Assembly: GCA_030148025.1 (NCBI GenBank)
Contig: JASBUG010000019.1
Location: 1-64,000 of the forward strand
Length of the DNA stretch: 64,000 bases
Reading direction: 5' to 3'
Source: Flavobacteriaceae bacterium
GTDB lineage: Bacteria > Bacteroidota > Bacteroidia > Flavobacteriales > Flavobacteriaceae
The translations under genes and the position numbers were made by a program. The stretch's first letter is position 1; every line of letters starts with the position of its first letter. Shown piece by piece: positions 1 to 64,000 of this stretch. The notes under the pieces were generated by a model. The model was not told the DNA's origin. It worked only from the letters and a program-made list of their open reading frames with translations, and did no database searches.

Positions 1-79
1 AGGTTAATTTATGTTATTTTAATTTTATTAAATGTATTTACTAACTTAGTTTATATTATTAATTAACCTTAATTAAACA

Positions 80-106
80 TTGTTAAGTAATTAAATTGTA
101 GTTTTG
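80..106 (+). promoter_or_regulatory. Bacteroidota-type promoter for rnr
   Basis: TTG at 80-82 and TAGTTTTG at 99-106 match the -33 (TTG) and -7 (TAnnTTTG) elements of the Bacteroidota housekeeping sigma factor, with the usual spacing of about 19 bases. The transcript would start near 110, giving a leader of roughly 85 bases before rnr. The rest of 1-198 shows no gene. A small inverted repeat (ATTCCA 159-164 / TGGAAT 178-183) lies in the leader. Confidence 0.7.
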
Positions 107-198
107 TAAAAACTTAATACCTTCTCTTCACTATCTATTAAGTTTTAATAAATAATACATTCCAATACTTCTAATAATGGAATATTACAAAGAAATAA

Positions 199-2430
199 AT
201 GACAAGAAAGAAAAAGAAAAGGCGTTCTGGTAAAGTTCAGAATTATACAAATAGTATTTTAAATATCCTTAAATCAGATCGTAACAATGCCTTAAACTAC
301 AAACAAATAGCTGCTAAACTTGGTGTAAACGATGCAAGTAGCAGAAATAAAATTATAAAAACACTACATAAACTTGCTGCTAAAAAAGAAATTGAAGAAA
401 CAGATAGAGGTAAGTTCAAAATTATTATATCTACCGAATATTATACAGGAATTCTAGATGTAAGTTCTAGAGGAAATGGCTATGTAATTTGCGATGATTT
501 TGATGAAGATATTCATATAGCTTCTAATAATATGAATAAAGCACTTCATGGTGATGAAGTAGAACTGTATGTTTTTAAACGTAGAAAACGTGGAAAACTT
601 GAAGGTGAGATTACTAGAATTATAAAACGTGAAAAATCTGAATATGTTGGTGTCATACAAATCAATAAGAATTTTGCTTTTGTAATTCCTGATAGTAACA
701 AAATGTATGTAGATATTTTTGTACCACTTAATAAAACCTTTAAAGCTGAAGAAGGAGATAAAGTACTTGTAAAACTTGAAGAATGGCCAGAAAAAGCCGA
801 TTCCCCTTTTGGAAAAGTTGTAAAAGTTTTAGGAAAACCTGGAGAACATAATACCGAGATACATTCTATACTGGCAGAATATGGATTACCTTACGAGTTT
901 CCTTATGAAGTTGAAGCGTATGCTAATAATATAGATACTTCTATTAATGAAGCAGAAATAAAAAAACGTCGTGATATGCGCGATGTTTTAACTTTTACAA
1001 TAGATCCTAAAGATGCTAAGGACTTTGATGATGCTTTATCCTTCCAAGTTTTAAAAAATGGAAATTATGAAATAGGGATCCATATTGCTGATGTATCACA
1101 TTATGTAAAAGAAGGAACCATACTTGACGATGAAGCTTTTGAACGTGCAACATCAGTATATTTAGTTGATAGAGTAGTGCCTATGCTACCAGAAATACTT
1201 TCTAATAATGCCTGCTCACTACGTCCACATGAAGAAAAATTCACCTTTTCTGCAGTATTTGAAATTAATAATAAAGCTGAAATTAAAAACCAATGGTTTG
1301 GTAGAACTGTAACTTATAGTGACGCACGATTTGCTTACGAAGAAGCACAAGCTATCATTGAAAATAACACAAATGTCACGCTGAGCGGAGTCGAAGCGTC
1401 TTCTTTAAACACAACAATTCCACAAGAAGTTTCATTAAAAGGAAAGGCTTATAAAGCAGATAATAAGATAGCTGAAGCTATTATTACATTAGATAAATTA
1501 GCAAAAATTATGCGTAAAAAACGCATGAGTTCTGGTGCTATTTCGTTTGATAAAGTTGAGGTGAAATTCAATTTAGATGAAACCAATAATCCTGTTGGTG
1601 TATTCTTTAAAACAAGTAAAGATGCTAATAAACTTATTGAAGAATTTATGTTATTAGCTAATAAAAAGGTAGCTGAATTTATAGGAAAACAAAACCCAAA
1701 AAAAACATTTGTATACCGTGTTCATGACGAGCCGGACGATCAAAAATTAGCGGCTTTACAGAACATTGTTGGTAGATTTGGGTATAAACTAAACTTTAGA
1801 GATAAACAAAGTACCACAACATCCTTAAACAATTTATTAAGGGATGTGGTAGGTAAAAAAGAACAAAACTTAGTTGATACGCTTGCTATAAGAAGCATGA
1901 GTAAAGCTGAATACACAACCCATAACATTGGTCATTACGGATTAGCATTCAATTATTATAGTCATTTTACTTCGCCAATTCGTCGATATCCTGATGTTAT
2001 GGCGCATCGTTTATTGCAACATTATTTAGATGGTGGTAAATCAGCTAGTGAAGAAGCTTTTGAAGATAAATGTCAACATTCTTCCTATATGGAAAATCTC
2101 GCTACTAAAGCAGAGCGAGATTCTATTAAATACATGCAAATTAAATTCATGCAAGATCATAAAGATCAAGAATTTAAAGGTGTAATTTCTGGAGTAACAG
2201 ATTGGGGAATTTATGTAGAGATTATCGAAAACAAATGTGAGGGAATGGTGAGAATTCGTGATATAAAAGACGATTTTTACCATTTTGATCAAGATGAATA
2301 TGCATTAGTTGGTGAAGCAACTAAAAACATGTATCAATTAGGTGATGAAGTTGTTGTAAAAGTGAAACAAGCCGATTTAGTTAAAAAACATTTAGATTTT
2401 TCACTTATTGGAAAAGTTGATGACATATAA
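199..2430 (+). CDS. rnr: Ribonuclease R (3'-5' exoribonuclease)
   Basis: This is a 743-residue RNase R of the RNB/RNase II family, a processive hydrolytic 3'-5' exonuclease that degrades structured RNA in the cytoplasm. In order it has an N-terminal winged-helix-like region (about 1-75), cold-shock/OB domains (about 80-220), the RNB catalytic domain with the metal-binding acidic cluster DPKDAKDFDD at 269-278, and a C-terminal S1 domain from about 658. The start is ATG with a good promoter upstream. The odd feature is a short insertion around residues 388-405 (reading NVTLSGVEASS at 392-402). It is encoded by a dispersed-repeat-like palindrome rather than family sequence, and the frame is kept, so the enzyme is probably functional. 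The family call is certain; the insertion's effect is unknown. Confidence 0.97.
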   Translation: MTRKKKKRRSGKVQNYTNSILNILKSDRNNALNYKQIAAKLGVNDASSRNKIIKTLHKLAAKKEIEETDRGKFKIIISTEYYTGILDVSSRGNGYVICDDFDEDIHIASNNMNKALHGDEVELYVFKRRKRGKLEGEITRIIKREKSEYVGVIQINKNFAFVIPDSNKMYVDIFVPLNKTFKAEEGDKVLVKLEEWPEKADSPFGKVVKVLGKPGEHNTEIHSILAEYGLPYEFPYEVEAYANNIDTSINEAEIKKRRDMRDVLTFTIDPKDAKDFDDALSFQVLKNGNYEIGIHIADVSHYVKEGTILDDEAFERATSVYLVDRVVPMLPEILSNNACSLRPHEEKFTFSAVFEINNKAEIKNQWFGRTVTYSDARFAYEEAQAIIENNTNVTLSGVEASSLNTTIPQEVSLKGKAYKADNKIAEAIITLDKLAKIMRKKRMSSGAISFDKVEVKFNLDETNNPVGVFFKTSKDANKLIEEFMLLANKKVAEFIGKQNPKKTFVYRVHDEPDDQKLAALQNIVGRFGYKLNFRDKQSTTTSLNNLLRDVVGKKEQNLVDTLAIRSMSKAEYTTHNIGHYGLAFNYYSHFTSPIRRYPDVMAHRLLQHYLDGGKSASEEAFEDKCQHSSYMENLATKAERDSIKYMQIKFMQDHKDQEFKGVISGVTDWGIYVEIIENKCEGMVRIRDIKDDFYHFDQDEYALVGEATKNMYQLGDEVVVKVKQADLVKKHLDFSLIGKVDDI
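1374..1401. repeat. Short palindromic dispersed-repeat-like element inside rnr
   Basis: The sequence starts TGTCACGCTGAGCGGAGTCG and continues AAGCGTC. It has ACGCT/AGCGT arms at its ends. It resembles the short intergenic repeats of the form TGTCA-nnCTGAGCG-AGTCGAAG common in Flavobacteriia genomes (recalled, not searched). Here it lies in frame inside a coding region and adds about 10 codons. A different element of the same general class lies at 10885. Confidence 0.6.
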
Positions 2431-2481
2431 GCGTAACATTTTACCCTTATGATTGTCTTATAAAAAAACTCAAACTGTATT

Positions 2482-2784
2482 ATGATTCTAACCACAACAC
2501 ATTCAATAGAAGGTCATCCTATTCAAAATTATTTAGGTATAGTTTCTGGGGTAAGTATGAGCTACCCAAAAGGTAAGTTTACCTTGAATATGAAAAAATA
2601 TTTTGACGCTGTTGAACAAAATATTGAAGGCCTTAAAGAAGAGGCTTTTCAAAAATTAAAAAGTAATGCTAGTAATTTAAATGCTAATGCTGTAGTAGGT
2701 ATAAATGTTGATGTAGAAGTAGATAGTACAGGTGGTAGTATTACAATTTCTGTAGTTGGAACTGCAGTTTTATGTAAAATTTAA
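2482..2784 (+). CDS. YbjQ family protein (UPF0145, putative heavy-metal-binding)
   Basis: A 100-residue protein of the usual YbjQ length. The typical features are the N-terminal segment MILTTTHSIEGHPIQNYLGI, a central amphipathic helix rich in Glu/Lys, and the ANAVVGINVDVEV strand motif near residues 68-80. The family forms small oligomeric alpha/beta assemblies annotated as heavy-metal-binding, but a cellular role is not established. It has no signal peptide, so it is probably cytoplasmic. It lies 51 bases after rnr on the same strand and may be co-transcribed. No own promoter matching TAnnTTTG is visible. Confidence 0.85.
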   Translation: MILTTTHSIEGHPIQNYLGIVSGVSMSYPKGKFTLNMKKYFDAVEQNIEGLKEEAFQKLKSNASNLNANAVVGINVDVEVDSTGGSITISVVGTAVLCKI

Positions 2785-2845
2785 TAATAAAGTTCAAATG
2801 GTATAGTTATTGTTTTATACCCTTACAAATAAATAAATTTTAAAA

Positions 2846-3520
2846 ATGAAAAATATCCTAACCTTAGTTGCTCTTATGGTAATATCTGTAGCAACTAGTC
2901 AAAATGAAGTAGAAAAAACTGTTGGCGAATTTCAAGAACTTAAAGTATACGATTTAATAGAAGTAGAGCTTATCAAGTCTAATGAAAATAAATTAGTTAT
3001 TACTGGAAAGAATACCGAAGATGTTGTTGTAGTTAATAAAAATGGAAAGCTTAAAATTAGGATGAATCTTGAAGAAAGCTTTGATGGTAATGATACTAAT
3101 GTAAAATTATATTACACAAATGTTGATGTGATTGATGCTAATGAAGGTGCTAAGATATTTTCGAACGATAAAATAAAACAGTTTGAAGTTGAATTAAAAG
3201 CTCAAGAAGGAGGTATGATAGATGTAGAGCTTAAGGTAACTACTGCAACTATAAAATCTGTTTCTGGTGGAATTATTCAAGCTACAGGAAAATCTAATAA
3301 GCAGGATATATCTATAAATACCGGCGGTGTTTATAGAGGAAAAGATTTGCAAACTGAAATTACAGAAGTTGCAATTAGAGCAGGAGGTGAGGCCGATGTT
3401 AATGCTTCAGATCTTGTAGATATAAAAATTAGAGCAGGAGGTGACGTGTATATTTATGGCGATCCTAAAAAAGTAAACGAAAGTAGAGTTATAGGAGGTC
3501 GTATTAAACGTATGAAGTAA
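2846..3520 (+). CDS. Exported head-GIN-domain (DUF2807) beta-helix protein
   Basis: A 224-residue protein with a short Sec signal peptide (MKNILTLVALMVISVATS, cleavage expected near residue 18). The rest is beta-strand rich with regularly spaced Gly/Asp and repeated phrases such as EVAIRAGGEADV and DIKIRAGGDVYI, typical of the putative auto-transporter adhesin head-GIN domain (DUF2807). Proteins of this type are secreted or cell-envelope anchored in Bacteroidota, and their function is not defined. No lipobox cysteine is visible. The spacing from the YbjQ gene is about 60 bases. The gene is followed by a promoter and a terminator-like hairpin, so it is probably the end of a unit. Confidence 0.8.
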   Translation: MKNILTLVALMVISVATSQNEVEKTVGEFQELKVYDLIEVELIKSNENKLVITGKNTEDVVVVNKNGKLKIRMNLEESFDGNDTNVKLYYTNVDVIDANEGAKIFSNDKIKQFEVELKAQEGGMIDVELKVTTATIKSVSGGIIQATGKSNKQDISINTGGVYRGKDLQTEITEVAIRAGGEADVNASDLVDIKIRAGGDVYIYGDPKKVNESRVIGGRIKRMK

Positions 3521-3564
3521 GTAAATAAGCTAGTAAGATTTGTAAGAAGTTTTACTTCTTTTAC

Positions 3565-3572
3565 TATATTTG
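3565..3572 (+). promoter_or_regulatory. -7 promoter element upstream of the LysE-type gene
   Basis: TATATTTG is an exact match to TAnnTTTG, 55 bases before the ATG. No TTG lies at the ideal -33 distance (the nearest is at 3540). Transcription would begin near 3577, just before the hairpin at 3585. Confidence 0.5.
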
Positions 3573-3584
3573 TCTAAGGACATC

Positions 3585-3612
3585 AAATGCTGAATTTTTA
3601 TTCAGCATTTTT
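3585..3612 (+). terminator. Terminator-like hairpin between promoter and LysE-type gene
   Basis: AAATGCTGAA (3585-3594) and TTCAGCATTT (3601-3610) form a perfect 10-bp stem with a 6-base loop, continuing into a T run to 3612. It could end the transcript of the GIN-domain gene. Because it lies downstream of the TATATTTG box and only 15 bases before the next start codon, it could instead act as a leader attenuator. Confidence 0.6.
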
Positions 3613-3626
3613 ACTACCATCTTATT

Positions 3627-4301
3627 ATGATCGAAGATATTCAGGCAGCTATTCCTTTAGGCTTCTTCTTAGCCTTTATGATTGGTCCTGTCTTCTTTGT
3701 ACTTCTTGAAACTAGTGCTACTAAAGGATTTAGAGCTGCTGTAGCATTCGATTTAGGTGTTATTATAGCAGATATTTTTTTTATTGGCTTAGCTTATTTT
3801 AGTAGTTTTCAACTCCTTGAAAATTTAAGTAACCAACCTGGTTTATATGTTTTTGGAGGTGTTATTCTTACGGTATATGGCATCATTATATTTTTAAAGA
3901 AACAAAAAATTAGTGTTAGTGCGCTTCGTAGAAATAACCTTAATTTAAAAAAAGGTAATTACTTAAGTCTTTTTGTAAAAGGGTTTCTTCTTAATTTTAT
4001 TAATATAGGCGTACTTGTATTTTGGCTGGGAGTTATTATTGTTACAGGACCATCATTAGAAAATGATTTTAATAGGTTTTTAGTATTCTTTGGTACTATG
4101 ATCTTAGCTTATTTTGTGACAGATCTTTTTAAAATATTGTTAGCAAAACAATTAAGACGAAAATTAACTACAAGAAGGATTATTAAAGTGAAAAAAACAC
4201 TTGGTTTAGTTTTAATAGTATGCGGATTGGTACTTATCGTAAAAGGGTTTTTACCTAAAGATAAATTGAACCCTCAAGATTTAATAGAAGATATAAGATA
4301 A
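3627..4301 (+). CDS. LysE/RhtB-family amino-acid or metabolite exporter
   Basis: A 224-residue inner-membrane protein with about six hydrophobic segments (roughly residues 8-28, 36-60, 70-90, 112-137, 145-165, 188-208). The N-terminal pattern PLGFFLAFMIGPVFFVLLET is the conserved LysE-type first helix. Family members export lysine, homoserine, threonine or related compounds by proton antiport; the substrate here cannot be read from sequence. It stands alone between a promoter/hairpin and a strong bidirectional terminator, so it is probably monocistronic. There are no visible defects. Confidence 0.85.
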   Translation: MIEDIQAAIPLGFFLAFMIGPVFFVLLETSATKGFRAAVAFDLGVIIADIFFIGLAYFSSFQLLENLSNQPGLYVFGGVILTVYGIIIFLKKQKISVSALRRNNLNLKKGNYLSLFVKGFLLNFINIGVLVFWLGVIIVTGPSLENDFNRFLVFFGTMILAYFVTDLFKILLAKQLRRKLTTRRIIKVKKTLGLVLIVCGLVLIVKGFLPKDKLNPQDLIEDIR

Positions 4302-4334
4302 AAAAAGCTGTTTCTAAATTGAAACAGCTTTTTT
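4301..4334. terminator. Strong bidirectional terminator
   Basis: AAAAAAGCTGTTTC and GAAACAGCTTTTTT form a 14-bp inverted repeat around a 6-base loop, with A and T runs on either side. It starts at the last base of the LysE-type stop codon. It can terminate that gene on + and the tRNA-Cys transcript on -. Confidence 0.9.
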
Positions 4335-4340
4335 CTTTTG

Positions 4341-4411
4341 AGGCGTCTAGCGGATTCGAACCGCTGTAGATGGTTTTGCAGACCACTGCCTAGCCACTCG
4401 GCCAAGACGCC
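4341..4411 (-). tRNA. tRNA-Cys (GCA)
   Basis: Read on the minus strand, the 71-base gene begins GGCGTCT and ends AGACGCC plus a T discriminator, closing a 7-bp acceptor stem. The anticodon loop is CTGCAAA with anticodon GCA, and the T arm contains GGTTCGAATCC. The 3' CCA is not encoded. It sits between the terminator at 4301 and folB, in the same direction as folB. Confidence 0.95.
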
Positions 4412-4462
4412 TTATAAAGGACAGCAAATGTAAAAAAAATTAAGCGTTTACACCATACAGGA

Positions 4463-4825
4463 CTAACTTTTTCGTTTTTCGGTCATTTTTATCGTTACCA
4501 TTTCCACATCACCACCTATTGGAGGGTTGAGTTTTGAAATAGAGACCGTAGCTTTTTTTACTAGATTACTTTCGTCAAAAATTCTTTTTAAAACACGCTT
4601 CGCTACTGTTTCTAATAATTTAGACGCTATTGCCATTTCTTCCTTAACAATTTTATTAAGCAATACGTAATCTACAGTATCACTTAATTCATCAGTTTGA
4701 GCCGATTGCTGTAAGTTAGCTTTTACCTCTACATCTACGCGATAATCACTACCAATAGCTGTTTCTTCTTTTAAACAACCGTGGTAAGCATATACCCTAA
4801 TATTTTCAACTTTTATTATTCCCAA
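4463..4825 (-). CDS. folB: Dihydroneopterin aldolase
   Basis: FolB converts 7,8-dihydroneopterin to 6-hydroxymethyl-dihydropterin and glycolaldehyde in folate biosynthesis; it works as a cytoplasmic octamer. The protein shows the family N-terminus GIIKVENIRVYAYHGCLKEE, where the Tyr-X-X-His-Gly-Cys region lines the active site, the central segment TVDYVLLNKIVKEEM, and the C-terminal KLNPPIGGDVEMVTI. I place the start at TTG 4825 (120 residues). The longer GTG at 4855 lies upstream of the expected transcript start, since TATATTTG occupies 4842-4849, and homologs begin at M-GIIKVENI. It diverges from glnS. Confidence 0.9.
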   Translation of the reverse strand: MGIIKVENIRVYAYHGCLKEETAIGSDYRVDVEVKANLQQSAQTDELSDTVDYVLLNKIVKEEMAIASKLLETVAKRVLKRIFDESNLVKKATVSISKLNPPIGGDVEMVTIKMTEKRKS

Positions 4826-4841
4826 GTCTGTCTGTTTTTTG

Positions 4842-4849
4842 CAAATATA
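4842..4849 (-). promoter_or_regulatory. -7 promoter element for folB
   Basis: On the minus strand this reads TATATTTG, an exact TAnnTTTG match 17 bases before the TTG start of folB. It overlaps the upstream GTG candidate and so rules against that start. Confidence 0.65.
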
Positions 4850-4911
4850 TTGCACTTAAAGTACATTTTTTAATAATTATGTTTAACTATTTACTTTTAA
4901 GTATTACTTAT

Positions 4912-4919
4912 TAACTTTG
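4912..4919 (+). promoter_or_regulatory. -7 promoter element for glnS
   Basis: TAACTTTG matches TAnnTTTG and sits 18 bases before the ATG at 4938. It contains the TTG at 4917 that would otherwise extend the reading frame, so that TTG is not a start. Confidence 0.65.
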
Positions 4920-4937
4920 CCTCTTTATTTTATTCAA

Positions 4938-6941
4938 ATGTCTGAAGAAAGAAAATCACTCAATTTCATTGAGCAAATTATAGAAGAAGATTTAGCTAAT
5001 GGTTTATCTAAAGATAAATTACGTTTCCGTTTTCCACCAGAACCAAATGGATATTTACATATTGGCCATACAAAAGCTATAGGAATTAGTTTTGGATTAG
5101 GTGAAAAATACAACGCACCTGTAAACTTACGTTTTGATGATACTAATCCAGCAAAAGAAGAGCAGGAATATGTTGATGCTATAAAAAAAGACATTAAGTG
5201 GTTAGGTTATACATGGGCAAATGAGCTATATTCTTCAGATTATTTTCATAAGCTATATGACTGGGCAGTAAAAATGATAGAAAACGGCAAAGCGTATATA
5301 GATTCCCAATCTAGTGAAGCGATGGCCGAACAAAAAGGAACACCAACACAAGTTGGCACTAATAGTCCGTTTCGCAATAGATCTGTAGAAGAGAATCTAG
5401 ATCTATTTAAGCGCATGAAAAATGGAGAGTTTCCCGAAGGAACACATGTGTTACGTGCAAAAATAGATATGGAAGATCCTAACATGTTGATGCGCGACCC
5501 TATCATGTACCGTATTTTACATGCACATCATCATAGAACAGGAAATGAATGGTGTATCTACCCAATGTACGATTGGACGCATGGTGAAAGCGACTATATT
5601 GAACAAATTTCACATTCGTTATGTTCTTTAGAATTTAAGCCTCATAGAAAGCTTTATAATTGGTTTAGAGATATTGTACACGATTATAGTTCAAAAGAGC
5701 TTCCTATGCCTCCAAAACAACGTGAATTTGCTCGTTTAAACTTGAGCTACACTATCATGAGCAAGCGTAAGTTGCTTCAATTGGTAGAAGAAGGTATTGT
5801 TACAGGTTGGGACGATCCGCGTATGCCAACCATTTCAGGATTGCGTCGTAGAGGTTATACGCCTGCAGCAATCAGAAAGTTTGTAGAAACTGTTGGTGTT
5901 GCTAAACGTGAAAACGTGATTGATGTATCATTGCTTGAATTCTGTATTCGTGAGGATTTAAATAAAACAGCCAATAGAGTGATGGCTGTACTAGATCCTT
6001 TAAAGATAGTGATTACCAATTATCCTGAAGATAAAGAAGAATGGTTAGAGGCAGAGAATAATCCTGAAGATGCTTCAGCTGGTAATAGAAAGGTACCTTT
6101 TTCAAGAGAGATTTATATTGAAAAGGCCGACTTTAAAGAAGAAGCTGGTAATAAGTTTTTCCGATTAAAGCTAGGAGGTGAAGTGCGTTTAAAGAACGCA
6201 TACATTATCGAAGCAAATAATGTTGTAAAAGATGCTAATGGTAACATTACAGAAGTACACTGTACGTATTCTGAAGACACTTCTAAAAAAGTGAAAGGCA
6301 CACTGCATTGGGTCTCTGTGAAACATGCTGTAAAAGCTGAGGTTAGAGAATACGACCGCCTATTTACAGATGAAGCCCCAGATAGTCATGAAGGAAAGAC
6401 CTTTATGGATTTTCTAAATCCAAATTCTTTAAGAACTATTGAAGCTTTTGTAGAACCAAGTTTGGCAGAAGCTAAAATAGGAGAACGCTTCCAGTTCCAA
6501 CGTCTAGGATATTTTAATGTAGATGACGATAGTACTCAAGAAAAAATCATATTTAATAAAACGGTTGGACTACGTGACACCTGGGCAAAGAAAAAACCAC
6601 AACAGCAAACCAATCAAAATCAAAACAAACCACAACAAACACAACGTAAACCTATAGATGTAATTAAACAGTTAGGTAAAAAATATACTAACCTACCAGA
6701 AGCAAAACAAGCAAAGGTAAAAGCTGAAATATTACAGTTAGCAGAAGATGTATCGTATGAAGAACTAGAACCTCTTTTTGGTACTGCTGCTAAAAAGGTA
6801 GGAACACGTATAGCAACAATGTTAACATTAAAAGTGCTTCTTAAAAAAGGGTTGAAACAAAACGAAGCCATTAATGAATTTATTAATAAATCTAAAAACG
6901 ACAGTAACGAACTTTTATCAAACATTACAATCAATGAATAA
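4938..6941 (+). CDS. glnS: Glutaminyl-tRNA synthetase with C-terminal extension
   Basis: Class I synthetase that charges tRNA-Gln with glutamine in the cytoplasm. The ATP-binding signatures are HIGH at residues 41-44 and MSKRK at 274-278. GlnRS-specific features include NLRFDDTNPAKEEQEYVDAI and the C-terminal TVGLRDTWAK at about 540-550. With the ATG start the protein is 667 residues, about 110 longer than the E. coli enzyme. The extra part begins with a Gln/Asn/Pro/Lys-rich linker (about 552-572) and continues as a helical domain (about 573-650) that may be related to the YqeY/GatB tail-like domains attached to some GlnRS. That relationship is a guess. The stop overlaps the next gene by 8 bases. 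Confidence 0.96.
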   Translation: MSEERKSLNFIEQIIEEDLANGLSKDKLRFRFPPEPNGYLHIGHTKAIGISFGLGEKYNAPVNLRFDDTNPAKEEQEYVDAIKKDIKWLGYTWANELYSSDYFHKLYDWAVKMIENGKAYIDSQSSEAMAEQKGTPTQVGTNSPFRNRSVEENLDLFKRMKNGEFPEGTHVLRAKIDMEDPNMLMRDPIMYRILHAHHHRTGNEWCIYPMYDWTHGESDYIEQISHSLCSLEFKPHRKLYNWFRDIVHDYSSKELPMPPKQREFARLNLSYTIMSKRKLLQLVEEGIVTGWDDPRMPTISGLRRRGYTPAAIRKFVETVGVAKRENVIDVSLLEFCIREDLNKTANRVMAVLDPLKIVITNYPEDKEEWLEAENNPEDASAGNRKVPFSREIYIEKADFKEEAGNKFFRLKLGGEVRLKNAYIIEANNVVKDANGNITEVHCTYSEDTSKKVKGTLHWVSVKHAVKAEVREYDRLFTDEAPDSHEGKTFMDFLNPNSLRTIEAFVEPSLAEAKIGERFQFQRLGYFNVDDDSTQEKIIFNKTVGLRDTWAKKKPQQQTNQNQNKPQQTQRKPIDVIKQLGKKYTNLPEAKQAKVKAEILQLAEDVSYEELEPLFGTAAKKVGTRIATMLTLKVLLKKGLKQNEAINEFINKSKNDSNELLSNITINE

Positions 6942-7569
6942 ATATTTTGTTTTATTATTTTTTGCGGTTTTTTCAATGCAAATTACCGCACAAACCGATT
7001 TTGGAACTTGGTTAACCTACAAAAACAATGCGGTATTGACCGATAATCTAAGCTTTAACGGGCAATACAATTTGCGAAGTTTTGATGTAGATTTTAATAA
7101 CGATCAAACATTAATAACAGCTGGTTTAAGTTATAAATTAGCTTCTCAAGTTTCATTTAGTGGAGGTTACAGACATCTATATGCCAGAGATAACTTTATT
7201 GAAAATGGTATGTATCAAAAAATTGCTATTAAATCTACAGTTAATAAATTAAAGATCACAAACAACTTTATGGTTGAAGAACGTTGGATTAATGGTGATT
7301 TTGCAATGCGCTACAGGGTAGGAGTAGACCTTAGTATTCCTTTAGCATCTAAGCTTGATCTAGTGCTTTCAGAAGAGGTGTTTTTGAGGAATAATAACGA
7401 TAGTTTTGATCAAAATAGATTAGCACTTAGAACCAATTATAAATTTAATGATGCACTATCATTATCTACTGGTATAATGCACTGGCAGTTTAGTGCGTTT
7501 AAAAAATGGGTAGCTCAGTTTACGCTATCTCACACCTTAGATTTTAGAAAAAAAGAACCTCGAAGTTAA
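6934..7569 (+). CDS. DUF2490 family exported beta-barrel-like protein
   Basis: A 211-residue protein starting MNKYFVLLFFAVFSMQITAQ, a clear Sec signal peptide with cleavage after the AQ near residue 20. The mature part has alternating hydrophobic/polar strands (LSFNGQYNLRSF, VSFSGGYRHLYAR, MRYRVGVDLSIPL, LALRTNYKF) and ends in a strand, consistent with a small outer-membrane barrel of the DUF2490 family. The ATG at 6934 is chosen because the signal peptide begins there; a longer in-frame start lies inside glnS. It overlaps the glnS stop, which implies translational coupling. The function is unknown. Confidence 0.8.
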   Translation: MNKYFVLLFFAVFSMQITAQTDFGTWLTYKNNAVLTDNLSFNGQYNLRSFDVDFNNDQTLITAGLSYKLASQVSFSGGYRHLYARDNFIENGMYQKIAIKSTVNKLKITNNFMVEERWINGDFAMRYRVGVDLSIPLASKLDLVLSEEVFLRNNNDSFDQNRLALRTNYKFNDALSLSTGIMHWQFSAFKKWVAQFTLSHTLDFRKKEPRS

Positions 7570-7620
7570 TTATACCTCGAGGTTATATGTATTAGTTAAA
7601 GAGGAAGTTTATTCCTCTTT
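7556..7620. terminator. Two tandem hairpins between convergent genes
   Basis: AACCTCGA (7556-7563) pairs with TCGAGGTT (7577-7584). AAAGAGGAA (7598-7606) pairs with TTCCTCTTT (7612-7620) and is followed by CTTTTTATTTT. Together they can terminate the glnS/DUF2490 unit; the second overlaps the end of the convergent SPFH gene. Confidence 0.65.
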
Positions 7621-8535
7621 CTTTTTATTTTGCTTTTTCATAGCCTCACCAATTTGGTTACTAGCTGTAAAACTAGCGACCATATTGTTAAGCATATCGC
7701 TACCAGCTTGTGGTGAGTTAGGTAGTAAAATCAAGTTACTGTTTGTTTCTTCACCAATAGCTTGAAGAGTATCGTAATGTTGTGTTACTACAATTAAAGC
7801 AGAAGCTTCTTGAGAGTTAATACCAACTTTATTTAATACTTCAACCGATTCCTCTAAACCACGTGCAATTTCACGACGTTGATCAGCAATACCCTGTCCT
7901 TGTAAACGTTTACTTTCGGCTTCAGCCTTTGCTTTTTCAACAATAAGAATACGCGCAGCATCACCTTCATATTGCGCTGCTACTTTTTCACGCTCTGCTG
8001 CATTAATACGGTTCATAGCCGATTTTACCTGAGCATCAGGATCGATATCGGTAACCAGGGTTTTTATAATATCATAACCATAGTTCAACATAGCTTCGTT
8101 TAATTCTGTTTTTACAGCAATTGCAATATCATCCTTTTTCACAAATACATCATCCAGCTTCATTTTTGGTACCTCAGCACGAACCACATCAAACACATAC
8201 GATGTAATTTGATCATGAGGATAATCAAGCTTATAGAAAGCATCATACACTTTATCTTTTATCACTTTGTATTGTACCGATACTTTTAAGCGCACAAATA
8301 CATCGTCTAAAGTTTTGGTTTCTACAATAACATCTAACTGCTGAATTTTTAAACTTAAGCGCCCTGCAATTCTATCAACTAATGGGATTTTTATTTGTAA
8401 TCCCGAATGGCGAATACTTTGAAATTTACCAAAGCGCTCTACAACAACAGCTGTTTGTTGTTTTACAATAAAGAACGCAGAAATAAAGATTAATAGTCCG
8501 AAGAATATAATAGGAATGAATAGATACTGACCCAT
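7609..8535 (-). CDS. SPFH/Band 7 (stomatin-like) membrane protein
   Basis: A 308-residue protein with an N-terminal membrane segment (residues about 3-23) followed by a Band 7/SPFH domain: AVVVERFGKFQSIRHSGLQIKIPLVD (in two overlapping motifs), LKIQQLDVIVET and LKVSVQYKV. The C-terminal part is a long Ala/Glu-rich helix (about 190-240) with AERE-KVAAQYEGDAARI, typical of stomatin/HflC relatives. Such proteins scaffold membrane microdomains and often partner with proteases; no NfeD-type partner gene is adjacent here. It diverges from the beta-barrel gene at 8612. No clear TAnnTTTG box was found for it. Confidence 0.9.
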   Translation of the reverse strand: MGQYLFIPIIFFGLLIFISAFFIVKQQTAVVVERFGKFQSIRHSGLQIKIPLVDRIAGRLSLKIQQLDVIVETKTLDDVFVRLKVSVQYKVIKDKVYDAFYKLDYPHDQITSYVFDVVRAEVPKMKLDDVFVKKDDIAIAVKTELNEAMLNYGYDIIKTLVTDIDPDAQVKSAMNRINAAEREKVAAQYEGDAARILIVEKAKAEAESKRLQGQGIADQRREIARGLEESVEVLNKVGINSQEASALIVVTQHYDTLQAIGEETNSNLILLPNSPQAGSDMLNNMVASFTASNQIGEAMKKQNKKKEE

Positions 8536-8562
8536 GAGAATGTTTTTAATGGTTAAAAAAAG

Positions 8563-8589
8563 TTTGATTACTAAATTAAGCTATATTTG
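8563..8589 (+). promoter_or_regulatory. Promoter for the beta-barrel gene at 8612
   Basis: TTTG at 8563-8566 and TATATTTG at 8582-8589 form a good -33/-7 pair. The ATG at 8612 follows 22 bases after the -7 box. Confidence 0.65.
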
Positions 8590-8611
8590 TTTTCCTACAT
8601 TAAAATAACTT

Positions 8612-9283
8612 ATGAAAAACAAACATCTTAACCTATTAGTAGTATTGATAGTACTTTTTGTTACAACTACACATGCGCAACATCAAAACTTTAATATTAA
8701 AAACGGATTTAGTGTTGGCGGAGGTATTAGCCTCTTTAATATTAAAACAGATAATTTCACAACAAAACAAGGAAGCGGTTATTTTGTTTCTCTAGCCACT
8801 ACAGTAGATATACCTCATAGATGGTATACTGTAAGTTATGGTATGCAGATATCTGAAAACACCTTTGAAATATCTGGCAGAATGACCGATGACGTCGCTG
8901 GTAACGAAGCTATAGAGTATAAGCTCATGGCGGCACAACTTAGTTTTTTATTTCACGCAAAGCTTATTGGGAGCCATCTTACTTTTGATGCTGGTCCGCA
9001 AATACAATATAACGGTGATCTAGATTTAAAAAACAGCCAACAAGAAGATTATTTTATAAATGGTTATAATAATGTATCGGCTTCAGATATTACTAAAATG
9101 TCTAAGTTTAATGCTAATGGTGCTGTTGGTATTACAGCAGGATTTGGACCTTTAAAGTTTAGAGCGCAATATATTTATGGGTTTTTAAACATGTTTAATA
9201 AGTTAAACGATGAATTAACTGTAAACGATACTTTTAAAGGAAATCCAGAGAGTTTAATGTTCTCTGCTATGTTTACCTTTTAA
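8612..9283 (+). CDS. PorT-like outer-membrane beta-barrel protein
   Basis: A 223-residue protein with a signal peptide (MKNKHLNLLVVLIVLFVTTTHAQ, cleavage near 23) followed by about eight amphipathic strands, for example GFSVGGGISLFNIK, GYFVSLATTVDIP, WYTVSYGMQISEN, AAQLSFLFHAKLI and LKFRAQYIYGFLNMF. It ends in FSAMFTF, with the aromatic terminal residue expected of outer-membrane barrels. It resembles outer-membrane beta-barrel (PorT-like) domain proteins. The role is unknown. It is transcribed alone, with its own promoter and a strong terminator. Confidence 0.75.
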   Translation: MKNKHLNLLVVLIVLFVTTTHAQHQNFNIKNGFSVGGGISLFNIKTDNFTTKQGSGYFVSLATTVDIPHRWYTVSYGMQISENTFEISGRMTDDVAGNEAIEYKLMAAQLSFLFHAKLIGSHLTFDAGPQIQYNGDLDLKNSQQEDYFINGYNNVSASDITKMSKFNANGAVGITAGFGPLKFRAQYIYGFLNMFNKLNDELTVNDTFKGNPESLMFSAMFTF

Positions 9284-9288
9284 AACAT

Positions 9289-9316
9289 AAAAGGCGCTGT
9301 TTAAGCGCCTTTTTTT
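9289..9316. terminator. Strong terminator between convergent genes
   Basis: AAAAGGCGCT (9289-9298) and AGCGCCTTTT (9304-9313) form a 10-bp stem with a 5-base loop and a T run to 9316. It serves the barrel gene; its complement could also serve gltX, whose stop codon lies at 9315-9317. Confidence 0.88.
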
Positions 9317-10832
9317 ATATAGAATTTATAGCATTCTCTATACGTTTGACGGATTCATTTTTTCCAATCATAAACATAATATCAAATACATCTGGGCCTT
9401 GTAAAGCACCTACAAGCGCTAAACGTAATGGCATCATTACTTTTCCAAAACCAATCTCGTTAGACGTTATCCAACCTTTAATTGTATTTTGAAGATTCTC
9501 TGTTGTAAAGTCCTCAACTGAGTTTGTCAATTCCTTCACTTGTTCAAGAATCTCTTTTGTGCCTTCTTTAAAAGCTTTTTTTGCTGCTTTTTCATCATAT
9601 GATGTCGGGGCAGAGAAGAAGTAACTTGTTAAGTCCCAAAAATCACTAACAAAAGTTGCACGCTCTTTTACTAAACCTACAACCAATTCAATATAACCTT
9701 CATCAATATGAGCTAATTCAGGTTGCATGTTTTTAAATGCTAAAGCTAAATCTGCATTCGATTGTTCTTGCATATAATGATGATTGAACCACTTGGTTTT
9801 ATCTGGATCAAAGCGCGCACCAGATTTATTAACTTTATTAAGGTCGAAAGCAGAGATCAACTCGTCTAAACTAAAAATTTCTTGTTCTGTTCCTGGATTC
9901 CAACCTAAGAACGCTAAGAAATTAACAACTGCTTCTGGGAAATATCCATCTTCTTTATAACCTCTGGCAATATCGTTAGTTTTAGGATCAGTCCATTCTA
10001 ATGGAAATACAGGAAACCCTAATTTATCTCCATCACGCTTGCTTAATTTCCCTTTTCCTGTAGGTTTTAAAATCAACGGCAAGTGTGCAAATTGTGGCGC
10101 TTCCCAACCAAACGCATCGTACAATTGAAAGTGTAATGCTAAAGATGGTAACCACTCTTCTCCACGAATAACATGTGTAATTTCCATTAAATGATCATCT
10201 ACAATATTTGCTAAATGATAGGTTGGCATACCATCAGCTTTAAACAATACTTTATCATCTAAAGTGTTGGTGTCTATTTTTATATCACCTCGAATTATAT
10301 CTTTAAGATGTAGTGTTTCATCTTGAGGAGACAAAAAACGAATTACATAATTTTCACCAGCGTCAATTTTAGCTTGCGTTTCTTCAGGAGTTAAGACTAA
10401 AGAATTAACTAAGCGTCCTTTTTCACGATTATGCCAATTGTATATAAATGTCTTTCCTTCAGCCTCATGTTGTTTTCTATGAGCATCTAATTGTTCAGCA
10501 GTATCAAACGCATAATACGCCTTTCCTTCAGCTATTAATTGTTCTGCGTATTGCTTATATAAATGTTTACGCTCACTTTGTCTGTAAGGGCCAAATCCAC
10601 CATCTTTTTCTGGACCTTCATCAAAAGGAAAACCACACCATTCTAGGGATTTTACTATATAATCTTCTGCACCTTCAACATAACGATTTTGGTCTGTATC
10701 TTCTATACGAAGTACAAACGTACCATTGTGCTTTTTAGCAAACAGATAATTAAATAATGCGGTTCTTACTCCTCCAATATGCAAAGGTCCTGTAGGACTT
10801 GGTGCAAAACGTACGCGAACGTTGTTACTCAT
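9315..10832 (-). CDS. gltX: Glutamyl-tRNA synthetase
   Basis: Class I synthetase that attaches glutamate to tRNA-Glu, 505 residues, the expected length. The nucleotide-binding motif HIGG is at 18-21 within FAPSPTGPLHIGGVRTALFN, and the KMSKS-type loop KLSKR is at 262-266. RIEDTDQNRYVEGAEDYI is another family signature. Because GlnRS is also present in this window, it is likely a discriminating GluRS. The transcript appears to start near 10912 (TATCTTTG at 10917-10924), so a palindromic repeat lies in its 80-base leader. Confidence 0.97.
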   Translation of the reverse strand: MSNNVRVRFAPSPTGPLHIGGVRTALFNYLFAKKHNGTFVLRIEDTDQNRYVEGAEDYIVKSLEWCGFPFDEGPEKDGGFGPYRQSERKHLYKQYAEQLIAEGKAYYAFDTAEQLDAHRKQHEAEGKTFIYNWHNREKGRLVNSLVLTPEETQAKIDAGENYVIRFLSPQDETLHLKDIIRGDIKIDTNTLDDKVLFKADGMPTYHLANIVDDHLMEITHVIRGEEWLPSLALHFQLYDAFGWEAPQFAHLPLILKPTGKGKLSKRDGDKLGFPVFPLEWTDPKTNDIARGYKEDGYFPEAVVNFLAFLGWNPGTEQEIFSLDELISAFDLNKVNKSGARFDPDKTKWFNHHYMQEQSNADLALAFKNMQPELAHIDEGYIELVVGLVKERATFVSDFWDLTSYFFSAPTSYDEKAAKKAFKEGTKEILEQVKELTNSVEDFTTENLQNTIKGWITSNEIGFGKVMMPLRLALVGALQGPDVFDIMFMIGKNESVKRIENAINSI

Positions 10833-10884
10833 GCTTAAATAATAAATTGATCCTTAAACATTTGTGTTTAAGTACTTTTTAAAA

Positions 10885-10911
10885 TTGTCATCCTGAACTT
10901 GTTTCAGGATC
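10885..10911. repeat. Short palindromic repeat in the gltX leader
   Basis: TGTCATCCTGAACTTGTTTC followed by AGGATC contains the inverted arms ATCCTGAA (10890-10897) and TTCAGGAT (10903-10910) with a 5-base loop. The same sequence type (TGTCATCCTGAACTTGTTTCAGGATC-like) is a common dispersed intergenic element in Bacteroidota, as I recall. It lies directly downstream of the gltX -7 box. Confidence 0.65.
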
Positions 10912-10916
10912 AGCTG

Positions 10917-10924
10917 CAAAGATA
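10917..10924 (-). promoter_or_regulatory. -7 promoter element for gltX
   Basis: On the minus strand this reads TATCTTTG, an exact TAnnTTTG match. The predicted transcript start (about 10912) falls at the edge of the palindromic repeat, 80 bases before the gltX ATG. Confidence 0.6.
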
Positions 10925-10950
10925 AAACGATAATTATGAAATGAAAGCCC

Positions 10951-11994
10951 TTAAACCGAAATCATTTCACGTGGAACACGCTTATTCATTATAGAAAACC
11001 AAAGCGGAGGTATTAGAGCCAAAACCATTGATGTTGGATAACCATAAGGCATTTGTGGACTCTCATCATGGCACTCTAATATTTGATATTTTTTTGACGA
11101 TTTATAATGATGATCACTATGTCTGGTAAGCTCATATAGCATAATACGTCCTACAACATGATTTGAGTTCCAAGAATGAATTTCTTTAACACGTTCATAA
11201 CGACCAGATTTTGTTTTTAAACGCAAAAGCCCATAATGTTCTATATAATTAACAGTTTCAAGAAGCAGAAAGCCTGTAATTGCAGCACCAATAGCAAATA
11301 TTAAGGCCAGTTTGCCTAGTAGCAGATAAACGCAAACTAGATAAACTGACTGAATGATCAATGACCAAAACATATCATTCTTAAGCGAAAAGAAAGATTT
11401 ATGGTTATTTTTTAAAAGCTTTTTCTGGATGTGCCACGCGCTAATGTATTGGCGTATTGTAGAGGTAAACCAAAACGAATACACACTTTGGTTGTATTTT
11501 GCTGTTGCTGGATCTTCTTTTGTTGCTGCATGTAAATGATGCCCATAGTTGTGTTCTATATAAAAATGCATATATAACGATGGCAGCAATAAAGCCTTAC
11601 CAATAAAACGCTCGTTGGTTTGCTGTCTGTGCCCTAATTCATGACCAACATTAATACCGTTAGTTCCCAGAACCATTCCTACAGAAAGCATCAAACCTAT
11701 AAATTCATAAGTTTCTAAACTTGTAGACGATACTATTACTAAAGCTGTTATAAGTATAGCATAGGTTACAGGTAAATTGAGATATAATAACCAATCGAAT
11801 AGTGTGTTGAGTGTTTTGTTTTTTATCTCATCCTGTGAATAATTAGTGTTGTTTTGTGGTAGTAATAATTCAAGAATTGGAATTAGCACAAAAGCATAAA
11901 CAGGCGTTAAAAAAGACCAATATCCTTTTAAAAACAGACTAATGAGTGCTGTTAATGGAATTGTAAAGGCAGCTAGGTACTTTAAATCTTTCAT
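10951..11994 (-). CDS. AlkB-like alkane 1-monooxygenase / membrane fatty-acid hydroxylase
   Basis: A 347-residue integral-membrane di-iron protein. The histidine boxes are HELGHR (about 118-123), HNYGHH (about 148-153) and HSDHH (about 293-297), plus the AlkB-specific NYIEHYG (about 249-255). Hydrophobic helices surround the boxes. The family hydroxylates terminal carbons of alkanes or fatty-acyl chains using rubredoxin or ferredoxin electrons; no electron-transfer partner is adjacent, so the substrate is uncertain. The last codons (VPREM) carry a parS-like sequence on the DNA. The upstream region holds a palindrome over its likely -7 box. Confidence 0.88.
   Translation of the reverse strand: MKDLKYLAAFTIPLTALISLFLKGYWSFLTPVYAFVLIPILELLLPQNNTNYSQDEIKNKTLNTLFDWLLYLNLPVTYAILITALVIVSSTSLETYEFIGLMLSVGMVLGTNGINVGHELGHRQQTNERFIGKALLLPSLYMHFYIEHNYGHHLHAATKEDPATAKYNQSVYSFWFTSTIRQYISAWHIQKKLLKNNHKSFFSLKNDMFWSLIIQSVYLVCVYLLLGKLALIFAIGAAITGFLLLETVNYIEHYGLLRLKTKSGRYERVKEIHSWNSNHVVGRIMLYELTRHSDHHYKSSKKYQILECHDESPQMPYGYPTSMVLALIPPLWFSIMNKRVPREMISV
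10963..10978. other. parS-like site (14/16) in the 3' end of the AlkB-like gene
   Basis: On the minus strand this reads TGTTCCACGTGAAATG, matching 14 of 16 positions of the ParB-binding consensus TGTTYCACGTGRAACA; only the last two bases differ. It lies in the last codons of the gene. It is 5-7 kb from the two full matches, which makes it plausible as a weak member of the same cluster. Confidence 0.5.
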
Positions 11995-12010
11995 TTTTTA
12001 GAAAAAAATC

Positions 12011-12025
12011 GAAACATATTGTTTC
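12011..12025 (-). promoter_or_regulatory. Palindrome overlapping the likely promoter of the AlkB-like gene
   Basis: GAAACA-TAT-TGTTTC is a 6-bp inverted repeat with a 3-base centre. On the minus strand it contains TATGTTTC, one mismatch from TAnnTTTG, 17 bases before the start codon at 11994. The same spacing is seen for folB. It could be an operator for a dimeric regulator; no regulator gene is nearby. Confidence 0.35.
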
Positions 12026-12117
12026 TTATCGACTTTAACAGAATGTTATAAATAATTGTATCACAAGTTAATAATAAAATTGTAGTTTTATTAGTTGAAT
12101 CTAATAAACATGGGCTT

Positions 12118-15100
12118 TTGAGCAATTTTAATAACATACAAAACAAGCTGGAGGCGTTCATTAAAAAGTATTATACCAATGAACTCATTAAAGGTGTGAT
12201 CTTGTTTTTTGCTATTGGGTTGTTGTATTTTTTGTTTACACTTTTAATAGAATATACGCTTTGGTTAGCACCTATTGGTAGAACCATATTGTTTTGGTTC
12301 TTTATTACTGTAGAGTTGGGCTTATTTATAGTATTTATTGCAAAACCATTAGCAAAGCTTTTTAAGTTTCAAAAAGGAATTGATTATATAGAAGCCTCAA
12401 AAATTATTGGAAACCATTTTCCTGAAGTAAACGATAAGCTTTTGAATGTACTTCAATTAAAAGCTAATTCTAAAGCTTCTGAACTATTACTAGCAAGTAT
12501 TGAACAAAAATCGGTTGAACTAAACCCCATACCTTTTAAGCTTGCTATAAATTTTAAAAACAATATAAAATATTTAAAATATGCAGCCATCCCGTTATTA
12601 ATAATAGCAGTATCGGTTATTTCTGGGAAATATAATTGGTTTAGTGATAGTTACGAGCGTGTTGTAAATTATAAAACAGCTTTTGAGCCGCCAGCACCTT
12701 TTCAGTTTTTTGTGATTAATGATAGCTTGAAAACAGTAGAAAATGACGATTTTACCTTAATAGTGAATACCGAGGGAGAAGTCATTCCTGAAAATGTTCA
12801 GATTACGTTTAATAATGAGAGTTATTATTTAAAACAATTAGATCAAGGGGTTTTTGAATATGTATTTACCCAGCCAAAATCTAACATCACATTTCATTTG
12901 TTTGCGAATGACGTTTCATCAAGAGATTATAGTTTAGAAGTTGTCAACGCACCCACACTTTTAAGTGTTGATATGTACTTAGATTATCCTAATTATACTG
13001 GAAAAACAGATGAAACGCTTAAAAGCACAGGAAATGCTATTGTGCCTCAAGGCACTAAAGTAACTTGGAGCTTAAACACCAAGGCAACAGACGTTGTTAC
13101 AATGAACTCTAAAGATTCTATAGAACAGTTTACAGGTAATGATAATACTTTTAATCTTTCTAAGCGCTTGTTTAAATCGTTTGAGTATAGTTTAGAGACC
13201 AGCAACGCACAGCTTAAAGCCTATGAAAGCTTAGCCTTTTCTATTAACGTGGTGCGAGATGAATTTCCAGAACTTAATGTGCGTATGGAGGCAGACTCTA
13301 CCAATAGCCAAGTATTATATTTTTATGGACAAGCTAGTGATGATTATGGTTTAAGTAAATTACAACTTGTTTATTACCCTACAGGTACAGACGATAAAAA
13401 AATAGAGCCTTTAAATATTTCCAGATCAAACTTTGATGAATTTATTAGCATTTTCCCTAATCAATTAAACTTAGAAGACGGCATTAGTTATGAATTGTAT
13501 TTTGAAGTATTTGATAACGATGCCCTAAGTAATTATAAAAGAACCAAGAGTAGCATTTTCACCTATAGAAAACTTACTCAGGACGAATTAGAAAGAGAAC
13601 AATTAAAAGAACAGGAAGAAACAATTGATGATCTTAATAATTCTCTTGAAAAGCTTGAAGAACGTGAAGAAGAACTAAAAGAGTTTTCTAAAACTCAAAA
13701 GGAAAAATCTGAACTTAATTTCAATGATAAAAAGAAACTTGAGAATTTCTTGAAACGCCAGAAACAGCAGGATGAAATGATGAAGAACTTTAATAAAAAG
13801 TTAAAAGAAAACCTTGAGGAGTTTCAAAATGAAAATAAAGACGATCCTTTTAAGGAAAGCTTAAAACAGCGTTTAGAGGAAAATCAAAAACAATTAGAGC
13901 AAGACGAAGAATTACTTAAAGAACTTGAAAAACTATCAGAGAAGATTCAAAAAGAAGAGTTATCAAAAAAACTCGAAGAACTTGCTAAACAAAATAAAAA
14001 TAAGAAGCGCAGTCTTCAACAGCTATTAGAACTTACCAAGCGTTACTATGTAACGATGAAGTCTGAAAAAATTCGTGTTCAGCTTGAAGAATTAGCTAAA
14101 AAACAAGAGCAACTTTCTGATGCTACTGACGAAGATAACACTAAAGAAAAACAAGACGAGCTTAATAAGGAATTTGAAGATGTTCAAAAAGAACTTGAAG
14201 AGCTTCGTAAAGAAAACCAGTCGCTTATTGAGCCTATGGATGTTCCTAACGACATAAAAAAGGAGGAAGATATAAAAAAGGAACAACAAGAAGCGAGCGA
14301 TAATTTAGAGAAAAAAGAAGAGAGCACCGACCCTCAAGTTCAACAACAACAGCAAAATAACGCTAAAAAGAATCAGAAAAAGGCAGCTCAAAAAATGAAG
14401 CAAATGAGCGCGCAAATGCAACAAGCAATGCAAAGTGGTGGAGCAGAACAAATGTCTGAAGACATTGACATGTTAAGGCAAGTGCTTGATAATTTAGTAC
14501 TGTATTCATTCGACCAGGAAGATGTTATGGAAAAGTTCAAATCCATTCAGGTAAATCATAATGAGTATGCAAAACACTTGATAAAACAACAAAACCTTAG
14601 AGAACATTTTGAGCATGTTGACGACAGCTTATTTGCCTTATCATTAAGACAGCCTATGCTTTCTGAAAAAATCAATAAAGAAATTACTGAAGTGTTCTTT
14701 AACATAGATAAGTCTATGGAACAATTGGCTGAAAACAGATTGTATCAAGGTGTTGCTGCACAGCAATACGCAGTTACCTCTGCAAACACTTTAGCCAGTT
14801 TATTAAGTGATATGTTAGACAATATGGAAAGCCAAATGAACCCTAGTCCAGGACAAGGTCAGGGAGATATGCAGTTACCAGATATTATTATGAGTCAGGA
14901 AGAACTTAATAAACAAATGGAAGAGGGTTTGAAGAAGAGCGAAGAGGGTAAAAAGCAGGAAGGAGACAAAGGAAAAGAAGGAGAAAAGCAAGGTAATGAG
15001 CAAGGAGATGGCCAACAACAGGAAGGAGAAGGGCTAGGCAATGAAGAGTTGAACGGCGAACTTTTTAGAATATACCAACAACAACAGCAACTACGTCAGG

Positions 15101-15459
15101 CGCTCGAAGATCAACTTGGTAAAGAGGGTAAACAAGGAGCTGGAGGTAATTTGTTAAGACAAATGGAATCTATTGAAAGAGACTTATTAAATAAAGGCTT
15201 TACAAATAGAACACTTCAACGTATGATGGATTTACAACATCAGTTGTTAAAGCTTGAAAATGCTAGTTTCCAACAAGGGGAGGATAATAAGCGTAAATCT
15301 AAAACTAACCAGCAACAATTTAATAATCTTACCAATCAACAACTAAATCATGTGAAACAATATTTCAATACCACTGAAATATTAAACAGGCAAGCCTTAC
15401 CTTTGCAACAAGTTTATAAAAAGAAGGTACAAGAGTATTTTAAAAAGAAAAATGATTAG
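12118..15459 (+). CDS. Large DUF4175 family membrane-anchored coiled-coil protein
   Basis: An 1113-residue protein with three hydrophobic segments near the N-terminus (about 24-45, 55-77 and 150-168), a beta-rich exported-type region (about 190-480), and then a very long Glu/Lys/Gln-rich coiled coil (about 485-760) and low-complexity Gln/Gly/Glu stretches (about 905-985). This architecture fits the DUF4175 family of Bacteroidota, whose role is unknown. The start is taken at TTG 12118 because MSNFNNIQNKLEAFIKKYYT matches the expected N-terminus and the ATG at 12110 is in another frame and stops at once. It overlaps ybeY by 8 bases, so the two are likely co-translated. Confidence 0.8.
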   Translation: MSNFNNIQNKLEAFIKKYYTNELIKGVILFFAIGLLYFLFTLLIEYTLWLAPIGRTILFWFFITVELGLFIVFIAKPLAKLFKFQKGIDYIEASKIIGNHFPEVNDKLLNVLQLKANSKASELLLASIEQKSVELNPIPFKLAINFKNNIKYLKYAAIPLLIIAVSVISGKYNWFSDSYERVVNYKTAFEPPAPFQFFVINDSLKTVENDDFTLIVNTEGEVIPENVQITFNNESYYLKQLDQGVFEYVFTQPKSNITFHLFANDVSSRDYSLEVVNAPTLLSVDMYLDYPNYTGKTDETLKSTGNAIVPQGTKVTWSLNTKATDVVTMNSKDSIEQFTGNDNTFNLSKRLFKSFEYSLETSNAQLKAYESLAFSINVVRDEFPELNVRMEADSTNSQVLYFYGQASDDYGLSKLQLVYYPTGTDDKKIEPLNISRSNFDEFISIFPNQLNLEDGISYELYFEVFDNDALSNYKRTKSSIFTYRKLTQDELEREQLKEQEETIDDLNNSLEKLEEREEELKEFSKTQKEKSELNFNDKKKLENFLKRQKQQDEMMKNFNKKLKENLEEFQNENKDDPFKESLKQRLEENQKQLEQDEELLKELEKLSEKIQKEELSKKLEELAKQNKNKKRSLQQLLELTKRYYVTMKSEKIRVQLEELAKKQEQLSDATDEDNTKEKQDELNKEFEDVQKELEELRKENQSLIEPMDVPNDIKKEEDIKKEQQEASDNLEKKEESTDPQVQQQQQNNAKKNQKKAAQKMKQMSAQMQQAMQSGGAEQMSEDIDMLRQVLDNLVLYSFDQEDVMEKFKSIQVNHNEYAKHLIKQQNLREHFEHVDDSLFALSLRQPMLSEKINKEITEVFFNIDKSMEQLAENRLYQGVAAQQYAVTSANTLASLLSDMLDNMESQMNPSPGQGQGDMQLPDIIMSQEELNKQMEEGLKKSEEGKKQEGDKGKEGEKQGNEQGDGQQQEGEGLGNEELNGELFRIYQQQQQLRQALEDQLGKEGKQGAGGNLLRQMESIERDLLNKGFTNRTLQRMMDLQHQLLKLENASFQQGEDNKRKSKTNQQQFNNLTNQQLNHVKQYFNTTEILNRQALPLQQVYKKKVQEYFKKKND

Positions 15460-15862
15460 TTTCAATTACGAGGTCGATTTTAATCTTTCAAATGAAGAAC
15501 AAATTTCTGAGTGGATTTCGCAAACAATTTTATCTGAAAATTGTAAAGAGGGAGAGATCAATTATGTGTTTTGTAACGATGACTATTTACATAAATTAAA
15601 TGTAGAGTTTTTAGATCATGATACACTCACAGATATTATTAGCTTCGATTACTCAGTAGGAAAAGAACTACATGGCGATATATTTATCTCTATTGAACGT
15701 GTAAGGGATAATGCTGATGATTTTGGTATTTCATTCCAAGTAGAATTGAATAGAGTTATTATTCACGGCATACTTCATTATTGTGGTTATAAAGACAAAA
15801 GTGATGAAGAAAAAAAAGAGATGCGTGCCAAGGAAGACCTTCATTTATCTAGACTTAATTAG
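15452..15862 (+). CDS. ybeY: Endoribonuclease YbeY (rRNA maturation)
   Basis: A 136-residue zinc-dependent endoribonuclease involved in 16S rRNA 3'-end maturation and ribosome quality control. The DTLTDIISFDYS segment and the metal motif HGILHYCGYKD (about residues 107-117) identify it. In E. coli the motif is HGxLHLxGYDH; here the position of the third histidine is Asp. As far as I recall, this is a general Bacteroidota variation rather than damage. The ATG overlaps the DUF4175 stop. The gene is followed by its neighbour's own promoter. Confidence 0.93.
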   Translation: MISFNYEVDFNLSNEEQISEWISQTILSENCKEGEINYVFCNDDYLHKLNVEFLDHDTLTDIISFDYSVGKELHGDIFISIERVRDNADDFGISFQVELNRVIIHGILHYCGYKDKSDEEKKEMRAKEDLHLSRLN

Positions 15863-15878
15863 ATATTAAGTTTTGATG

Positions 15879-15886
15879 TATATTTG
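15879..15886 (+). promoter_or_regulatory. -7 promoter element for mnmG
   Basis: TATATTTG is an exact TAnnTTTG match 40 bases upstream of the mnmG ATG. The transcript would start near 15891, placing the parS site at 15907 inside the leader. Confidence 0.6.
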
Positions 15887-15906
15887 CACACTTTTATTTA
15901 ATCAAT

Positions 15907-15922
15907 TGTTTCACGTGGAACA
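15907..15922. other. parS centromere-like site upstream of mnmG
   Basis: TGTTTCACGTGGAACA matches every position of the parS consensus TGTTYCACGTGRAACA, though its two arms differ by one base. It is non-coding, between the mnmG promoter and start codon. ParB is expected to bind here and nucleate a partition complex. Confidence 0.88.
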
Positions 15923-15925
15923 CTT

Positions 15926-17803
15926 ATGAGTTTATTTATAGATACATACGATGTTATTGTTGTTGGTGGAGGACACGCTGGTAGTGAAGCTGCCGCTGCC
16001 GCTGCTAATATGGGTAGTAAAACTCTATTGATTACCATGAACCTTCAAAATATTGCACAAATGTCTTGCAACCCTGCTATGGGTGGTATTGCTAAAGGAC
16101 AAATTGTACGTGAAATTGATGCGCTTGGTGGTTATAGTGGTATTGTTAGTGATACTTCTGCTATCCAATTCAAAATGCTAAATAAATCTAAAGGGCCTGC
16201 TATGTGGAGTCCACGAGTTCAGAGTGACCGTATGCGCTTTGCAGAAGATTGGAGAATGCTTCTCGAGCAAACTGAAAATCTTGATTTTTATCAAGAAATG
16301 GTGTCTGGCTTGATTGTAAAAAACAATAAAGTTGTTGGTGTTAAAACGTCTTTAGGAATTGAAGTAAAGGCTAAATCAGTTGTGCTTACAAATGGAACTT
16401 TTTTAAATGGTTTGATTCATATTGGTGATAAAAGTTTTGGTGGCGGAAGAGCAGGGGAAAAAGCTGCAACTGGTATTACAGAACAATTGGTTGATCTTGG
16501 TTTCGATTCTGGCAGAATGAAAACAGGTACACCACCAAGAGTAGATGGCCGTTCTTTAGATTTCTCTAAAATGATTGAACAACCAGGCGATGAGAACCCT
16601 GAAAAATTCTCCTATTTAGACATCACAAAACCATTGACCGAACAGCGTTCTTGTCATATGACCTATACTAGTAATTTAGTACACGATCTTCTTCGTGAAG
16701 GATTTGATAGGTCACCAATGTTTAACGGACGAATAAAAAGTCTCGGACCTCGATATTGCCCTAGTATTGAAGATAAAATCAATCGGTTTGCAGATAAAGA
16801 TCGTCATCAATTGTTTGTTGAACCAGAAGGATGGAATACTGTTGAATACTATATAAATGGATTTTCAACATCTTTACCAGAGGATGTACAATTTAAAGCA
16901 TTACGTTCAGTAGTTGGATTTGAAAATGTAAAGTTCTTTAGACCTGGTTACGCTATTGAATATGATTATTTTCCTCCAACTCAATTAAAACATACTTTAG
17001 AAACGAAGTTGGTAGAAGGTTTATATTTTGCAGGACAAATTAATGGTACAACAGGTTATGAAGAAGCAGCCTCTCAAGGATTAATGGCTGGTATAAATGC
17101 GAGCTTAAAAGTCCAGGAAAAAGAACCATTTACGCTTAACAGAGATGAAGCTTATATAGGTGTTTTAATTGATGATCTCATTACCAAAGGAACAGAAGAA
17201 CCTTATAGAATGTTTACATCAAGAGCTGAATATAGAACATTATTAAGACAAGATAATGCAGACCTACGACTCACACCTAAAGGATATGAGTTAGGTATTG
17301 CTTCAGAAAAGCGCTTAAGACGTATGGAAGAAAAGCATGATTCTGCTGCAAAGTTTGTTCAGTTTTTTAAAGATACTAGTGTAAAACCTGAAGAAGCTAA
17401 TCCTGTTTTAGAATCGAAGGGCTCATCATTAATGAAGCAGTCAGATAAGATGTTTAAAATATACTCTAGACCTAATATAGATATTGACGATGTTAGAAAA
17501 TTTAAAGCTGTAGAAGCTTATATTCTAGCACACAATCTGGATAAGGAAGTAATAGAGCAAACAGAAATTCAGGTTAAATATTCAGGATATATTGCTAAAG
17601 AAAAAAATAACGCAGATAAGTTACATAGGTTAGAATACGTCAAGATTCCAGAAAACTTTGATTATTCTAAAATCAAATCTATGAGCTTTGAAGCTAGAGA
17701 AAAACTTAAAAATATTCAACCAACATCGGTAGCTCAGGCATCAAGAATTAGTGGAGTATCTCCAAACGATATTTCAGTGTTATTGGTTTATATGGGACGA
17801 TAA
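15926..17803 (+). CDS. mnmG: tRNA uridine-5-carboxymethylaminomethyl(34) synthesis enzyme MnmG (GidA)
   Basis: A 625-residue FAD protein that, with the GTPase MnmE, installs the cmnm5 group on wobble U34 of several tRNAs. The Rossmann motif GGGHAG is at 14-19. Other family signatures are NPAMGGIAKGQIVREIDALG, KTGTPPRVDGRS, AGQINGTTGYEEAASQG and the C-terminal segment SRISGVSPNDISVLL. It is full length. It is flanked on both sides by parS sites, and mnmG is often origin-proximal in bacteria. MnmE is not in the window. Confidence 0.97.
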   Translation: MSLFIDTYDVIVVGGGHAGSEAAAAAANMGSKTLLITMNLQNIAQMSCNPAMGGIAKGQIVREIDALGGYSGIVSDTSAIQFKMLNKSKGPAMWSPRVQSDRMRFAEDWRMLLEQTENLDFYQEMVSGLIVKNNKVVGVKTSLGIEVKAKSVVLTNGTFLNGLIHIGDKSFGGGRAGEKAATGITEQLVDLGFDSGRMKTGTPPRVDGRSLDFSKMIEQPGDENPEKFSYLDITKPLTEQRSCHMTYTSNLVHDLLREGFDRSPMFNGRIKSLGPRYCPSIEDKINRFADKDRHQLFVEPEGWNTVEYYINGFSTSLPEDVQFKALRSVVGFENVKFFRPGYAIEYDYFPPTQLKHTLETKLVEGLYFAGQINGTTGYEEAASQGLMAGINASLKVQEKEPFTLNRDEAYIGVLIDDLITKGTEEPYRMFTSRAEYRTLLRQDNADLRLTPKGYELGIASEKRLRRMEEKHDSAAKFVQFFKDTSVKPEEANPVLESKGSSLMKQSDKMFKIYSRPNIDIDDVRKFKAVEAYILAHNLDKEVIEQTEIQVKYSGYIAKEKNNADKLHRLEYVKIPENFDYSKIKSMSFEAREKLKNIQPTSVAQASRISGVSPNDISVLLVYMGR

Positions 17804-17812
17804 TTTTTAAAC

Positions 17813-17828
17813 TGTTCCACGTGGAACA
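17813..17828. other. parS centromere-like site downstream of mnmG (perfect palindrome)
   Basis: TGTTCCACGTGGAACA is a perfect 16-bp palindrome matching TGTTYCACGTGRAACA throughout. It lies in the 33-base gap between mnmG and the methyltransferase gene, about 1.9 kb from the site at 15907. Confidence 0.92.
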
Positions 17829-17836
17829 GGTATTTT

Positions 17837-18688
17837 ATGAGTAAACAAAAGGTGTTTTTAAAGGTCAAAGATCATTCAGTTTCTAATGAACATTTTGAGT
17901 TAATCTACAACGAAACACTCGACATGTTAGAAACCTATCCGCAACCAGAAAAGGATAAGCTGTCTAATTATTATAAGAGTGAAGATTATATTTCTCACAC
18001 AGATTCCAAACGAAACCTATTTGAAAATGTTTATCACATTGTTCGAAATATTGCTTTAAAAAGAAAGCTTAAACTAATTAATAGTGTTGCGACCAATGAG
18101 AAATCCATTCTTGATATTGGTTGTGGTACAGGTGACTTTTTAGAAATATGTCAAAAAAATGGTTGGAGCATTACCGGAATTGAACCAAACGATACCGCAA
18201 GAAAACTTGCTAATACAAAAACTAATAATGCTGTTTATAATATAGAGGCGTTGTCAAAATTTAAAGAACATAGCTTTGATGTTATTACTCTTTGGCATGT
18301 ATTAGAACATTTACCAAATCTTGAAGAACATATATCTCTTTTTAAAAAATTATTAAAACCACAAGGGACATTGATTGTTGCTGTACCAAATTATAAAAGC
18401 TTTGATGCAAAAAAGTATAAAGAATTTTGGGCTGCTTATGATGTGCCAAGACATCTTTGGCATTTTTCGAGAACCAGCATTAATAAATTATTTTCAAATT
18501 ATAATATGAAGGTGTCTAACATCCTTCCAATGAAATTTGACGCCTATTACGTTTCACTGCTTTCAGAAAAATACAGATCTGGTTGGATGAATATTTTTTC
18601 AGCTTTTATATCTGGTTTTAAATCAAATTTAAAAGCGAGAAGCTCAAAAGAGTATTCCTCTCTTATATATGTAATAAAAAATAAGTAA
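17837..18688 (+). CDS. Class I SAM-dependent methyltransferase
   Basis: A 283-residue protein. The SAM-binding motif I, DIGCGTG, is at 93-99, motif II is near GIEPNDTARKLA, and VITLWHVLEHLPNLEEH is the post-motif characteristic of MetW/UbiG-like methyltransferases. The N-terminal 80 residues (SKQKVFLKVKDHSVSNEHF...) are specific to the Bacteroidota group. The substrate is unknown; lipid, sugar or small-molecule targets are all possible. It follows mnmG by 33 bases, with parS in between, and could be co-transcribed. Confidence 0.85.
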   Translation: MSKQKVFLKVKDHSVSNEHFELIYNETLDMLETYPQPEKDKLSNYYKSEDYISHTDSKRNLFENVYHIVRNIALKRKLKLINSVATNEKSILDIGCGTGDFLEICQKNGWSITGIEPNDTARKLANTKTNNAVYNIEALSKFKEHSFDVITLWHVLEHLPNLEEHISLFKKLLKPQGTLIVAVPNYKSFDAKKYKEFWAAYDVPRHLWHFSRTSINKLFSNYNMKVSNILPMKFDAYYVSLLSEKYRSGWMNIFSAFISGFKSNLKARSSKEYSSLIYVIKNK

Positions 18689-18887
18689 TTAGTCTTTTTA
18701 TTGGTTAATTTTAAAAGTTTATACCGTCATATTTAGAATCACCCTTCAACTTTTTAAAAGTCGCTTAAAACGCCTTATTTTAAATCAATTTCAATAAACA
18801 AAATATATTGTAAAATAATAATTCTATAAATTTTGCTTATTATTCCAAAACTCACTTCTTTAAGACTTTTCATCACGATTACTTTTA

Positions 18888-18895
18888 TATTTTTG
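18888..18895 (+). promoter_or_regulatory. -7 promoter element for the OmpH/Skp-like gene
   Basis: TATTTTTG matches TAnnTTTG 23 bases before the ATG at 18918. The rest of the gap 18689-18917 shows no gene, no strong hairpin and no recognised site. Confidence 0.55.
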
Positions 18896-18917
18896 CCAGA
18901 GATTAAAAATGACTATT

Positions 18918-19433
18918 ATGAAAAAAGTATTTGGTGTTTTATTGTTGGTTTTAACAATTACGTCTTGTCAACAATCACAAAAAATTGGATATGTTGACAA
19001 TTCAGTTTTAATAAACGATTATCAAGAAAAAAAAGATGTTGAAGCTAAGTTACAAGCAAAAATTGCTGCTTACGAAAAAAGAAGAGATAGTTTAAGTCAG
19101 GCATTTCAACTAGAAGTTCAGGAGGCTGAAGTTAAATCGAGACGTATGTCGCAATCTAACCTTCAAAAACTACAACAAGAACTACAACAAAAAAACCAGG
19201 TTATTTCACAACGCCTACAATTTGAACAACAACAAATTGCTCAAGAAAGTCAGGCAAAGAATGATTCTTTAATAGAAAAGATTAGAGCCTTTGTGAAAGA
19301 CTATGGCAAAACAAATGGCTACAGTTTTATATTAGGAAGCAATGAGGCAGGTAGTGTTATGTATGGAATTGAAGAAAGCGACCTTACACAAAAAGTTTTA
19401 GAAGCTCTTAATGCAGCATATAAAAAGAAATAA
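18918..19433 (+). CDS. OmpH/Skp-family periplasmic chaperone-like lipoprotein
   Basis: A 171-residue protein starting MKKVFGVLLLVLTITSC, a lipoprotein signal peptide with a lipobox (ITSC) giving Cys17 as the lipidated residue. The mature part opens with KIGYVDNSVLINDY, the OmpH/Skp strand, followed by a long Gln/Lys/Glu-rich helical hairpin (about 35-125) and the C-terminal NGYSFILGSNEAGSVMYG. Skp relatives hold unfolded outer-membrane proteins in the periplasm; lipidation would tether this one to a membrane. An ATG three codons earlier (18909) is equally possible. It is monocistronic with its own terminator. Confidence 0.85.
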   Translation: MKKVFGVLLLVLTITSCQQSQKIGYVDNSVLINDYQEKKDVEAKLQAKIAAYEKRRDSLSQAFQLEVQEAEVKSRRMSQSNLQKLQQELQQKNQVISQRLQFEQQQIAQESQAKNDSLIEKIRAFVKDYGKTNGYSFILGSNEAGSVMYGIEESDLTQKVLEALNAAYKKK

Positions 19434-19455
19434 GATCATATTTTAAATAGTAAAG

Positions 19456-19484
19456 AGCTGGGTAGAAATACTCAGCTTTTTTTA
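19456..19484. terminator. Terminator between convergent genes
   Basis: AGCTGGGTA and TACTCAGCT form a 9-bp stem, with one G-T pair, around GAAA, followed by TTTTTTT. It overlaps the stop codon of the convergent lipid-kinase gene. Confidence 0.8.
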
Positions 19485-20402
19485 TTTACAATAAAATGTA
19501 ATAGCCTTAGGAACAATACTGACTTTAAAATTCCCTGTTCCAATTAATTCCCCATCTGCTTGAATAAACGGTTTTTTGGGGTCGTTTATGCTGATATTAA
19601 TTGTGTCGGTTTTAAATGTTTCTACTTTTTTAAAGTTTACTATAGCACCATTAAAAAGTTTTAAAGTGTTTTTTAATATGTCCCATACATTAAAGTTTTT
19701 AGCAATACTTATATCAAACAAACCATCACTATAATCAGGCAATTTTGTTAGTTGCATACCTCCTCCAGAATATTTACACAAACCAATAAGTACCATAAGC
19801 GCTTTGGTTGTTATAGTTTTATTGGAAGTTGTTACAGATACATCAAAATTTTTGAAAGAAAACAAACCCATTAAAGTCCCAATTAAGTAAGCTAATGGTC
19901 CAAAATGCTTGTATTTTCCAACTTTACTAACCACATAGCCATCAAAACCTACACCAGCCAAATTATTAAAATAAATAGGATCAATGTTAGCATCCATTAA
20001 TTGTATTTTACCTATATCCTGTTGGATCTCTTTACCATTCTTAATAATTTGAATTGCTTTTTCAATATCTCTAGGGATTTCATGTGTTTTTACCCAATCA
20101 TTTCCCGTACCAATAGGAATAACACCAACTCGAATAGTGTGGGTAGGATATTCATTTTGTAGTAAAATACCATTAACGGTGTTGTGAATTGTACCATCAC
20201 CACCAATACAAATAACATGTTTAAAACCCTGATTTACAGCTTTTTGAATTAATTCAATACTGTGTTTTTCATGAGTTGTAAAGTGATATTCAAAATGAAA
20301 CAGGTATTTTAAAAGTAAAGACTCAATAGTAGTCCACTGTTTTTTTGCTGCGCCATTACCAGAGGTGGGATTTATTATTACAAACCACTTATTTTCTGAC
20401 AT
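19482..20402 (-). CDS. Diacylglycerol kinase-like (YegS/DgkB) lipid kinase
   Basis: A 306-residue cytoplasmic lipid kinase of the DAGK catalytic-domain family. NPTSGNGAA near residues 11-19 and the nucleotide loop GGDGTIHNTVNGI at about 63-75 are diagnostic; VIPIGTGNDW follows. The C-terminal beta domain includes the conserved FIQADGELIG. It likely phosphorylates diacylglycerol or a related lipid, or a sphingoid base in this phylum; the substrate is not readable. It sits one base downstream of the delta' gene and is presumably expressed from its promoter. Confidence 0.9.
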   Translation of the reverse strand: MSENKWFVIINPTSGNGAAKKQWTTIESLLLKYLFHFEYHFTTHEKHSIELIQKAVNQGFKHVICIGGDGTIHNTVNGILLQNEYPTHTIRVGVIPIGTGNDWVKTHEIPRDIEKAIQIIKNGKEIQQDIGKIQLMDANIDPIYFNNLAGVGFDGYVVSKVGKYKHFGPLAYLIGTLMGLFSFKNFDVSVTTSNKTITTKALMVLIGLCKYSGGGMQLTKLPDYSDGLFDISIAKNFNVWDILKNTLKLFNGAIVNFKKVETFKTDTINISINDPKKPFIQADGELIGTGNFKVSIVPKAITFYCK

Positions 20403-20403
20403 A

Positions 20404-21558
20404 TTAGGCAGATTTTTTATGAAGCAAGCGCGTTAGTTTTATAGAAAGATCGGTTAAGATAATTTTTGAATTACCATTACGCTCTATATGGTAAATGGCA
20501 TCTTGAAGCTCTTCACTTATATCCATAATATTATTACCATGAACAAAAGGAGCGAAATTTTGCAGCTTAAAATTATCTGATTTTGGCTCCATAAAAACCA
20601 AGTCTGTAGCCTGATAATTATATAGTAGTGCCTGTCTGAAGAAATCTATGCAAAATTGTAAAAATTGCTTTTGAGTTTCTCGCCCTGTTTTAGCTATTTC
20701 TTCACTCCAAGACATCAAATCATGTATCGCAGCTTTATTGCCTTTTGCTTTAAAAGCACTTCGTATCCAAAATATAAACCACTTTTCGAATTGTAAATCC
20801 TCACTGTCTTGATAAACTAGGTCACAAGCTTTATTAAAGTTGCCGTTGGCTTGATGAGCAATTTTAGTCGCTACCGCTTCTTCAAGGCTATATTTTTTTA
20901 TCAACGCTGTTTTAATATCGTCTTCAGCTAATGGAGGAAAGTGAAGTAATTGACAACGCGATCTAATGGTGGAAATAATTTGCTCTTCGTCTTCAGCAAT
21001 TAACACAAAAATAGTTTTACTAGGAGGCTCTTCAATTAGTTTAAGTAACTTATTAGCACAGGCAACATTCATTTTTTCAGCCATCCAAATAAGCATGACC
21101 TTATAACCTCCTTCATAAGATTTTAGGGTTAGAGACTTAACTATATCATGAGCTTCATCAACACCTATTTGACCTTGTTTGTTATCAATCCCCAATTGCT
21201 TATACCAATCAAATAAATTACAATATGGTTGCTCACTCAATAATTTTCTCCAATCTTCTAAAAACAATTTAGAAACAGGATGCTTTTTTACCTGATCGTT
21301 AGTTGCAACAGGAAATGCAAAATGAAGATCTGGATGAGAAAGGTTGTTGAACTTTAAATTACACGCATCATTTCCTGTATTGTTTTCACCCTTATCATTA
21401 TTACAAAGCACGTATTGTGCGTAGGCAATAGCCATTGGTAATGTACCAGTTCCTTCATTTCCAACAAACAACTGTGCATGTGGAATCCTACCATTATCAA
21501 CACTACTTGTTAAGTGTTTTTTTAAGTGTTCTTGACCAATTATTTCACTAAAAAGCAT
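20404..21558 (-). CDS. holB: DNA polymerase III subunit delta' (clamp-loader)
   Basis: A 384-residue AAA+-fold clamp-loader subunit. The N-terminus MLFSEIIGQEHLKKHLTSSV and GRIPHAQLFVG are typical of delta'. The Walker A region is degenerate (GNEGTGTLP, lacking the GKT ending), as is usual for this non-hydrolysing subunit. ACANKLLKLIEEPP and IRSRCQLLHFPPL correspond to the sensor and SRC motifs. The -7 box ends only four bases before the ATG, so the mRNA may be almost leaderless. It is divergent from the DUF2652 gene. Confidence 0.92.
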   Translation of the reverse strand: MLFSEIIGQEHLKKHLTSSVDNGRIPHAQLFVGNEGTGTLPMAIAYAQYVLCNNDKGENNTGNDACNLKFNNLSHPDLHFAFPVATNDQVKKHPVSKLFLEDWRKLLSEQPYCNLFDWYKQLGIDNKQGQIGVDEAHDIVKSLTLKSYEGGYKVMLIWMAEKMNVACANKLLKLIEEPPSKTIFVLIAEDEEQIISTIRSRCQLLHFPPLAEDDIKTALIKKYSLEEAVATKIAHQANGNFNKACDLVYQDSEDLQFEKWFIFWIRSAFKAKGNKAAIHDLMSWSEEIAKTGRETQKQFLQFCIDFFRQALLYNYQATDLVFMEPKSDNFKLQNFAPFVHGNNIMDISEELQDAIYHIERNGNSKIILTDLSIKLTRLLHKKSA

Positions 21559-21562
21559 AACA

Positions 21563-21570
21563 CAAATATA
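21563..21570 (-). promoter_or_regulatory. -7 promoter element immediately before holB
   Basis: On the minus strand this reads TATATTTG then TGTT then ATG. An exact TAnnTTTG match this close to the start codon predicts a transcript beginning at, or a base or two from, the ATG. Confidence 0.6.
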
Positions 21571-21641
21571 GCTTATGTTTTTAACATTGTATTGTAAGTT
21601 CTAAACGATAAAACAGATTATTTTTTATAACTTTCAGTAAT

Positions 21642-22748
21642 ATGAGCTCAAACCCAAATACAACACAAAAAGCACTTTTATTTATTCCTGATATTTCTGG
21701 ATTTACCGAGTTTGTACACCATACCGAAGTATACCATAGTAAGCATATAATCTCTGAACTTTTAGAAGTATTATTAGATGCAAATGTTACAGGTTTACAG
21801 TTAGCAGAAATTGAAGGAGATGCCTTATTTATGTATAAACTCTGTAGCGCTCCTGATATTGAAGAGCTTGATACTCAGGTTAAACAAATGTATATAGCTT
21901 TTCATACGCATCTTAAACGTTATGAGTACGAACGTATTTGCCAGTGCGGTGCTTGTTCATCTGCTTATAACTTAAGTTTAAAATTTGTCGCACATTTTGG
22001 AGATGTTGATTTTATTAAAGTAAAGAACATAATAAAACCTTATGGGAGTAATGTGATAAAAGTACATAGGCTCCTTAAAAACGATATCCTCGCTTCTGAA
22101 TATTCATTAATCACCAAAAGCATTTTTAAAAAATCTAAAATTGAAAATGAGCAAAGTATTATTAGCAGGTATGATTTTGGTGAAATTGAATACACATTTA
22201 AAACACTTTCCCATTTAAAAAAAGAATTGCCTTATGTAGCGCCAATTCCGCATGATGCACCTAAACACAAGTTATTTTATATTTCAAAAACCATAAAAAT
22301 TCCTGTATTAGATTTATATGAAATCGTTAGTAACTTCGATTATAGACTTTTATGGGTTAAGGGAGTAGATGCTTTAGAATATGAAAAAAACAAGGTTAAT
22401 AGAGCGGGCATTAAACACCAATGTTTATTCGATAAGCGCAGTGAGATTGATCAAATTACTATTAAAAAAGAAGCCAAACCAAATCAATGGGTTTATGGCG
22501 AATCTACAAATCAGGCGCCTTTTACTAAAAGTTTAAGCTTATACCACATTTTAGAAGATGTTGGAGATGGAGTCACAAAACTAGAGGTTGAAGCTTATGC
22601 CGATTTTAAACCTTTTGGAATTATATTTAAACCCTTGCTCTCAAAAAAGCTAAAAAATAATATTCTAGAAAACTTAAAAGAATTAATATTGCTGATTGAT
22701 TCAGGATTCACAATTGATAACTATTTAACAAAAAATGAAAACCCTTAA
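21642..22748 (+). CDS. DUF2652 domain protein (cyclase-fold-like) with a C-terminal SRPBCC-like region
   Basis: A 368-residue soluble protein. The N-terminal half (about 8-170) begins [20 protein letters not shown] and contains [11 protein letters not shown], a pattern reminiscent of class III nucleotidyl-cyclase folds and annotated as DUF2652. Two Cys in [10 protein letters not shown] may bind metal. The C-terminal half (about 210-350) reads like a polyketide-cyclase/SRPBCC lipid-binding domain ([20 protein letters not shown]). Enzymatic activity is not established. It overlaps the start of pgk by 14 bases, implying coupled translation. Confidence 0.75.
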
Positions 22749-23922
22749 CGACTTTAACTTCAACAACAAAAAAGCATTAATCAGAGTCGATTTTAACGTG
22801 CCTTTAAACGATAACTTTGAAGTAACAGATGCTACTAGAATACAATCTGCAAAACCTACAATTATTAAAATATTGGAAGATGGAGGTAGTTGCATTTTAA
22901 TGTCTCACTTAGGGAGGCCTAAAGGAGCTCAAGATGAGTTTTCATTGAGGCATATTGTTAAAAAAGTTGAAGAAATTGTTGGTGTAGAAGTAAAATTTGC
23001 AAACAATTGTATTGGCGAAGAAGCAGAAATTGCTGCTTCAAACTTAGAACCTGGTCAAATTCTGTTATTGGAGAATTTGCGTTTTCATGAAGAAGAAAAA
23101 AAAGGCGACGAGAATTTTGCAAAACAACTAGCAAATTTAGGAGACATCTATGTTAATGATGCTTTTGGAACAGCGCATAGAGCACATGCATCCACAACCA
23201 TTGTAGCTCAGTTTTTCCCAGAAAACAAGTGTTTTGGTAGATTGTTAGCAAAAGAAATTGAAAGTATTGACAAGGTTATGCAATCTGGTGAGAAACCTGT
23301 TTTAGCAGTACTTGGCGGAGCAAAAGTGTCATCTAAGATCACTATTATAGAGAATATTTTGGATAAGATAGATCACTTAATAGTTGGAGGTGGTATGACT
23401 TTTACCTTTATAAAAGCACAAGGTGGACAAATAGGTGATTCTATTTGTGAAGATGATAAAATGGAACTGGCTTTAGATATTTTAAAACAAGCAAAAGCCA
23501 AAAATGTTGAGGTACATTTACCTGTTGATGTCATTGCTGCTGATGCTTTTAGTAATGATGCCAATACGCAAATAGTTGATGTTGATGCAATTCCAGATGG
23601 TTGGCAAGGCTTAGACTCAGGACCAAGGTCAAAAGAACTATTTGATACTGTAGTAAATAGCTGTAAAACCATTTTATGGAATGGTCCATTGGGTGTGTTT
23701 GAGTTAGATAGTTTTGCAAAAGGTACTATTGCTCTTGGCGATGCTATTGCAGAAGCCACAAATAATGGGGCATTTTCACTAGTTGGAGGTGGCGATTCGG
23801 TGGCTGCTGTAAAACAATTTGGTTTTCAAGACAAGGTAAGCTATGTAAGTACTGGAGGAGGTGCTATGTTAGAGAGCCTTGAAGGGAAAACACTGCCAGG
23901 AATTGCAGCTATTTTAAGCTAA
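22735..23922 (+). CDS. pgk: Phosphoglycerate kinase
   Basis: A 395-residue glycolytic enzyme that transfers phosphate from 1,3-bisphosphoglycerate to ADP. Signatures are [14 protein letters not shown] at about 12-25, [41 protein letters not shown], the nucleotide-side [11 protein letters not shown] and the C-terminal [17 protein letters not shown]. It is full length with no defects. It is coupled to the upstream DUF2652 gene by overlap. Confidence 0.98.
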
Positions 23923-24000
23923 ACCTTGGCCAATTTTCAAATCTGAGTAAAAAATACGATTTTAGCACATCGAGCGTTTTATTATATCACAAGCTTAAAC

Positions 24001-25557
24001 ATGATTATAAGAGTATTAATAGCATTTTTATGCGTTCAATTAACAGTAGCGCAAACCAAAGATTCGATAAATTCTAAAACGCAGACTAAAGAGGCTCAAG
24101 TTATAGCTGTAGACACCATTATTGACGGGAAGTCGACTGTTTTAAAAGGCATTGAACCTGTTAATGACTCTTTATTAAGAAAGGCTTTTGAAGATCACGC
24201 CTTAGCAGCCGAATTTGATAAAAAATGGATGGAAGAACTGTATAGCTCTTCACTTTTTGACACGATTTACAAATCGGTTTCAGAATTAGAATATGATGAG
24301 GTGTATTACCCTGAACTTCCAACAGATACCTTAAAAAAACGCCTTAAAGAATTAGATGCAAAAACACCTTTTAATATTGAGTATAATCCATCTTTAGAGA
24401 GTGTTATTAAAGGATATTTAAAACGTAGACGTAAGTCGATGGAACGCCTAATGACCTTAAGTAAATATTATTTTCCGATGTTTGAAAGAGAGCTGGATAA
24501 TCATGATATTCCTTTAGAGGTAAAATATTTGGCATTAGTAGAATCTGCTTTAAAACCAAGAGCAAGATCGAGAGTAGGTGCTACAGGTTTATGGCAATTT
24601 ATGTACACTACAGGTAAACAATTTGGTTTGGATGTAAGTAGTTATGTTGATGAACGCAACGACCCTTTAATGGCTACTGAAGCAGCAAGTAAGTATTTGG
24701 CTAGTTTATATAAAATATTTGGCGATTGGGATCTGGCATTAGCCGCATATAATTCAGGACCTGGCAATGTCACTAAAGCTATAAGACGTTCTGGAGGCTA
24801 CGTGAATTATTGGAATATTAGACCAAATCTTCCACGTGAAACTGCAGGTTATTTACCAGCGTTTTTAGCAACTATGTATATTTTTGAATATGCAGATGAA
24901 CATGGTTTTGTTCCAAATAAAGAAGAGTTCAATTATATTGAAACAGATACTGTAACAGTAAAACAAATGATCACCTTAGATCAAGTGGCAGACCTTACAG
25001 GCATACCAATTGAAACACTGCAGTTTTTAAATCCATCATATAAACTAGACATTATTCCATATATAGAAGATGAAAACTATGTGTTGCGATTACCTAGAGA
25101 ATATATTGGTCCGTTTGTAACCAACGAGAAACATATCTATGCGTATGCTAAAGCAGAATTTGATAAACGGGAAAAACCCCTACCACAATTTTTTGAAACA
25201 AATTCTCGAATTCGTTATAGGGTAAGATCTGGTGACTACTTAGGAAAAATAGCTCGAAAATATGGTGTAAGAGTTAGCCAGATAAAACGCTGGAACGGTA
25301 TGAGGAGCAATAATATTAGAGTTGGACAACGATTAACAATATTTCCTAGAAGACCTGCTTTTCAGGATAATAATGCTAGTAAATCAACATCCTCAAAAGC
25401 TACAGGCGGTAAAACCTATAAGGTGAAAAAAGGCGATTCATTGTGGAGTATTGCTCAAAAATTTCCAGGGGTTTCTATAGACAATATTAAAAAATGGAAC
25501 AATATTAGTGGTTCAAAATTAAAAGTCGGAATGATTCTTGTAGTGAGCAAGAAATAA
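24001..25557 (+). CDS. MltD-like lytic transglycosylase with two LysM domains
   Basis: A 518-residue exported murein hydrolase that cleaves the MurNAc-GlcNAc bond with 1,6-anhydro product formation. It has a signal peptide (MIIRVLIAFLCVQLTVAQ), then an SLT domain (about 145-300) with the catalytic Glu in LVESALKPRARS, GATGLWQFM and AAYNSGPGNV. Two LysM modules follow: YRVRSGDYLGKIARKYG (about 402) and YKVKKGDSLWSIAQKF (about 472), which bind peptidoglycan. Codons for LPRETAGYLP contain a parS-like sequence. It is followed by a DUF4837 lipoprotein 24 bases downstream. Confidence 0.93.
   Translation: MIIRVLIAFLCVQLTVAQTKDSINSKTQTKEAQVIAVDTIIDGKSTVLKGIEPVNDSLLRKAFEDHALAAEFDKKWMEELYSSSLFDTIYKSVSELEYDEVYYPELPTDTLKKRLKELDAKTPFNIEYNPSLESVIKGYLKRRRKSMERLMTLSKYYFPMFERELDNHDIPLEVKYLALVESALKPRARSRVGATGLWQFMYTTGKQFGLDVSSYVDERNDPLMATEAASKYLASLYKIFGDWDLALAAYNSGPGNVTKAIRRSGGYVNYWNIRPNLPRETAGYLPAFLATMYIFEYADEHGFVPNKEEFNYIETDTVTVKQMITLDQVADLTGIPIETLQFLNPSYKLDIIPYIEDENYVLRLPREYIGPFVTNEKHIYAYAKAEFDKREKPLPQFFETNSRIRYRVRSGDYLGKIARKYGVRVSQIKRWNGMRSNNIRVGQRLTIFPRRPAFQDNNASKSTSSKATGGKTYKVKKGDSLWSIAQKFPGVSIDNIKKWNNISGSKLKVGMILVVSKK
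24828..24843. other. Weak parS-like site (14/16) inside the lytic transglycosylase gene
   Basis: TCTTCCACGTGAAACT matches 14 of 16 positions of TGTTYCACGTGRAACA. It lies in the codons for the family-conserved LPRETAGY, so the match could be a by-product of protein sequence. Confidence 0.3.
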
Positions 25558-25581
25558 TTTATTTAAAACCAATACCAACAA

Positions 25582-26559
25582 ATGAAAAACGTATTAATAT
25601 TAGTATTTAGCATAGTACTTTTTGTAAGCTGTGATAGCAAAGGTTCTAAAGGGAAACGTATTGTTTCGGCATCATCAGGAAATATAAACAACCTTTCGGT
25701 TGTTGTAGATAATGACTTATGGGAAGGGAGTATTGGAGAGCATATCAGAGAAATTTTTGGAGCTGAGGTCTATGGACTTCCACAACAAGAACCATTATTT
25801 ACTATGCGTCAAATGCCAACAGTCGTGTTTACAGATTTCGCTACTAGAAATCGTACTGTTTTAAAAATTGAAAAAGGGAAAGAAGCAGATACTAAAATTG
25901 TAGAAGATGCTTTTGCCACACCACAAAAACTGGCTTTGGTAACAGGAAATACTAATGCCGAAATAATAGAACAGTTAAAGGCAAATGCCGATAAAATAAT
26001 AGCGACATTCAAAGCTACCGAAATTAAAGAAAGGCAGCGAAGAATGACCAAGTCTTTGAATAAAGATAAATCTATTGAAGAACAACTAGGAATAACAATT
26101 AAATTCCCGTCGGCGTATAGAATTGCAAAAAATGAAAATGGGTTTTTCTGGTTACGTAGAGATATAAAAACTGGCGATGTAAATTTAATGATCTATGAAA
26201 TGCCACTACATACCATTTCTGATGGAGATGATGCTATTACAGACATTATTAAAATGCGTGATTCTATAGGGAAGATATATATTCCAGGCCCAATTGAAGG
26301 GTCTTATATGATTACTGAAGAAGCCTATACACCTTTTTTAAACACTACAATTGTTGATAATAAACCAGCTTTTGAAACACGCAGTACATGGGAGGTAAAA
26401 GATGCTTTTATGGCAGGGCCATTTGTGAATTTTGCAATTAAGGACGAAGTAAATAATAGGTTAGTTGTTCTTGAAGGCTTTGTATTTGCACCTTCTACCG
26501 CAAAACGCGACTATATTTTTGAATTAGAATCAATAATTAGGTCGGTTACTATAAAATAA
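25582..26559 (+). CDS. DUF4837 family lipoprotein
   Basis: A 325-residue protein with a lipoprotein signal peptide (MKNVLILVFSIVLFVSC; Cys17 lipidated). The mature part, with SVVVDNDLWEGSIGEHIREI and FFWLRRDIKTGDVNLMIYEM, fits DUF4837, a family found in Bacteroidota with no known function. It follows the lytic transglycosylase closely and ends before a strong terminator, so the two probably form an operon and may share an envelope role. Confidence 0.8.
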   Translation: MKNVLILVFSIVLFVSCDSKGSKGKRIVSASSGNINNLSVVVDNDLWEGSIGEHIREIFGAEVYGLPQQEPLFTMRQMPTVVFTDFATRNRTVLKIEKGKEADTKIVEDAFATPQKLALVTGNTNAEIIEQLKANADKIIATFKATEIKERQRRMTKSLNKDKSIEEQLGITIKFPSAYRIAKNENGFFWLRRDIKTGDVNLMIYEMPLHTISDGDDAITDIIKMRDSIGKIYIPGPIEGSYMITEEAYTPFLNTTIVDNKPAFETRSTWEVKDAFMAGPFVNFAIKDEVNNRLVVLEGFVFAPSTAKRDYIFELESIIRSVTIK

Positions 26560-26577
26560 AATACCAAGAAGCGACAT

Positions 26578-26610
26578 AAAAAAAGCCAACAGAAACTGTT
26601 GGCTTTTTTA
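26578..26610. terminator. Strong bidirectional terminator
   Basis: A run of A then GCCAACAG, AAA, CTGTTGGC then a run of T gives a stem of about 14 bp from 26579 to 26609. It separates the DUF4837 gene from the convergent tatA. Confidence 0.92.
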
Positions 26611-26626
26611 TTTGATATTGTAAGTT

Positions 26627-26812
26627 TTATTCTTTCGACTCAATATTTTTATCATCATCATCCTTACTGGCATCTTTAAATTCTTTGATACCACTTCCTA
26701 AGCCTCTCATAAGTTCTGGAATTTTCTTTCCTCCAAATAATAATAATACTATTACTACTATTAACACTATTTGCATAGGTCCAATCGCTAAAGGTGTCAT
26801 ATATAAACTCAT
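26627..26812 (-). CDS. tatA: Twin-arginine translocase TatA/E component
   Basis: A 61-residue membrane protein, the usual TatA/E size. It has a short N-terminal helix ([20 protein letters not shown], about 10-29) with the conserved hinge [20 protein letters not shown], then an acidic tail ([11 protein letters not shown]). TatA forms the pore-like assembly that moves folded proteins across the inner membrane. TatC is not in the window. Its own promoter element lies 20 bases upstream. Confidence 0.95.
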
Positions 26813-26831
26813 CTATTTTTGTTTTGGATGA

Positions 26832-26839
26832 CAAAGTTA
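26832..26839 (-). promoter_or_regulatory. -7 promoter element for tatA
   Basis: On the minus strand this reads TAACTTTG, an exact TAnnTTTG match 20 bases before the tatA ATG. Confidence 0.6.
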
Positions 26840-26930
26840 ATAATTAAACTTTAAAAAACGCGTTTAATACAAAACTTTAGCACAGATCAAAACCAGCTAA
26901 TGACATTATTTTATTTAATTTAGCGCAGTA

Positions 26931-27800
26931 ATGGAAGCCAAAAAAAAGGAACGAAAAAAACTAGCTAAAAAACTACTTCATAAGTATAGATTGGTCATAC
27001 TTAATGAAGATACTTTTGAAGAGCGTTTTGCCATTAAACTCACTAGATTAAATGTATTTGTTTTAATGTCGATCTCGGCCATACTGCTTATCATTTTAAC
27101 TACTGTTTTAATAGCCTTTACACCATTACGAGAATATATTCCTGGATATTCATCAACAGCGTTAAAAAAACGAGCAACAACCCTTAATTATAAGACAGAT
27201 TCTTTACAGCAAGTTATTAGAATGAATGATCAGTATTTAGAGTCTATTAAGCGTGTTTTAAAGGGTGATGTAAGTACTGTTGAGTTTAATAAAGACTCTA
27301 TTATTAAGGCTGCAGAACTTGATGCAGAACAGTTTGATATAGTACCTTCAAAAGAGGATTCGTTGCTAAGAGCAAAGGTAGATAAAGAAGATAAGTACAA
27401 TCTTTTTGAATCTGCCACATCAAAAGTGAGCTTTGTTCTTTTTCCTCCTGTAAAAGGTACAATTAGTCAATTTTATAATGTTGAGGAAAAACACTTTGCA
27501 GTCGATATTGTTGTGCCTAAAGACACCCCAATAAAATCGGTTGCAGATGGCACAGTTATTTTAGCAGAATGGACAACCCAAACAGGATATGTAATAATGA
27601 TTGATCATGGTAATGGTTTAATATCTGTTTACAAGCACAACGAATCACTTACTAAGGAGCAAGGTGATTTGGTTAAATCAGGCGAAGTTGTTGCTATTTC
27701 AGGTAACACAGGCGAATTAACTACAGGGCCACATTTACACTTTGAACTTTGGAGCGATGGTTATCCAATTAATCCTACTACTTTTATTGATTTTGAATAA
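26931..27800 (+). CDS. M23-family metallopeptidase (LytM-like), membrane anchored
   Basis: A 289-residue protein with a Lys-rich cytoplasmic N-terminus, one membrane helix (about 43-66, FVLMSISAILLIILTTVLIA), a periplasmic coiled-coil stretch (about 80-150) and a C-terminal M23 domain (about 165-285). The zinc ligands are visible as HFAVDIVVP (H and D) and GPHLHFELW (HxH), so it may be an active murein endopeptidase or an amidase activator. It is divergent from tatA, and its stop codon abuts the ATG of the GH3 gene with no gap. Confidence 0.93.
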   Translation: MEAKKKERKKLAKKLLHKYRLVILNEDTFEERFAIKLTRLNVFVLMSISAILLIILTTVLIAFTPLREYIPGYSSTALKKRATTLNYKTDSLQQVIRMNDQYLESIKRVLKGDVSTVEFNKDSIIKAAELDAEQFDIVPSKEDSLLRAKVDKEDKYNLFESATSKVSFVLFPPVKGTISQFYNVEEKHFAVDIVVPKDTPIKSVADGTVILAEWTTQTGYVIMIDHGNGLISVYKHNESLTKEQGDLVKSGEVVAISGNTGELTTGPHLHFELWSDGYPINPTTFIDFE

Positions 27801-29318
27801 ATGAATATCTCAAAAATAACGTCTCTTAAAGAGCTTTTAGCAAAGCCATTTGCTAGGCAAATTCGAAAAAAAATTAATAAATGGGCTAATAACCCTATAG
27901 AAACTCAGGAAAAAGTGTTTCAGCGATTAATTTCTGAAGCTGCTGGAACCGCTTTTGGTAAGGACCATGATTTTATTAGTATTAATGATTATAACGATTT
28001 TGTAAAGCGTGTTCCTATTAGAGATTATGAGGGGTTAAAACCTTATGTAGATAGAGTAGTAGAAGGAGAAGAAAATGTATTGTGGAAGAAAAAACCAATC
28101 TATTTTGCAAAAACTTCAGGAACCACTTCGGGATCTAAATATATTCCAATCACAAAAGAAAGCATGCCTTACCATGTTGAAGCGGCTAGAAATGCCATTT
28201 TAATGTATGTAGCAGAAACAGGGAAAGCAAAGTTTGTAAATGGTAAAATGATCTTTCTTCAAGGTAGCCCTATTTTAGAAGAAAAAAATGGAATTCAGCT
28301 AGGGCGTTTATCTGGAATAGTAGCACATTATGTTCCAAAGTATCTACAAAAAAACAGGATGCCTAGTTGGAAGACCAATTGCATTGATGACTGGGAAACA
28401 AAGGTAGACGCTATTGTTGAAGAGACTATTAATGAAAATATGACCATTATTAGCGGGATTCCTTCTTGGGTACAAATGTACTTTGAAAGACTTCAACAAA
28501 AAACAAATAAAAAAATAGGAGACATTTTTAAGAATTTTGACCTGTTTATTTTTGGAGGCGTTAATTATGAGCCTTATCGTGCTAAATTTGAAAACCTAAT
28601 TGGAAGGAAGGTAGACAGCATAGAACTATATCCTGCCAGCGAAGGCTTTTTTGCTTTTCAAGATAAGCAGAACGAAAAAGGAATGCTACTACAGCTTAAC
28701 TCAGGCATTTTTTATGAGTTTATAAAGGCTGATGAGTTTTTTGATGAAAACCCAACCAGAATCACATTAAAAGATGTAGAAATAGGAGTGAATTATGTTA
28801 TGATCATTTCAACCAATGCAGGTCTTTGGGCATATAATATTGGAGATACTGTAGAGTTTACATCTGTTAAGCCATACCGTGTTATAGTTTCAGGTAGGAT
28901 AAAACACTTTATTTCTGCTTTTGGCGAACACGTTATTGGGAAAGAAGTGGAGCAAGCACTTCAAGAGGCAGCTAAAGACACAGACATTAGGGTTTCTGAA
29001 TTTACAGTAGCACCACAAATAAACCCAGATGAAGGATTACCGTACCATGAGTGGTTTATAGAATTTGAAAACCAACCTAGCGATTTATTAAAATTTGCAA
29101 AAAAAATTGACGAGTTACTTCAACAACAAAACACCTATTATTTTGATTTAATAAAAGGAAAAGTGTTGCGTCCATTAAAGATTTCTATAGTAAAAACAAA
29201 TGGCTTTAAAGACTATATGAAATCTATCGGGAAATTAGGAGGCCAAAATAAAATACCACGCTTAGCAAATGACAGAAATATAGCAGACGCATTATATTCT
29301 TACAATTTGGTTAATTAA
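27801..29318 (+). CDS. GH3 auxin-responsive-promoter-family acyl-adenylating enzyme
   Basis: A 505-residue protein of the GH3 family, a branch of the ANL adenylating enzymes. The P-loop-like FAKTSGTTSGSKYIP lies at about 106-120, and GLWAYNIGDTVEF and VSGRIKHFISAFGEHV are further family motifs. Plant members join amino acids to jasmonate or auxin; bacterial relatives have no settled substrate. The start codon follows directly on the M23 peptidase stop, so the pair is translationally linked. No acyl carrier or amino-acid partner gene is adjacent. Confidence 0.9.
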   Translation: MNISKITSLKELLAKPFARQIRKKINKWANNPIETQEKVFQRLISEAAGTAFGKDHDFISINDYNDFVKRVPIRDYEGLKPYVDRVVEGEENVLWKKKPIYFAKTSGTTSGSKYIPITKESMPYHVEAARNAILMYVAETGKAKFVNGKMIFLQGSPILEEKNGIQLGRLSGIVAHYVPKYLQKNRMPSWKTNCIDDWETKVDAIVEETINENMTIISGIPSWVQMYFERLQQKTNKKIGDIFKNFDLFIFGGVNYEPYRAKFENLIGRKVDSIELYPASEGFFAFQDKQNEKGMLLQLNSGIFYEFIKADEFFDENPTRITLKDVEIGVNYVMIISTNAGLWAYNIGDTVEFTSVKPYRVIVSGRIKHFISAFGEHVIGKEVEQALQEAAKDTDIRVSEFTVAPQINPDEGLPYHEWFIEFENQPSDLLKFAKKIDELLQQQNTYYFDLIKGKVLRPLKISIVKTNGFKDYMKSIGKLGGQNKIPRLANDRNIADALYSYNLVN

Positions 29319-29320
29319 TG

Positions 29321-29328
29321 TATCTTTG
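29321..29328 (+). promoter_or_regulatory. -7 promoter element for DUF6909 and probably the polysaccharide locus
   Basis: TATCTTTG matches TAnnTTTG 18 bases before the ATG at 29346 and overlaps a GTG (29328) that could otherwise be taken as a start. Genes from 29346 to 53660 follow in one direction with gaps of at most 57 bases, and no other good promoter was seen before 53708. Confidence 0.55.
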
Positions 29329-29345
29329 TGTGTCAAATAATAAAT

Positions 29346-31031
29346 ATGAGTAAAAAGCATCAAGGACGAACGAGAGCGCAGGAAAGCTCAAGTGCAATTG
29401 AGAGAATGTATATTACGATGCGCCATTTATTTAACCGTGGTTTTTATAAACCCATGGGAGTATCTGGTGAAACCCTTAGAGAAGCACTTCTGTTATTAAG
29501 GCCTGAAATTTATGGATCTATTGCTGAAGAAAAAGCAGAATTAGATGGGTTGCTGTATGTTATTGACAGACTCCCGAGAGGTATAGAAGAGTGTCGATTT
29601 ATAAACCTTACTAGTGATGAAGGGTACAGTAACTCGCATTTTGAAGTAATTATACCTCCAAAAAGAAGGCGTAATTGTTATCGTATCGATGAAGAACAAA
29701 TGAATATTGAGATAACAAGAGGACGATCTGAGATTTATGATATTCTTACCCACCTTACATTTTTATTTATTGAATCACATAAAATAAGTAAGCGTGTATT
29801 GATAAATGAAAAAGGAGCTACCACGCGTGATTGGGTTAAACTGGAAAAGGCAGTGCTGTCTAATAAAAAGCTAACTCAAAAAGAACGAGAAATAGCTATA
29901 ACACACACTGCTAATATATTGGGAAGAACTTTTGAGGAGTTAACACAGGTTTATCCATTATATGCTACTAAAACACAACCTGAACGCTTATTACAAATAG
30001 TGTACTGGCTTGGAAAACTTGCCATTCAAGAGGTTGTTAAAAATGTAAAACGCACAGTTACCTTTAGTCCAGTATTGAGAGAGCGTTTAGGACATCACAT
30101 TCATGGTGAAATATGGTCAGATACTATTAAAGAAGCTCTTAAAAAGAATGATTTACTGGAACGGCCAATACATATTATTAGTGCCAACCTACATAGTGTT
30201 ATGAACACATTGCATGCGCCTAAAGCACTTAAGACATTGGCGGCAAAAAAGGACATCTTTGAAATTTATGAGAGCTTAAGCGACAGTGATAATGAAAATT
30301 TACGCAATAAGGTAAGCCAACAAGCGTTAAAGTCTGGAATGATCTATATTAAAGATACATCTGGGACAAATATTAACGTTCAAATATTTGACTCAGCTAA
30401 AATTGATTTTAAATCGATCGATCTTGATGTTGAAACCCCTCCTAACGAAAAGGATGCTCCAGTAATATTTGTTATGGATTACGCTTTTGGTGAACAAGCA
30501 TACGAAACAATAGATGAGTTTTTAAAACCTTATAAACAAGGAAATGAAAAAATTCATTTAAATATTGAGTCTATTTCTGTAATGGGTAAGGCGGGAATTT
30601 TAGAAGGAGGTAAAGGGGATATTATGATTCCTTCAGCTCATGTTTTTGAAGGAACAGCAGACAATTATCCTTTTAAAAATGAGCTGTGTAAAGAAGATTT
30701 AGTAGATCAAGGAGTAGATGTTTATGAAGGCGCCATGGTAACAGTTTTAGGTACATCACTGCAGAATAAAGAAATTTTAAAATTCTTCCACGACTCTACA
30801 TGGAATGTGATTGGATTAGAGATGGAAGGTGCCCATTATCAAAAGGCAATTCAATCTGCCGCAAAGGTTAGGAATAGTATTAATCCAGATGTGAAAGTGC
30901 GCTACGCCTATTATGCGAGTGATAATCCGTTAGAGACAGGAAGCACTTTGGCTTCAGGTGGGTTAGGAACAAGTGGTGTACGACCAACGTATTTAATAAC
31001 AAGAAAAATTTTAGAACAAATATTTAATTAA
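29346..31031 (+). CDS. DUF6909 family protein
   Basis: A 561-residue, apparently cytoplasmic protein without signal or membrane segments. It starts MSKKHQGRTRAQESSSAIER and has a conserved-looking C-terminal half with VIFVMDYAFGEQAYETIDEF, SISVMGKAGILEGGKGDIM, NVIGLEMEGAHYQKAI and YYASDNPLETGSTLASGG. The motif GLEMEGAHY recalls nucleoside phosphorylase-like folds, but no function is established. The ATG is chosen over an upstream GTG because the latter lies in the -7 box. The next gene (Wzz-like) starts 5 bases after the stop. Confidence 0.7.
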   Translation: MSKKHQGRTRAQESSSAIERMYITMRHLFNRGFYKPMGVSGETLREALLLLRPEIYGSIAEEKAELDGLLYVIDRLPRGIEECRFINLTSDEGYSNSHFEVIIPPKRRRNCYRIDEEQMNIEITRGRSEIYDILTHLTFLFIESHKISKRVLINEKGATTRDWVKLEKAVLSNKKLTQKEREIAITHTANILGRTFEELTQVYPLYATKTQPERLLQIVYWLGKLAIQEVVKNVKRTVTFSPVLRERLGHHIHGEIWSDTIKEALKKNDLLERPIHIISANLHSVMNTLHAPKALKTLAAKKDIFEIYESLSDSDNENLRNKVSQQALKSGMIYIKDTSGTNINVQIFDSAKIDFKSIDLDVETPPNEKDAPVIFVMDYAFGEQAYETIDEFLKPYKQGNEKIHLNIESISVMGKAGILEGGKGDIMIPSAHVFEGTADNYPFKNELCKEDLVDQGVDVYEGAMVTVLGTSLQNKEILKFFHDSTWNVIGLEMEGAHYQKAIQSAAKVRNSINPDVKVRYAYYASDNPLETGSTLASGGLGTSGVRPTYLITRKILEQIFN

Positions 31032-31036
31032 TAGAT

Positions 31037-32113
31037 ATGAGTAAAAATCTACCAGAACCACAACAACAATCTGAAGAAATTGACTTAGGTCAGTTATTTA
31101 AACTTATCGGTAATGCCTTCGATCGTTTTTTTAAATTTATAGGCAAACTTTTAAATAAGTTTTTTCTAGCCTTTGTATGGCTAGTGTTTTTTATAAAAAA
31201 ACACGTTTTAAAATTAGTTATAGCCGCAATTTTAGGAGTTGTTATTGGAATATTGTTAGAAAAATCGAGCAAACCAGCGTATAAGTCAACCATGGTTGTT
31301 AAGCAAAACTACGACACTGGAGAAATACTTTATAATACAATAGAATACTATAATGAGCTTATATCTGGTGGAGATTCTTTAAGCTTAGGAAGAGCCTTAA
31401 AAATTTCTCCTAATGAAGCTGGAACTATTTTAAAGATTGATGTTAAGTCAAATCTAAATGAAAATCAAAAATTACAACATTTTAATGAATACATTAAAAG
31501 TATTGACTCAAGCCTTTCTAAGACACTGAAGTATGAAAATTTCTTAAAGAACTCTAATGATTTTGAACATCAATATCAAAAAATAACCTTAAAAGCTAGA
31601 ACCAATATCAATTTTGATGAAATATTAACTCAAATAATTGACAACATAATTACAAATCCTTTTTTTAAAAGACATCAGCTAAAAGACTCATTAGAAGTTG
31701 TGGGAAGGGAAAAAGCAATTATGGAGTCATTAACAAAGGCAGAAAGCTTACAAGAAATTTATGAAGAGGTCTTGAAAAGACCAGCGGACAATTCTACAAG
31801 CGGAACCACTAGTATAAATTTTAATGGAAGAGAAAACCAAAACATAACAAAGGAGTTTGAGTTATATAATAAAGATTTAGAACTCCGGAGAGAACTTGTT
31901 GATTTAGAGCGAGAAAAGAATGATATTGCAGAGATAATAGAAATAATTTCAAGCAAAAAGGATATCGGTACAAGAGATAACTTAAAAAAAGTTTTTGGAA
32001 TTAAGTTTAGTAGATCTATAGATTATAGCTTATTTTTATTAGGGGTTGTTTTTTCTCTCCTTTTATTAAAGGAATTTATAGTTTATTTAGAACGCTTTAA
32101 AAATAAAATTTAA
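31037..32113 (+). CDS. Wzz-like polysaccharide chain-length determinant / co-polymerase
   Basis: A 358-residue inner-membrane protein. It has a cytoplasmic N-terminus, a hydrophobic region about 40-75 (with FLAFVWLVFFIKKHVLKLVI and ILGVVIGILLE), a large periplasmic helical domain (about 80-325) with charged coiled-coil segments, and a second membrane helix near the C-terminus (about 328-347). This two-helix topology is that of Wzz-type co-polymerases that set glycan chain length. It lacks a fused tyrosine kinase. It is the first gene of the polysaccharide cluster, 11 bases before rfbB. Confidence 0.65.
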   Translation: MSKNLPEPQQQSEEIDLGQLFKLIGNAFDRFFKFIGKLLNKFFLAFVWLVFFIKKHVLKLVIAAILGVVIGILLEKSSKPAYKSTMVVKQNYDTGEILYNTIEYYNELISGGDSLSLGRALKISPNEAGTILKIDVKSNLNENQKLQHFNEYIKSIDSSLSKTLKYENFLKNSNDFEHQYQKITLKARTNINFDEILTQIIDNIITNPFFKRHQLKDSLEVVGREKAIMESLTKAESLQEIYEEVLKRPADNSTSGTTSINFNGRENQNITKEFELYNKDLELRRELVDLEREKNDIAEIIEIISSKKDIGTRDNLKKVFGIKFSRSIDYSLFLLGVVFSLLLLKEFIVYLERFKNKI

Positions 32114-32124
32114 AATGCCCTTTT

Positions 32125-33132
32125 ATGAATATATTAGTTACAGGAGGAGCTGGTTTTATTGGATCTAATTTTATTGCCTACTTTTTAGATAAATACAAAA
32201 ATATTCATGTTATTAATTTAGATAAGCTCACCTATGCTGGTGAGCTTTCTAATTTAGAAGATGTAGAGAAATATTCTAACTACACATTTATTAAGGGAGA
32301 TATTTGTGATAGAGAGCTGCTGGAATCATTGTTTAAGAAATTTGATTTTAAAGGTGTTATTCATTTTGCCGCAGAGTCACATGTAGATAATTCAATTGAA
32401 AATCCAGATGAATTTATTAAAACCAATGTATTAGGAACTTTTAATTTGTTGGATGTAGCTAAAAATCATTGGATGGAAACCCCTTTTATTTTTAAAAAGG
32501 GCTATAAAAAATCTAGATTTCACCATATTTCTACAGATGAAGTTTTTGGAACATTAGGGGAAACAGGGCTTTTCACTGAACAGACTCCTTATGCTCCTAA
32601 TAGCCCTTACAGTGCTTCAAAAGCTTCGTCTGATTTTATTGTAAGAAGCTATTTTCATACTTATGGATTAAATGTGGTAACTACTAATTGTTCAAATAAT
32701 TATGGACCTAAACAGCACGACGAAAAGCTAATACCAACAATTATTAGAAAAGCGTTAAAAGGGGAAAACATCCCAATTTATGGAGACGGGACAAATATTA
32801 GAGACTGGTTATATGTACTAGACCATTGTAAAGGTATTGATCTTGTATTTCAAAAAGGAAAGGCGGGAGACGTATATAATATTGGAGGTAATAATGAACG
32901 AGATAATTTATATATAGCACATACAATTTGTAGTATCCTAGATGAACTTAAACCCCAAAATGAACCTTATAAAGATTTGATTACTTTTGTTAAGGATAGA
33001 CCAGGACACGATTTTAGATATGCTATTGATGCATCTAAAATAGAGAGTGAATTAGGGTGGAAAGCTGATGAGAATTTTGAAACAGGTATTAGAAAAACAA
33101 TTGATTGGTATATTGATAAATACAGTGGGTAA
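32125..33132 (+). CDS. rfbB: dTDP-glucose 4,6-dehydratase
   Basis: A 335-residue extended SDR enzyme that converts dTDP-glucose to dTDP-4-keto-6-deoxyglucose, the second step of dTDP-rhamnose synthesis. The NAD motif GGAGFIGSNF is at 7-16, the catalytic YSASK follows PYAPNSP (about 162-166), and STDEVFGTLGETG is the dehydratase signature. It directly abuts rfbA. The C-terminal KDRPGHDFRYAIDASKI is family typical. Confidence 0.96.
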   Translation: MNILVTGGAGFIGSNFIAYFLDKYKNIHVINLDKLTYAGELSNLEDVEKYSNYTFIKGDICDRELLESLFKKFDFKGVIHFAAESHVDNSIENPDEFIKTNVLGTFNLLDVAKNHWMETPFIFKKGYKKSRFHHISTDEVFGTLGETGLFTEQTPYAPNSPYSASKASSDFIVRSYFHTYGLNVVTTNCSNNYGPKQHDEKLIPTIIRKALKGENIPIYGDGTNIRDWLYVLDHCKGIDLVFQKGKAGDVYNIGGNNERDNLYIAHTICSILDELKPQNEPYKDLITFVKDRPGHDFRYAIDASKIESELGWKADENFETGIRKTIDWYIDKYSG

Positions 33133-33990
33133 ATGAAAGGAATTATTCTAGCTGGAGGTTCAGGCACACGATTATACCCTCTTACTAAAGTAGTGAGCAA
33201 ACAATTGATGCCTATTTACGACAAACCTATGATTTATTACCCCTTAAGCACATTGATATCTGCTGGGATTAGTGAAATTCTAATAATTACCACATCAATA
33301 GATTTACCAAGATTTAAAGAATTATTAGGTGATGGGAAAAAATATGGGTGTCACTTTAAATATGCGGTTCAAGAAGAACCTAAAGGGTTAGCAGAAGCCT
33401 TTATTATTGGAGAAAAATTTATAGGAACAGATAAAGTAGCACTTATTTTAGGTGACAATATTTTTTATGGCACAGGACTATCTCTATTATTAGAAAAGAA
33501 TAATAATCCTAAGGGAGGTGTTATTTTTGCATACCACGTACAAGATCCGCAAAGATATGGTGTTGTGGAATTTAATGAAGTTGGCAGGGCAATTTCAATA
33601 GAAGAAAAGCCAAATAACCCAAAGTCAAATTATGCTGTCCCAGGAATTTATTTCTACGATAATTCTGTTGTTGAGGTGGCAAAAAGTATAGAACCAAGTG
33701 ATAGAGGAGAGCTTGAAATCACAGATGTTAATAAAACCTATTTAGAGGAAGGCAAATTAAATGTGCAAATTATCGATAAGGGCACAGCATGGCTGGATAC
33801 AGGTACTTTTAATTCATTAATGCAGGCTTCACAATTTGTCCAGGTAATTGAAGAACGTCAAGGTCTTAAAATTGGGTGTATTGAGGAGGAAGCATATAAA
33901 CAAGGGTTTATAAGCAAAAAACAGCTTTTAAATCTAGCTAAGCCATTATTAAAAAGTGGTTATGGCAAATATTTAGAACAATTAGTATAA
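33133..33990 (+). CDS. rfbA: Glucose-1-phosphate thymidylyltransferase
   Basis: A 285-residue nucleotidyltransferase that forms dTDP-glucose from dTTP and glucose-1-phosphate. The pyrophosphorylase signature [20 protein letters not shown] lies at 6-25. [26 protein letters not shown] and [14 protein letters not shown] are further markers. It starts immediately after the rfbB stop and ends one base before the rfbC start. Confidence 0.97.
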
Positions 33991-33991
33991 A

Positions 33992-34543
33992 ATGTTGGTA
34001 GAGAAAACAAATTTAAAGGGCTGTTTTGTAATATCTCCAACTTTGCATAGGGATGATAGGGGATTGTTCTTTGAGAGCTTTAACCTTAAAGAGCTTAATA
34101 AGGCAATTGATTCTAAAATCAATTTTGTTCAAGACAATCAATCGGTATCACAAAAAGGGGTTTTAAGGGGGTTGCATTTTCAAACAGGTAAATACGCGCA
34201 AGCAAAGCTAATAAGAGTTGTTAAAGGCAGTGTTTTAGATGTATGTGTAGACCTAAGATTGGACTCTGAAACATTTGGACAACATTTTTCAATTATACTA
34301 GACAATATTAGTAATAAACAACTATTTATACCTAGAGGGTTTGCCCATGGTTTTTTGGCTTTGGAAGATAATACGATTGTTAATTATAAGTGCGATAACT
34401 ATTATTATCAACCTAGTGAATCAGGGATAATATATAATGATGAAGTATTGAATATTGATTGGAAATTCCCTTTGAAAGGTGTTATTTTATCAGAAAAGGA
34501 CAAATTACTTCCAACCCTTGAGAGTTTTTTAAATGAAAACTAA
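33992..34543 (+). CDS. rfbC: dTDP-4-dehydrorhamnose 3,5-epimerase
   Basis: A 183-residue cupin-fold epimerase acting on dTDP-4-keto-6-deoxyglucose. Family motifs are DDRGLFFESFN, FVQDNQSVSQKGVLRGLHFQ (the His of RGLHFQ is the catalytic base), VDLRLDSETFGQ and IPRGFAHGFLALED. The length is normal. It overlaps rfbD by 11 bases. Confidence 0.96.
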   Translation: MLVEKTNLKGCFVISPTLHRDDRGLFFESFNLKELNKAIDSKINFVQDNQSVSQKGVLRGLHFQTGKYAQAKLIRVVKGSVLDVCVDLRLDSETFGQHFSIILDNISNKQLFIPRGFAHGFLALEDNTIVNYKCDNYYYQPSESGIIYNDEVLNIDWKFPLKGVILSEKDKLLPTLESFLNEN

Positions 34544-35327
34544 AGTTTTAGTAACAGGAGCAAATGGGCAGTTAGCAAAGACAATTCATAAACTTTGTAT
34601 ACAAAATGATAAAGAAATTGATTTCACTTTTGTATCTAAGAACGACTTAGATATTACGGAAGTTGAGGATATAATAAAACATCTTGTGCATCATAATTAT
34701 GATTATTGTATTAATTGTGCGGCATATACAAATGTAGAAGAAGCAGAAAAAAATTCAGAAAAAGCATTTAAAGTTAATGCAGAATCTGTAAAAAATTTAG
34801 CAAAGGTATGTAAAGAAAGTAATACCGTTTTAATACACATTTCTACAGATTATGTCTTTGATGGAGAAAAAGGAGAGCCCTACTCGACCAATGATATGCC
34901 GAATCCTATTAATGAATATGGCAAATCAAAATTGAAAGGTGAAATATATATTCAAGATATTCTAGAAAAGTATTTCATTGTTAGAACCTCTTGGTTATAT
35001 TCAAAGGAATTTGGACACAACTTTTACAGAACTATTATAGAAAAGACTAAGACAGAAAAAAAACTTTTTGTTACAAATAATGAAAAGGGTTGCCCAACGA
35101 ATACAATCAATCTATCTAATTTTTTAATTGATTTAATTAAAACAAAATCAAAAAAATATGGAATAAAACACTTTTGTGATGCAGTTGAAATGACGTGGTT
35201 TGATTTTGCTGAAAAAATTTTAAAAGAAAATAAATTACTAAAAAAAATAACACTTGTCGGAGCAAAGAAATATCTTACTTTTGCAAGAAGACCTAGGAAT
35301 TCAGTTTTAATAAATACAAAAGATTGA
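34533..35327 (+). CDS. rfbD: dTDP-4-dehydrorhamnose reductase, short at the C-terminus
   Basis: A 264-residue SDR enzyme for the last step to dTDP-L-rhamnose. LVTGANGQLAKTI is the NADPH motif, CAAYTNVEEAEKN and STDYVFDGEKGEPY are family signatures, and YGKSK (about 129-133) holds the catalytic Tyr and Lys. Family members usually run to about 285-300 residues and end with a helix after RPxxSVLxxxK; this one stops at RPRNSVLINTKD, about 20-30 residues early. Downstream reading in the other frames does not restore a recognisable tail. It may be naturally short or recently truncated. Confidence 0.88.
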   Translation: MKTKVLVTGANGQLAKTIHKLCIQNDKEIDFTFVSKNDLDITEVEDIIKHLVHHNYDYCINCAAYTNVEEAEKNSEKAFKVNAESVKNLAKVCKESNTVLIHISTDYVFDGEKGEPYSTNDMPNPINEYGKSKLKGEIYIQDILEKYFIVRTSWLYSKEFGHNFYRTIIEKTKTEKKLFVTNNEKGCPTNTINLSNFLIDLIKTKSKKYGIKHFCDAVEMTWFDFAEKILKENKLLKKITLVGAKKYLTFARRPRNSVLINTKD

Positions 35328-35359
35328 TTTATAGGTTTTACTCTTCAGAGAAAAAGAAA

Positions 35360-36508
35360 ATGAATAAAAAGAAAATTCTCATAGTTTTTGGAACTAGACC
35401 AGAAGCAATAAAAATGGCTCCACTTGTTAAAGAGTTTCAAAATAATATTAATATTTTCGAGACTAAGGTATGTATTACTGCACAACATAGAGAAATGTTA
35501 GATCAGGTGCTATCTTTTTTTGAAATTACCCCAGATTTCGATCTAGATTTAATGAAGCCAGGGCAAAATCTATATGATTTAACAGCTGCGATTTTATCAA
35601 ACCTCAAACCCGTTTTAGAAGAATATAAACCCGATTTTGTTTTTGTACATGGTGATACGACCACAACTATGGCAACAAGTTTAGCAACTTTTTATTCTGG
35701 AGCAAAAATATGTCATGTAGAAGCAGGATTAAGGACTTTTAATATGCAATCTCCTTTTCCTGAAGAGATGAATAGATGCGTGACTAGTATAGTGACTAAT
35801 TTACATTTCGCACCTACAAAGACTTCTAAAGAAAATTTAATTAAGGAGAATAAAACAGAAAACTGTATAATTATTACTGGAAATACAGTAATTGACGCTC
35901 TTCTATATAGTGTTAATAAGGTTAACAGTCCAAATTTTGAAGATGAAGAGGTGAACATGCTAAAACATGTGGTTGATTTTGATAAAAGGCTAATCTTGGT
36001 AACAGGTCATAGAAGAGAAAATCATGGTAAAGGGTTTATAAATATCTGTGAAGCCTTAAAAGAGTTAGCAATTAAAAACCCTAATTGTGAAATTGTTTAC
36101 CCTGTTCACTTAAATCCTAATGTTCAAAAGCCAGTATATGATCTATTAAGCGGTGTTTCTAATATTAAATTAATATCTCCATTATCTTATCCTGCGTTTG
36201 TTTGGTTAATGGAGAAATCTTTCCTAATAATAACAGATAGTGGAGGGATTCAAGAAGAGGCGCCAAGTTTGGGCAAACCAGTCTTAGTGATGCGTAATAC
36301 TACAGAGAGACCTGAAGCAGTTGAAACAGGAACAGTATTGTTGGTGGGAACAGATAAACAAAAAATAGTAAAAGAAGCACAAACTCTTATAAATAATGAA
36401 GAAGCTTATAAGAAAATGAGCCATCTTCATAATCCCTATGGAGACGGAACCGCATGCAAAAAGATAGTAAATTACATTAAAGAAAAAGAAACAATATTTG
36501 TTAAATAA
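35360..36508 (+). CDS. wecB: UDP-N-acetylglucosamine 2-epimerase (non-hydrolysing)
   Basis: A 382-residue enzyme interconverting UDP-GlcNAc and UDP-ManNAc. Signatures are ILIVFGTRPEAIKMAPLVKE near the N-terminus, TAQHREMLDQVL, VHGDTTTTMA, HVEAGLRTFN, TGHRRENHGKG and DSGGIQEEAPSLGKPVLVMR. The ATG at 35360 (MNKKKILIVFGT) is preferred over an upstream TTG next to the rfbD stop. The stop is one base before wecC, the partner enzyme for UDP-ManNAcA. Confidence 0.95.
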   Translation: MNKKKILIVFGTRPEAIKMAPLVKEFQNNINIFETKVCITAQHREMLDQVLSFFEITPDFDLDLMKPGQNLYDLTAAILSNLKPVLEEYKPDFVFVHGDTTTTMATSLATFYSGAKICHVEAGLRTFNMQSPFPEEMNRCVTSIVTNLHFAPTKTSKENLIKENKTENCIIITGNTVIDALLYSVNKVNSPNFEDEEVNMLKHVVDFDKRLILVTGHRRENHGKGFINICEALKELAIKNPNCEIVYPVHLNPNVQKPVYDLLSGVSNIKLISPLSYPAFVWLMEKSFLIITDSGGIQEEAPSLGKPVLVMRNTTERPEAVETGTVLLVGTDKQKIVKEAQTLINNEEAYKKMSHLHNPYGDGTACKKIVNYIKEKETIFVK

Positions 36509-36509
36509 A

Positions 36510-37733
36510 ATGACGAAAACTCCAGAAGTAATAATGATTGGCTTAGGCTACATCGGACTGCCTACTGCTGCCTTGATAGCTAAAAATAGAACACCAGTAC
36601 ATGGAGTAGATATAAACCCTGGGGTTGTAGATACTATAAATAGCGGAAAAATACATATTGTAGAACCCGAACTAGATCAAATTGTTGAAGATGCTGTAAA
36701 AGAAGGCTATTTAAAAGCTGCAACAACTCCAGTTGAAGGAAATGTATATTTAATTGTAGTTCCAACGCCTTTTAAAGGAAAAAATGAACCAGATATTTCA
36801 TTTGTTGAAGCTGGAACACAAGCTATTATTCCTTTATTAAAAGAGGGAGATTTGTATATTATCGAGTCTACCTCACCAATTGGTACTACTGAAAAAATGA
36901 TGGATTTGATATACTCCTCAAGACCAGAGTTAAGAGACAAAGTATGTATTGCTTATTGCCCTGAAAGAGTATTGCCTGGGAATGTAATGGATGAATTAGT
37001 TCATAACGATAGAGTGATAGGAGGTGTAAATGAAGCTTCAACAAACAAAGCAGTTGAATTTTACAATCAGTTTGTAAAAGGGAAATTACACAAAACTAAT
37101 GCGCGTACTGCTGAGATGTGTAAGCTGGTCGAAAACTCATCGAGAGATGTTCAAATAGCTTTTGCTAATGAATTATCCCTTATTTGTGATAAAGCAGGAA
37201 TAAATGTTTGGGAGCTAATAGAGTTAGCGAATAAGCATCCAAGGGTCAATATTTTACAACCAGGTTGTGGAGTAGGAGGGCACTGTATAGCAGTGGATCC
37301 ATATTTTATAGTTTCTGATTATCCTATGGAATCCCAAATAATTGGTAAGGCGCGTGAGATAAATAACTATAAATCGTTTTGGTGTGCTGAAAAAGTACAA
37401 ACTGCAAAGCTTGAATTTGAACTAAAACACGGACGCAAACCCAAAATAGCATTAATGGGGTTAGCTTTTAAACCTAATATTGACGACTTGAGAGAATCAC
37501 CAGCAAAATACATAGTACAAAAGGTTCTTCAAAACGCTAATAATGAAGAATATTTTATTGTAGAACCAAATATATCATCTCATAAAGTTTTTAAATTAAC
37601 AGATTGCCATGAAGCTGTTCAAGAAGCTGATATAGTTGTGTTTTTAGTAGCACATAAAGAATTTTTATCGCTTAAACTATCTGATGATAAACCAGTTTTA
37701 GATTTTTGTGGTGTATTTAAAAAAGAACATTAG
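36510..37733 (+). CDS. wecC: UDP-N-acetyl-D-mannosamine dehydrogenase
   Basis: A 407-residue NAD-dependent four-electron sugar-nucleotide dehydrogenase giving UDP-ManNAcA from the WecB product. It has the Rossmann motif GLGYIGLPTAALIAK, VPTPFKGKNEPD, the YCPERVLPG segment and the catalytic cysteine in PGCGVGGHCIAVDPYF. ATG 36510 is used; an in-frame TTG lies 12 bases upstream. The distinction from other UDP-HexNAc dehydrogenases rests on the wecB neighbour and overall pattern. Confidence 0.93.
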   Translation: MTKTPEVIMIGLGYIGLPTAALIAKNRTPVHGVDINPGVVDTINSGKIHIVEPELDQIVEDAVKEGYLKAATTPVEGNVYLIVVPTPFKGKNEPDISFVEAGTQAIIPLLKEGDLYIIESTSPIGTTEKMMDLIYSSRPELRDKVCIAYCPERVLPGNVMDELVHNDRVIGGVNEASTNKAVEFYNQFVKGKLHKTNARTAEMCKLVENSSRDVQIAFANELSLICDKAGINVWELIELANKHPRVNILQPGCGVGGHCIAVDPYFIVSDYPMESQIIGKAREINNYKSFWCAEKVQTAKLEFELKHGRKPKIALMGLAFKPNIDDLRESPAKYIVQKVLQNANNEEYFIVEPNISSHKVFKLTDCHEAVQEADIVVFLVAHKEFLSLKLSDDKPVLDFCGVFKKEH

Positions 37734-37777
37734 TGAAACTGGGGAAATAGTACTGGAACTATTTTAAGTAATTTGTA

Positions 37778-39031
37778 ATGCTAAAACATAAAATTCTTAA
37801 AAGTTTATTTTTAAAAAACACTTTAAAAGTTTCATCAGGAACTTTCATTGCCCAACTATTGATGCTGGCAGGAATGCCTATTATTACTCGTTTATATGAC
37901 AAAGAAACTATAGGGGTATATGCACTTTTTACGTCTACAATAGGAATCACCACAGTATTTGTGACACTAGCATACGATAATGCTATTTTACTTCCAAAAA
38001 AAAAAGAAGACGCAAATGCAATATTGAAAATTGTAATTTTTACTTCCTTGCTTCTTTCTTTACTAATTGGACTTACTTTATTACTACCATTTGATTTTTT
38101 TTCAGAATATAGGCCAATTGCAATTTTCATAGGTTGCACCTCCTTTTTTCAGGGTATGGTAAACGCTTTAAGTTATTTTAAAATCAGATATAATCAATTT
38201 AATGTATTGAGTATATCCAAAATCTTAAGAAATGTAACCCTATTAATTTCACAAATAGCTCTTTACTACATTGCAAGTTCTTACGGATTAATTATAGGTT
38301 TTTTATTTTCTGCAGTTCTCACAATTTCATATTTGATGTACAAAGATGAGAATATAAAAGAAGCGGTGTTTAAAAGGCAGAAAAAAGCTATGATTCTGGA
38401 TAGGGCTAAGGAGTATAAAGAATACCCTAGATATTTTTGTTGGTCTAATTTAATGTTCGCGATCTCTTCAGGAATTCCAGTTTTGGTTTTTAATGAATAT
38501 TTTAATTTAGCACAAGTAGCATTATATTCAATAGCATTTAGCATTATTGCTCAACCAGCAGGTTTAATTTCAGCATCAATAAGACCAGTATTACTGTCTA
38601 AACTTGCCGAACTCAAAAGAGATGGACAGAGTATTTTAAAAATTTACAATAGAGTTTTTTACGGATTATTTGGCATAGGGGTACTTATATCAATTGGTAT
38701 TTATTTTGTCCTGCCACCTTTAGTCACATTCGTTTTTGGAGATAGTTGGACTCAAAGTGGAATTTTGACAGGAATGCTTATACCATTGTTCTTAATGGAG
38801 TTAGTTTCTATTCCTTCTTCAGTATCTTTAAAAATATACCCTTTTCAGAAATATGCTTTTTACTATACTTTTCTTTCTTTATTGATAACTATTGTTTCAT
38901 TAATTATATGTGTGTATAATAACATTGATTTTAAATATGTAGTGCTGATTTTTGCGCTATCTAAACTTCTTGTAGTGCTTTTAAATCACATGGTTGTCAA
39001 AAAGAAAATTGTGAATTACGAACTTAAATGA
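37778..39031 (+). CDS. wzx: Wzx-type lipid-linked oligosaccharide flippase
   Basis: A 417-residue polytopic protein with about 12 hydrophobic segments, beginning SGTFIAQLLMLAGMPIITRL, the usual N-terminal pattern of MOP-superfamily polysaccharide flippases. It would move undecaprenyl-linked repeat units across the inner membrane. It has no catalytic motif. The 44-base gap before it holds a weak 7-bp hairpin (37745-37764) without a T run. The gene looks more AT-rich than rfb/wec upstream, as is common for serotype-specific genes. Confidence 0.88.
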   Translation: MLKHKILKSLFLKNTLKVSSGTFIAQLLMLAGMPIITRLYDKETIGVYALFTSTIGITTVFVTLAYDNAILLPKKKEDANAILKIVIFTSLLLSLLIGLTLLLPFDFFSEYRPIAIFIGCTSFFQGMVNALSYFKIRYNQFNVLSISKILRNVTLLISQIALYYIASSYGLIIGFLFSAVLTISYLMYKDENIKEAVFKRQKKAMILDRAKEYKEYPRYFCWSNLMFAISSGIPVLVFNEYFNLAQVALYSIAFSIIAQPAGLISASIRPVLLSKLAELKRDGQSILKIYNRVFYGLFGIGVLISIGIYFVLPPLVTFVFGDSWTQSGILTGMLIPLFLMELVSIPSSVSLKIYPFQKYAFYYTFLSLLITIVSLIICVYNNIDFKYVVLIFALSKLLVVLLNHMVVKKKIVNYELK

Positions 39032-39038
39032 TAAAAGA

Positions 39039-40937
39039 ATGTGTGGATTTTCAGGGTTTATCGATTATAATAAAACTTCTTCAAAGGAAGTTTTGAAGAG
39101 TATGACTGATGTATTAACATACAGAGGTCCTGACGACAGAGGTTATTCCTTTTATGATGAAGCTAATTATCATTTAGGCTTAGGTCATAGAAGATTATCT
39201 ATTTTAGATTTATCTTCACTAGGTCATCAACCAATGAAGTATAAAAACTTGGAAATTATCTATAATGGAGAGGTGTATAATTTTAAAGAAATTAGAAAAG
39301 AACTTATAAAATTGGGTTTTGAATTTTCATCTGATTCTGACACTGAGGTAATTTTAAAATCATTTCATTACTGGGGAGAAAAAGCTGTTCTAAAATTTAA
39401 TGGAATGTTCGCCATTTGTTTTCTTGATAGAAAGAATCATAATTTAAAGATATTTAGAGATAGAGCAGGGGTTAAACCCTTATATTGGAGTTGGAATGAA
39501 GATTTATTATTATTCTCGAGTGAATTAAAAAGCTTTTCAGAACACCCTGAGTATAATAAGAAGATTAACTTTAATGCCCTAGGTTTATTCCTGCAATACG
39601 GATATATCCCACAACCGCATTCAATATTTGAAAACACGTATAAATTAAAGTCGGGACATTTCTTAAATATAGATTTACGTTCTAAACATATTGAAGAAAA
39701 GCAATATTGGAACGTTTTAGATTATTATAGAAAACCAAAATTAAACCTAAGCCTAAATGAAGCTATTGAAGAAACAGAAAGAATATTAATATCATCTTTT
39801 AATTACAGAATGGTATCAGATGTTCCCGTTGGTCTATTTTTGAGCGGAGGATATGATAGCTCCGTGACTACAGCTATTCTCCAAAAGAACAGTAAAAATA
39901 AAATCAATACTTTTACTATTGGATTTAAAGAGAAAGGATACGACGAGTCTCCTTTTGCTAAAAGAGTTGCCAATTATTTAGGTACAAACCATACAGAATA
40001 TTATTGTACTCAAAAAGAAGCGTTAGACATTATCCCGGATTTACCAGATATTTATGATGAACCATTTGGAGATAGCTCTGCAATTTCGACCATATTGGTT
40101 AGTAAACTAGCAAAGAAAGATGTAACTGTGAGTTTGAGTTCTGACGGAGGCGATGAAATTTTTGGAGGATACAGTAAATACCGACTTTTGAAAAGTTATT
40201 TTGAGAAATTCTCAAAAATTCCAGCCAGAAAACAATTGTCAAAGCTAATTCAAGGTATTAACCCCGAGAGAATACCCTTTACAAATACAATAGGTAACTT
40301 TAACACAAAATATTATAAACTAGCTAATAAGCTAGGAGCTGAAAATTCTGCCGAAATGCTTAGATATTACAGTGAATATTTTACTTTTAAAGAAACAAGA
40401 AAACTTTTAGTAAATAAGTATTCAAAAGAACATACTTATTTTGAAAATAGTATTTTGCTGACAAATGACAAGAATAGTATTGATAGTATGCTGGCAACTG
40501 ACTATCTAACATATATGGTAGATGATGTTCTTACAAAGGTTGATAGAGCAACAATGTCATTCAGTCTAGAGGGCAGAGAACCATTATTAGATTATAGAAT
40601 TATAGAATTTGTAGCTCAGTTACCACCTGAATATAAAATATATAATGGTATAGATAAGTATATTTTAAAAGAAATTACACATAAGTATATTCCTAAAAAA
40701 CTAATGGAGAGGCCTAAAATGGGCTTTGCTGTACCCATTTATACATGGTTTAAAGATGAATTAAAAGACTTGTTTTACGAATACTTAAATAAAGATCGTT
40801 TAGAGAAAGAAGGAATTTTCGATGTTGATGAGGTGATAAAGCTTAGAGATAAATACTTTAATGGTAATAAAGAAAATGTTAGAAGACTATGGTTTATTCT
40901 AATGTTTGAAATGTGGTATGAAAGATGGATGAAGTAA
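39039..40937 (+). CDS. asnB: Glutamine-hydrolysing asparagine synthase-type amidotransferase
   Basis: A 632-residue two-domain enzyme. The N-terminal class II glutaminase has catalytic Cys2 (MCGFSGF) and YRGPDDRGY; the synthetase domain has the ATP pyrophosphatase loop SGGYDSSV (about 270-277) and SSDGGDEIFGGYSKY. Classical AsnB makes asparagine. Within glycan loci, homologs such as WbpS-type proteins are linked to amidation of uronic acids, and wecC and ugd here supply such acids. So the role is more likely glycan amidation than amino-acid supply, by inference. It overlaps the next gene by 13 bases. Confidence 0.9.
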   Translation: MCGFSGFIDYNKTSSKEVLKSMTDVLTYRGPDDRGYSFYDEANYHLGLGHRRLSILDLSSLGHQPMKYKNLEIIYNGEVYNFKEIRKELIKLGFEFSSDSDTEVILKSFHYWGEKAVLKFNGMFAICFLDRKNHNLKIFRDRAGVKPLYWSWNEDLLLFSSELKSFSEHPEYNKKINFNALGLFLQYGYIPQPHSIFENTYKLKSGHFLNIDLRSKHIEEKQYWNVLDYYRKPKLNLSLNEAIEETERILISSFNYRMVSDVPVGLFLSGGYDSSVTTAILQKNSKNKINTFTIGFKEKGYDESPFAKRVANYLGTNHTEYYCTQKEALDIIPDLPDIYDEPFGDSSAISTILVSKLAKKDVTVSLSSDGGDEIFGGYSKYRLLKSYFEKFSKIPARKQLSKLIQGINPERIPFTNTIGNFNTKYYKLANKLGAENSAEMLRYYSEYFTFKETRKLLVNKYSKEHTYFENSILLTNDKNSIDSMLATDYLTYMVDDVLTKVDRATMSFSLEGREPLLDYRIIEFVAQLPPEYKIYNGIDKYILKEITHKYIPKKLMERPKMGFAVPIYTWFKDELKDLFYEYLNKDRLEKEGIFDVDEVIKLRDKYFNGNKENVRRLWFILMFEMWYERWMK

Positions 40938-42142
40938 AAAAAACAGGAATTAAAATTAAGAATGTAGATCTTTTTAACAGCTTTTTATTTATAATAAGTC
41001 CACTGCTTGCATTGCCTAATATTTTTATTAGCACTTATAATAGAAATAAATTTAGTTTAATTCTATTGTTAATATTTGCTTCTTTGATCACCTATCAATT
41101 AGTCCCTTCTGACACCAAGGATTTATACCAGTTTTATAGATTTTATAAAGATGTTAAAGATGTTGGTTTTGAGGAATTTTTACGATACCTGACCCTACAT
41201 AAAAGATTAGATTTTGTTATTTATTTTGGAATTTATTTTTTTGCAAAATTAGGTTTCTCTGGGCAATTATTCTTTTCTGTTTGTACTTTTATTACCCTCT
41301 ATTTGATCTACTCTATTTATCAGAAATTTATTGAGAAAAGAGAAGTGTCTAACAAATATTATTTTTTAGGGCTTATAAGCATTTTTATATCTATAGAACT
41401 ACTCGGGTTATATTCTGGGATAAGAAATTTACTTGCGGTTTCCATTGCGGTGTATGCTTTTTATATAGGGCTTTTTGAGGGCAAAAAAGGAAAAGGCTTT
41501 TTGCTATTGGTATTAGCATCATTAACTCATTTTGGAATATTACTTTTTTTCCCAGTATATATTTTAGGGGTTTTCAGAAAGATAAAGCCCCAAACGATCT
41601 TTGCTATTTATTTAATTTCTTTTGTTTTTCTTTCTTTTACAAAAGAATATTTATACACTATTGCAATGAGCCTACCCCTTCCTGAGACATTTGACTATAA
41701 GATAAGAGGATATTTACAGGGCTTAGATTTTATTGAAAAAGGGAATAAGGCATCTTTGTCAGCTTTAATGTCTTATAAGATTAGGGTATCCTGGATATAT
41801 TTTGCGCATGTATATCTTTTGTTTACTTATAAAAGAAAATCTGATTATAGAAATTTAATTATCCTTTTAATGTGTCTACTAAATATTTTTAGTGTGACCC
41901 CAGATATACAGTTAAGATTAACGTATTTAATTGAGATTATGTTTATCTATCTATTGTTTTATGAATATGAATACAAAAACAATAAATTATTTATAAAACT
42001 GTTTTTCGTTTTTTTAATACCAAGTTTTATTGTCAATCTAATTATTTATAGGGATTACTTTATTGAAAGTTTAGTAAACTTAAATTTTTTAACATTAATA
42101 GGTATTCTTATGAAAAAAGTAGAGTTAATATTTTATTGGTAA
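40925..42142 (+). CDS. EpsG-family polysaccharide polymerase (Wzy-like)
   Basis: A 405-residue polytopic membrane protein with about ten hydrophobic segments. The pattern VPSDTKDLYQFYRFYKDVK after the second helix and LGLYSGIRNLLAVSIAVYAFY resemble EpsG-family proteins, which polymerise repeat units in Wzx/Wzy pathways. It starts inside the asnB 3' end. A second polymerase/ligase candidate is at 47470, so which one acts as Wzy and which as ligase is not certain. Confidence 0.75.
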   Translation: MDEVKKTGIKIKNVDLFNSFLFIISPLLALPNIFISTYNRNKFSLILLLIFASLITYQLVPSDTKDLYQFYRFYKDVKDVGFEEFLRYLTLHKRLDFVIYFGIYFFAKLGFSGQLFFSVCTFITLYLIYSIYQKFIEKREVSNKYYFLGLISIFISIELLGLYSGIRNLLAVSIAVYAFYIGLFEGKKGKGFLLLVLASLTHFGILLFFPVYILGVFRKIKPQTIFAIYLISFVFLSFTKEYLYTIAMSLPLPETFDYKIRGYLQGLDFIEKGNKASLSALMSYKIRVSWIYFAHVYLLFTYKRKSDYRNLIILLMCLLNIFSVTPDIQLRLTYLIEIMFIYLLFYEYEYKNNKLFIKLFFVFLIPSFIVNLIIYRDYFIESLVNLNFLTLIGILMKKVELIFYW

Positions 42143-42198
42143 AATCAAAGAGCTAAATTTAATTTTAAACCAAGAATTAAGATTATAGAAAAATCAAA

Positions 42199-43257
42199 AT
42201 GAAAATTGCATTAGTGATACCTACTTTTTTATCTGGAGGGATGGAAAGAGTTATGAGTGAATTAGCAAATCAATGGGCTCAAGAAGAGATACATGTAGAT
42301 TTGGTTTTTCTCGTGAAACATAAACCATTTTATCCGATAAATGAAAAGCTAAACTCCATTTCCATGCCTTCTTTTAGCTATAAAAAGAAAACTTTGTCAA
42401 AACTCATTTATAAAATAAAACTTTTGTTTTATTTAAGAAGAAAGTATCAAAGTTTAAAGCCTGATGTAATTTTAAGTTTTGGAGAAGGATATAATTTGTT
42501 TGTGATTCTCAGTACCATAGGAACAAAAATAAAAATATATGTTTCTAATAGAAGTAATCCTTTTAAAAAGCTGCCATTTATGCTTCAAATCTTTGAAAAA
42601 ATTCTGTATCCACTTACAGATGGAATTTTTGTTCAGACTTCATTGGGAAAGAAAGTGGTTTACAATAAAGTAAAACACAAAAATATAAAGATCATACCAA
42701 ATCCAATTAAACGAATTCCAAAAATTGACATTAAAAAAAGAAATATTATTTTAAATATTGGGCGATTGGTTCCTGAAAAAGATCAAGCTAATTTGATTAA
42801 GATTTTTCATGAAATAGATCAAAAAGATTGGGAATTACATATTATTGGGGATGGTCCTTTAAAGGGTAAATTGACAAAACAAATAGAAGAATATGGTTTG
42901 CAAAGGAAAATAAAGTTGTTAGGGTCAAAAAAGGACTTAAGTCCATATCTTTCTCAGTCAAAAATATTTGCATTTTCCTCTATCTCTGAAGGGTATCCTA
43001 ATGCACTTTGTGAAGCCATGGCTTTTCCGTTGCCTTGTATAAGTTTTGATTGTGATGCTGGACCAAGAGATATTATAAAAGATGGGATAAATGGATTTCT
43101 AATCGAGAAAAACAATGTAAAAGATTATAAATCAAAATTACTCCAATTAATGAATTCAGAAAAACTTAGAAATAACCTCTCACAGAAATCACTTGTAATT
43201 AGAGATTCTCAAAGTATTGAAGAAATCAGTCAGATGATGCTGAAGAACTTTGAGTAA
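42199..43257 (+). CDS. Glycosyltransferase family 4
   Basis: A 352-residue GT-B glycosyltransferase. The N-terminal PTFLSGGMERVMSELANQWA is the acceptor-side Gly-rich loop with the MER variant common in capsule GT4 enzymes. The C-terminal donor-binding part has NIGRLVPEKDQANLI, GDGPLKGKLTKQI and the E-x7-E region SEGYPNALCEAMAFPLP. It acts on the cytoplasmic face of the inner membrane. The sugar transferred is not readable. A 56-base AT-rich gap precedes it with no clear promoter. Confidence 0.9.
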   Translation: MKIALVIPTFLSGGMERVMSELANQWAQEEIHVDLVFLVKHKPFYPINEKLNSISMPSFSYKKKTLSKLIYKIKLLFYLRRKYQSLKPDVILSFGEGYNLFVILSTIGTKIKIYVSNRSNPFKKLPFMLQIFEKILYPLTDGIFVQTSLGKKVVYNKVKHKNIKIIPNPIKRIPKIDIKKRNIILNIGRLVPEKDQANLIKIFHEIDQKDWELHIIGDGPLKGKLTKQIEEYGLQRKIKLLGSKKDLSPYLSQSKIFAFSSISEGYPNALCEAMAFPLPCISFDCDAGPRDIIKDGINGFLIEKNNVKDYKSKLLQLMNSEKLRNNLSQKSLVIRDSQSIEEISQMMLKNFE

Positions 43258-43314
43258 TAGAAATATCAGTTGATTATTAATATTAAAAAGCTAATTCAAA
43301 AAGAGACATACAAA

Positions 43315-44466
43315 ATGAAAATATTAATAAATGCCTCTACTCTAGTTGTAGGAGGAGGTGTTCAAGTTGCTCTTAATTTCATAAAACACACATTTGATAA
43401 TAAAAACCACAATTTTTATTATATTCTCTCTAAGGAATTATTTGAGCAATTAGGTTCGAACATTAAAGAAAAAAATCACTCCATTATTAATGTTTCTCCA
43501 GCGAAAAGAATAAAAGGAATAAGATCCAGGAAGTTGATTAAAGTAATAGAAAAAGATTTTAAACCAGATATTGTGTATTCTGTTGGAGCTCCCTCATATG
43601 TCTTTTTTGAAACTACAGAGGTACTAAGGCTTACTAATTCATGGTTGTTCAGTGATAATACATTAGCTTTTTCAACCTATCCAGTGCTAAAAAAGTACAT
43701 TACCCGTTTTATTCTATTCGTTCAAAGATTTTATATCCGTAAAAAAAATTACATAATTACTCAAACAGAGGTTGCAAAAAACGATATATCAAATAAGTTT
43801 AAGATAAAAAAGGATAAAATCTATGTTATTCCAAATGTATATTCCTCGATTTTTGATATTAGAATAAAAGATATTGAGAAAACATCTATAAAAACTAAAA
43901 TCTTTTGTTTTGCTGCTCCATATAATCATAAAAATATTGAAATCATTCCAGAGGTTGTGAATGAATTAGCTATGAAGGGTTTAAAAAACTTTGAGTTTAT
44001 TGTAACCATTCCACCCGATTTTAATCCAGAATGGTATCAGAAATTTCTTCAAAGATCCAAAGAACTAAAAGTAGAAGGTTATATAAAAAATTTAGGAAAA
44101 ATCAATTTTGAGGATGCACCCAGATTATATCAACAATCAGATGTTTTGTTTTTGCCAACACTTTTTGAAACATTTAGTGTTACTTATCTTGAAGCCATGG
44201 CTTCAAAATTGCCTATTGTCACCACTAATTTACCATTTGCAAAAGAAGTTTGCAGTAATGCAGCGCTATATTTCACACCCAAAGACCCAAAACAAGCTGC
44301 CAATCGTATATTTGAGTTAATAACGAATAAAGATTTGAAAGAAAGTTTAGTTTTGTTTGGGCAAAAGAAAATAAAGACATTTGCAAAGGAAAGTGATGTG
44401 TATTCGAGACACATAGAAGTTTTAGAAAAAATATACAAAGTAAAAATTGATGAAGAGCGTAATTAG
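43315..44466 (+). CDS. Glycosyltransferase family 4 (GT-B)
   Basis: A 383-residue glycosyltransferase starting MKILINASTLVVGGGVQVAL, the GT4 N-terminal strand and Gly-rich loop. The donor-site segment FETFSVTYLEAMASKLPIVT (about 293-312) follows. ATG 43315 is used; an in-frame TTG 45 bases upstream lacks the family N-terminus. The acceptor and donor are unknown. The gene is followed after 26 bases by the interrupted CapK-like gene. Confidence 0.88.
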   Translation: MKILINASTLVVGGGVQVALNFIKHTFDNKNHNFYYILSKELFEQLGSNIKEKNHSIINVSPAKRIKGIRSRKLIKVIEKDFKPDIVYSVGAPSYVFFETTEVLRLTNSWLFSDNTLAFSTYPVLKKYITRFILFVQRFYIRKKNYIITQTEVAKNDISNKFKIKKDKIYVIPNVYSSIFDIRIKDIEKTSIKTKIFCFAAPYNHKNIEIIPEVVNELAMKGLKNFEFIVTIPPDFNPEWYQKFLQRSKELKVEGYIKNLGKINFEDAPRLYQQSDVLFLPTLFETFSVTYLEAMASKLPIVTTNLPFAKEVCSNAALYFTPKDPKQAANRIFELITNKDLKESLVLFGQKKIKTFAKESDVYSRHIEVLEKIYKVKIDEERN

Positions 44467-44492
44467 GTTTTCTACCCTTAAAATAAAGGTTA

Positions 44493-45779
44493 ATGAATAA
44501 ATTTCAAGATATTTATCTGACACTTAAAGGGATTTTTTTATTTAAAGCTAAATTTGAAAAAAATCCATATAAAAAAGAAGATAAAATTAAACAATATCAG
44601 TTTCTTAAATTAAAGAAACTATTAATAGAATCGTATCAAAATGTACCGTATTACAGTAAATTATTTGATCAAATAAGCTTTAACCCATCTAAAGATTTTA
44701 ATAGCTTAGAGGATTTAGAAAAAATACCAGTTTTAGATAAGAAAACTGTTAGAAAAACTCCCGAAGAGTTTTATAATAAAAAAATTCCAAAATATTTGAC
44801 TTTGTTTACATCAGGATCTACTGGTAACCCTCTAAAAGTTATAGTATCTTTCTATGCTTGGGTGGTTGAGCAGGCAGTTGTATGGATGCATTGGTAATGG
44901 GCAGGATATAATTTTAGAGATATAATGGCTATTTTAAGAAGCTATGTTCCTAAAGATGGAAAATTGGTTAAAAAGGATAAACTAAGAAACTTTATTTATT
45001 TCAGCCCTTTTCATATTAATGATGAAAATTCGGCTTATTATTTGAATTTGATGAAGGAAGAAAAGGTTAAGTTTTTAAGAGGGTACCCTTCTTCTATTAA
45101 GGCTTTAGCTGATTTTATTAAAAACAGTAACTATACCCCGCCAAAGATTAAAGGAATATTAGTTGCCTCTGAAAGACTCTCTTCAAAAGACAAACAAATT
45201 ATAGAATCTGCTTTTAACAGTAAAGTATACAATCATTATGGGCTGGCAGATATTTGTGTTATGATGGGCAGTTGTGAACAAGGGATGGGGTTACATAATT
45301 ATCAGGATTATGGCTATTTAGAATTGCAGGATAATGAATCTGAAAATATAAAGAAAATTATTGGAACAAATCTTCATAACTATGCAATGCCATTGATTCG
45401 TTATAATACTGGAGACTTGGCTGAAGTAAGTGAGTGTAATTGTAATTGTTCTCGAAATTTTCCAGTTATTAATAATATTTTAGGTCGAAACGATTCTTCT
45501 ATAAAGACTGTGGAGGGCTATAGTATTCCAACTGTTAATTTTTATACCATGTTTGAGTATTATATGGAAATTGAACAATGGCAAATAGTTCAGAAATCTT
45601 TAAAAGAAATTGTAATTAACATAAGAGCAAATGGAAATTTACTAGAACTAAAGAAAAATATTTTGAATGATTTTCAAAAAAGAGTCCCAAAGTCAATAAC
45701 TTTGTCTGTTCGATTTAATTTAGGATTTGTAACAAAAAATGAGGGGAAAATCCCAACTTTTATAAATGATGTTATATAA
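44493..45779 (+). pseudogene. PaaK/CapK-like adenylate-forming enzyme interrupted by one in-frame stop
   Basis: Two reading-frame pieces, 44493-44894 and from 44898 on, are in the same frame and together form one phenylacetate-CoA-ligase-like protein of about 428 residues. The only interruption is TAA at 44895-44897 (codon 135), between VVWMHW and WAGYNFRDI. The first part has the phosphate loop TSGSTGNPLK (about 106-115). The second has YNHYGLADICVMMGSCEQGM, RYNTGDLAEV and a CNCNCSRNFPVINNILGR segment like the C-terminal hinge. CapK-type enzymes occur in capsule loci and probably activate a carboxylic acid for transfer. As written the gene cannot give a full protein without readthrough. A re-initiated C-terminal product from ATG 44925 would lack the ATP loop. 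A sequencing error is possible. Confidence 0.85.
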
Positions 45780-46377
45780 AAAAAAGGAAATAGCATTATT
45801 TGATTTTGATGGAACCATTACTAATAAGGATTCCACGCAAGAGTTTTATAAATTTGTATATAAAAAATCATTTTGGTTTGAGTATTATATCAAAAATTTG
45901 AGTTTCCTGATTTTAATTAAACTCAATATTAAAAACTACAATCAACTAAAAATTAGAAGATTAAAAAGAATCATCGACTATTTAGGGCCGGATGAGTTTA
46001 AAAAAAAAGCTGCTGAATTTCAAAGAATAGTTTTGCCAGGTATACTAAAAAAAGATGCTTTGGATAAAATATATGAATTTAAAGAAAATGAAATAGAAGT
46101 TGTGATTGTTTCAGCTTCAATGAACGTATTGTTAGATGAATTTTGTAATAAGTTAAATTTACAACTAATCACTAATGAATTGGAGATAAATAACAAAGTG
46201 TATTCAGGAAGTTTTATTCTTGAAAAAGATTGTAATTTTGAGGAGAAAGTTAGTAGAATTCGTATTGCTTATCCTGATATTGAAAATATGTATGTTTATG
46301 CTTTTGGAGATACAGAAGGAGATAGGGCTATGCTCAAGCTTGCGAACGAGTCTTTTTATAGAGTTTTTAAAAAATAA
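45766..46377 (+). CDS. HAD-IB family phosphatase (SerB-like)
   Basis: A 203-residue HAD-superfamily hydrolase. Motif I is ALFDFDGTITNKDSTQEF with nucleophile Asp (about 13) and acid/base Asp two residues on. Motif II is VVIVSASMNV and motif IV is YAFGDTEGDRAML. The length and the IB-type cap resemble phosphoserine phosphatase and related enzymes. Two consecutive ATGs (45766 and 45769) are possible starts. It overlaps the end of the CapK-like gene by 14 bases and is followed by an aminotransferase, so it may dephosphorylate an intermediate in making an amino-acid-like substituent. That is inference. Confidence 0.85.
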   Translation: MMLYKKKEIALFDFDGTITNKDSTQEFYKFVYKKSFWFEYYIKNLSFLILIKLNIKNYNQLKIRRLKRIIDYLGPDEFKKKAAEFQRIVLPGILKKDALDKIYEFKENEIEVVIVSASMNVLLDEFCNKLNLQLITNELEINNKVYSGSFILEKDCNFEEKVSRIRIAYPDIENMYVYAFGDTEGDRAMLKLANESFYRVFKK

Positions 46378-46385
46378 AGATTATT

Positions 46386-47486
46386 ATGTTCAGAAATAAA
46401 AGTATTAATAACCTTAAACCATATAAAGTTACTTCTCATAAGGCTTGGGAGTATAAAGAAGATAAAAATGTTTTAAAATTGGATTGGAATGAAGCAACTA
46501 TCTTACCTTCTCCTATGGTTGAAAAAAGGCTTGAGAATGTTATTAAAAATGGAAGGTTAAATTGGTATCCTGACACAAATAATATAGTTTTATTAAATAA
46601 AATCAGCAAATATAATAATGTAAACGTTTCAAATGTACAATATTTTGCAAGTTCAGATGCATTACATGAATACATTGTAAGATGTTTTATTGGGGAATCT
46701 GATCGAGTACTAATTATTGGGCCAACTTATGATAATTTTAGAGCTGTTGCAGAAAGCAACGGTGCTCAGATTCAAAACTATTATTTGAACTCTAGCTTTG
46801 AGCTGGATTATGGAAAATTCCTTGAAGATTTAAAGTTAATTCAACCTAAGGTAGTTTATATTGTCAACCCTAATAATCCTACTGGAACTTTACATCCTAA
46901 AGAGGAATTAATAAACTTAATACAGAGTAATACCGATATCTTTTTTATAGTAGATGAGGCATATTATGAATTTTCAGGTATTACTCTTTCTCAAGAAGTA
47001 AAAAAATATAAAAACGTGTTAATCTCCAGAACCTTTTCTAAAGCATTTGCGTTAGCAAGCTTTAGAATTGGTTATACTATTTCACATGAAGATAATATTG
47101 AAGTTTTAAATTCAATTAGAAATCCAAAAAATGTATCATTATTTGCTCAAGAGGCAGCAGTTGCAGCTCTAAGTGATATAGAATATACAAAAAACTATGT
47201 CAAAGATGTTTTAAACACAAAGACTAATTTTAGTAAGGCAATTAAAAAATTTCATTGGATTGATGTTGTGTACGAAGGTACTGGAAATTTTGTGTTTTTT
47301 TCCTTTAAAGAAGTGAAACAGAAAAAAGAACTTCTTAAATTTTTTAGTGAAAACAAAATTTTTATTAGGGATTATGGCCATATAGATTTAACAAATAAAT
47401 TTGTAAGAATAACCATGGGAAAATCAACAGAAATGAGTAGGGTTTTAGAGGCACTTAATACTTTTGACAGTGAGTTTGTTAGTTGA
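46386..47486 (+). CDS. HisC-like class I/II aminotransferase (PLP-dependent)
   Basis: A 366-residue fold-type I PLP enzyme resembling histidinol-phosphate aminotransferase. LDWNEATILPSPMVEKRLEN opens the domain, VYIVNPNNPTGTLHPKEEL is the substrate/PLP loop, IVDEAYYEFSG has the PLP-ring Asp and Tyr, and SRTFSKAFALASFRIGY contains the Schiff-base Lys (about 219). It is probably not the histidine-pathway enzyme, given its place among glycan genes. With the HAD phosphatase and CapK-like enzyme upstream it forms a compact three-gene set. Confidence 0.85.
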   Translation: MFRNKSINNLKPYKVTSHKAWEYKEDKNVLKLDWNEATILPSPMVEKRLENVIKNGRLNWYPDTNNIVLLNKISKYNNVNVSNVQYFASSDALHEYIVRCFIGESDRVLIIGPTYDNFRAVAESNGAQIQNYYLNSSFELDYGKFLEDLKLIQPKVVYIVNPNNPTGTLHPKEELINLIQSNTDIFFIVDEAYYEFSGITLSQEVKKYKNVLISRTFSKAFALASFRIGYTISHEDNIEVLNSIRNPKNVSLFAQEAAVAALSDIEYTKNYVKDVLNTKTNFSKAIKKFHWIDVVYEGTGNFVFFSFKEVKQKKELLKFFSENKIFIRDYGHIDLTNKFVRITMGKSTEMSRVLEALNTFDSEFVS

Positions 47487-48786
47487 AAACATAAAGAAGT
47501 CTAAACGTATTAACATTCCAGTTTTTTTTCTTTATTTATTATTTTTTTCTTTACCATTTGGCGGAAAATCTATCCCTCTTTTGATAATTTCTCTAACCAT
47601 AAGTGGAATAATTTTTTCAAAGAGAAAAAGCTGGAGGAATAATTTTAAATCAGGAAGAGCTTATTTTACCCCAATACTAAGTTTTTTTTTGTTGTATTTA
47701 TTAGGTGTTTTATGGTCTGATAATCTTCCCAATGCCGTTAAAAAACTAGAGCATGTATTATCTTTTATAGTTTTCCCACTATTATTACCATTGCTTAATT
47801 TATCAAAAAATGACGTTTTAAAGCTCTTTTCAACATTTGTGTTAAGTTGTTTATTAGTGTTAATAATTTCATTTCTAGATTTTTTCTATGTTAGCATTAC
47901 CAAAGAGGAATATATAATTCTTGGAGAAATAGCTTCTGGAGATAGGCCAGGGACAGTTTATGAATATTTAAGCAAACATTTATTAGCAGTTAGTGTACAT
48001 CGTACTTATTTTTCAGCATATATACTTGTTTCTATTGTTTTTACAATCAATTATTTTAAAGAGTATTGTTTAGTTTTTGGGAAAAAAATGAAGTGGTTAG
48101 GTTTTCTTGTTTTGATAATCCTTATTACTGGTCTTATTTGCTTACAATCAAAAGCTAATACAGGCATATTAATTATGATTTTAGTTTATCTGTTTATTAT
48201 AAAATTTAAGAAATCAATTAAATTAATGTTGATAGGCTTTCTTGCTTTGTTTTCAATGATGTTACTTTTAAAGGATGTTTTTGTCAATCGATTAAATCCG
48301 ATGATTATAGAATTACAAAATGTAATGGCTCCTGGGGATGATAAAGAAAAAGATTTTGCTAAATATTTACATCCTGGGAGTACTGAAATTAGATATATGG
48401 TTTATAAGTCTTCTTTTCAACTGATTTCCAAGTCTCCTTTCTTCGGGTATGGTACTGGAGATGTCAAGGATATGTTGAAAGAACAAAACACAGAAAATAA
48501 TTTTGTTAGTATAGCTCATTTAAATTATGGCCCCCATAGTCAGGTTTTATACACTTGTTTAGGTTTTGGAATTGTAGGTCTTCTAGTTTTTCTTAGCATA
48601 TTTACGTTTCCCTTTTATGAAAGTTTTAAGTTTAGAGAAACCTTTGCGGCACTAGTCATTGTTATATTATTTTTAAATTGCTTGACAGAATCGTTTTTGG
48701 TAAGACAAGAAGGAATAGTACCAGTAGCATTATTTATTACAGTTTTATCCTACTTAACCATTAATAGAAAAAAAGAAAAAGAGTAA
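47470..48786 (+). CDS. O-antigen ligase / polymerase family membrane protein (WaaL/Wzy-like)
   Basis: A 438-residue polytopic protein with about 11-12 hydrophobic segments. The large periplasmic loop around 275-345 contains STEIRYMVYKSSFQLISKSP and FFGYGTGDVKDMLKEQ, then AHLNYGPHSQVLYTCLGFG, the pattern of the Wzy_C/O-antigen ligase domain. It either joins finished glycan to a lipid or protein acceptor or polymerises repeat units. No ATG is available near the start; GTG 47470 (within the 3' end of the aminotransferase gene) is preferred over TTG 47464. Confidence 0.82.
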   Translation: MSLLVENIKKSKRINIPVFFLYLLFFSLPFGGKSIPLLIISLTISGIIFSKRKSWRNNFKSGRAYFTPILSFFLLYLLGVLWSDNLPNAVKKLEHVLSFIVFPLLLPLLNLSKNDVLKLFSTFVLSCLLVLIISFLDFFYVSITKEEYIILGEIASGDRPGTVYEYLSKHLLAVSVHRTYFSAYILVSIVFTINYFKEYCLVFGKKMKWLGFLVLIILITGLICLQSKANTGILIMILVYLFIIKFKKSIKLMLIGFLALFSMMLLLKDVFVNRLNPMIIELQNVMAPGDDKEKDFAKYLHPGSTEIRYMVYKSSFQLISKSPFFGYGTGDVKDMLKEQNTENNFVSIAHLNYGPHSQVLYTCLGFGIVGLLVFLSIFTFPFYESFKFRETFAALVIVILFLNCLTESFLVRQEGIVPVALFITVLSYLTINRKKEKE

Positions 48787-48787
48787 A

Positions 48788-50905
48788 ATGAAACAAATTA
48801 TACAGGATCTTAAAAATGGCGATACAATTTTAGAGGAAGTTCCTGTCCCTCAAATCAAAAGCGGCCATGTATTAATAAAAACGACACGTTCATTGGTATC
48901 ATTAGGTACTGAAAGAATGCTAGTTGAATTTGGTAAAGCAAATTTCATTCAAAAAGCTAAACAACAACCTGACAAGGTTAAAATGGTTTTAGATAAAGTG
49001 AAAACTGATGGTTTAAAACCAACTATGAATTCAGTTTTTAACAAACTCAACCAGCCATTACCTTTAGGGTATTGTAATGTTGGAGAAGTTGTTGGTGTAG
49101 GAAAAGGTGTTTCCGAATTTCAAATAGGAGATAGAGTAGCGTCAAATGGACATCATGCAGAATATGTAAATGTGCCAAAAAACCTAGTTGCTAAAATACC
49201 TGATAATGTATCAGATGAAGAAGCTGCATTTACTGTAATAGGTTCTATAGGGCTTCAAGGAATTAGATTATTAGATCCTACATTTGGAGAAACAATCGTA
49301 GTTGTAGGCCTAGGGTTAATTGGATTAGTGACCGCTGAGTTACTTCTAGCAAATGGATGTAATGTTATTGGGTTTGATTTTGATCCAGAAAAGATTAGGA
49401 TAGCCAAAGAAAAAGGAATTATAGCTATTAATCCAGCTGAAGGTGTAGATCAAGTTAAGTTTATTGAATCTTACACAAATGGAATTGGAGTTGATGGTGT
49501 TATTATAACGGCAAGTAATAAAAGCAATGAAATTATTTCTCAATCTGCAAAAATGTGTCGAAAAAGAGGACGAATAATTCTTGTTGGTGTTATAGGGCTA
49601 GATATTAGTCGTGCTGATTTTTTTGAGAAGGAATTAACATTTCAAGTATCTTGTTCTTATGGACCAGGTCGTTATGACGAATCATATGAACAAAAAGGAA
49701 ATGACTATCCTATAGGATACGTTAGGTGGACTGAAAAACGAAATTTTGAAACGGTATTAAAAGCTATTTCTAGAAACGCTTTAGATGTAAAACCTTTAAT
49801 TACAGAAAGAATAGATATAAATGATTACCTGCAAATTTACGGTAACATGAATAATAGCCGCTCCATTGCCTCTATTCTACAGTATAATAATAATGCTGAA
49901 ACAGTTAGAACAGTTGAGGTTTACAATAAATCTTTTGAAGGGAAAAAAGGAGTAATAGGAATAATTGGAGCAGGTAACTTTACAAGCTCAACTATTTTAC
50001 CAAATCTTAAAAAGATTGGAGCTGACATTAAATATATAGCAAGTTCTGGAGGATTATCTTCTACAACTATGGCAAAAAAACACGGTATAGCTAATTCTAC
50101 ATCAGACTATACTGAAATTTTAAAAGATACAGATACCGATTTAATTTTTGTTACCACAAAGCACAATTTGCATGCAAAAATGGTTTTAGAAACCTTAGAT
50201 GCTAATAAAAGTGTATTTGTAGAGAAGCCTTTAGCTCTTAATGCGCAGGAACTAATTAAAATAGAAGAAGCTTATAGGAATAGTAAAGGAAATGTTTCTG
50301 TAGGCTTTAATAGACGCTTTGCACCTCTAGCTTTACAAATGAAAAAGTTATTAGGAAACACTAACGAGCCAATAAATATAATTGCTACCATGAATGCTGG
50401 ATTTATTCCGGCAGAGGTTTGGGTTCATGATATGGAAGTTGGAGGCGGTAGAATTATTGGAGAAGCGTGTCACTTTATCGATTTATGTACATATTTTTCA
50501 GGTAGTGAGGTTGTTGAAGTTTGTATGAATGCGTTAGGAACAAATCCACAAGAAAACACAGACAATGCAACCATTATATTAAAATATAAAAATGGTACTA
50601 ATGCAGTAATAAACTATTTTGCTAATGGAAGTAAAGCGTATTCTAAAGAGAGAGTGGAAATCTATTCTCAAGAGCGCACTCTTGTTATGGATAATTGGCG
50701 AAAGTTAAAAACCTATGGGTTTAAAGGAGGAAATATGTCATCTGGACAAGATAAAGGGCATTATAATCAATTTAAAGCGCTAATAGAACAACAAAAATCT
50801 GGAGGGGATGCAATAATTCCCTTTGAAGAAATAGTTAATACCACTAAGGCTTCTTTTACCGCGATAGAATCTCTTAAACAAGGTAAATGGATTTCGGTAA
50901 AATAA
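48788..50905 (+). CDS. Bi-domain oxidoreductase: Zn-dehydrogenase-like plus Gfo/Idh/MocA domain
   Basis: A 705-residue fusion. Residues about 1-350 are an MDR/zinc-type alcohol dehydrogenase fold (SLGTERMLVEFGKANFIQKA, IGDRVASNGHHAEYVNVPKN, VVGLGLIGLVTAELLLANGC). Residues about 385-700 are a Gfo/Idh/MocA oxidoreductase (GVIGIIGAGNFTSSTILPNL, VEKPLALNAQELIKIEEAY, GGRIIGEACHFIDLCTYFSG). Fused proteins of this type occur in glycan clusters next to heparinase-like genes, as here. The reaction is unknown; oxidation or epimerisation of a sugar is plausible. It overlaps the heparinase-like gene by 19 bases. Confidence 0.9.
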   Translation: MKQIIQDLKNGDTILEEVPVPQIKSGHVLIKTTRSLVSLGTERMLVEFGKANFIQKAKQQPDKVKMVLDKVKTDGLKPTMNSVFNKLNQPLPLGYCNVGEVVGVGKGVSEFQIGDRVASNGHHAEYVNVPKNLVAKIPDNVSDEEAAFTVIGSIGLQGIRLLDPTFGETIVVVGLGLIGLVTAELLLANGCNVIGFDFDPEKIRIAKEKGIIAINPAEGVDQVKFIESYTNGIGVDGVIITASNKSNEIISQSAKMCRKRGRIILVGVIGLDISRADFFEKELTFQVSCSYGPGRYDESYEQKGNDYPIGYVRWTEKRNFETVLKAISRNALDVKPLITERIDINDYLQIYGNMNNSRSIASILQYNNNAETVRTVEVYNKSFEGKKGVIGIIGAGNFTSSTILPNLKKIGADIKYIASSGGLSSTTMAKKHGIANSTSDYTEILKDTDTDLIFVTTKHNLHAKMVLETLDANKSVFVEKPLALNAQELIKIEEAYRNSKGNVSVGFNRRFAPLALQMKKLLGNTNEPINIIATMNAGFIPAEVWVHDMEVGGGRIIGEACHFIDLCTYFSGSEVVEVCMNALGTNPQENTDNATIILKYKNGTNAVINYFANGSKAYSKERVEIYSQERTLVMDNWRKLKTYGFKGGNMSSGQDKGHYNQFKALIEQQKSGGDAIIPFEEIVNTTKASFTAIESLKQGKWISVK

Positions 50906-52467
50906 AACTGTTAATTCAAACTTTAAAGTATTTACGCTTTAAACAAATATATTATCGTGTTTACTATTTTTTTAGAAATAAATTTTTCCCAGCTAAGGTA
51001 AAGAGGGAGTATCAAGGAAATGAATCTCAAGTTGTCTGGAAAAATTTTGAAGTAAAACATAAAAATTCTTCAATAGATAACATTTTTACTTTTCTAAATT
51101 TAAGCCATTCTTTTGAAGATAAGATTGACTGGAACTATTCTAAGAACGGAAAGCTTTGGACTTATAATTTAAACTATTTCGACTTTCTGAATCAAGAAGA
51201 AATATCTGTTGAAAAAGGATTTTTTTTAATTGAAAATTATATAGAAAATGACGATTCTTTAATAGACGGAAAAGAACCATATCCTATTTCATTAAGAGGG
51301 ATTAATTGGGTAAAGTTCTTATCTAAAAATCAAATAAAGAATAGTAAAGTTGATGAAGTCCTATATGCTCACTATCAATTATTATTGAGTAATTTAGAAT
51401 ATCATCTTTTAGGCAATCATTTACTTGAAAATGGATTTGGTTTATTATTTGGAGCATATTATTTTCAAGATGAGAAACTATATAAAACTGCAAAAAAGAT
51501 TCTTAAGGCTGAGTTAGAAGAACAAATTTTAAATGACGGGGCACACTTTGAGCTTTCACCAATGTACCATCAAATTTTATTACATCGCGTTTTAGATTGT
51601 ATATCATTAATTCAACAAAATAGCTGGAAAAACCAAGAGATGTTATCATTTTTAACTCAAAAAGGATTGGTAATGCTATCATGGCTTGAACAAATAACCT
51701 ATAAGAGTGGAAATATACCTATGGTAAATGATTGTGCCTATGATATTGCTCCATCATCTAAAAAACTATTTAAATATGCGCAAGAGCTACGGGTTAATTG
51801 GAATAAAAACTCTGAACTTTCAGACTCAGGATATCGTAAAGTAAAAAAAGATAATTATGAACTTTTCATAGATGTTGGCAATGTTCGCCCAAGCTATCAA
51901 CCAGGGCACGCACACTCCGATACTTTTAACTTTGAATTATATTATAATAATAAACCTTTAATTGTTGATGTCGGCACTTCAACTTATGAAAAAAATGAGT
52001 TACGACAATTAGAACGAAGTACGCAATCTCATAATACAGTTCAGATAGAAAAATACGAACAAACTGAAGTTTGGGGTGGGTTTAGAGTTGCAAGACGTGC
52101 AAAAATAATTGATATAGTAGAAAAAGATAACTCTATTAAAGCGAAACATGATGGTTATAAAAAATTAGGACTTCTCCATCAAAGAGAGTTTGTTTGTGAT
52201 TCACAAAAAATAACAATTAAAGATGAAGTTATAGGAAGCACGTCAAGAAAGAAGTATGCTTATTTTCACTTTCATCCTAGTATAAAAAATGTTATTGTAA
52301 ATAAAGACTTCATTGAGGTTAATAGTAATATAAAAATTACTTTTGAAGGCAACTTAGATATAAAACTTTCAGAATATAATTATGCAGTTGGTTTTAATAA
52401 GACGGAACAAGCTATTAAAATAAATGTATTGTTTGATAAAAGTTTACAAACCCAAATTGATTTATGA
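50887..52467 (+). CDS. Heparinase II/III-like (alginate-lyase-fold) protein
   Basis: A 526-residue protein. The N-terminal helical half (about 60-320) contains PISLRGINWVKFLS and GNHLLENGFGLLFGAYYF. The C-terminal beta domain (about 330-520) contains QPGHAHSDTFNFELYYNNKP, DVGTSTYEKNELRQLERST and SHNTVQI, the heparinase II/III signature with probable catalytic His and Tyr. No cleavable signal peptide is evident, which is usual for the copies found inside polysaccharide biosynthesis loci and suggests a role in synthesis or quality control rather than degradation. It is tightly linked to the bi-domain oxidoreductase. Confidence 0.88.
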   Translation: MDFGKIKLLIQTLKYLRFKQIYYRVYYFFRNKFFPAKVKREYQGNESQVVWKNFEVKHKNSSIDNIFTFLNLSHSFEDKIDWNYSKNGKLWTYNLNYFDFLNQEEISVEKGFFLIENYIENDDSLIDGKEPYPISLRGINWVKFLSKNQIKNSKVDEVLYAHYQLLLSNLEYHLLGNHLLENGFGLLFGAYYFQDEKLYKTAKKILKAELEEQILNDGAHFELSPMYHQILLHRVLDCISLIQQNSWKNQEMLSFLTQKGLVMLSWLEQITYKSGNIPMVNDCAYDIAPSSKKLFKYAQELRVNWNKNSELSDSGYRKVKKDNYELFIDVGNVRPSYQPGHAHSDTFNFELYYNNKPLIVDVGTSTYEKNELRQLERSTQSHNTVQIEKYEQTEVWGGFRVARRAKIIDIVEKDNSIKAKHDGYKKLGLLHQREFVCDSQKITIKDEVIGSTSRKKYAYFHFHPSIKNVIVNKDFIEVNSNIKITFEGNLDIKLSEYNYAVGFNKTEQAIKINVLFDKSLQTQIDL

Positions 52468-53660
52468 AACTACTTTTTCTAACAGATAATTTTCCACCTG
52501 AAGTAAATGCACCTGCAACCAGAACGTTTGAACATTGTAAGGAATGGGTAAAACAAGGTGTGGATGTTACTGTTATTACTTGTGCACCGAACTTTCCAGA
52601 AGGAAAAGTTTTTGAAGGGTACAAAAACAAATTATACCAAGAAGAAACTATTGAAGGAGTAAAAGTAATTAGGGTTTGGACATACATTGCAGCTAATAAG
52701 GGGTTTATAAAAAGAACCTTAGATTATATAAGCTTCATGTTCTCCTCATTCTTTTTTGGGCTGTTTATAAAAACGGATATTATTGTAGCAACTTCACCAC
52801 AATTTTTTACAGCTATTTCAGGAAGGTGGTTATCCTTTTGGAAGCGTAAACCTTGGGTAATGGAGGTTAGAGACTTGTGGCCTGAGTCTATAAAAGCTGT
52901 TGGAGCTATGAAAAAAAATGTAGCTATTAGTTTTTTTGAGTACTTAGAAAAAAGAATGTATAAAACTGCTTCAAAAATTGTGGTAGTAACAGATAGTTTT
53001 AAAAAGCACATTGTAGATAATCATAAGATAGACTCATCTAGAATTGAAGTTGTGAAGAACGGGGTTAATTTAGATATATTTCAACCGCAAGAGAAAGATG
53101 AAGCTTTACTAAAGAAATTAGGCTTACAGAATAAAAAAATAATTGGATATATTGGAACTCATGGAATGGCACATGCGTTAGATTTTATACTTAATTGTGC
53201 AAATGAAATTAATGATCCCGATATTCATTTTTTATTTGTAGGAAGTGGAGCAAAAAAGGATGAACTATTAGCATTAAAAGAGAGTTTAAAACTTAAAAAC
53301 GTGACAATGGTAGGAATGGTTTCTAAAGAAGAAGTGAAGAGATATATTTCTATTACAGATATATCATTGGTAAACTTAAGAAAATCTGACACCTTCAAAT
53401 CTGTTATTCCGTCAAAGATTTTTGAATGTGTAGGAATGAATAAACCTATTTTATTGGGTGTTGAAGGCGAATCAAAAAAATTAGTTGAAAACTATAATGT
53501 TGGCGAGACATTTGAACCTGAAAATAAAGAACATTTTTTACAGAAGGCAAACAACATGTGTTTAAGCCCTAAGAACTATTCGAATGGATTCTTAAAAATG
53601 AAAAATGATTTTGACAGAAAAAATCTAGCGATTAAAATGCTCAATTTTATAAAATCATAA
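52464..53660 (+). CDS. Glycosyltransferase family 4 (WcaI/WbuB-like)
   Basis: A 398-residue GT-B enzyme. The N-terminus LFLTDNFPPEVNAPATRTFE is typical of WbuB/WcaI-type transferases. PWVMEVRDLWPESIKAVGAM and the donor-binding GYIGTHGMAHALDFIL and SVIPSKIFECVGMNKPILLG follow. Family members often add fucose or N-acetyl-fucosamine-type sugars to the second position; that is family knowledge, not shown here. ATGA overlap couples it to the heparinase-like gene. It is the last gene before the second promoter. Confidence 0.88.
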   Translation: MKLLFLTDNFPPEVNAPATRTFEHCKEWVKQGVDVTVITCAPNFPEGKVFEGYKNKLYQEETIEGVKVIRVWTYIAANKGFIKRTLDYISFMFSSFFFGLFIKTDIIVATSPQFFTAISGRWLSFWKRKPWVMEVRDLWPESIKAVGAMKKNVAISFFEYLEKRMYKTASKIVVVTDSFKKHIVDNHKIDSSRIEVVKNGVNLDIFQPQEKDEALLKKLGLQNKKIIGYIGTHGMAHALDFILNCANEINDPDIHFLFVGSGAKKDELLALKESLKLKNVTMVGMVSKEEVKRYISITDISLVNLRKSDTFKSVIPSKIFECVGMNKPILLGVEGESKKLVENYNVGETFEPENKEHFLQKANNMCLSPKNYSNGFLKMKNDFDRKNLAIKMLNFIKS

Positions 53661-53691
53661 AGACTAATTACATGTAGTTCAATTAATACAA

Positions 53692-53715
53692 TTGCAGTAA
53701 AATTGTGTATTTTTG
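53692..53715 (+). promoter_or_regulatory. Promoter for the second polysaccharide sub-operon
   Basis: TATTTTTG at 53708-53715 matches TAnnTTTG, with TTG at 53692-53694 as a somewhat close -33. It sits in the 71-base gap before the GTG start of the MraY/WecA-like gene. Confidence 0.55.
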
Positions 53716-53731
53716 AACAAATTTAAAGTTT

Positions 53732-54862
53732 GTGGCGTTATACTATCCTGTTATTTTTTTTATTGGAGCCTATCTTTTAACCTTTTTCACTATACCTAAG
53801 ATAATTGGACTAGTTGAATATAAAAAATTAATGGATGAACCAAATAGGAGAAGTTCTCATGAAAGAGTTACACCTACTCTAGGAGGAGTGTCTTTTTTCT
53901 ATACTTTAATACTAGCTTTATTTTTTCTTAAAAATTGGGGTACATATGATGAAGCTATATTTTTTGTCCCCGGGATAACAATTTTGTTTATTATTGGACT
54001 TAAGGATGATTTAGTTGTGCTGTCGCCATATACAAAATTAGTAGCTCAAATCATTGCAATCTCATTTATTTTATCTAATGAGGGTTTTATAATACACTCT
54101 TTAAATGGATTCTTTGGAATATATGAAATACCTATTTATATATATTATATTATTGCTGGATTTATGATGTTGACCATAATTAACGCGTATAATTTAATTG
54201 ACGGAATTGATGGATTAGCAGCTATAGTAGGAGTGGTAATTTTAATTATTTACAGTGCTATCTTCTATATGGCTCAAGAATATTTTTTTCTATTGATAAG
54301 CTTAGTGCTAAATGGATCTTTAATGGCTTTTTTAAAATATAATTTGTCTTCTGAGAAAAAGATTTTCATGGGAGACACAGGGTCATTAATTGTAGGCTTT
54401 GTTATAAGTACTTTAACTTTAAAATTTTTAGCACTATCACCCGAAAAATATGACAGCCTTCCATTCTTATTAGAAAATGTACCGTTAATAGCTATAAGTA
54501 TTTTAATAGTTCCTTTATTTGATACAGCCAGGGTGTTTACCATTAGATTAGCCAATAAGAAAAGCCCCTTTTCTCCAGACAGAAATCATACACATCATAT
54601 TTTAATAGATTACTTTAAAATATCTCACCAACAAGCAAGCTTTATTATTGGGGGATTTAATTTAATCTTTGTATATCTTTTTATTCTTCTAGGGAGTGCT
54701 TCTTATAACCTCTGGTTAGTAGTAACTTTAGTTTGTACAGTAGTTATTTTAGGCTATCTTTTTTATCGTTTTGATTATAGTTTTGCTAATATTAAAAGGA
54801 AAATACGATTTAGAAGGAAAATAGATAAATTAAAAGGAAAAGTAAAAAAAAACAGTAAATGA
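53732..54862 (+). CDS. MraY/WecA-family polyprenyl-phosphate sugar-1-phosphate transferase
   Basis: A 376-residue polytopic enzyme that transfers a HexNAc-1-phosphate from its UDP-form to undecaprenyl phosphate. Visible motifs are RRSSHERVTPTLGGVSFF, GLKDDLVVLSPYTKL (the DD Mg site), NAYNLIDGIDGLA, FMGDTGSLIVGF and the cytoplasmic HIHH-type motif DRNHTHH. It resembles WecA/WbpL rather than MraY by its neighbours. The start is GTG 53732. ATGA overlaps ugd. A second, WbaP-type initiating enzyme is at 57163. Confidence 0.9.
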   Translation: MALYYPVIFFIGAYLLTFFTIPKIIGLVEYKKLMDEPNRRSSHERVTPTLGGVSFFYTLILALFFLKNWGTYDEAIFFVPGITILFIIGLKDDLVVLSPYTKLVAQIIAISFILSNEGFIIHSLNGFFGIYEIPIYIYYIIAGFMMLTIINAYNLIDGIDGLAAIVGVVILIIYSAIFYMAQEYFFLLISLVLNGSLMAFLKYNLSSEKKIFMGDTGSLIVGFVISTLTLKFLALSPEKYDSLPFLLENVPLIAISILIVPLFDTARVFTIRLANKKSPFSPDRNHTHHILIDYFKISHQQASFIIGGFNLIFVYLFILLGSASYNLWLVVTLVCTVVILGYLFYRFDYSFANIKRKIRFRRKIDKLKGKVKKNSK

Positions 54863-56178
54863 AAATATCAGTAATCGGAACGGGTTATGTTGGGTTAGTT
54901 ACAGGTACTTGTTTAGCTGAAACAGGAAATAATGTGCTTTGTATCGATATAAATGAAGATAAAGTTAGAAAAATGCAAGAGGGCGAGGTACCTATTTATG
55001 AACCTCATTTGGATGTGCTTTTCGAAAGAAATATTAAAGCAGGCAGATTAAAATTTTCTACTTCTCTTGATGAAGGGTTGAATCATGGAGATATTATTTT
55101 TCTGGCTCTTCCAACACCTGAAGATGAAGACGGATCTGCAGATTTATCTTATGTTTTAGGAGTTGCATCACAGATAGGTAAAAAGATACAATCATATAAA
55201 GTAATAGTAGATAAAAGCACAGTTCCTGTGGGAACGGCTGATAAGGTGACTCAAGTTATTTCGCAGGAAACAGATATTGATTTTGACGTAGTATCTAACC
55301 CAGAGTTTTTGAGAGAAGGTTTTGCCGTGGATGATTTTTTAAAACCTGAACGAATTGTAATAGGATCAGAGTCTGAAAAAGCGATAGGTTTAATGAAGAA
55401 GCTTTATAAACCATTTGTTAGATCAGGTAATCCCATTATTGTAATGGATGAGCGTTCTGCTGAATTAACAAAATATGCCGCAAACTCATTTTTAGCCACC
55501 AAGATAACCTTTATGAATGAGATTGCTAACTTTTGTGAAAAGGTTGGAGCTGATGTAGATAAGGTTCGTATTGGTATGGGAACAGACTCTAGAATTGGCA
55601 AACGATTTTTATTTCCTGGAATTGGTTATGGAGGTTCTTGTTTCCCTAAAGATGTGAAGGCATTACACAAATCAGGTAAAGATTTTGGATATGACTTTAG
55701 TATTTTAAACTCAGTAATTAAAATTAATGATATTCAGAAAAAAGTATTAGTGCCAAGAATTGAAAAATATTTCAAAAATGACATTAAAGGCAAAACAATT
55801 GCAATTTGGGGATTATCATTTAAACCTGAAACGGATGACATTAGGGAAGCCCCCGCTCTATATATAATTGAAGAACTTTTAAGTAAAGGTGCAAAAATTA
55901 AAGTATTTGACCCTGAAGCAATGCCAAACGTTAAACGTAAATTTGGAGATCAACTTATTTATACCTTAAATAAATATGAGGCTACCAAAAACGCAGATGC
56001 ATTACTTATTTGCACAGAATGGAGTATTTTTAGAACTCCTGATTTTGTTAAATTAAAAGAAGAATTAAAATTACCAGTTATTTTCGATGGTAGAAATCTT
56101 TTTGAGGTTGAGGAAATGGAAAAGGAAGGGTTTTATTATAGTTCTATTGGAAGAAAAAATGCGGATCAAATATTTTGA
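54859..56178 (+). CDS. ugd: UDP-glucose 6-dehydrogenase
   Basis: A 439-residue NAD-dependent dehydrogenase making UDP-glucuronic acid. [20 protein letters not shown] is the Rossmann motif, [14 protein letters not shown] and [20 protein letters not shown] are family signatures, and the catalytic Cys lies in [34 protein letters not shown] marks the C-terminal domain. The stop TGA overlaps the TTG start of the next gene (TTGA), which uses the product. Confidence 0.96.
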
Positions 56179-57161
56179 AACAAGTACTAATAACAGGAGC
56201 AGCCGGTTTTCTTGGGTCACATTTGTGTGATCGTTTTATATCTGAAGGATTCTTTGTGATTGGGATGGATAATTTTATCACAGGAGATGAATCTAACATT
56301 GAGCACCTCTCTAATAATCCAAACTTTAAGTTTATTAATCATGATGTTACTGAGTTTGTAAGAATTGAGGGAGAATTAGATTATATTTTACATTTCGCTT
56401 CCCCAGCTAGCCCTATAGATTATTTAAAAATACCTATTCAAACATTAAAAGTAGGATCTTTAGGAACTCATAATCTTTTAGGGTTGGCTAAGGCTAAGAA
56501 AGCAAGAATTTTAATAGCGTCAACATCTGAAGTATATGGAGATCCTTTAATACATCCACAATCTGAAGATTATTACGGAAACGTTAGCACCATTGGACCT
56601 CGAGGTGTTTACGACGAAGCTAAACGATTTCAAGAATCTATAACTATGGCATATCATAGGTTTCACGGGTTAGAAACTAGAATTGCTCGTATTTTTAACA
56701 CGTATGGACCTAGAATGAGACTTAATGATGGTCGTGTTATTCCTGCATTTATGGGTCAAGCACTTAGAGGGGAAGACCTAACCGTATTTGGAGATGGACA
56801 TCAAACAAGATCGTTTTGTTATGTTGACGATCAGGTAGAAGGGATTTATAGGCTATTATTTAGTGATTATGCTTACCCAGTTAATATTGGTAATCCAGAC
56901 GAAATTTCAATACTTGATTTTGCGAAAGAAATAATTAGTCTAACTGAAACTAATCAAAAAATAATTTTTAAAGAACTCCCTACTGATGACCCTTTACAAA
57001 GACAACCAGATATTTCTTTAGCGAGGAAACTCTTAAATTGGGAGCCAAAAGTTAATAGACGTGAAGGGATGAAGAAAACTTTTGAGTCTTTTAAAGAACT
57101 TCCCAAAGAAAAATTATATAAAAGAGAGCATAAAGATTTTACGAATCATATAAAAAAATAG
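56175..57161 (+). CDS. UDP-glucuronate decarboxylase (UDP-xylose synthase)
   Basis: A 328-residue extended SDR enzyme that oxidises and decarboxylates UDP-GlcA to UDP-xylose. [20 protein letters not shown] is the NAD motif, [20 protein letters not shown] and [14 protein letters not shown] (YxxxK) are signatures separating it from dTDP-glucose dehydratases, and [20 protein letters not shown] follows. The start must be TTG at 56175, within the ugd stop; no ATG or GTG is near. The downstream gene begins one base after its stop. Confidence 0.93.
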
Positions 57162-57162
57162 T

Positions 57163-58563
57163 TTGAAATTTAAACAAGGGAGATATTCAGCATATTTAAG
57201 ACCTTTTTTAATCTTGTTTGATATTGGCACTATCAATCTATTAGCTTTATATTTTTTTAATTTTAATGTAAGTCAACTTCATTTTTTTTCTTCCCCTATT
57301 TTAAACAACAAACACTTACTTTTTCTTATTTACACTGTATTTACATGGTCTTTTTCTACTTTTTTTATAAAGTTTTATAAAGTTTATAGGTTTACTTCTT
57401 TACTTAATATTTTAACACTTCTTATTAAACAGTTTATAGCGTTCCTATTAATTATATTTTCATTTATAGGGATTTTTAGAAGCATCAATATTAATTCTAT
57501 AGAGATTTTTAAATTTTCTTTTATATGTTTTGGACTTATAGGGTTAATGAAGATTTTATCATATTACTTGCTAAAAAAATATAGAATTTATTTAAACGGG
57601 AATGTAAGGCGAATAATTATTGTTGGCACCAGTAAAGGGGCACAAAGGTTAAAAGAATTGGTTTCCTCAAAAAAAGACCTTGGATATAATTTAGTAGAAA
57701 TATTTAGTGATTATGATACTAATGTCAGGAGTTTAGAAGATAGTTTTCAGTGTATAGAGGAAGAAAATATTGATGAAATTTATTGTGCCATGGAGGAGTT
57801 AACAGAAGCGCAGATAAATGAATTTGTTAAAGTTGCCAGTCTTAATAACTGCAATATTAAGTTTATTCCAGAATCTAAAATGCTCTTCACTAAAAGAATG
57901 GAAACGGAATACTATAATTATTTGCCTATTTTATCCATTCAAGAAATTGCATTAAATCAAGATATAAATTTCTTTGTTAAACGATTATTTGATATCATAT
58001 TTTCACTGTTCGTTATTATATTCATTCTTTCATGGATTATTCCAGTACTTTTTTTAATTATAAAGATTAATTCTAGGGGCCCATTATTTTATAAACATTT
58101 GCGAAATGGTATAAATTATGAGGTTTTTACTTGTTATAAGTTTAGAACACTCAAGACCAATACTGGTGCTCAAAATGAATATGTAAAAAGGGATGATGAT
58201 AGAGTTACATCTGTTGGACGTTTTCTAAGAAAATATAGTATTGATGAACTACCACAGTTTTATAATGTACTATTTGGTGACATGTCGGTTGTTGGGCCAA
58301 GGCCTCATATGGAGTATTATACGGATAAATACTCTCAAGTAATTGATAAATATAGTTTTATTTATAGGCATAGTGTTAAACCGGGGTTAACAGGGTTAGC
58401 TCAGGTAAAGGGATATAGAGGAGAGATAAAGTCTAAGGAAGATATTATTAATAGAGTTAAATATGATATTTTTTATATAGAAAACTGGTCTATTCTTCTT
58501 GATATAAAAATTATAGTATTAACAATTATTAATATTATTAAAGGAGAAGAAAAAGCCTATTAA
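57163..58563 (+). CDS. WbaP/PglC-type initiating sugar phosphotransferase (exopolysaccharide type)
   Basis: A 466-residue polyprenyl glycosylphosphotransferase. It has four N-terminal membrane helices (about 14-35, 48-68, 82-104, 110-132), a CoA-binding-like cytosolic domain (about 145-260), a re-entrant helix (about 275-297) and the catalytic PglC-like domain with ECYKFRTL-type CYKFRTLKTN, DDRVTSVGRFLRKYSIDELP and NVLFGDMSVVGPRPHMEYY. It loads the first sugar-1-phosphate onto undecaprenyl phosphate. The start is TTG 57163. It is the second initiating enzyme of the locus, which may mean two glycans. Confidence 0.92.
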   Translation: MKFKQGRYSAYLRPFLILFDIGTINLLALYFFNFNVSQLHFFSSPILNNKHLLFLIYTVFTWSFSTFFIKFYKVYRFTSLLNILTLLIKQFIAFLLIIFSFIGIFRSININSIEIFKFSFICFGLIGLMKILSYYLLKKYRIYLNGNVRRIIIVGTSKGAQRLKELVSSKKDLGYNLVEIFSDYDTNVRSLEDSFQCIEEENIDEIYCAMEELTEAQINEFVKVASLNNCNIKFIPESKMLFTKRMETEYYNYLPILSIQEIALNQDINFFVKRLFDIIFSLFVIIFILSWIIPVLFLIIKINSRGPLFYKHLRNGINYEVFTCYKFRTLKTNTGAQNEYVKRDDDRVTSVGRFLRKYSIDELPQFYNVLFGDMSVVGPRPHMEYYTDKYSQVIDKYSFIYRHSVKPGLTGLAQVKGYRGEIKSKEDIINRVKYDIFYIENWSILLDIKIIVLTIINIIKGEEKAY

Positions 58564-58564
58564 T

Positions 58565-59335
58565 ATGGTTTCGGTTATTACACCTACGTTTAATTCTGAA
58601 CAGTTTATTGCAAAAACAATAACTTCAATTGTTGAGCAAACATATCAACATTGGGAGCTTATAATTGTAGATGATGCATCAACCGATAAGACTCGTACAA
58701 TAATTGAAGCATTTGCAAAAAAAGATAATAGAATTACACTTATAACTCATGCGCAAAATCAAGGAGCTGGTATTGCTAGAAATACAGCAGTCAAAAATGC
58801 TAAAGGTGATTATATAGCCTTTTTGGACGCGGATGATCTATGGAGACCAAATAAACTAGAAATTCAGTTACAATTCATGAAAGAGAACAATGTAAATGTT
58901 TGCTTCTCTTCATACGAACTTATCAATGAGAACGGAGAATCATTAAATAAAATTATTGAAGCATTACCTTCATTATCTTACAAAAAACAACTTAAATGTA
59001 ATTATATAGGTAATTTAACAGGAATGTATAATGCAAAAGCATTAGGGAAGTTGCCCATTTCAAAATTAAGAAAGAGACAAGATTGGGTGATGTGGTTAGA
59101 TATCCTGAAAAAAGCTGGAATGGCAAAAGGAATTAAAGAATCGCTTGCATATTATCGAGTAAGAAAAGAGTCGATGTCTGCCAGTAAAATGGAATTAATT
59201 ACTTATAACTATTTAGTATACAGAAAAGCATTGGGCTTTGGGTTTATTAAGTCAACAATCTATTTATTAAGATTTTTATATGAGTACTTCATCATAAAAT
59301 CTAAACAAATAAAATCGATAAAAACTACTGTTTAA
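58565..59335 (+). CDS. Glycosyltransferase family 2
   Basis: A 256-residue GT-A glycosyltransferase. VSVITPTFNSEQFIAKTITS is the N-terminal nucleotide-binding strand, LIIVDDASTDKT and FLDADDLWRPNKLEIQ provide the DxD-type metal site, and RKRQDWVMWLDILKK the acceptor-side ED-like motif. It is cytoplasmic and probably adds an early sugar after WbaP. It is the last + strand gene of the cluster and overlaps the convergent PaaK-like gene by 11 bases; no clear terminator is present. Confidence 0.9.
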   Translation: MVSVITPTFNSEQFIAKTITSIVEQTYQHWELIIVDDASTDKTRTIIEAFAKKDNRITLITHAQNQGAGIARNTAVKNAKGDYIAFLDADDLWRPNKLEIQLQFMKENNVNVCFSSYELINENGESLNKIIEALPSLSYKKQLKCNYIGNLTGMYNAKALGKLPISKLRKRQDWVMWLDILKKAGMAKGIKESLAYYRVRKESMSASKMELITYNYLVYRKALGFGFIKSTIYLLRFLYEYFIIKSKQIKSIKTTV

Positions 59336-60623
59336 GTAAAGAGGTAAACTGTTTTAATTTTCCTCGTTTAGTGCGCCTAAGTGTGTCTTGTTTTACAAAT
59401 GATAGTTCAATGCTTGGTTCAAGATATTTATCTAAAGCTTTTTTGATTTGCTGTTCTTGACCACCTGTTAGTTGTTGATGTGATACATATTGGATTTCAA
59501 AACAATTAATTGTTGTTTGTGTAACCTTAATTTCTGTGACATTTCCATCATCTTGCATAATTGCTTTAGTCACATAATAAAAGGCAAGACCAGGAACAGT
59601 TTTTCCACTAGGAAGCTTAATATAATCTTCTTTTCTACCAATAATACTTTCTAGAACAAGAGAATTATTGTCTATCGCTATTTTCCCAATATCACCAATG
59701 TCATATCGTATAAATGGGTGAGCTTTATTATAAAGATCGGTTATGACAATTCTCCCCTCTTCTCCATAAGGTAAAACATTGTTGTGCTCATCAAGAATTT
59801 CAACGTATAGATTCAAATTGTTTAACACCCATTTTGTATCTTTTTCTAACGCAATTAAACCAAACTCAGCAGCACCATACTCTTTTGCAACAGGAATATT
59901 AAAAGCTTTTGAAATAAGCGCCTTGTCATCATCTGAACACATTTCAGACGTAGGAAAGCAAACCTTAAGTGTAGGGCAAATATTTGAAAGCACGATGTTT
60001 TTAGAGATCAAATGTCTTGCAAAGGCAGTTATAACCGTAGTGTAACCTGTTATGTAAACAAATTTGTTTTTAGAAAATACATCTATCCAGGAATCTAATG
60101 CGCTTTCAGACAAGTCAAAAACATCAAAACGATACCTGTTGCTTAACAAGTCCTTTAAACGCTCCTTAAGCCTTAGTAAACCGCTTTTTGGAATACCATA
60201 AAAACGGGCCTGTTTTTTATTATGAACACCGTACCAATTATACCATTTATAAAACACAGACCAAGTCATGGCATGTGCAAAGCGGCTTTTTGCAAAAATT
60301 AACGGGTTTCCAGAAGACCCCGAAGTTTTATTTACATAGCAATTATTTTTTGTAAACCCTTTGGTTAAGCGTTTTTTTAGCGGGAGTTGTAAATCGTATT
60401 TCGAGATTACCGGAACATCATTCCAATTATTTATTTTGACACATTTTGTAAACGATTTATAAAATGAATTGTGAGTTAAATGAAAATTTAAAATTTCACT
60501 TTTTTTATGTTCAATTTGTTGCTGTAACGCTGTATCGTTCAAGCTATATAGTTTATTCAATTCCTTCCTAGCCTCCCTAATAGGGAACCCATTAAAACGC
60601 AATGTTAGATCGAATAAATTCAA
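59325..60623 (-). CDS. PaaK/CapK-like phenylacetate-CoA ligase family protein (intact)
   Basis: A 432-residue ANL-superfamily enzyme. It has the phosphate loop KTSGSSGNPLIF (about 108-119), KEYGAAEFGLIA as the A5-type motif, FIRYDIGDIGKI and IGRKEDYIKLPSGKTVPG at the hinge, and a C-terminal DTLRRTKRGKLKQF with the probable catalytic Lys. It is likely to activate a carboxylate with ATP, perhaps for transfer to the glycan. The start is TTG 60623 (MNLFDLTLRFNGFPIREA). It is convergent with the GT2 gene and divergent from purD. It shares fold and length with the broken gene at 44493 but is clearly different in sequence. Confidence 0.88.
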   Translation of the reverse strand: MNLFDLTLRFNGFPIREARKELNKLYSLNDTALQQQIEHKKSEILNFHLTHNSFYKSFTKCVKINNWNDVPVISKYDLQLPLKKRLTKGFTKNNCYVNKTSGSSGNPLIFAKSRFAHAMTWSVFYKWYNWYGVHNKKQARFYGIPKSGLLRLKERLKDLLSNRYRFDVFDLSESALDSWIDVFSKNKFVYITGYTTVITAFARHLISKNIVLSNICPTLKVCFPTSEMCSDDDKALISKAFNIPVAKEYGAAEFGLIALEKDTKWVLNNLNLYVEILDEHNNVLPYGEEGRIVITDLYNKAHPFIRYDIGDIGKIAIDNNSLVLESIIGRKEDYIKLPSGKTVPGLAFYYVTKAIMQDDGNVTEIKVTQTTINCFEIQYVSHQQLTGGQEQQIKKALDKYLEPSIELSFVKQDTLRRTKRGKLKQFTSLLKQ

Positions 60624-60681
60624 AGAAATGGATTGAGATAATGTTTTTGTAAATTAATTATTTTTTAATAGCAAAAGCAAT

Positions 60682-60689
60682 TATTTTTG
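60682..60689 (+). promoter_or_regulatory. -7 promoter element for purD
   Basis: TATTTTTG matches TAnnTTTG 23 bases before the purD ATG. Confidence 0.55.
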
Positions 60690-60712
60690 CGCTTTATAAC
60701 AAACACAACATA

Positions 60713-61984
60713 ATGAACATTTTAATTCTTGGCTCAGGAGGAAGAGAACATACATTCGCTTGGAAAATCTCACAAAGTAATTTATGCGATAAACTGTTTG
60801 TAGCCCCAGGAAATTCTGGTACAGCACAAATTGCGACTAATATTGCTATTGGCGTTAACGATTTTGATGCTATTAAAAAGCTAGTTATTAAAGAATCTAT
60901 TACAATGGTTGTTGTGGGGCCAGAAGACCCTTTAGTGAATGGGGTTCATGATTTTTTCTTAAACGACTCAGAGCTGGAACATGTTATTGTTGTGGGACCA
61001 ACTCAGGAAGCAGCTCAACTTGAAGGCAGTAAAGAATATGCTAAAGAGTTTATGAGCCGTCACAATATACCAACAGCAGCATATCAAAGCTTCACAAAGG
61101 ATACTGTAGAGGAAGGACACTTGTTTTTAGAAACACTTAACCCTCCTTATGTACTTAAAGCAGATGGATTAGCTGCAGGCAAAGGGGTTTTAATTATTCA
61201 GGATTTAGAAGAGGCCAAACAAGAGCTATCAAACATGCTTGTTGATGCTAAATTTGGTGATGCAAGTTCTAAAGTGGTAATCGAAGAGTTTCTTGACGGC
61301 ATTGAGTTAAGTTGTTTTGTACTAACCGATGGTAAAAACTATAAGGTATTGCCAATGGCAAAAGACTATAAACGTATTGGCGAAGGTGACACAGGGTTAA
61401 ATACAGGAGGAATGGGAGCCATTTCACCAGTTCCTTTTGCAGATGAAGTATTTAAACAAAAAATAGAGGATAGCATTGTAAAACCAACCATTAAAGGCTT
61501 TCAAAAAGACAATCTTAACTATAAAGGATTTGTGTTTATTGGACTGATAAAAGTTGGTAATGACCCAAAGGTTATAGAGTATAATGTGAGAATGGGAGAT
61601 CCTGAAACAGAAGTTGTTCTACCAAGATTAAAAAGTGATTTAGTTGAATTGTTCCAAACCTTTAAAGATCAAACATTAGATAGTAAAACTATAACAATTG
61701 ACGATCGTGCTGCAACCACTGTAATGTTGGTTTCTGGAGGTTACCCCGAGGCATATGAAAAAGGAAAAGAAATAATTGGAGTAGAAAATATAAACGACTC
61801 TATTGTATTTCATGCTGGAGCAAAAAATGAGGACGATAAAATTGTGACTTCAGGTGGACGCGTAATGGCTATTACATCATATGGAAAAGACTATAAAGAA
61901 GCACTAAAAAAATCTTATCAAAATATAGAAAACCTACATTTTGATAAGATGTATTATCGTAAAGATCTTGGATTCGATCTATAG
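60713..61984 (+). CDS. purD: Phosphoribosylamine-glycine ligase (GAR synthetase)
   Basis: A 423-residue ATP-grasp enzyme of de novo purine synthesis joining glycine to 5-phosphoribosylamine. MNILILGSGGREHTFAWKIS, VGPEDPLVNGVHDFF, LKADGLAAGKGVLI (ATP-grasp loop), DYKRIGEGDTGLNTGGMGA and EYNVRMGDPETEVVLPRLKS are classic signatures. It is full length. The 3' end overlaps the convergent DUF6341 gene by 6 bases. Confidence 0.97.
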   Translation: MNILILGSGGREHTFAWKISQSNLCDKLFVAPGNSGTAQIATNIAIGVNDFDAIKKLVIKESITMVVVGPEDPLVNGVHDFFLNDSELEHVIVVGPTQEAAQLEGSKEYAKEFMSRHNIPTAAYQSFTKDTVEEGHLFLETLNPPYVLKADGLAAGKGVLIIQDLEEAKQELSNMLVDAKFGDASSKVVIEEFLDGIELSCFVLTDGKNYKVLPMAKDYKRIGEGDTGLNTGGMGAISPVPFADEVFKQKIEDSIVKPTIKGFQKDNLNYKGFVFIGLIKVGNDPKVIEYNVRMGDPETEVVLPRLKSDLVELFQTFKDQTLDSKTITIDDRAATTVMLVSGGYPEAYEKGKEIIGVENINDSIVFHAGAKNEDDKIVTSGGRVMAITSYGKDYKEALKKSYQNIENLHFDKMYYRKDLGFDL

Positions 61985-62206
61985 GTAAGAATGTGCGCTT
62001 ACGCTTTTATCTTCTTCGTTATTGTCGTTGAAAATTTTTAGTTGCTTCATCCAGTATGCAAAAGCAACAATACCAATTACAATAAAAATCCAAGAGATGA
62101 AGTTAGCTGTCCACCAATTTTCTAACTCTAGAGATCTTAAAGCATCTAAAGGAAGAAATAATACATCTACAAATAAATCTTGAATAGCATAAAAAAAGTC
62201 TTTCAT
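61979..62206 (-). CDS. DUF6341-like small membrane protein
   Basis: A 75-residue protein, MKDFFYAIQDLFVDVLFLPL at the N-terminus, with one strong membrane helix (about 33-53, WTANFISWIFIVIGIVAFAY) and a charged tail. It matches my memory of DUF6341, a small family in Flavobacteriia found close to upp; the function is unknown. ATG 62206 is chosen because the -7 box at 62231-62238 covers the longer TTG start. Confidence 0.7.
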   Translation of the reverse strand: MKDFFYAIQDLFVDVLFLPLDALRSLELENWWTANFISWIFIVIGIVAFAYWMKQLKIFNDNNEEDKSVSAHSYL

Positions 62207-62230
62207 GGTAATGATCTTAAATTTATCGCA

Positions 62231-62238
62231 CAAAATTA
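62231..62238 (-). promoter_or_regulatory. -7 promoter element for the DUF6341-like gene
   Basis: On the minus strand this reads TAATTTTG, an exact TAnnTTTG match 25 bases before the ATG at 62206. Confidence 0.55.
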
Positions 62239-62320
62239 CATATTTTTTCTAGATAAAGTTGCTATCAATTAAAAAAACAATGGTAATTTAACTGTCGTAT
62301 ACTTTTTTAGAAGCTGCTAA

Positions 62321-63241
62321 ATGATTGCTCGATTTTTTAATACTTCCAAACCTATTCATTCGGTTATAATTTCAGTTTTTATCTTGATCATTTTTGTGCT
62401 TTCAAGACAAGCTGAAATATTAAGTGATATCAATGCTCTTTTGGTGCTTAAAGAAGTGTGTAAATACTTGGTGATTTTATTATCGGTTTTTGTACTTGAT
62501 TTTTTGGTTAACAAAAACAAATTAACCCAAAAAAATGGCTACGAAATTTTAATCTATAGTTTGTTGTTGGCGTCTTTTCCTGAATCCATGAAAAACACCA
62601 ATGTGTTTATGGCAAACTTATTTATTGTTTTTGCACTTCGTAGAATTATTAGTTTACGCTCTAACCTTAATATTAAAAAGAAACTATTTGATGCTGCTTT
62701 TTGGATAAGCATTGCAGCATTATTTCATTTTTGGTCTTTTCTTTTTTTAACTCTAGTATTAGCTGCTTTGATTTTATACATGATTCCACATTTTAAAAAC
62801 TGGATGATACCACTAGTGGGAATATTTACGGTGATTGCTTTAGTTATTACATATCATATAATTGAAGATAGTACTATTGATGTAATTGAAAGGTATATTA
62901 TGGGGTTTGAAATAGGCTTTGATCAATACTCCCAGAAAATTATAATTCCTTTAAGTATAATATTAGCTCTAAGTTTGGTTGCTATAGTACGTTACTTGGC
63001 TAGTTTAGGAGTCAAGCAAAAGGCGCAACGAGCCTCATTTGTTTTAATTTTTATTGCTTTTATAATAGGGGTAATTATAATTATTCTTTCTCCTTCTAAA
63101 AACAGCAGCGAACTTCTTTTTGTGTTTCCTTCCTTAACAATTATTATTTCTAATTATTTAGAGTCAATTTCTAAAAGATGGCTTGCAGAAATTTACTTAT
63201 CGTTATTGATAATAGCACCTATTGCAATGTTAATGCTGTAG
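62321..63241 (+). CDS. DUF6427-like integral membrane protein
   Basis: A 306-residue protein with eight or more hydrophobic segments (for example HSVIISVFILIIFVLSR, YLVILLSVFVLDFLV, FWISIAALFHFWSFLFL, IPLVGIFTVIALVI and ASFVLIFIAFIIGVIIII). It resembles the DUF6427 family seen next to upp in Flavobacteriaceae; no function is known and no catalytic motif stands out. Its 3' end overlaps the convergent upp gene by 12 bases. No convincing -7 box was found in the 80 bases upstream. Confidence 0.7.
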   Translation: MIARFFNTSKPIHSVIISVFILIIFVLSRQAEILSDINALLVLKEVCKYLVILLSVFVLDFLVNKNKLTQKNGYEILIYSLLLASFPESMKNTNVFMANLFIVFALRRIISLRSNLNIKKKLFDAAFWISIAALFHFWSFLFLTLVLAALILYMIPHFKNWMIPLVGIFTVIALVITYHIIEDSTIDVIERYIMGFEIGFDQYSQKIIIPLSIILALSLVAIVRYLASLGVKQKAQRASFVLIFIAFIIGVIIIILSPSKNSSELLFVFPSLTIIISNYLESISKRWLAEIYLSLLIIAPIAMLML

Positions 63242-63892
63242 CTTAGTTCCATAAGCAAGATCTCCAGCATCTCCTAAACCGGGAACAATATAGCCTTTAT
63301 CATTAAGTTCGTCATCTATAGCAGCAATCCATAAATGAGTATGTTCTGGAAATTTATCCTGAATAAAAGCAACACCAGGCTTTGCTCCAATAACACTTAG
63401 TAAGTGAATATTTTTTGGGGTTCCATAAGGCTTTAATGCTTCGAAGGTTAACGCTAAAGATTGACCAGAAGCTAACATTGGATCAACAAGAAGTAAAGTT
63501 TTCCCTTCTAAACTTGGACAAGCAACATATTCAACAATAATTTCAAACTTTGAAGGGTCATTTTTGTCATGATGTCTATAAGCAGATATAAAAGCATTCT
63601 CAGCGTTGTCAAAATAATTTAAAACACCATTATGAAGGGGCAATCCTGCACGTAAAATGGAGCAAATTACAATCTCTTCATCAAAAATATTTTGTGAGTG
63701 ACTACCTAAAGGTGTCTCTAACTGTTCTTCAGTAAAAGAAAAGGACTTACTCATTTCATAACTCAAAACCTCTCCAATACGCTCAATATTTCTTCTAAAG
63801 CGCATACTATCTTTTTGAATTGAAACACTGCGAATTTCGTGTAAAAAAGTATTTAAAATAGAATTGGCTGTAGACAGATTATGAATATGCAT
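63230..63892 (-). CDS. upp: Uracil phosphoribosyltransferase
   Basis: A 220-residue enzyme that salvages uracil to UMP with PRPP. VICSILRAGLPLHNGVLNYF and the PRPP loop LLVDPMLASGQSLALTFEAL (about 130-149) are diagnostic; GDAGDLAYGT at the C-terminus is the uracil-binding loop. The pattern and length are those of the Bacteroidota form. A near-match -7 box (TAACTTTA, minus strand, 63915-63922) lies 23 bases upstream. Confidence 0.95.
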   Translation of the reverse strand: MHIHNLSTANSILNTFLHEIRSVSIQKDSMRFRRNIERIGEVLSYEMSKSFSFTEEQLETPLGSHSQNIFDEEIVICSILRAGLPLHNGVLNYFDNAENAFISAYRHHDKNDPSKFEIIVEYVACPSLEGKTLLLVDPMLASGQSLALTFEALKPYGTPKNIHLLSVIGAKPGVAFIQDKFPEHTHLWIAAIDDELNDKGYIVPGLGDAGDLAYGTKLQH

Positions 63893-63933
63893 TTATAGTT
63901 TTTTTAAACTAAGGTAAAGTTAATAATTAGAAG

Positions 63934-63941
63934 TATATTTG
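63934..63941 (+). promoter_or_regulatory. -7 promoter element for the gene at the right edge
   Basis: TATATTTG is an exact TAnnTTTG match 18 bases before the ATG at 63960. Confidence 0.6.
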
Positions 63942-63959
63942 CGTTTTAAAATTTAAGAT

Positions 63960-64000
63960 ATGTTTTCAGATAAGGCCAATACAATTTTTCAAGATGTAAT
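63960..64000 (+). CDS. Start of a gene cut by the window edge (possibly DUF4254)
   Basis: Thirteen complete codons are visible, MFSDKANTIFQDV, after a good -7 box. The N-terminus resembles my memory of DUF4254 proteins that often follow upp in Flavobacteriaceae, but too little is visible for a firm call. Divergent from upp. Confidence 0.45.
   Translation, partial: MFSDKANTIFQDV

Follow-up and report, generated by a model that had tools for sequence, protein, structure and literature searches.

What do three genes that stand in tandem on the plus strand, at positions 44493–47486 of a Flavobacteriaceae polysaccharide locus, contribute to a surface glycan? The whole stretch of DNA that was analyzed, 64,000 nucleotides in length, is referred to here as the window. 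The genes encode a PaaK/CapK-type adenylating enzyme (44493–45779), a HAD-IB phosphatase (45766–46377; PF12710 and TIGR01488 above cut-off) and a HisC-fold aminotransferase (46386–47486; PF00155). An earlier note had described them as a compact CapK-HAD-HisC set within a Wzx/Wzy locus, overlapping or 8 bases apart, and both positions and families were confirmed: the stop codon of CapK (45777–45779) lies beyond the start of the HAD gene, which ends 8 bases before the aminotransferase begins.

The locus around the cassette comprises, also on the plus strand, WecB, a UDP-GlcNAc 2-epimerase (35360–36508; TIGR00236 above cut-off) on a possible route to ManNAcA, and WecC, a UDP-ManNAc dehydrogenase (36498–37733; NF008286 above cut-off) that may be the source of this sugar. 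Wzx-like, AsnB-like, EpsG/Wzy-type, GT4 and O-antigen-ligase-type genes are present. Further members are a zinc-ADH/Gfo-Idh fusion oxidoreductase (ADH-GFO; 48788–50905, plus strand), a heparinase II/III-type protein (50887–52467, plus strand), a WecA-like gene, a UDP-sugar dehydrogenase (54859–56178, plus strand; TIGR03026 above cut-off), an SDR taken as a UXS-type enzyme and a WcaJ-like sugar-phosphate transferase. The UDP-sugar dehydrogenase probably acts on UDP-glucose, with 550 bits against the TuaD model (cut-off 700), and would be an alternative source of GlcA. The AsnB-like gene at 39039 was weighed as an amide former; its product may be a plain uronamide.

The family that the earlier note had assigned to CapK stands, but the gene is not intact. 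Its frame is open for 134 residues, meets a TAA codon at 44895–44897 and continues in the same frame to 45776. Because both halves are about equally similar to their nearest uninterrupted relatives (46 and 49% identity to the CapK of a Chitinophagaceae locus, L148), they are considered to be one gene with a single nonsense codon, which reads as a recent loss or a sequence error. As assembled, the window copy is probably non-functional. The models NF045666, FlxY and PaaK match both halves, all below their cut-offs. The TSGSTG loop and the C-terminal Lys (EGK) are present, and YGLAD is found instead of YGxxE; these three elements are presumably the motifs of CapK/PaaK-like adenylating enzymes. 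The Asp is peculiar to the window: the other CapK rows that have a residue at this aligned position all have Glu (15/15). Membership in the family is based on these motifs, with the YGLAD variant, and on the PaaK fold of the close relative from L148. The predicted structure of the latter (pLDDT 87) matches acyl-CoA ligases best and NatL2, AjiA1 and ClxA among others, and structures with acyl adenylates are among the matches. ClxA (9s3l) is also the best sequence match of the C-terminal half of the window CapK.

The phosphatase is a generic HAD-IB enzyme (TIGR01488, 87.2 bits, cut-off 45). The label "SerB-like" that it had been given has to be withdrawn, as it reaches 28.5 bits against the SerB model TIGR00338 with a cut-off of 144.15. 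It is 37% identical to the HAD of the L148 cassette, 44% identical to that of another cassette (L150), and 19–23% identical to HADs of the Campylobacter family from L141, L190 and L191 (21% for L191). By sequence, it appears to belong to another branch than these Campylobacter-family enzymes. Used as bait, it has matches in 17 of the 397 genomes of the window's family, its own included; no CapK or HisC adjoins the matched genes, as seen in short loci for all 16 others and in larger stretches for 15. Neither the second HAD relative of the genome (contig C25) nor its third HisC-like gene (contig C27) has cassette-type neighbors.

The description of the aminotransferase as HisC-like was apt: it scores 271.7 bits against the hisC model TIGR01141, just below the cut-off of 276.55, and its predicted structure (pLDDT 79) matches HisC structures. 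It is not the genome's only HisC; had it been, the reading of the earlier note would have been refuted by that note's own terms. The genome's own HisC (355 bits, above cut-off) shows 25% identity to the window enzyme and is encoded on another contig (C10), in a complete his operon that comprises HisG, D, C, B, H, A, F and IE. A role of the window enzyme in histidine synthesis is rejected on the strength of this second gene, of the score below cut-off and of the separate clade described next.

In a maximum-likelihood tree of 36 rows, the window enzyme falls in a clade of 11 members (95/88) with those of Campylobacter concisus (L141), L190, L147, L148, L149, L205, L191, Escherichia coli O143, L203 and L204. 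Fourteen rows labelled HisC, those of E. coli and of the genome itself among them, stand apart (98/95). The three other HisC-labelled rows comprise two (L157 and L044) that group with the paralogue of contig C27 and one (L158) that lies next to the clade on a very long branch. The tree has long branches and the order inside the clade is weakly supported; aminotransferases partnered by CapK and by ATP-grasp ligases are intermixed within it. The window enzyme is 50% identical to that of C. concisus, 44% to that of L191, which resembles C. jejuni HS:19, and 41% to that of E. coli O143, within a clade where identities range from 29 to 50% among seven members compared. It is through the L191 and O143 enzymes that the clade is tied to serinol-type loci. 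The PLP lysine is kept in 11/11 clade members, and so are two arginines (322 and 335) with which E. coli HisC binds the phosphate of its substrate. Because these arginines are also kept in most HisCs and in the more distant PLP enzymes of related cassettes (PLPx), their presence speaks for a substrate with a phosphate group without identifying it.

With the window aminotransferase as bait, the 397 family genomes gave a match at E ≤ 1e-42 in its own genome only, and a contig scan with HisC alone gave no match. Close orthologues are thus rare in the family, and the cassette was found elsewhere through the CapK bait instead. The C-terminal half of CapK has matches at E ≤ 1e-20 in 63/397 family genomes, its own included, and neighbors were examined for 22 of the 62 others. 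In the three closest (L094, L095 and L096), CapK stands between a PHP-domain protein and a PLP enzyme of CobD/HisC-like type, with WecB and WecC in the locus; in the other 19 examined, no such PLP enzyme was found within 1.5 kb of CapK. An alignment of the three CapK sequences with the window C-terminal half was then used to scan the whole collection. This returned 17 loci, three of which are the same contigs as L094–L096. A PLP enzyme adjoins CapK in 16/17, the contig of the remaining one (L138) ending 66 bases past CapK; this is not an unbiased rate, because the loci that went into the bait all carry the PLP gene. Plasmid searches gave distant matches only, and in the two CapK loci on plasmids that were examined (L196 and L197), CapK has no PLP enzyme as a neighbor.

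Once L190 and L205, found by genome searches, are added, 18 distinct loci outside the window have a CapK of one branch that adjoins, or in one case is fused to, a PLP enzyme of HisC/CobD type; families were profile-confirmed for a sample. The arrangement is more than chance, and the refuting result that the earlier note had named, a rare co-occurrence of the three genes, did not come about. A phosphatase is found in 16/18 loci (10 HAD and 6 PHP), neither type being recognized in L137 and L139. The window order CapK-HAD-HisC is reproduced exactly, as CapK-HAD-HisC-ADH-GFO, in L148. Other orders are CapK-HisC-HAD (L141, L190 and L147), HisC-CapK-PHP (L149), HAD-CapK-PLPx (L150), PHP-CapK-PLPx (L094–L096 and L136) and CapK-PLPx-HAD (L142–L146). 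In L205, a PHP gene is followed by a single frame of 803 residues in which CapK and HisC are fused, the PaaK-type models matching within the first 415 residues and the HisC model residues 465–790. PLPx takes the place of the window-type aminotransferase in 12/18 loci; three that were compared are 21–22% identical to the window enzyme, and the best score of PLPx is to threonine-phosphate decarboxylase CobD, below its cut-off. The ADH-GFO fusion lies within 4 kb of CapK in 15/18 loci, WecB was found again in other cassette loci, and the heparinase II/III-type gene recurs in some. A UDP-sugar dehydrogenase is encoded on the same strand in 10/18 loci, including 5/6 of those with a window-type aminotransferase; four of the eight stretches that lack it end with their contig and four do not. 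These observations support the view that the trio recurs as a module in loci for surface glycans.

In a tree of CapK sequences, the 19 rows with an adjacent PLP enzyme, window included, are separated by a branch (91/86) from 22 rows without a PLP neighbor, and the window CapK groups with those of L148, L149 and L150 (100/99). We know of no activity for CapK enzymes of this branch, nor of a demonstrated reaction for the CapK-like genes of polysaccharide loci.

Close relatives of the aminotransferase are also found beside another ligase. Among 120 genomes of the C. concisus family, three have a close aminotransferase (E ≤ 1.6e-90, the next match being at 1.8e-37): C. concisus, a genome with the CapK cassette L190 (G475) and the genome of L191 (G425). 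In L191, a protein that is cut by the contig end and has a TupA-like ATP-grasp domain at its C terminus is followed by HisC, HAD and GT2, which is the gene order HS19.11,.10,.09,.08 of C. jejuni HS:19, and there is no CapK within the 10.8 kb contig. When 5426 E. coli genomes were searched for distant DNA similarity to the C. concisus cassette, four showed a match, which spans 17% of the query with 67% identity. The two matched loci examined are O-antigen loci with wzx annotated as O143 family, where an aminotransferase, a HAD phosphatase and a TupA ATP-grasp amidoligase are consecutive. The aminotransferases of L149 and L203 are 93% identical; the former adjoins CapK and PHP, and the latter adjoins HAD and a TupA ATP-grasp gene, with no CapK within the 19.8 kb seen. 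The exchange of ligases is weakened at L149, because a TupA ATP-grasp gene is also present there, 3.4 kb upstream of CapK. In L204, the HisC of the clade adjoins a protein with an Asn-synthase domain. No TupA ATP-grasp gene was found in the window, its genome (88% complete), the C. concisus genome (G420) or that of L148 (G421), nor in 14 standard control genomes. Of the five genomes searched besides that of the window and these controls, the remaining three (G425, G422 and G698) have one to five such genes each.

We propose, with moderate confidence, that the cassette makes and attaches a uronate amide of serinol type (2-amino-1,3-propanediol), CapK replacing the ATP-grasp ligase. By transamination, the HisC-like enzyme would produce serinol phosphate from a small phosphorylated ketone, which is most probably dihydroxyacetone phosphate. 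CapK would adenylate the carboxylate of a sugar uronate, either ManNAcA supplied by WecB/WecC or GlcA, and attack by the amine would give the amide. The HAD phosphatase would free the amino alcohol of its phosphate. The target would be the uronic acid of a Wzx/Wzy-type surface polysaccharide, and CapK would occupy the position that the TupA-like amidoligase has in C. jejuni and E. coli O143. What the analysis shows is that the set recurs, that the aminotransferase belongs to the clade described, that its close relatives have differing ligase partners and that CapK and HisC occur fused; each catalytic step, that of CapK included, is inferred. The scheme keeps the amination, dephosphorylation and acid activation of the earlier note, and its assignment to a surface-glycan module; the acid is probably the glycan's own uronate and not an added one, and the dephosphorylation, in which the HAD role is kept, probably follows amide formation, by C. 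jejuni precedent. Since CapK is interrupted, this decoration has probably been lost in the present genome, unless a sequence error produced the stop codon.

Several observations count against this proposal: this CapK branch has no activity known to us and acyl-CoA ligases as its best fold matches, the Campylobacter-family HADs are distant, a UDP-sugar dehydrogenase was found in no more than 10 of the 18 loci, L149 has a TupA gene, 12 loci have PLPx, the phosphate-binding arginines are shared with PLPx and most HisCs, the aminotransferase tree has long branches with L158 next to the clade, and the window CapK is broken. The module may be of the type proposed and its amine another one. Some other small phosphorylated ketone would then be used, CapK still forming a uronamide, and PLPx may yield ethanolamine- or aminopropanol-phosphate by decarboxylating a phospho-amino acid, the reaction that Cj1436 carries out on phosphoserine; the product of PLPx in its 12 loci may in any case be other than serinol. 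The CobD-like score of PLPx and the diversity of the window clade are in line with such a variant, and C. jejuni itself uses both serinol phosphate and ethanolamine phosphate according to the accessible part of PMC11800397. The HS:19-like L191 and O143, which both gene order and the tree place nearest to the window, are, however, contexts of serinol type, and a different amine in the window seems rather unlikely.

The best model and fold matches, which are acyl-CoA ligases, would also suit a CapK that activates a non-uronate acid, such as a hydroxy or fatty acid, for an amino sugar or the new amine through an acyl-CoA or acyl-adenylate, with HisC and HAD supplying a separate residue or the amine to be acylated. 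The eight loci without a UDP-sugar dehydrogenase in the stretch seen favor this, as does L145, where the cassette adjoins clpB with no evident polysaccharide locus. It is difficult to reconcile with the CapK-HisC fusion, with a CapK standing where other clade members have an ATP-grasp amidoligase, and with the dehydrogenase in all but one of the six loci with a window-type aminotransferase; it is judged improbable. The in-frame stop and the Asp at the conserved Glu position would be explained if the trio were a decayed leftover, CapK being a pseudogene and HAD and HisC idle for the glycan or reused elsewhere. HAD and HisC are nevertheless intact and the CapK halves retain 46–49% identity to relatives. 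Such decay, which we regard as very improbable, concerns the state of the window copy and not the function of the module.

The serinol amide proposal gives a specific, testable prediction to one branch of CapK-like genes, which are common (63/397 family genomes), because close aminotransferases have differing ligase partners and because CapK and HisC occur fused, and it would make glycan amides predictable from sequence. More broadly, there is perhaps an even chance that CapK enzymes of capsule and O-antigen loci form a second, unrelated class of uronate amide ligases, interchangeable with the TupA-like class. Either ligase would be combined with a PLP enzyme, of HisC or of CobD type, and with a HAD or PHP phosphatase in a mix-and-match kit for amino-alcohol amides across Bacteroidota, Campylobacterota and Ignavibacteriota. 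Uronate amides take away negative charge of the coat and alter its serological type.

Among known systems, the type 1 capsule locus of Staphylococcus aureus has a CapK-type gene, and the polymer contains a taurine amide of GalNAcA; the likeness is one of locus content, and we know of no HisC-HAD pair in that locus. The small-molecule ligases NatL2, AjiA1 and ClxA, of PaaK type, share the fold of the L148 CapK model and act, by their entry titles, on aromatic acids (salicylate, 3-amino-4-hydroxybenzoate) and not on glycans; some PaaK-type ligases of small molecules form amides. HisC of histidine synthesis has its fold and pocket residues in common with the window enzyme, and its clade is separate. 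The O143 antigen of E. coli contains a serinol amide of GlcA, and its locus likewise has an aminotransferase (41% identical to the window's) followed by a HAD gene, but the third gene encodes an ATP-grasp amidoligase where the window has CapK. Neither a CapK amide ligase, nor a CapK-HAD-HisC pathway, nor CapK as the amide former of such a module was found described among the literature matches listed, and the available portions of work on Vibrio cholerae NRT36S, Bordetella b-Cool and marine carbohydrate antigens deal with other uronamides and hold nothing on CapK. The module's chemistry is characterized in part: its aminotransferase groups with the HS:19-like and O143 enzymes, which make, or ought to make, serinol phosphate.

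The closest parallel is the capsule locus of C. jejuni HS:2 and HS:19, where an aminotransferase (Cj1437/HS19.10), a HAD-family phosphatase (Cj1435/HS19.09) and a carboxylate-amide ligase (the C-terminal domains of Cj1438/HS19.11) adjoin as in the window. As far as the accessible part of PMC11800397 extends, Cj1437 converts dihydroxyacetone phosphate to (S)-serinol phosphate by transamination, the ATP-using C-terminal domain of Cj1438 couples it to glucuronate, and Cj1435 then dephosphorylates the product. For HS:19, the part available of PMC13276843 demonstrates HS19.11C as a uronate amidoligase, has Cj1435 standing in for HS19.09 at the phosphatase step and assigns HS19.10 by similarity; the HS19.10 activity is worded as shown in the corresponding part of PMC10919079. 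The amide ligase of C. jejuni is, in the text accessible, a TupA-like ATP-grasp enzyme that gives ADP, unlike the CapK/PaaK-type adenylating enzyme of the window. Because the TupA-like amidoligase is missing from the window and CapK stands in its place, the window system is regarded as working like that of C. jejuni and not as a member of its type. The serinol-amide chemistry is thus the known part, as established in C. jejuni, and the different part is the proposed use of CapK as the linking enzyme.

The fusion of a zinc-dependent alcohol dehydrogenase (zinc-ADH) to a Gfo/Idh domain lies near the cassette in 15 of the 18 loci outside the window where CapK stands beside, or is fused to, a PLP enzyme; these come from several families and from Campylobacter concisus. 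In the window, the region holding the fusion and a heparinase II/III gene spans 48788-52467. A heparinase II/III gene often accompanies the fusion near the cassette. The fusion is also present near CapKs without PLP enzyme (L097, L106, L109 and L133).

A second CapK/PaaK-like gene is found in the window near the end of the locus, at 59325-60623, on the minus strand and thus opposite to the cassette. Its frame is intact, unlike that of the cassette CapK. Its identity to the other CapKs of the CapK tree is at most 24%, and it falls outside the PLP-adjacent branch.

Polysaccharide genes are not evident alongside two sets ordered CapK, other PLP enzyme, HAD (L143:8917-12055 and L145:3170-6361, the latter adjoined by clpB); in both, an AsnB-like gene lies on the opposite strand, 0.9-3.5 kb from the set. 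At L204:8193-10401 (minus strand), an aminotransferase of the window's clade is adjacent to an asparagine-synthase-domain protein, in which no glutaminase domain was found; this protein may represent a third type of amide ligase used by the module. The HisC-like gene of the Staphylococcus aureus plasmid CP049442 (L063:6833-7989) looks frameshifted, as it shows up in two overlapping frames.

In the alignment, the HADs of C. concisus (L141), a CapK cassette from its family (L190), the HS:19-like locus (L191), L142 and L147 share the pattern D-[FY]-C-[DE]-T at HAD motif I. Two residues after the nucleophilic Asp, these five HADs carry Cys, whereas that of the window carries Asp.
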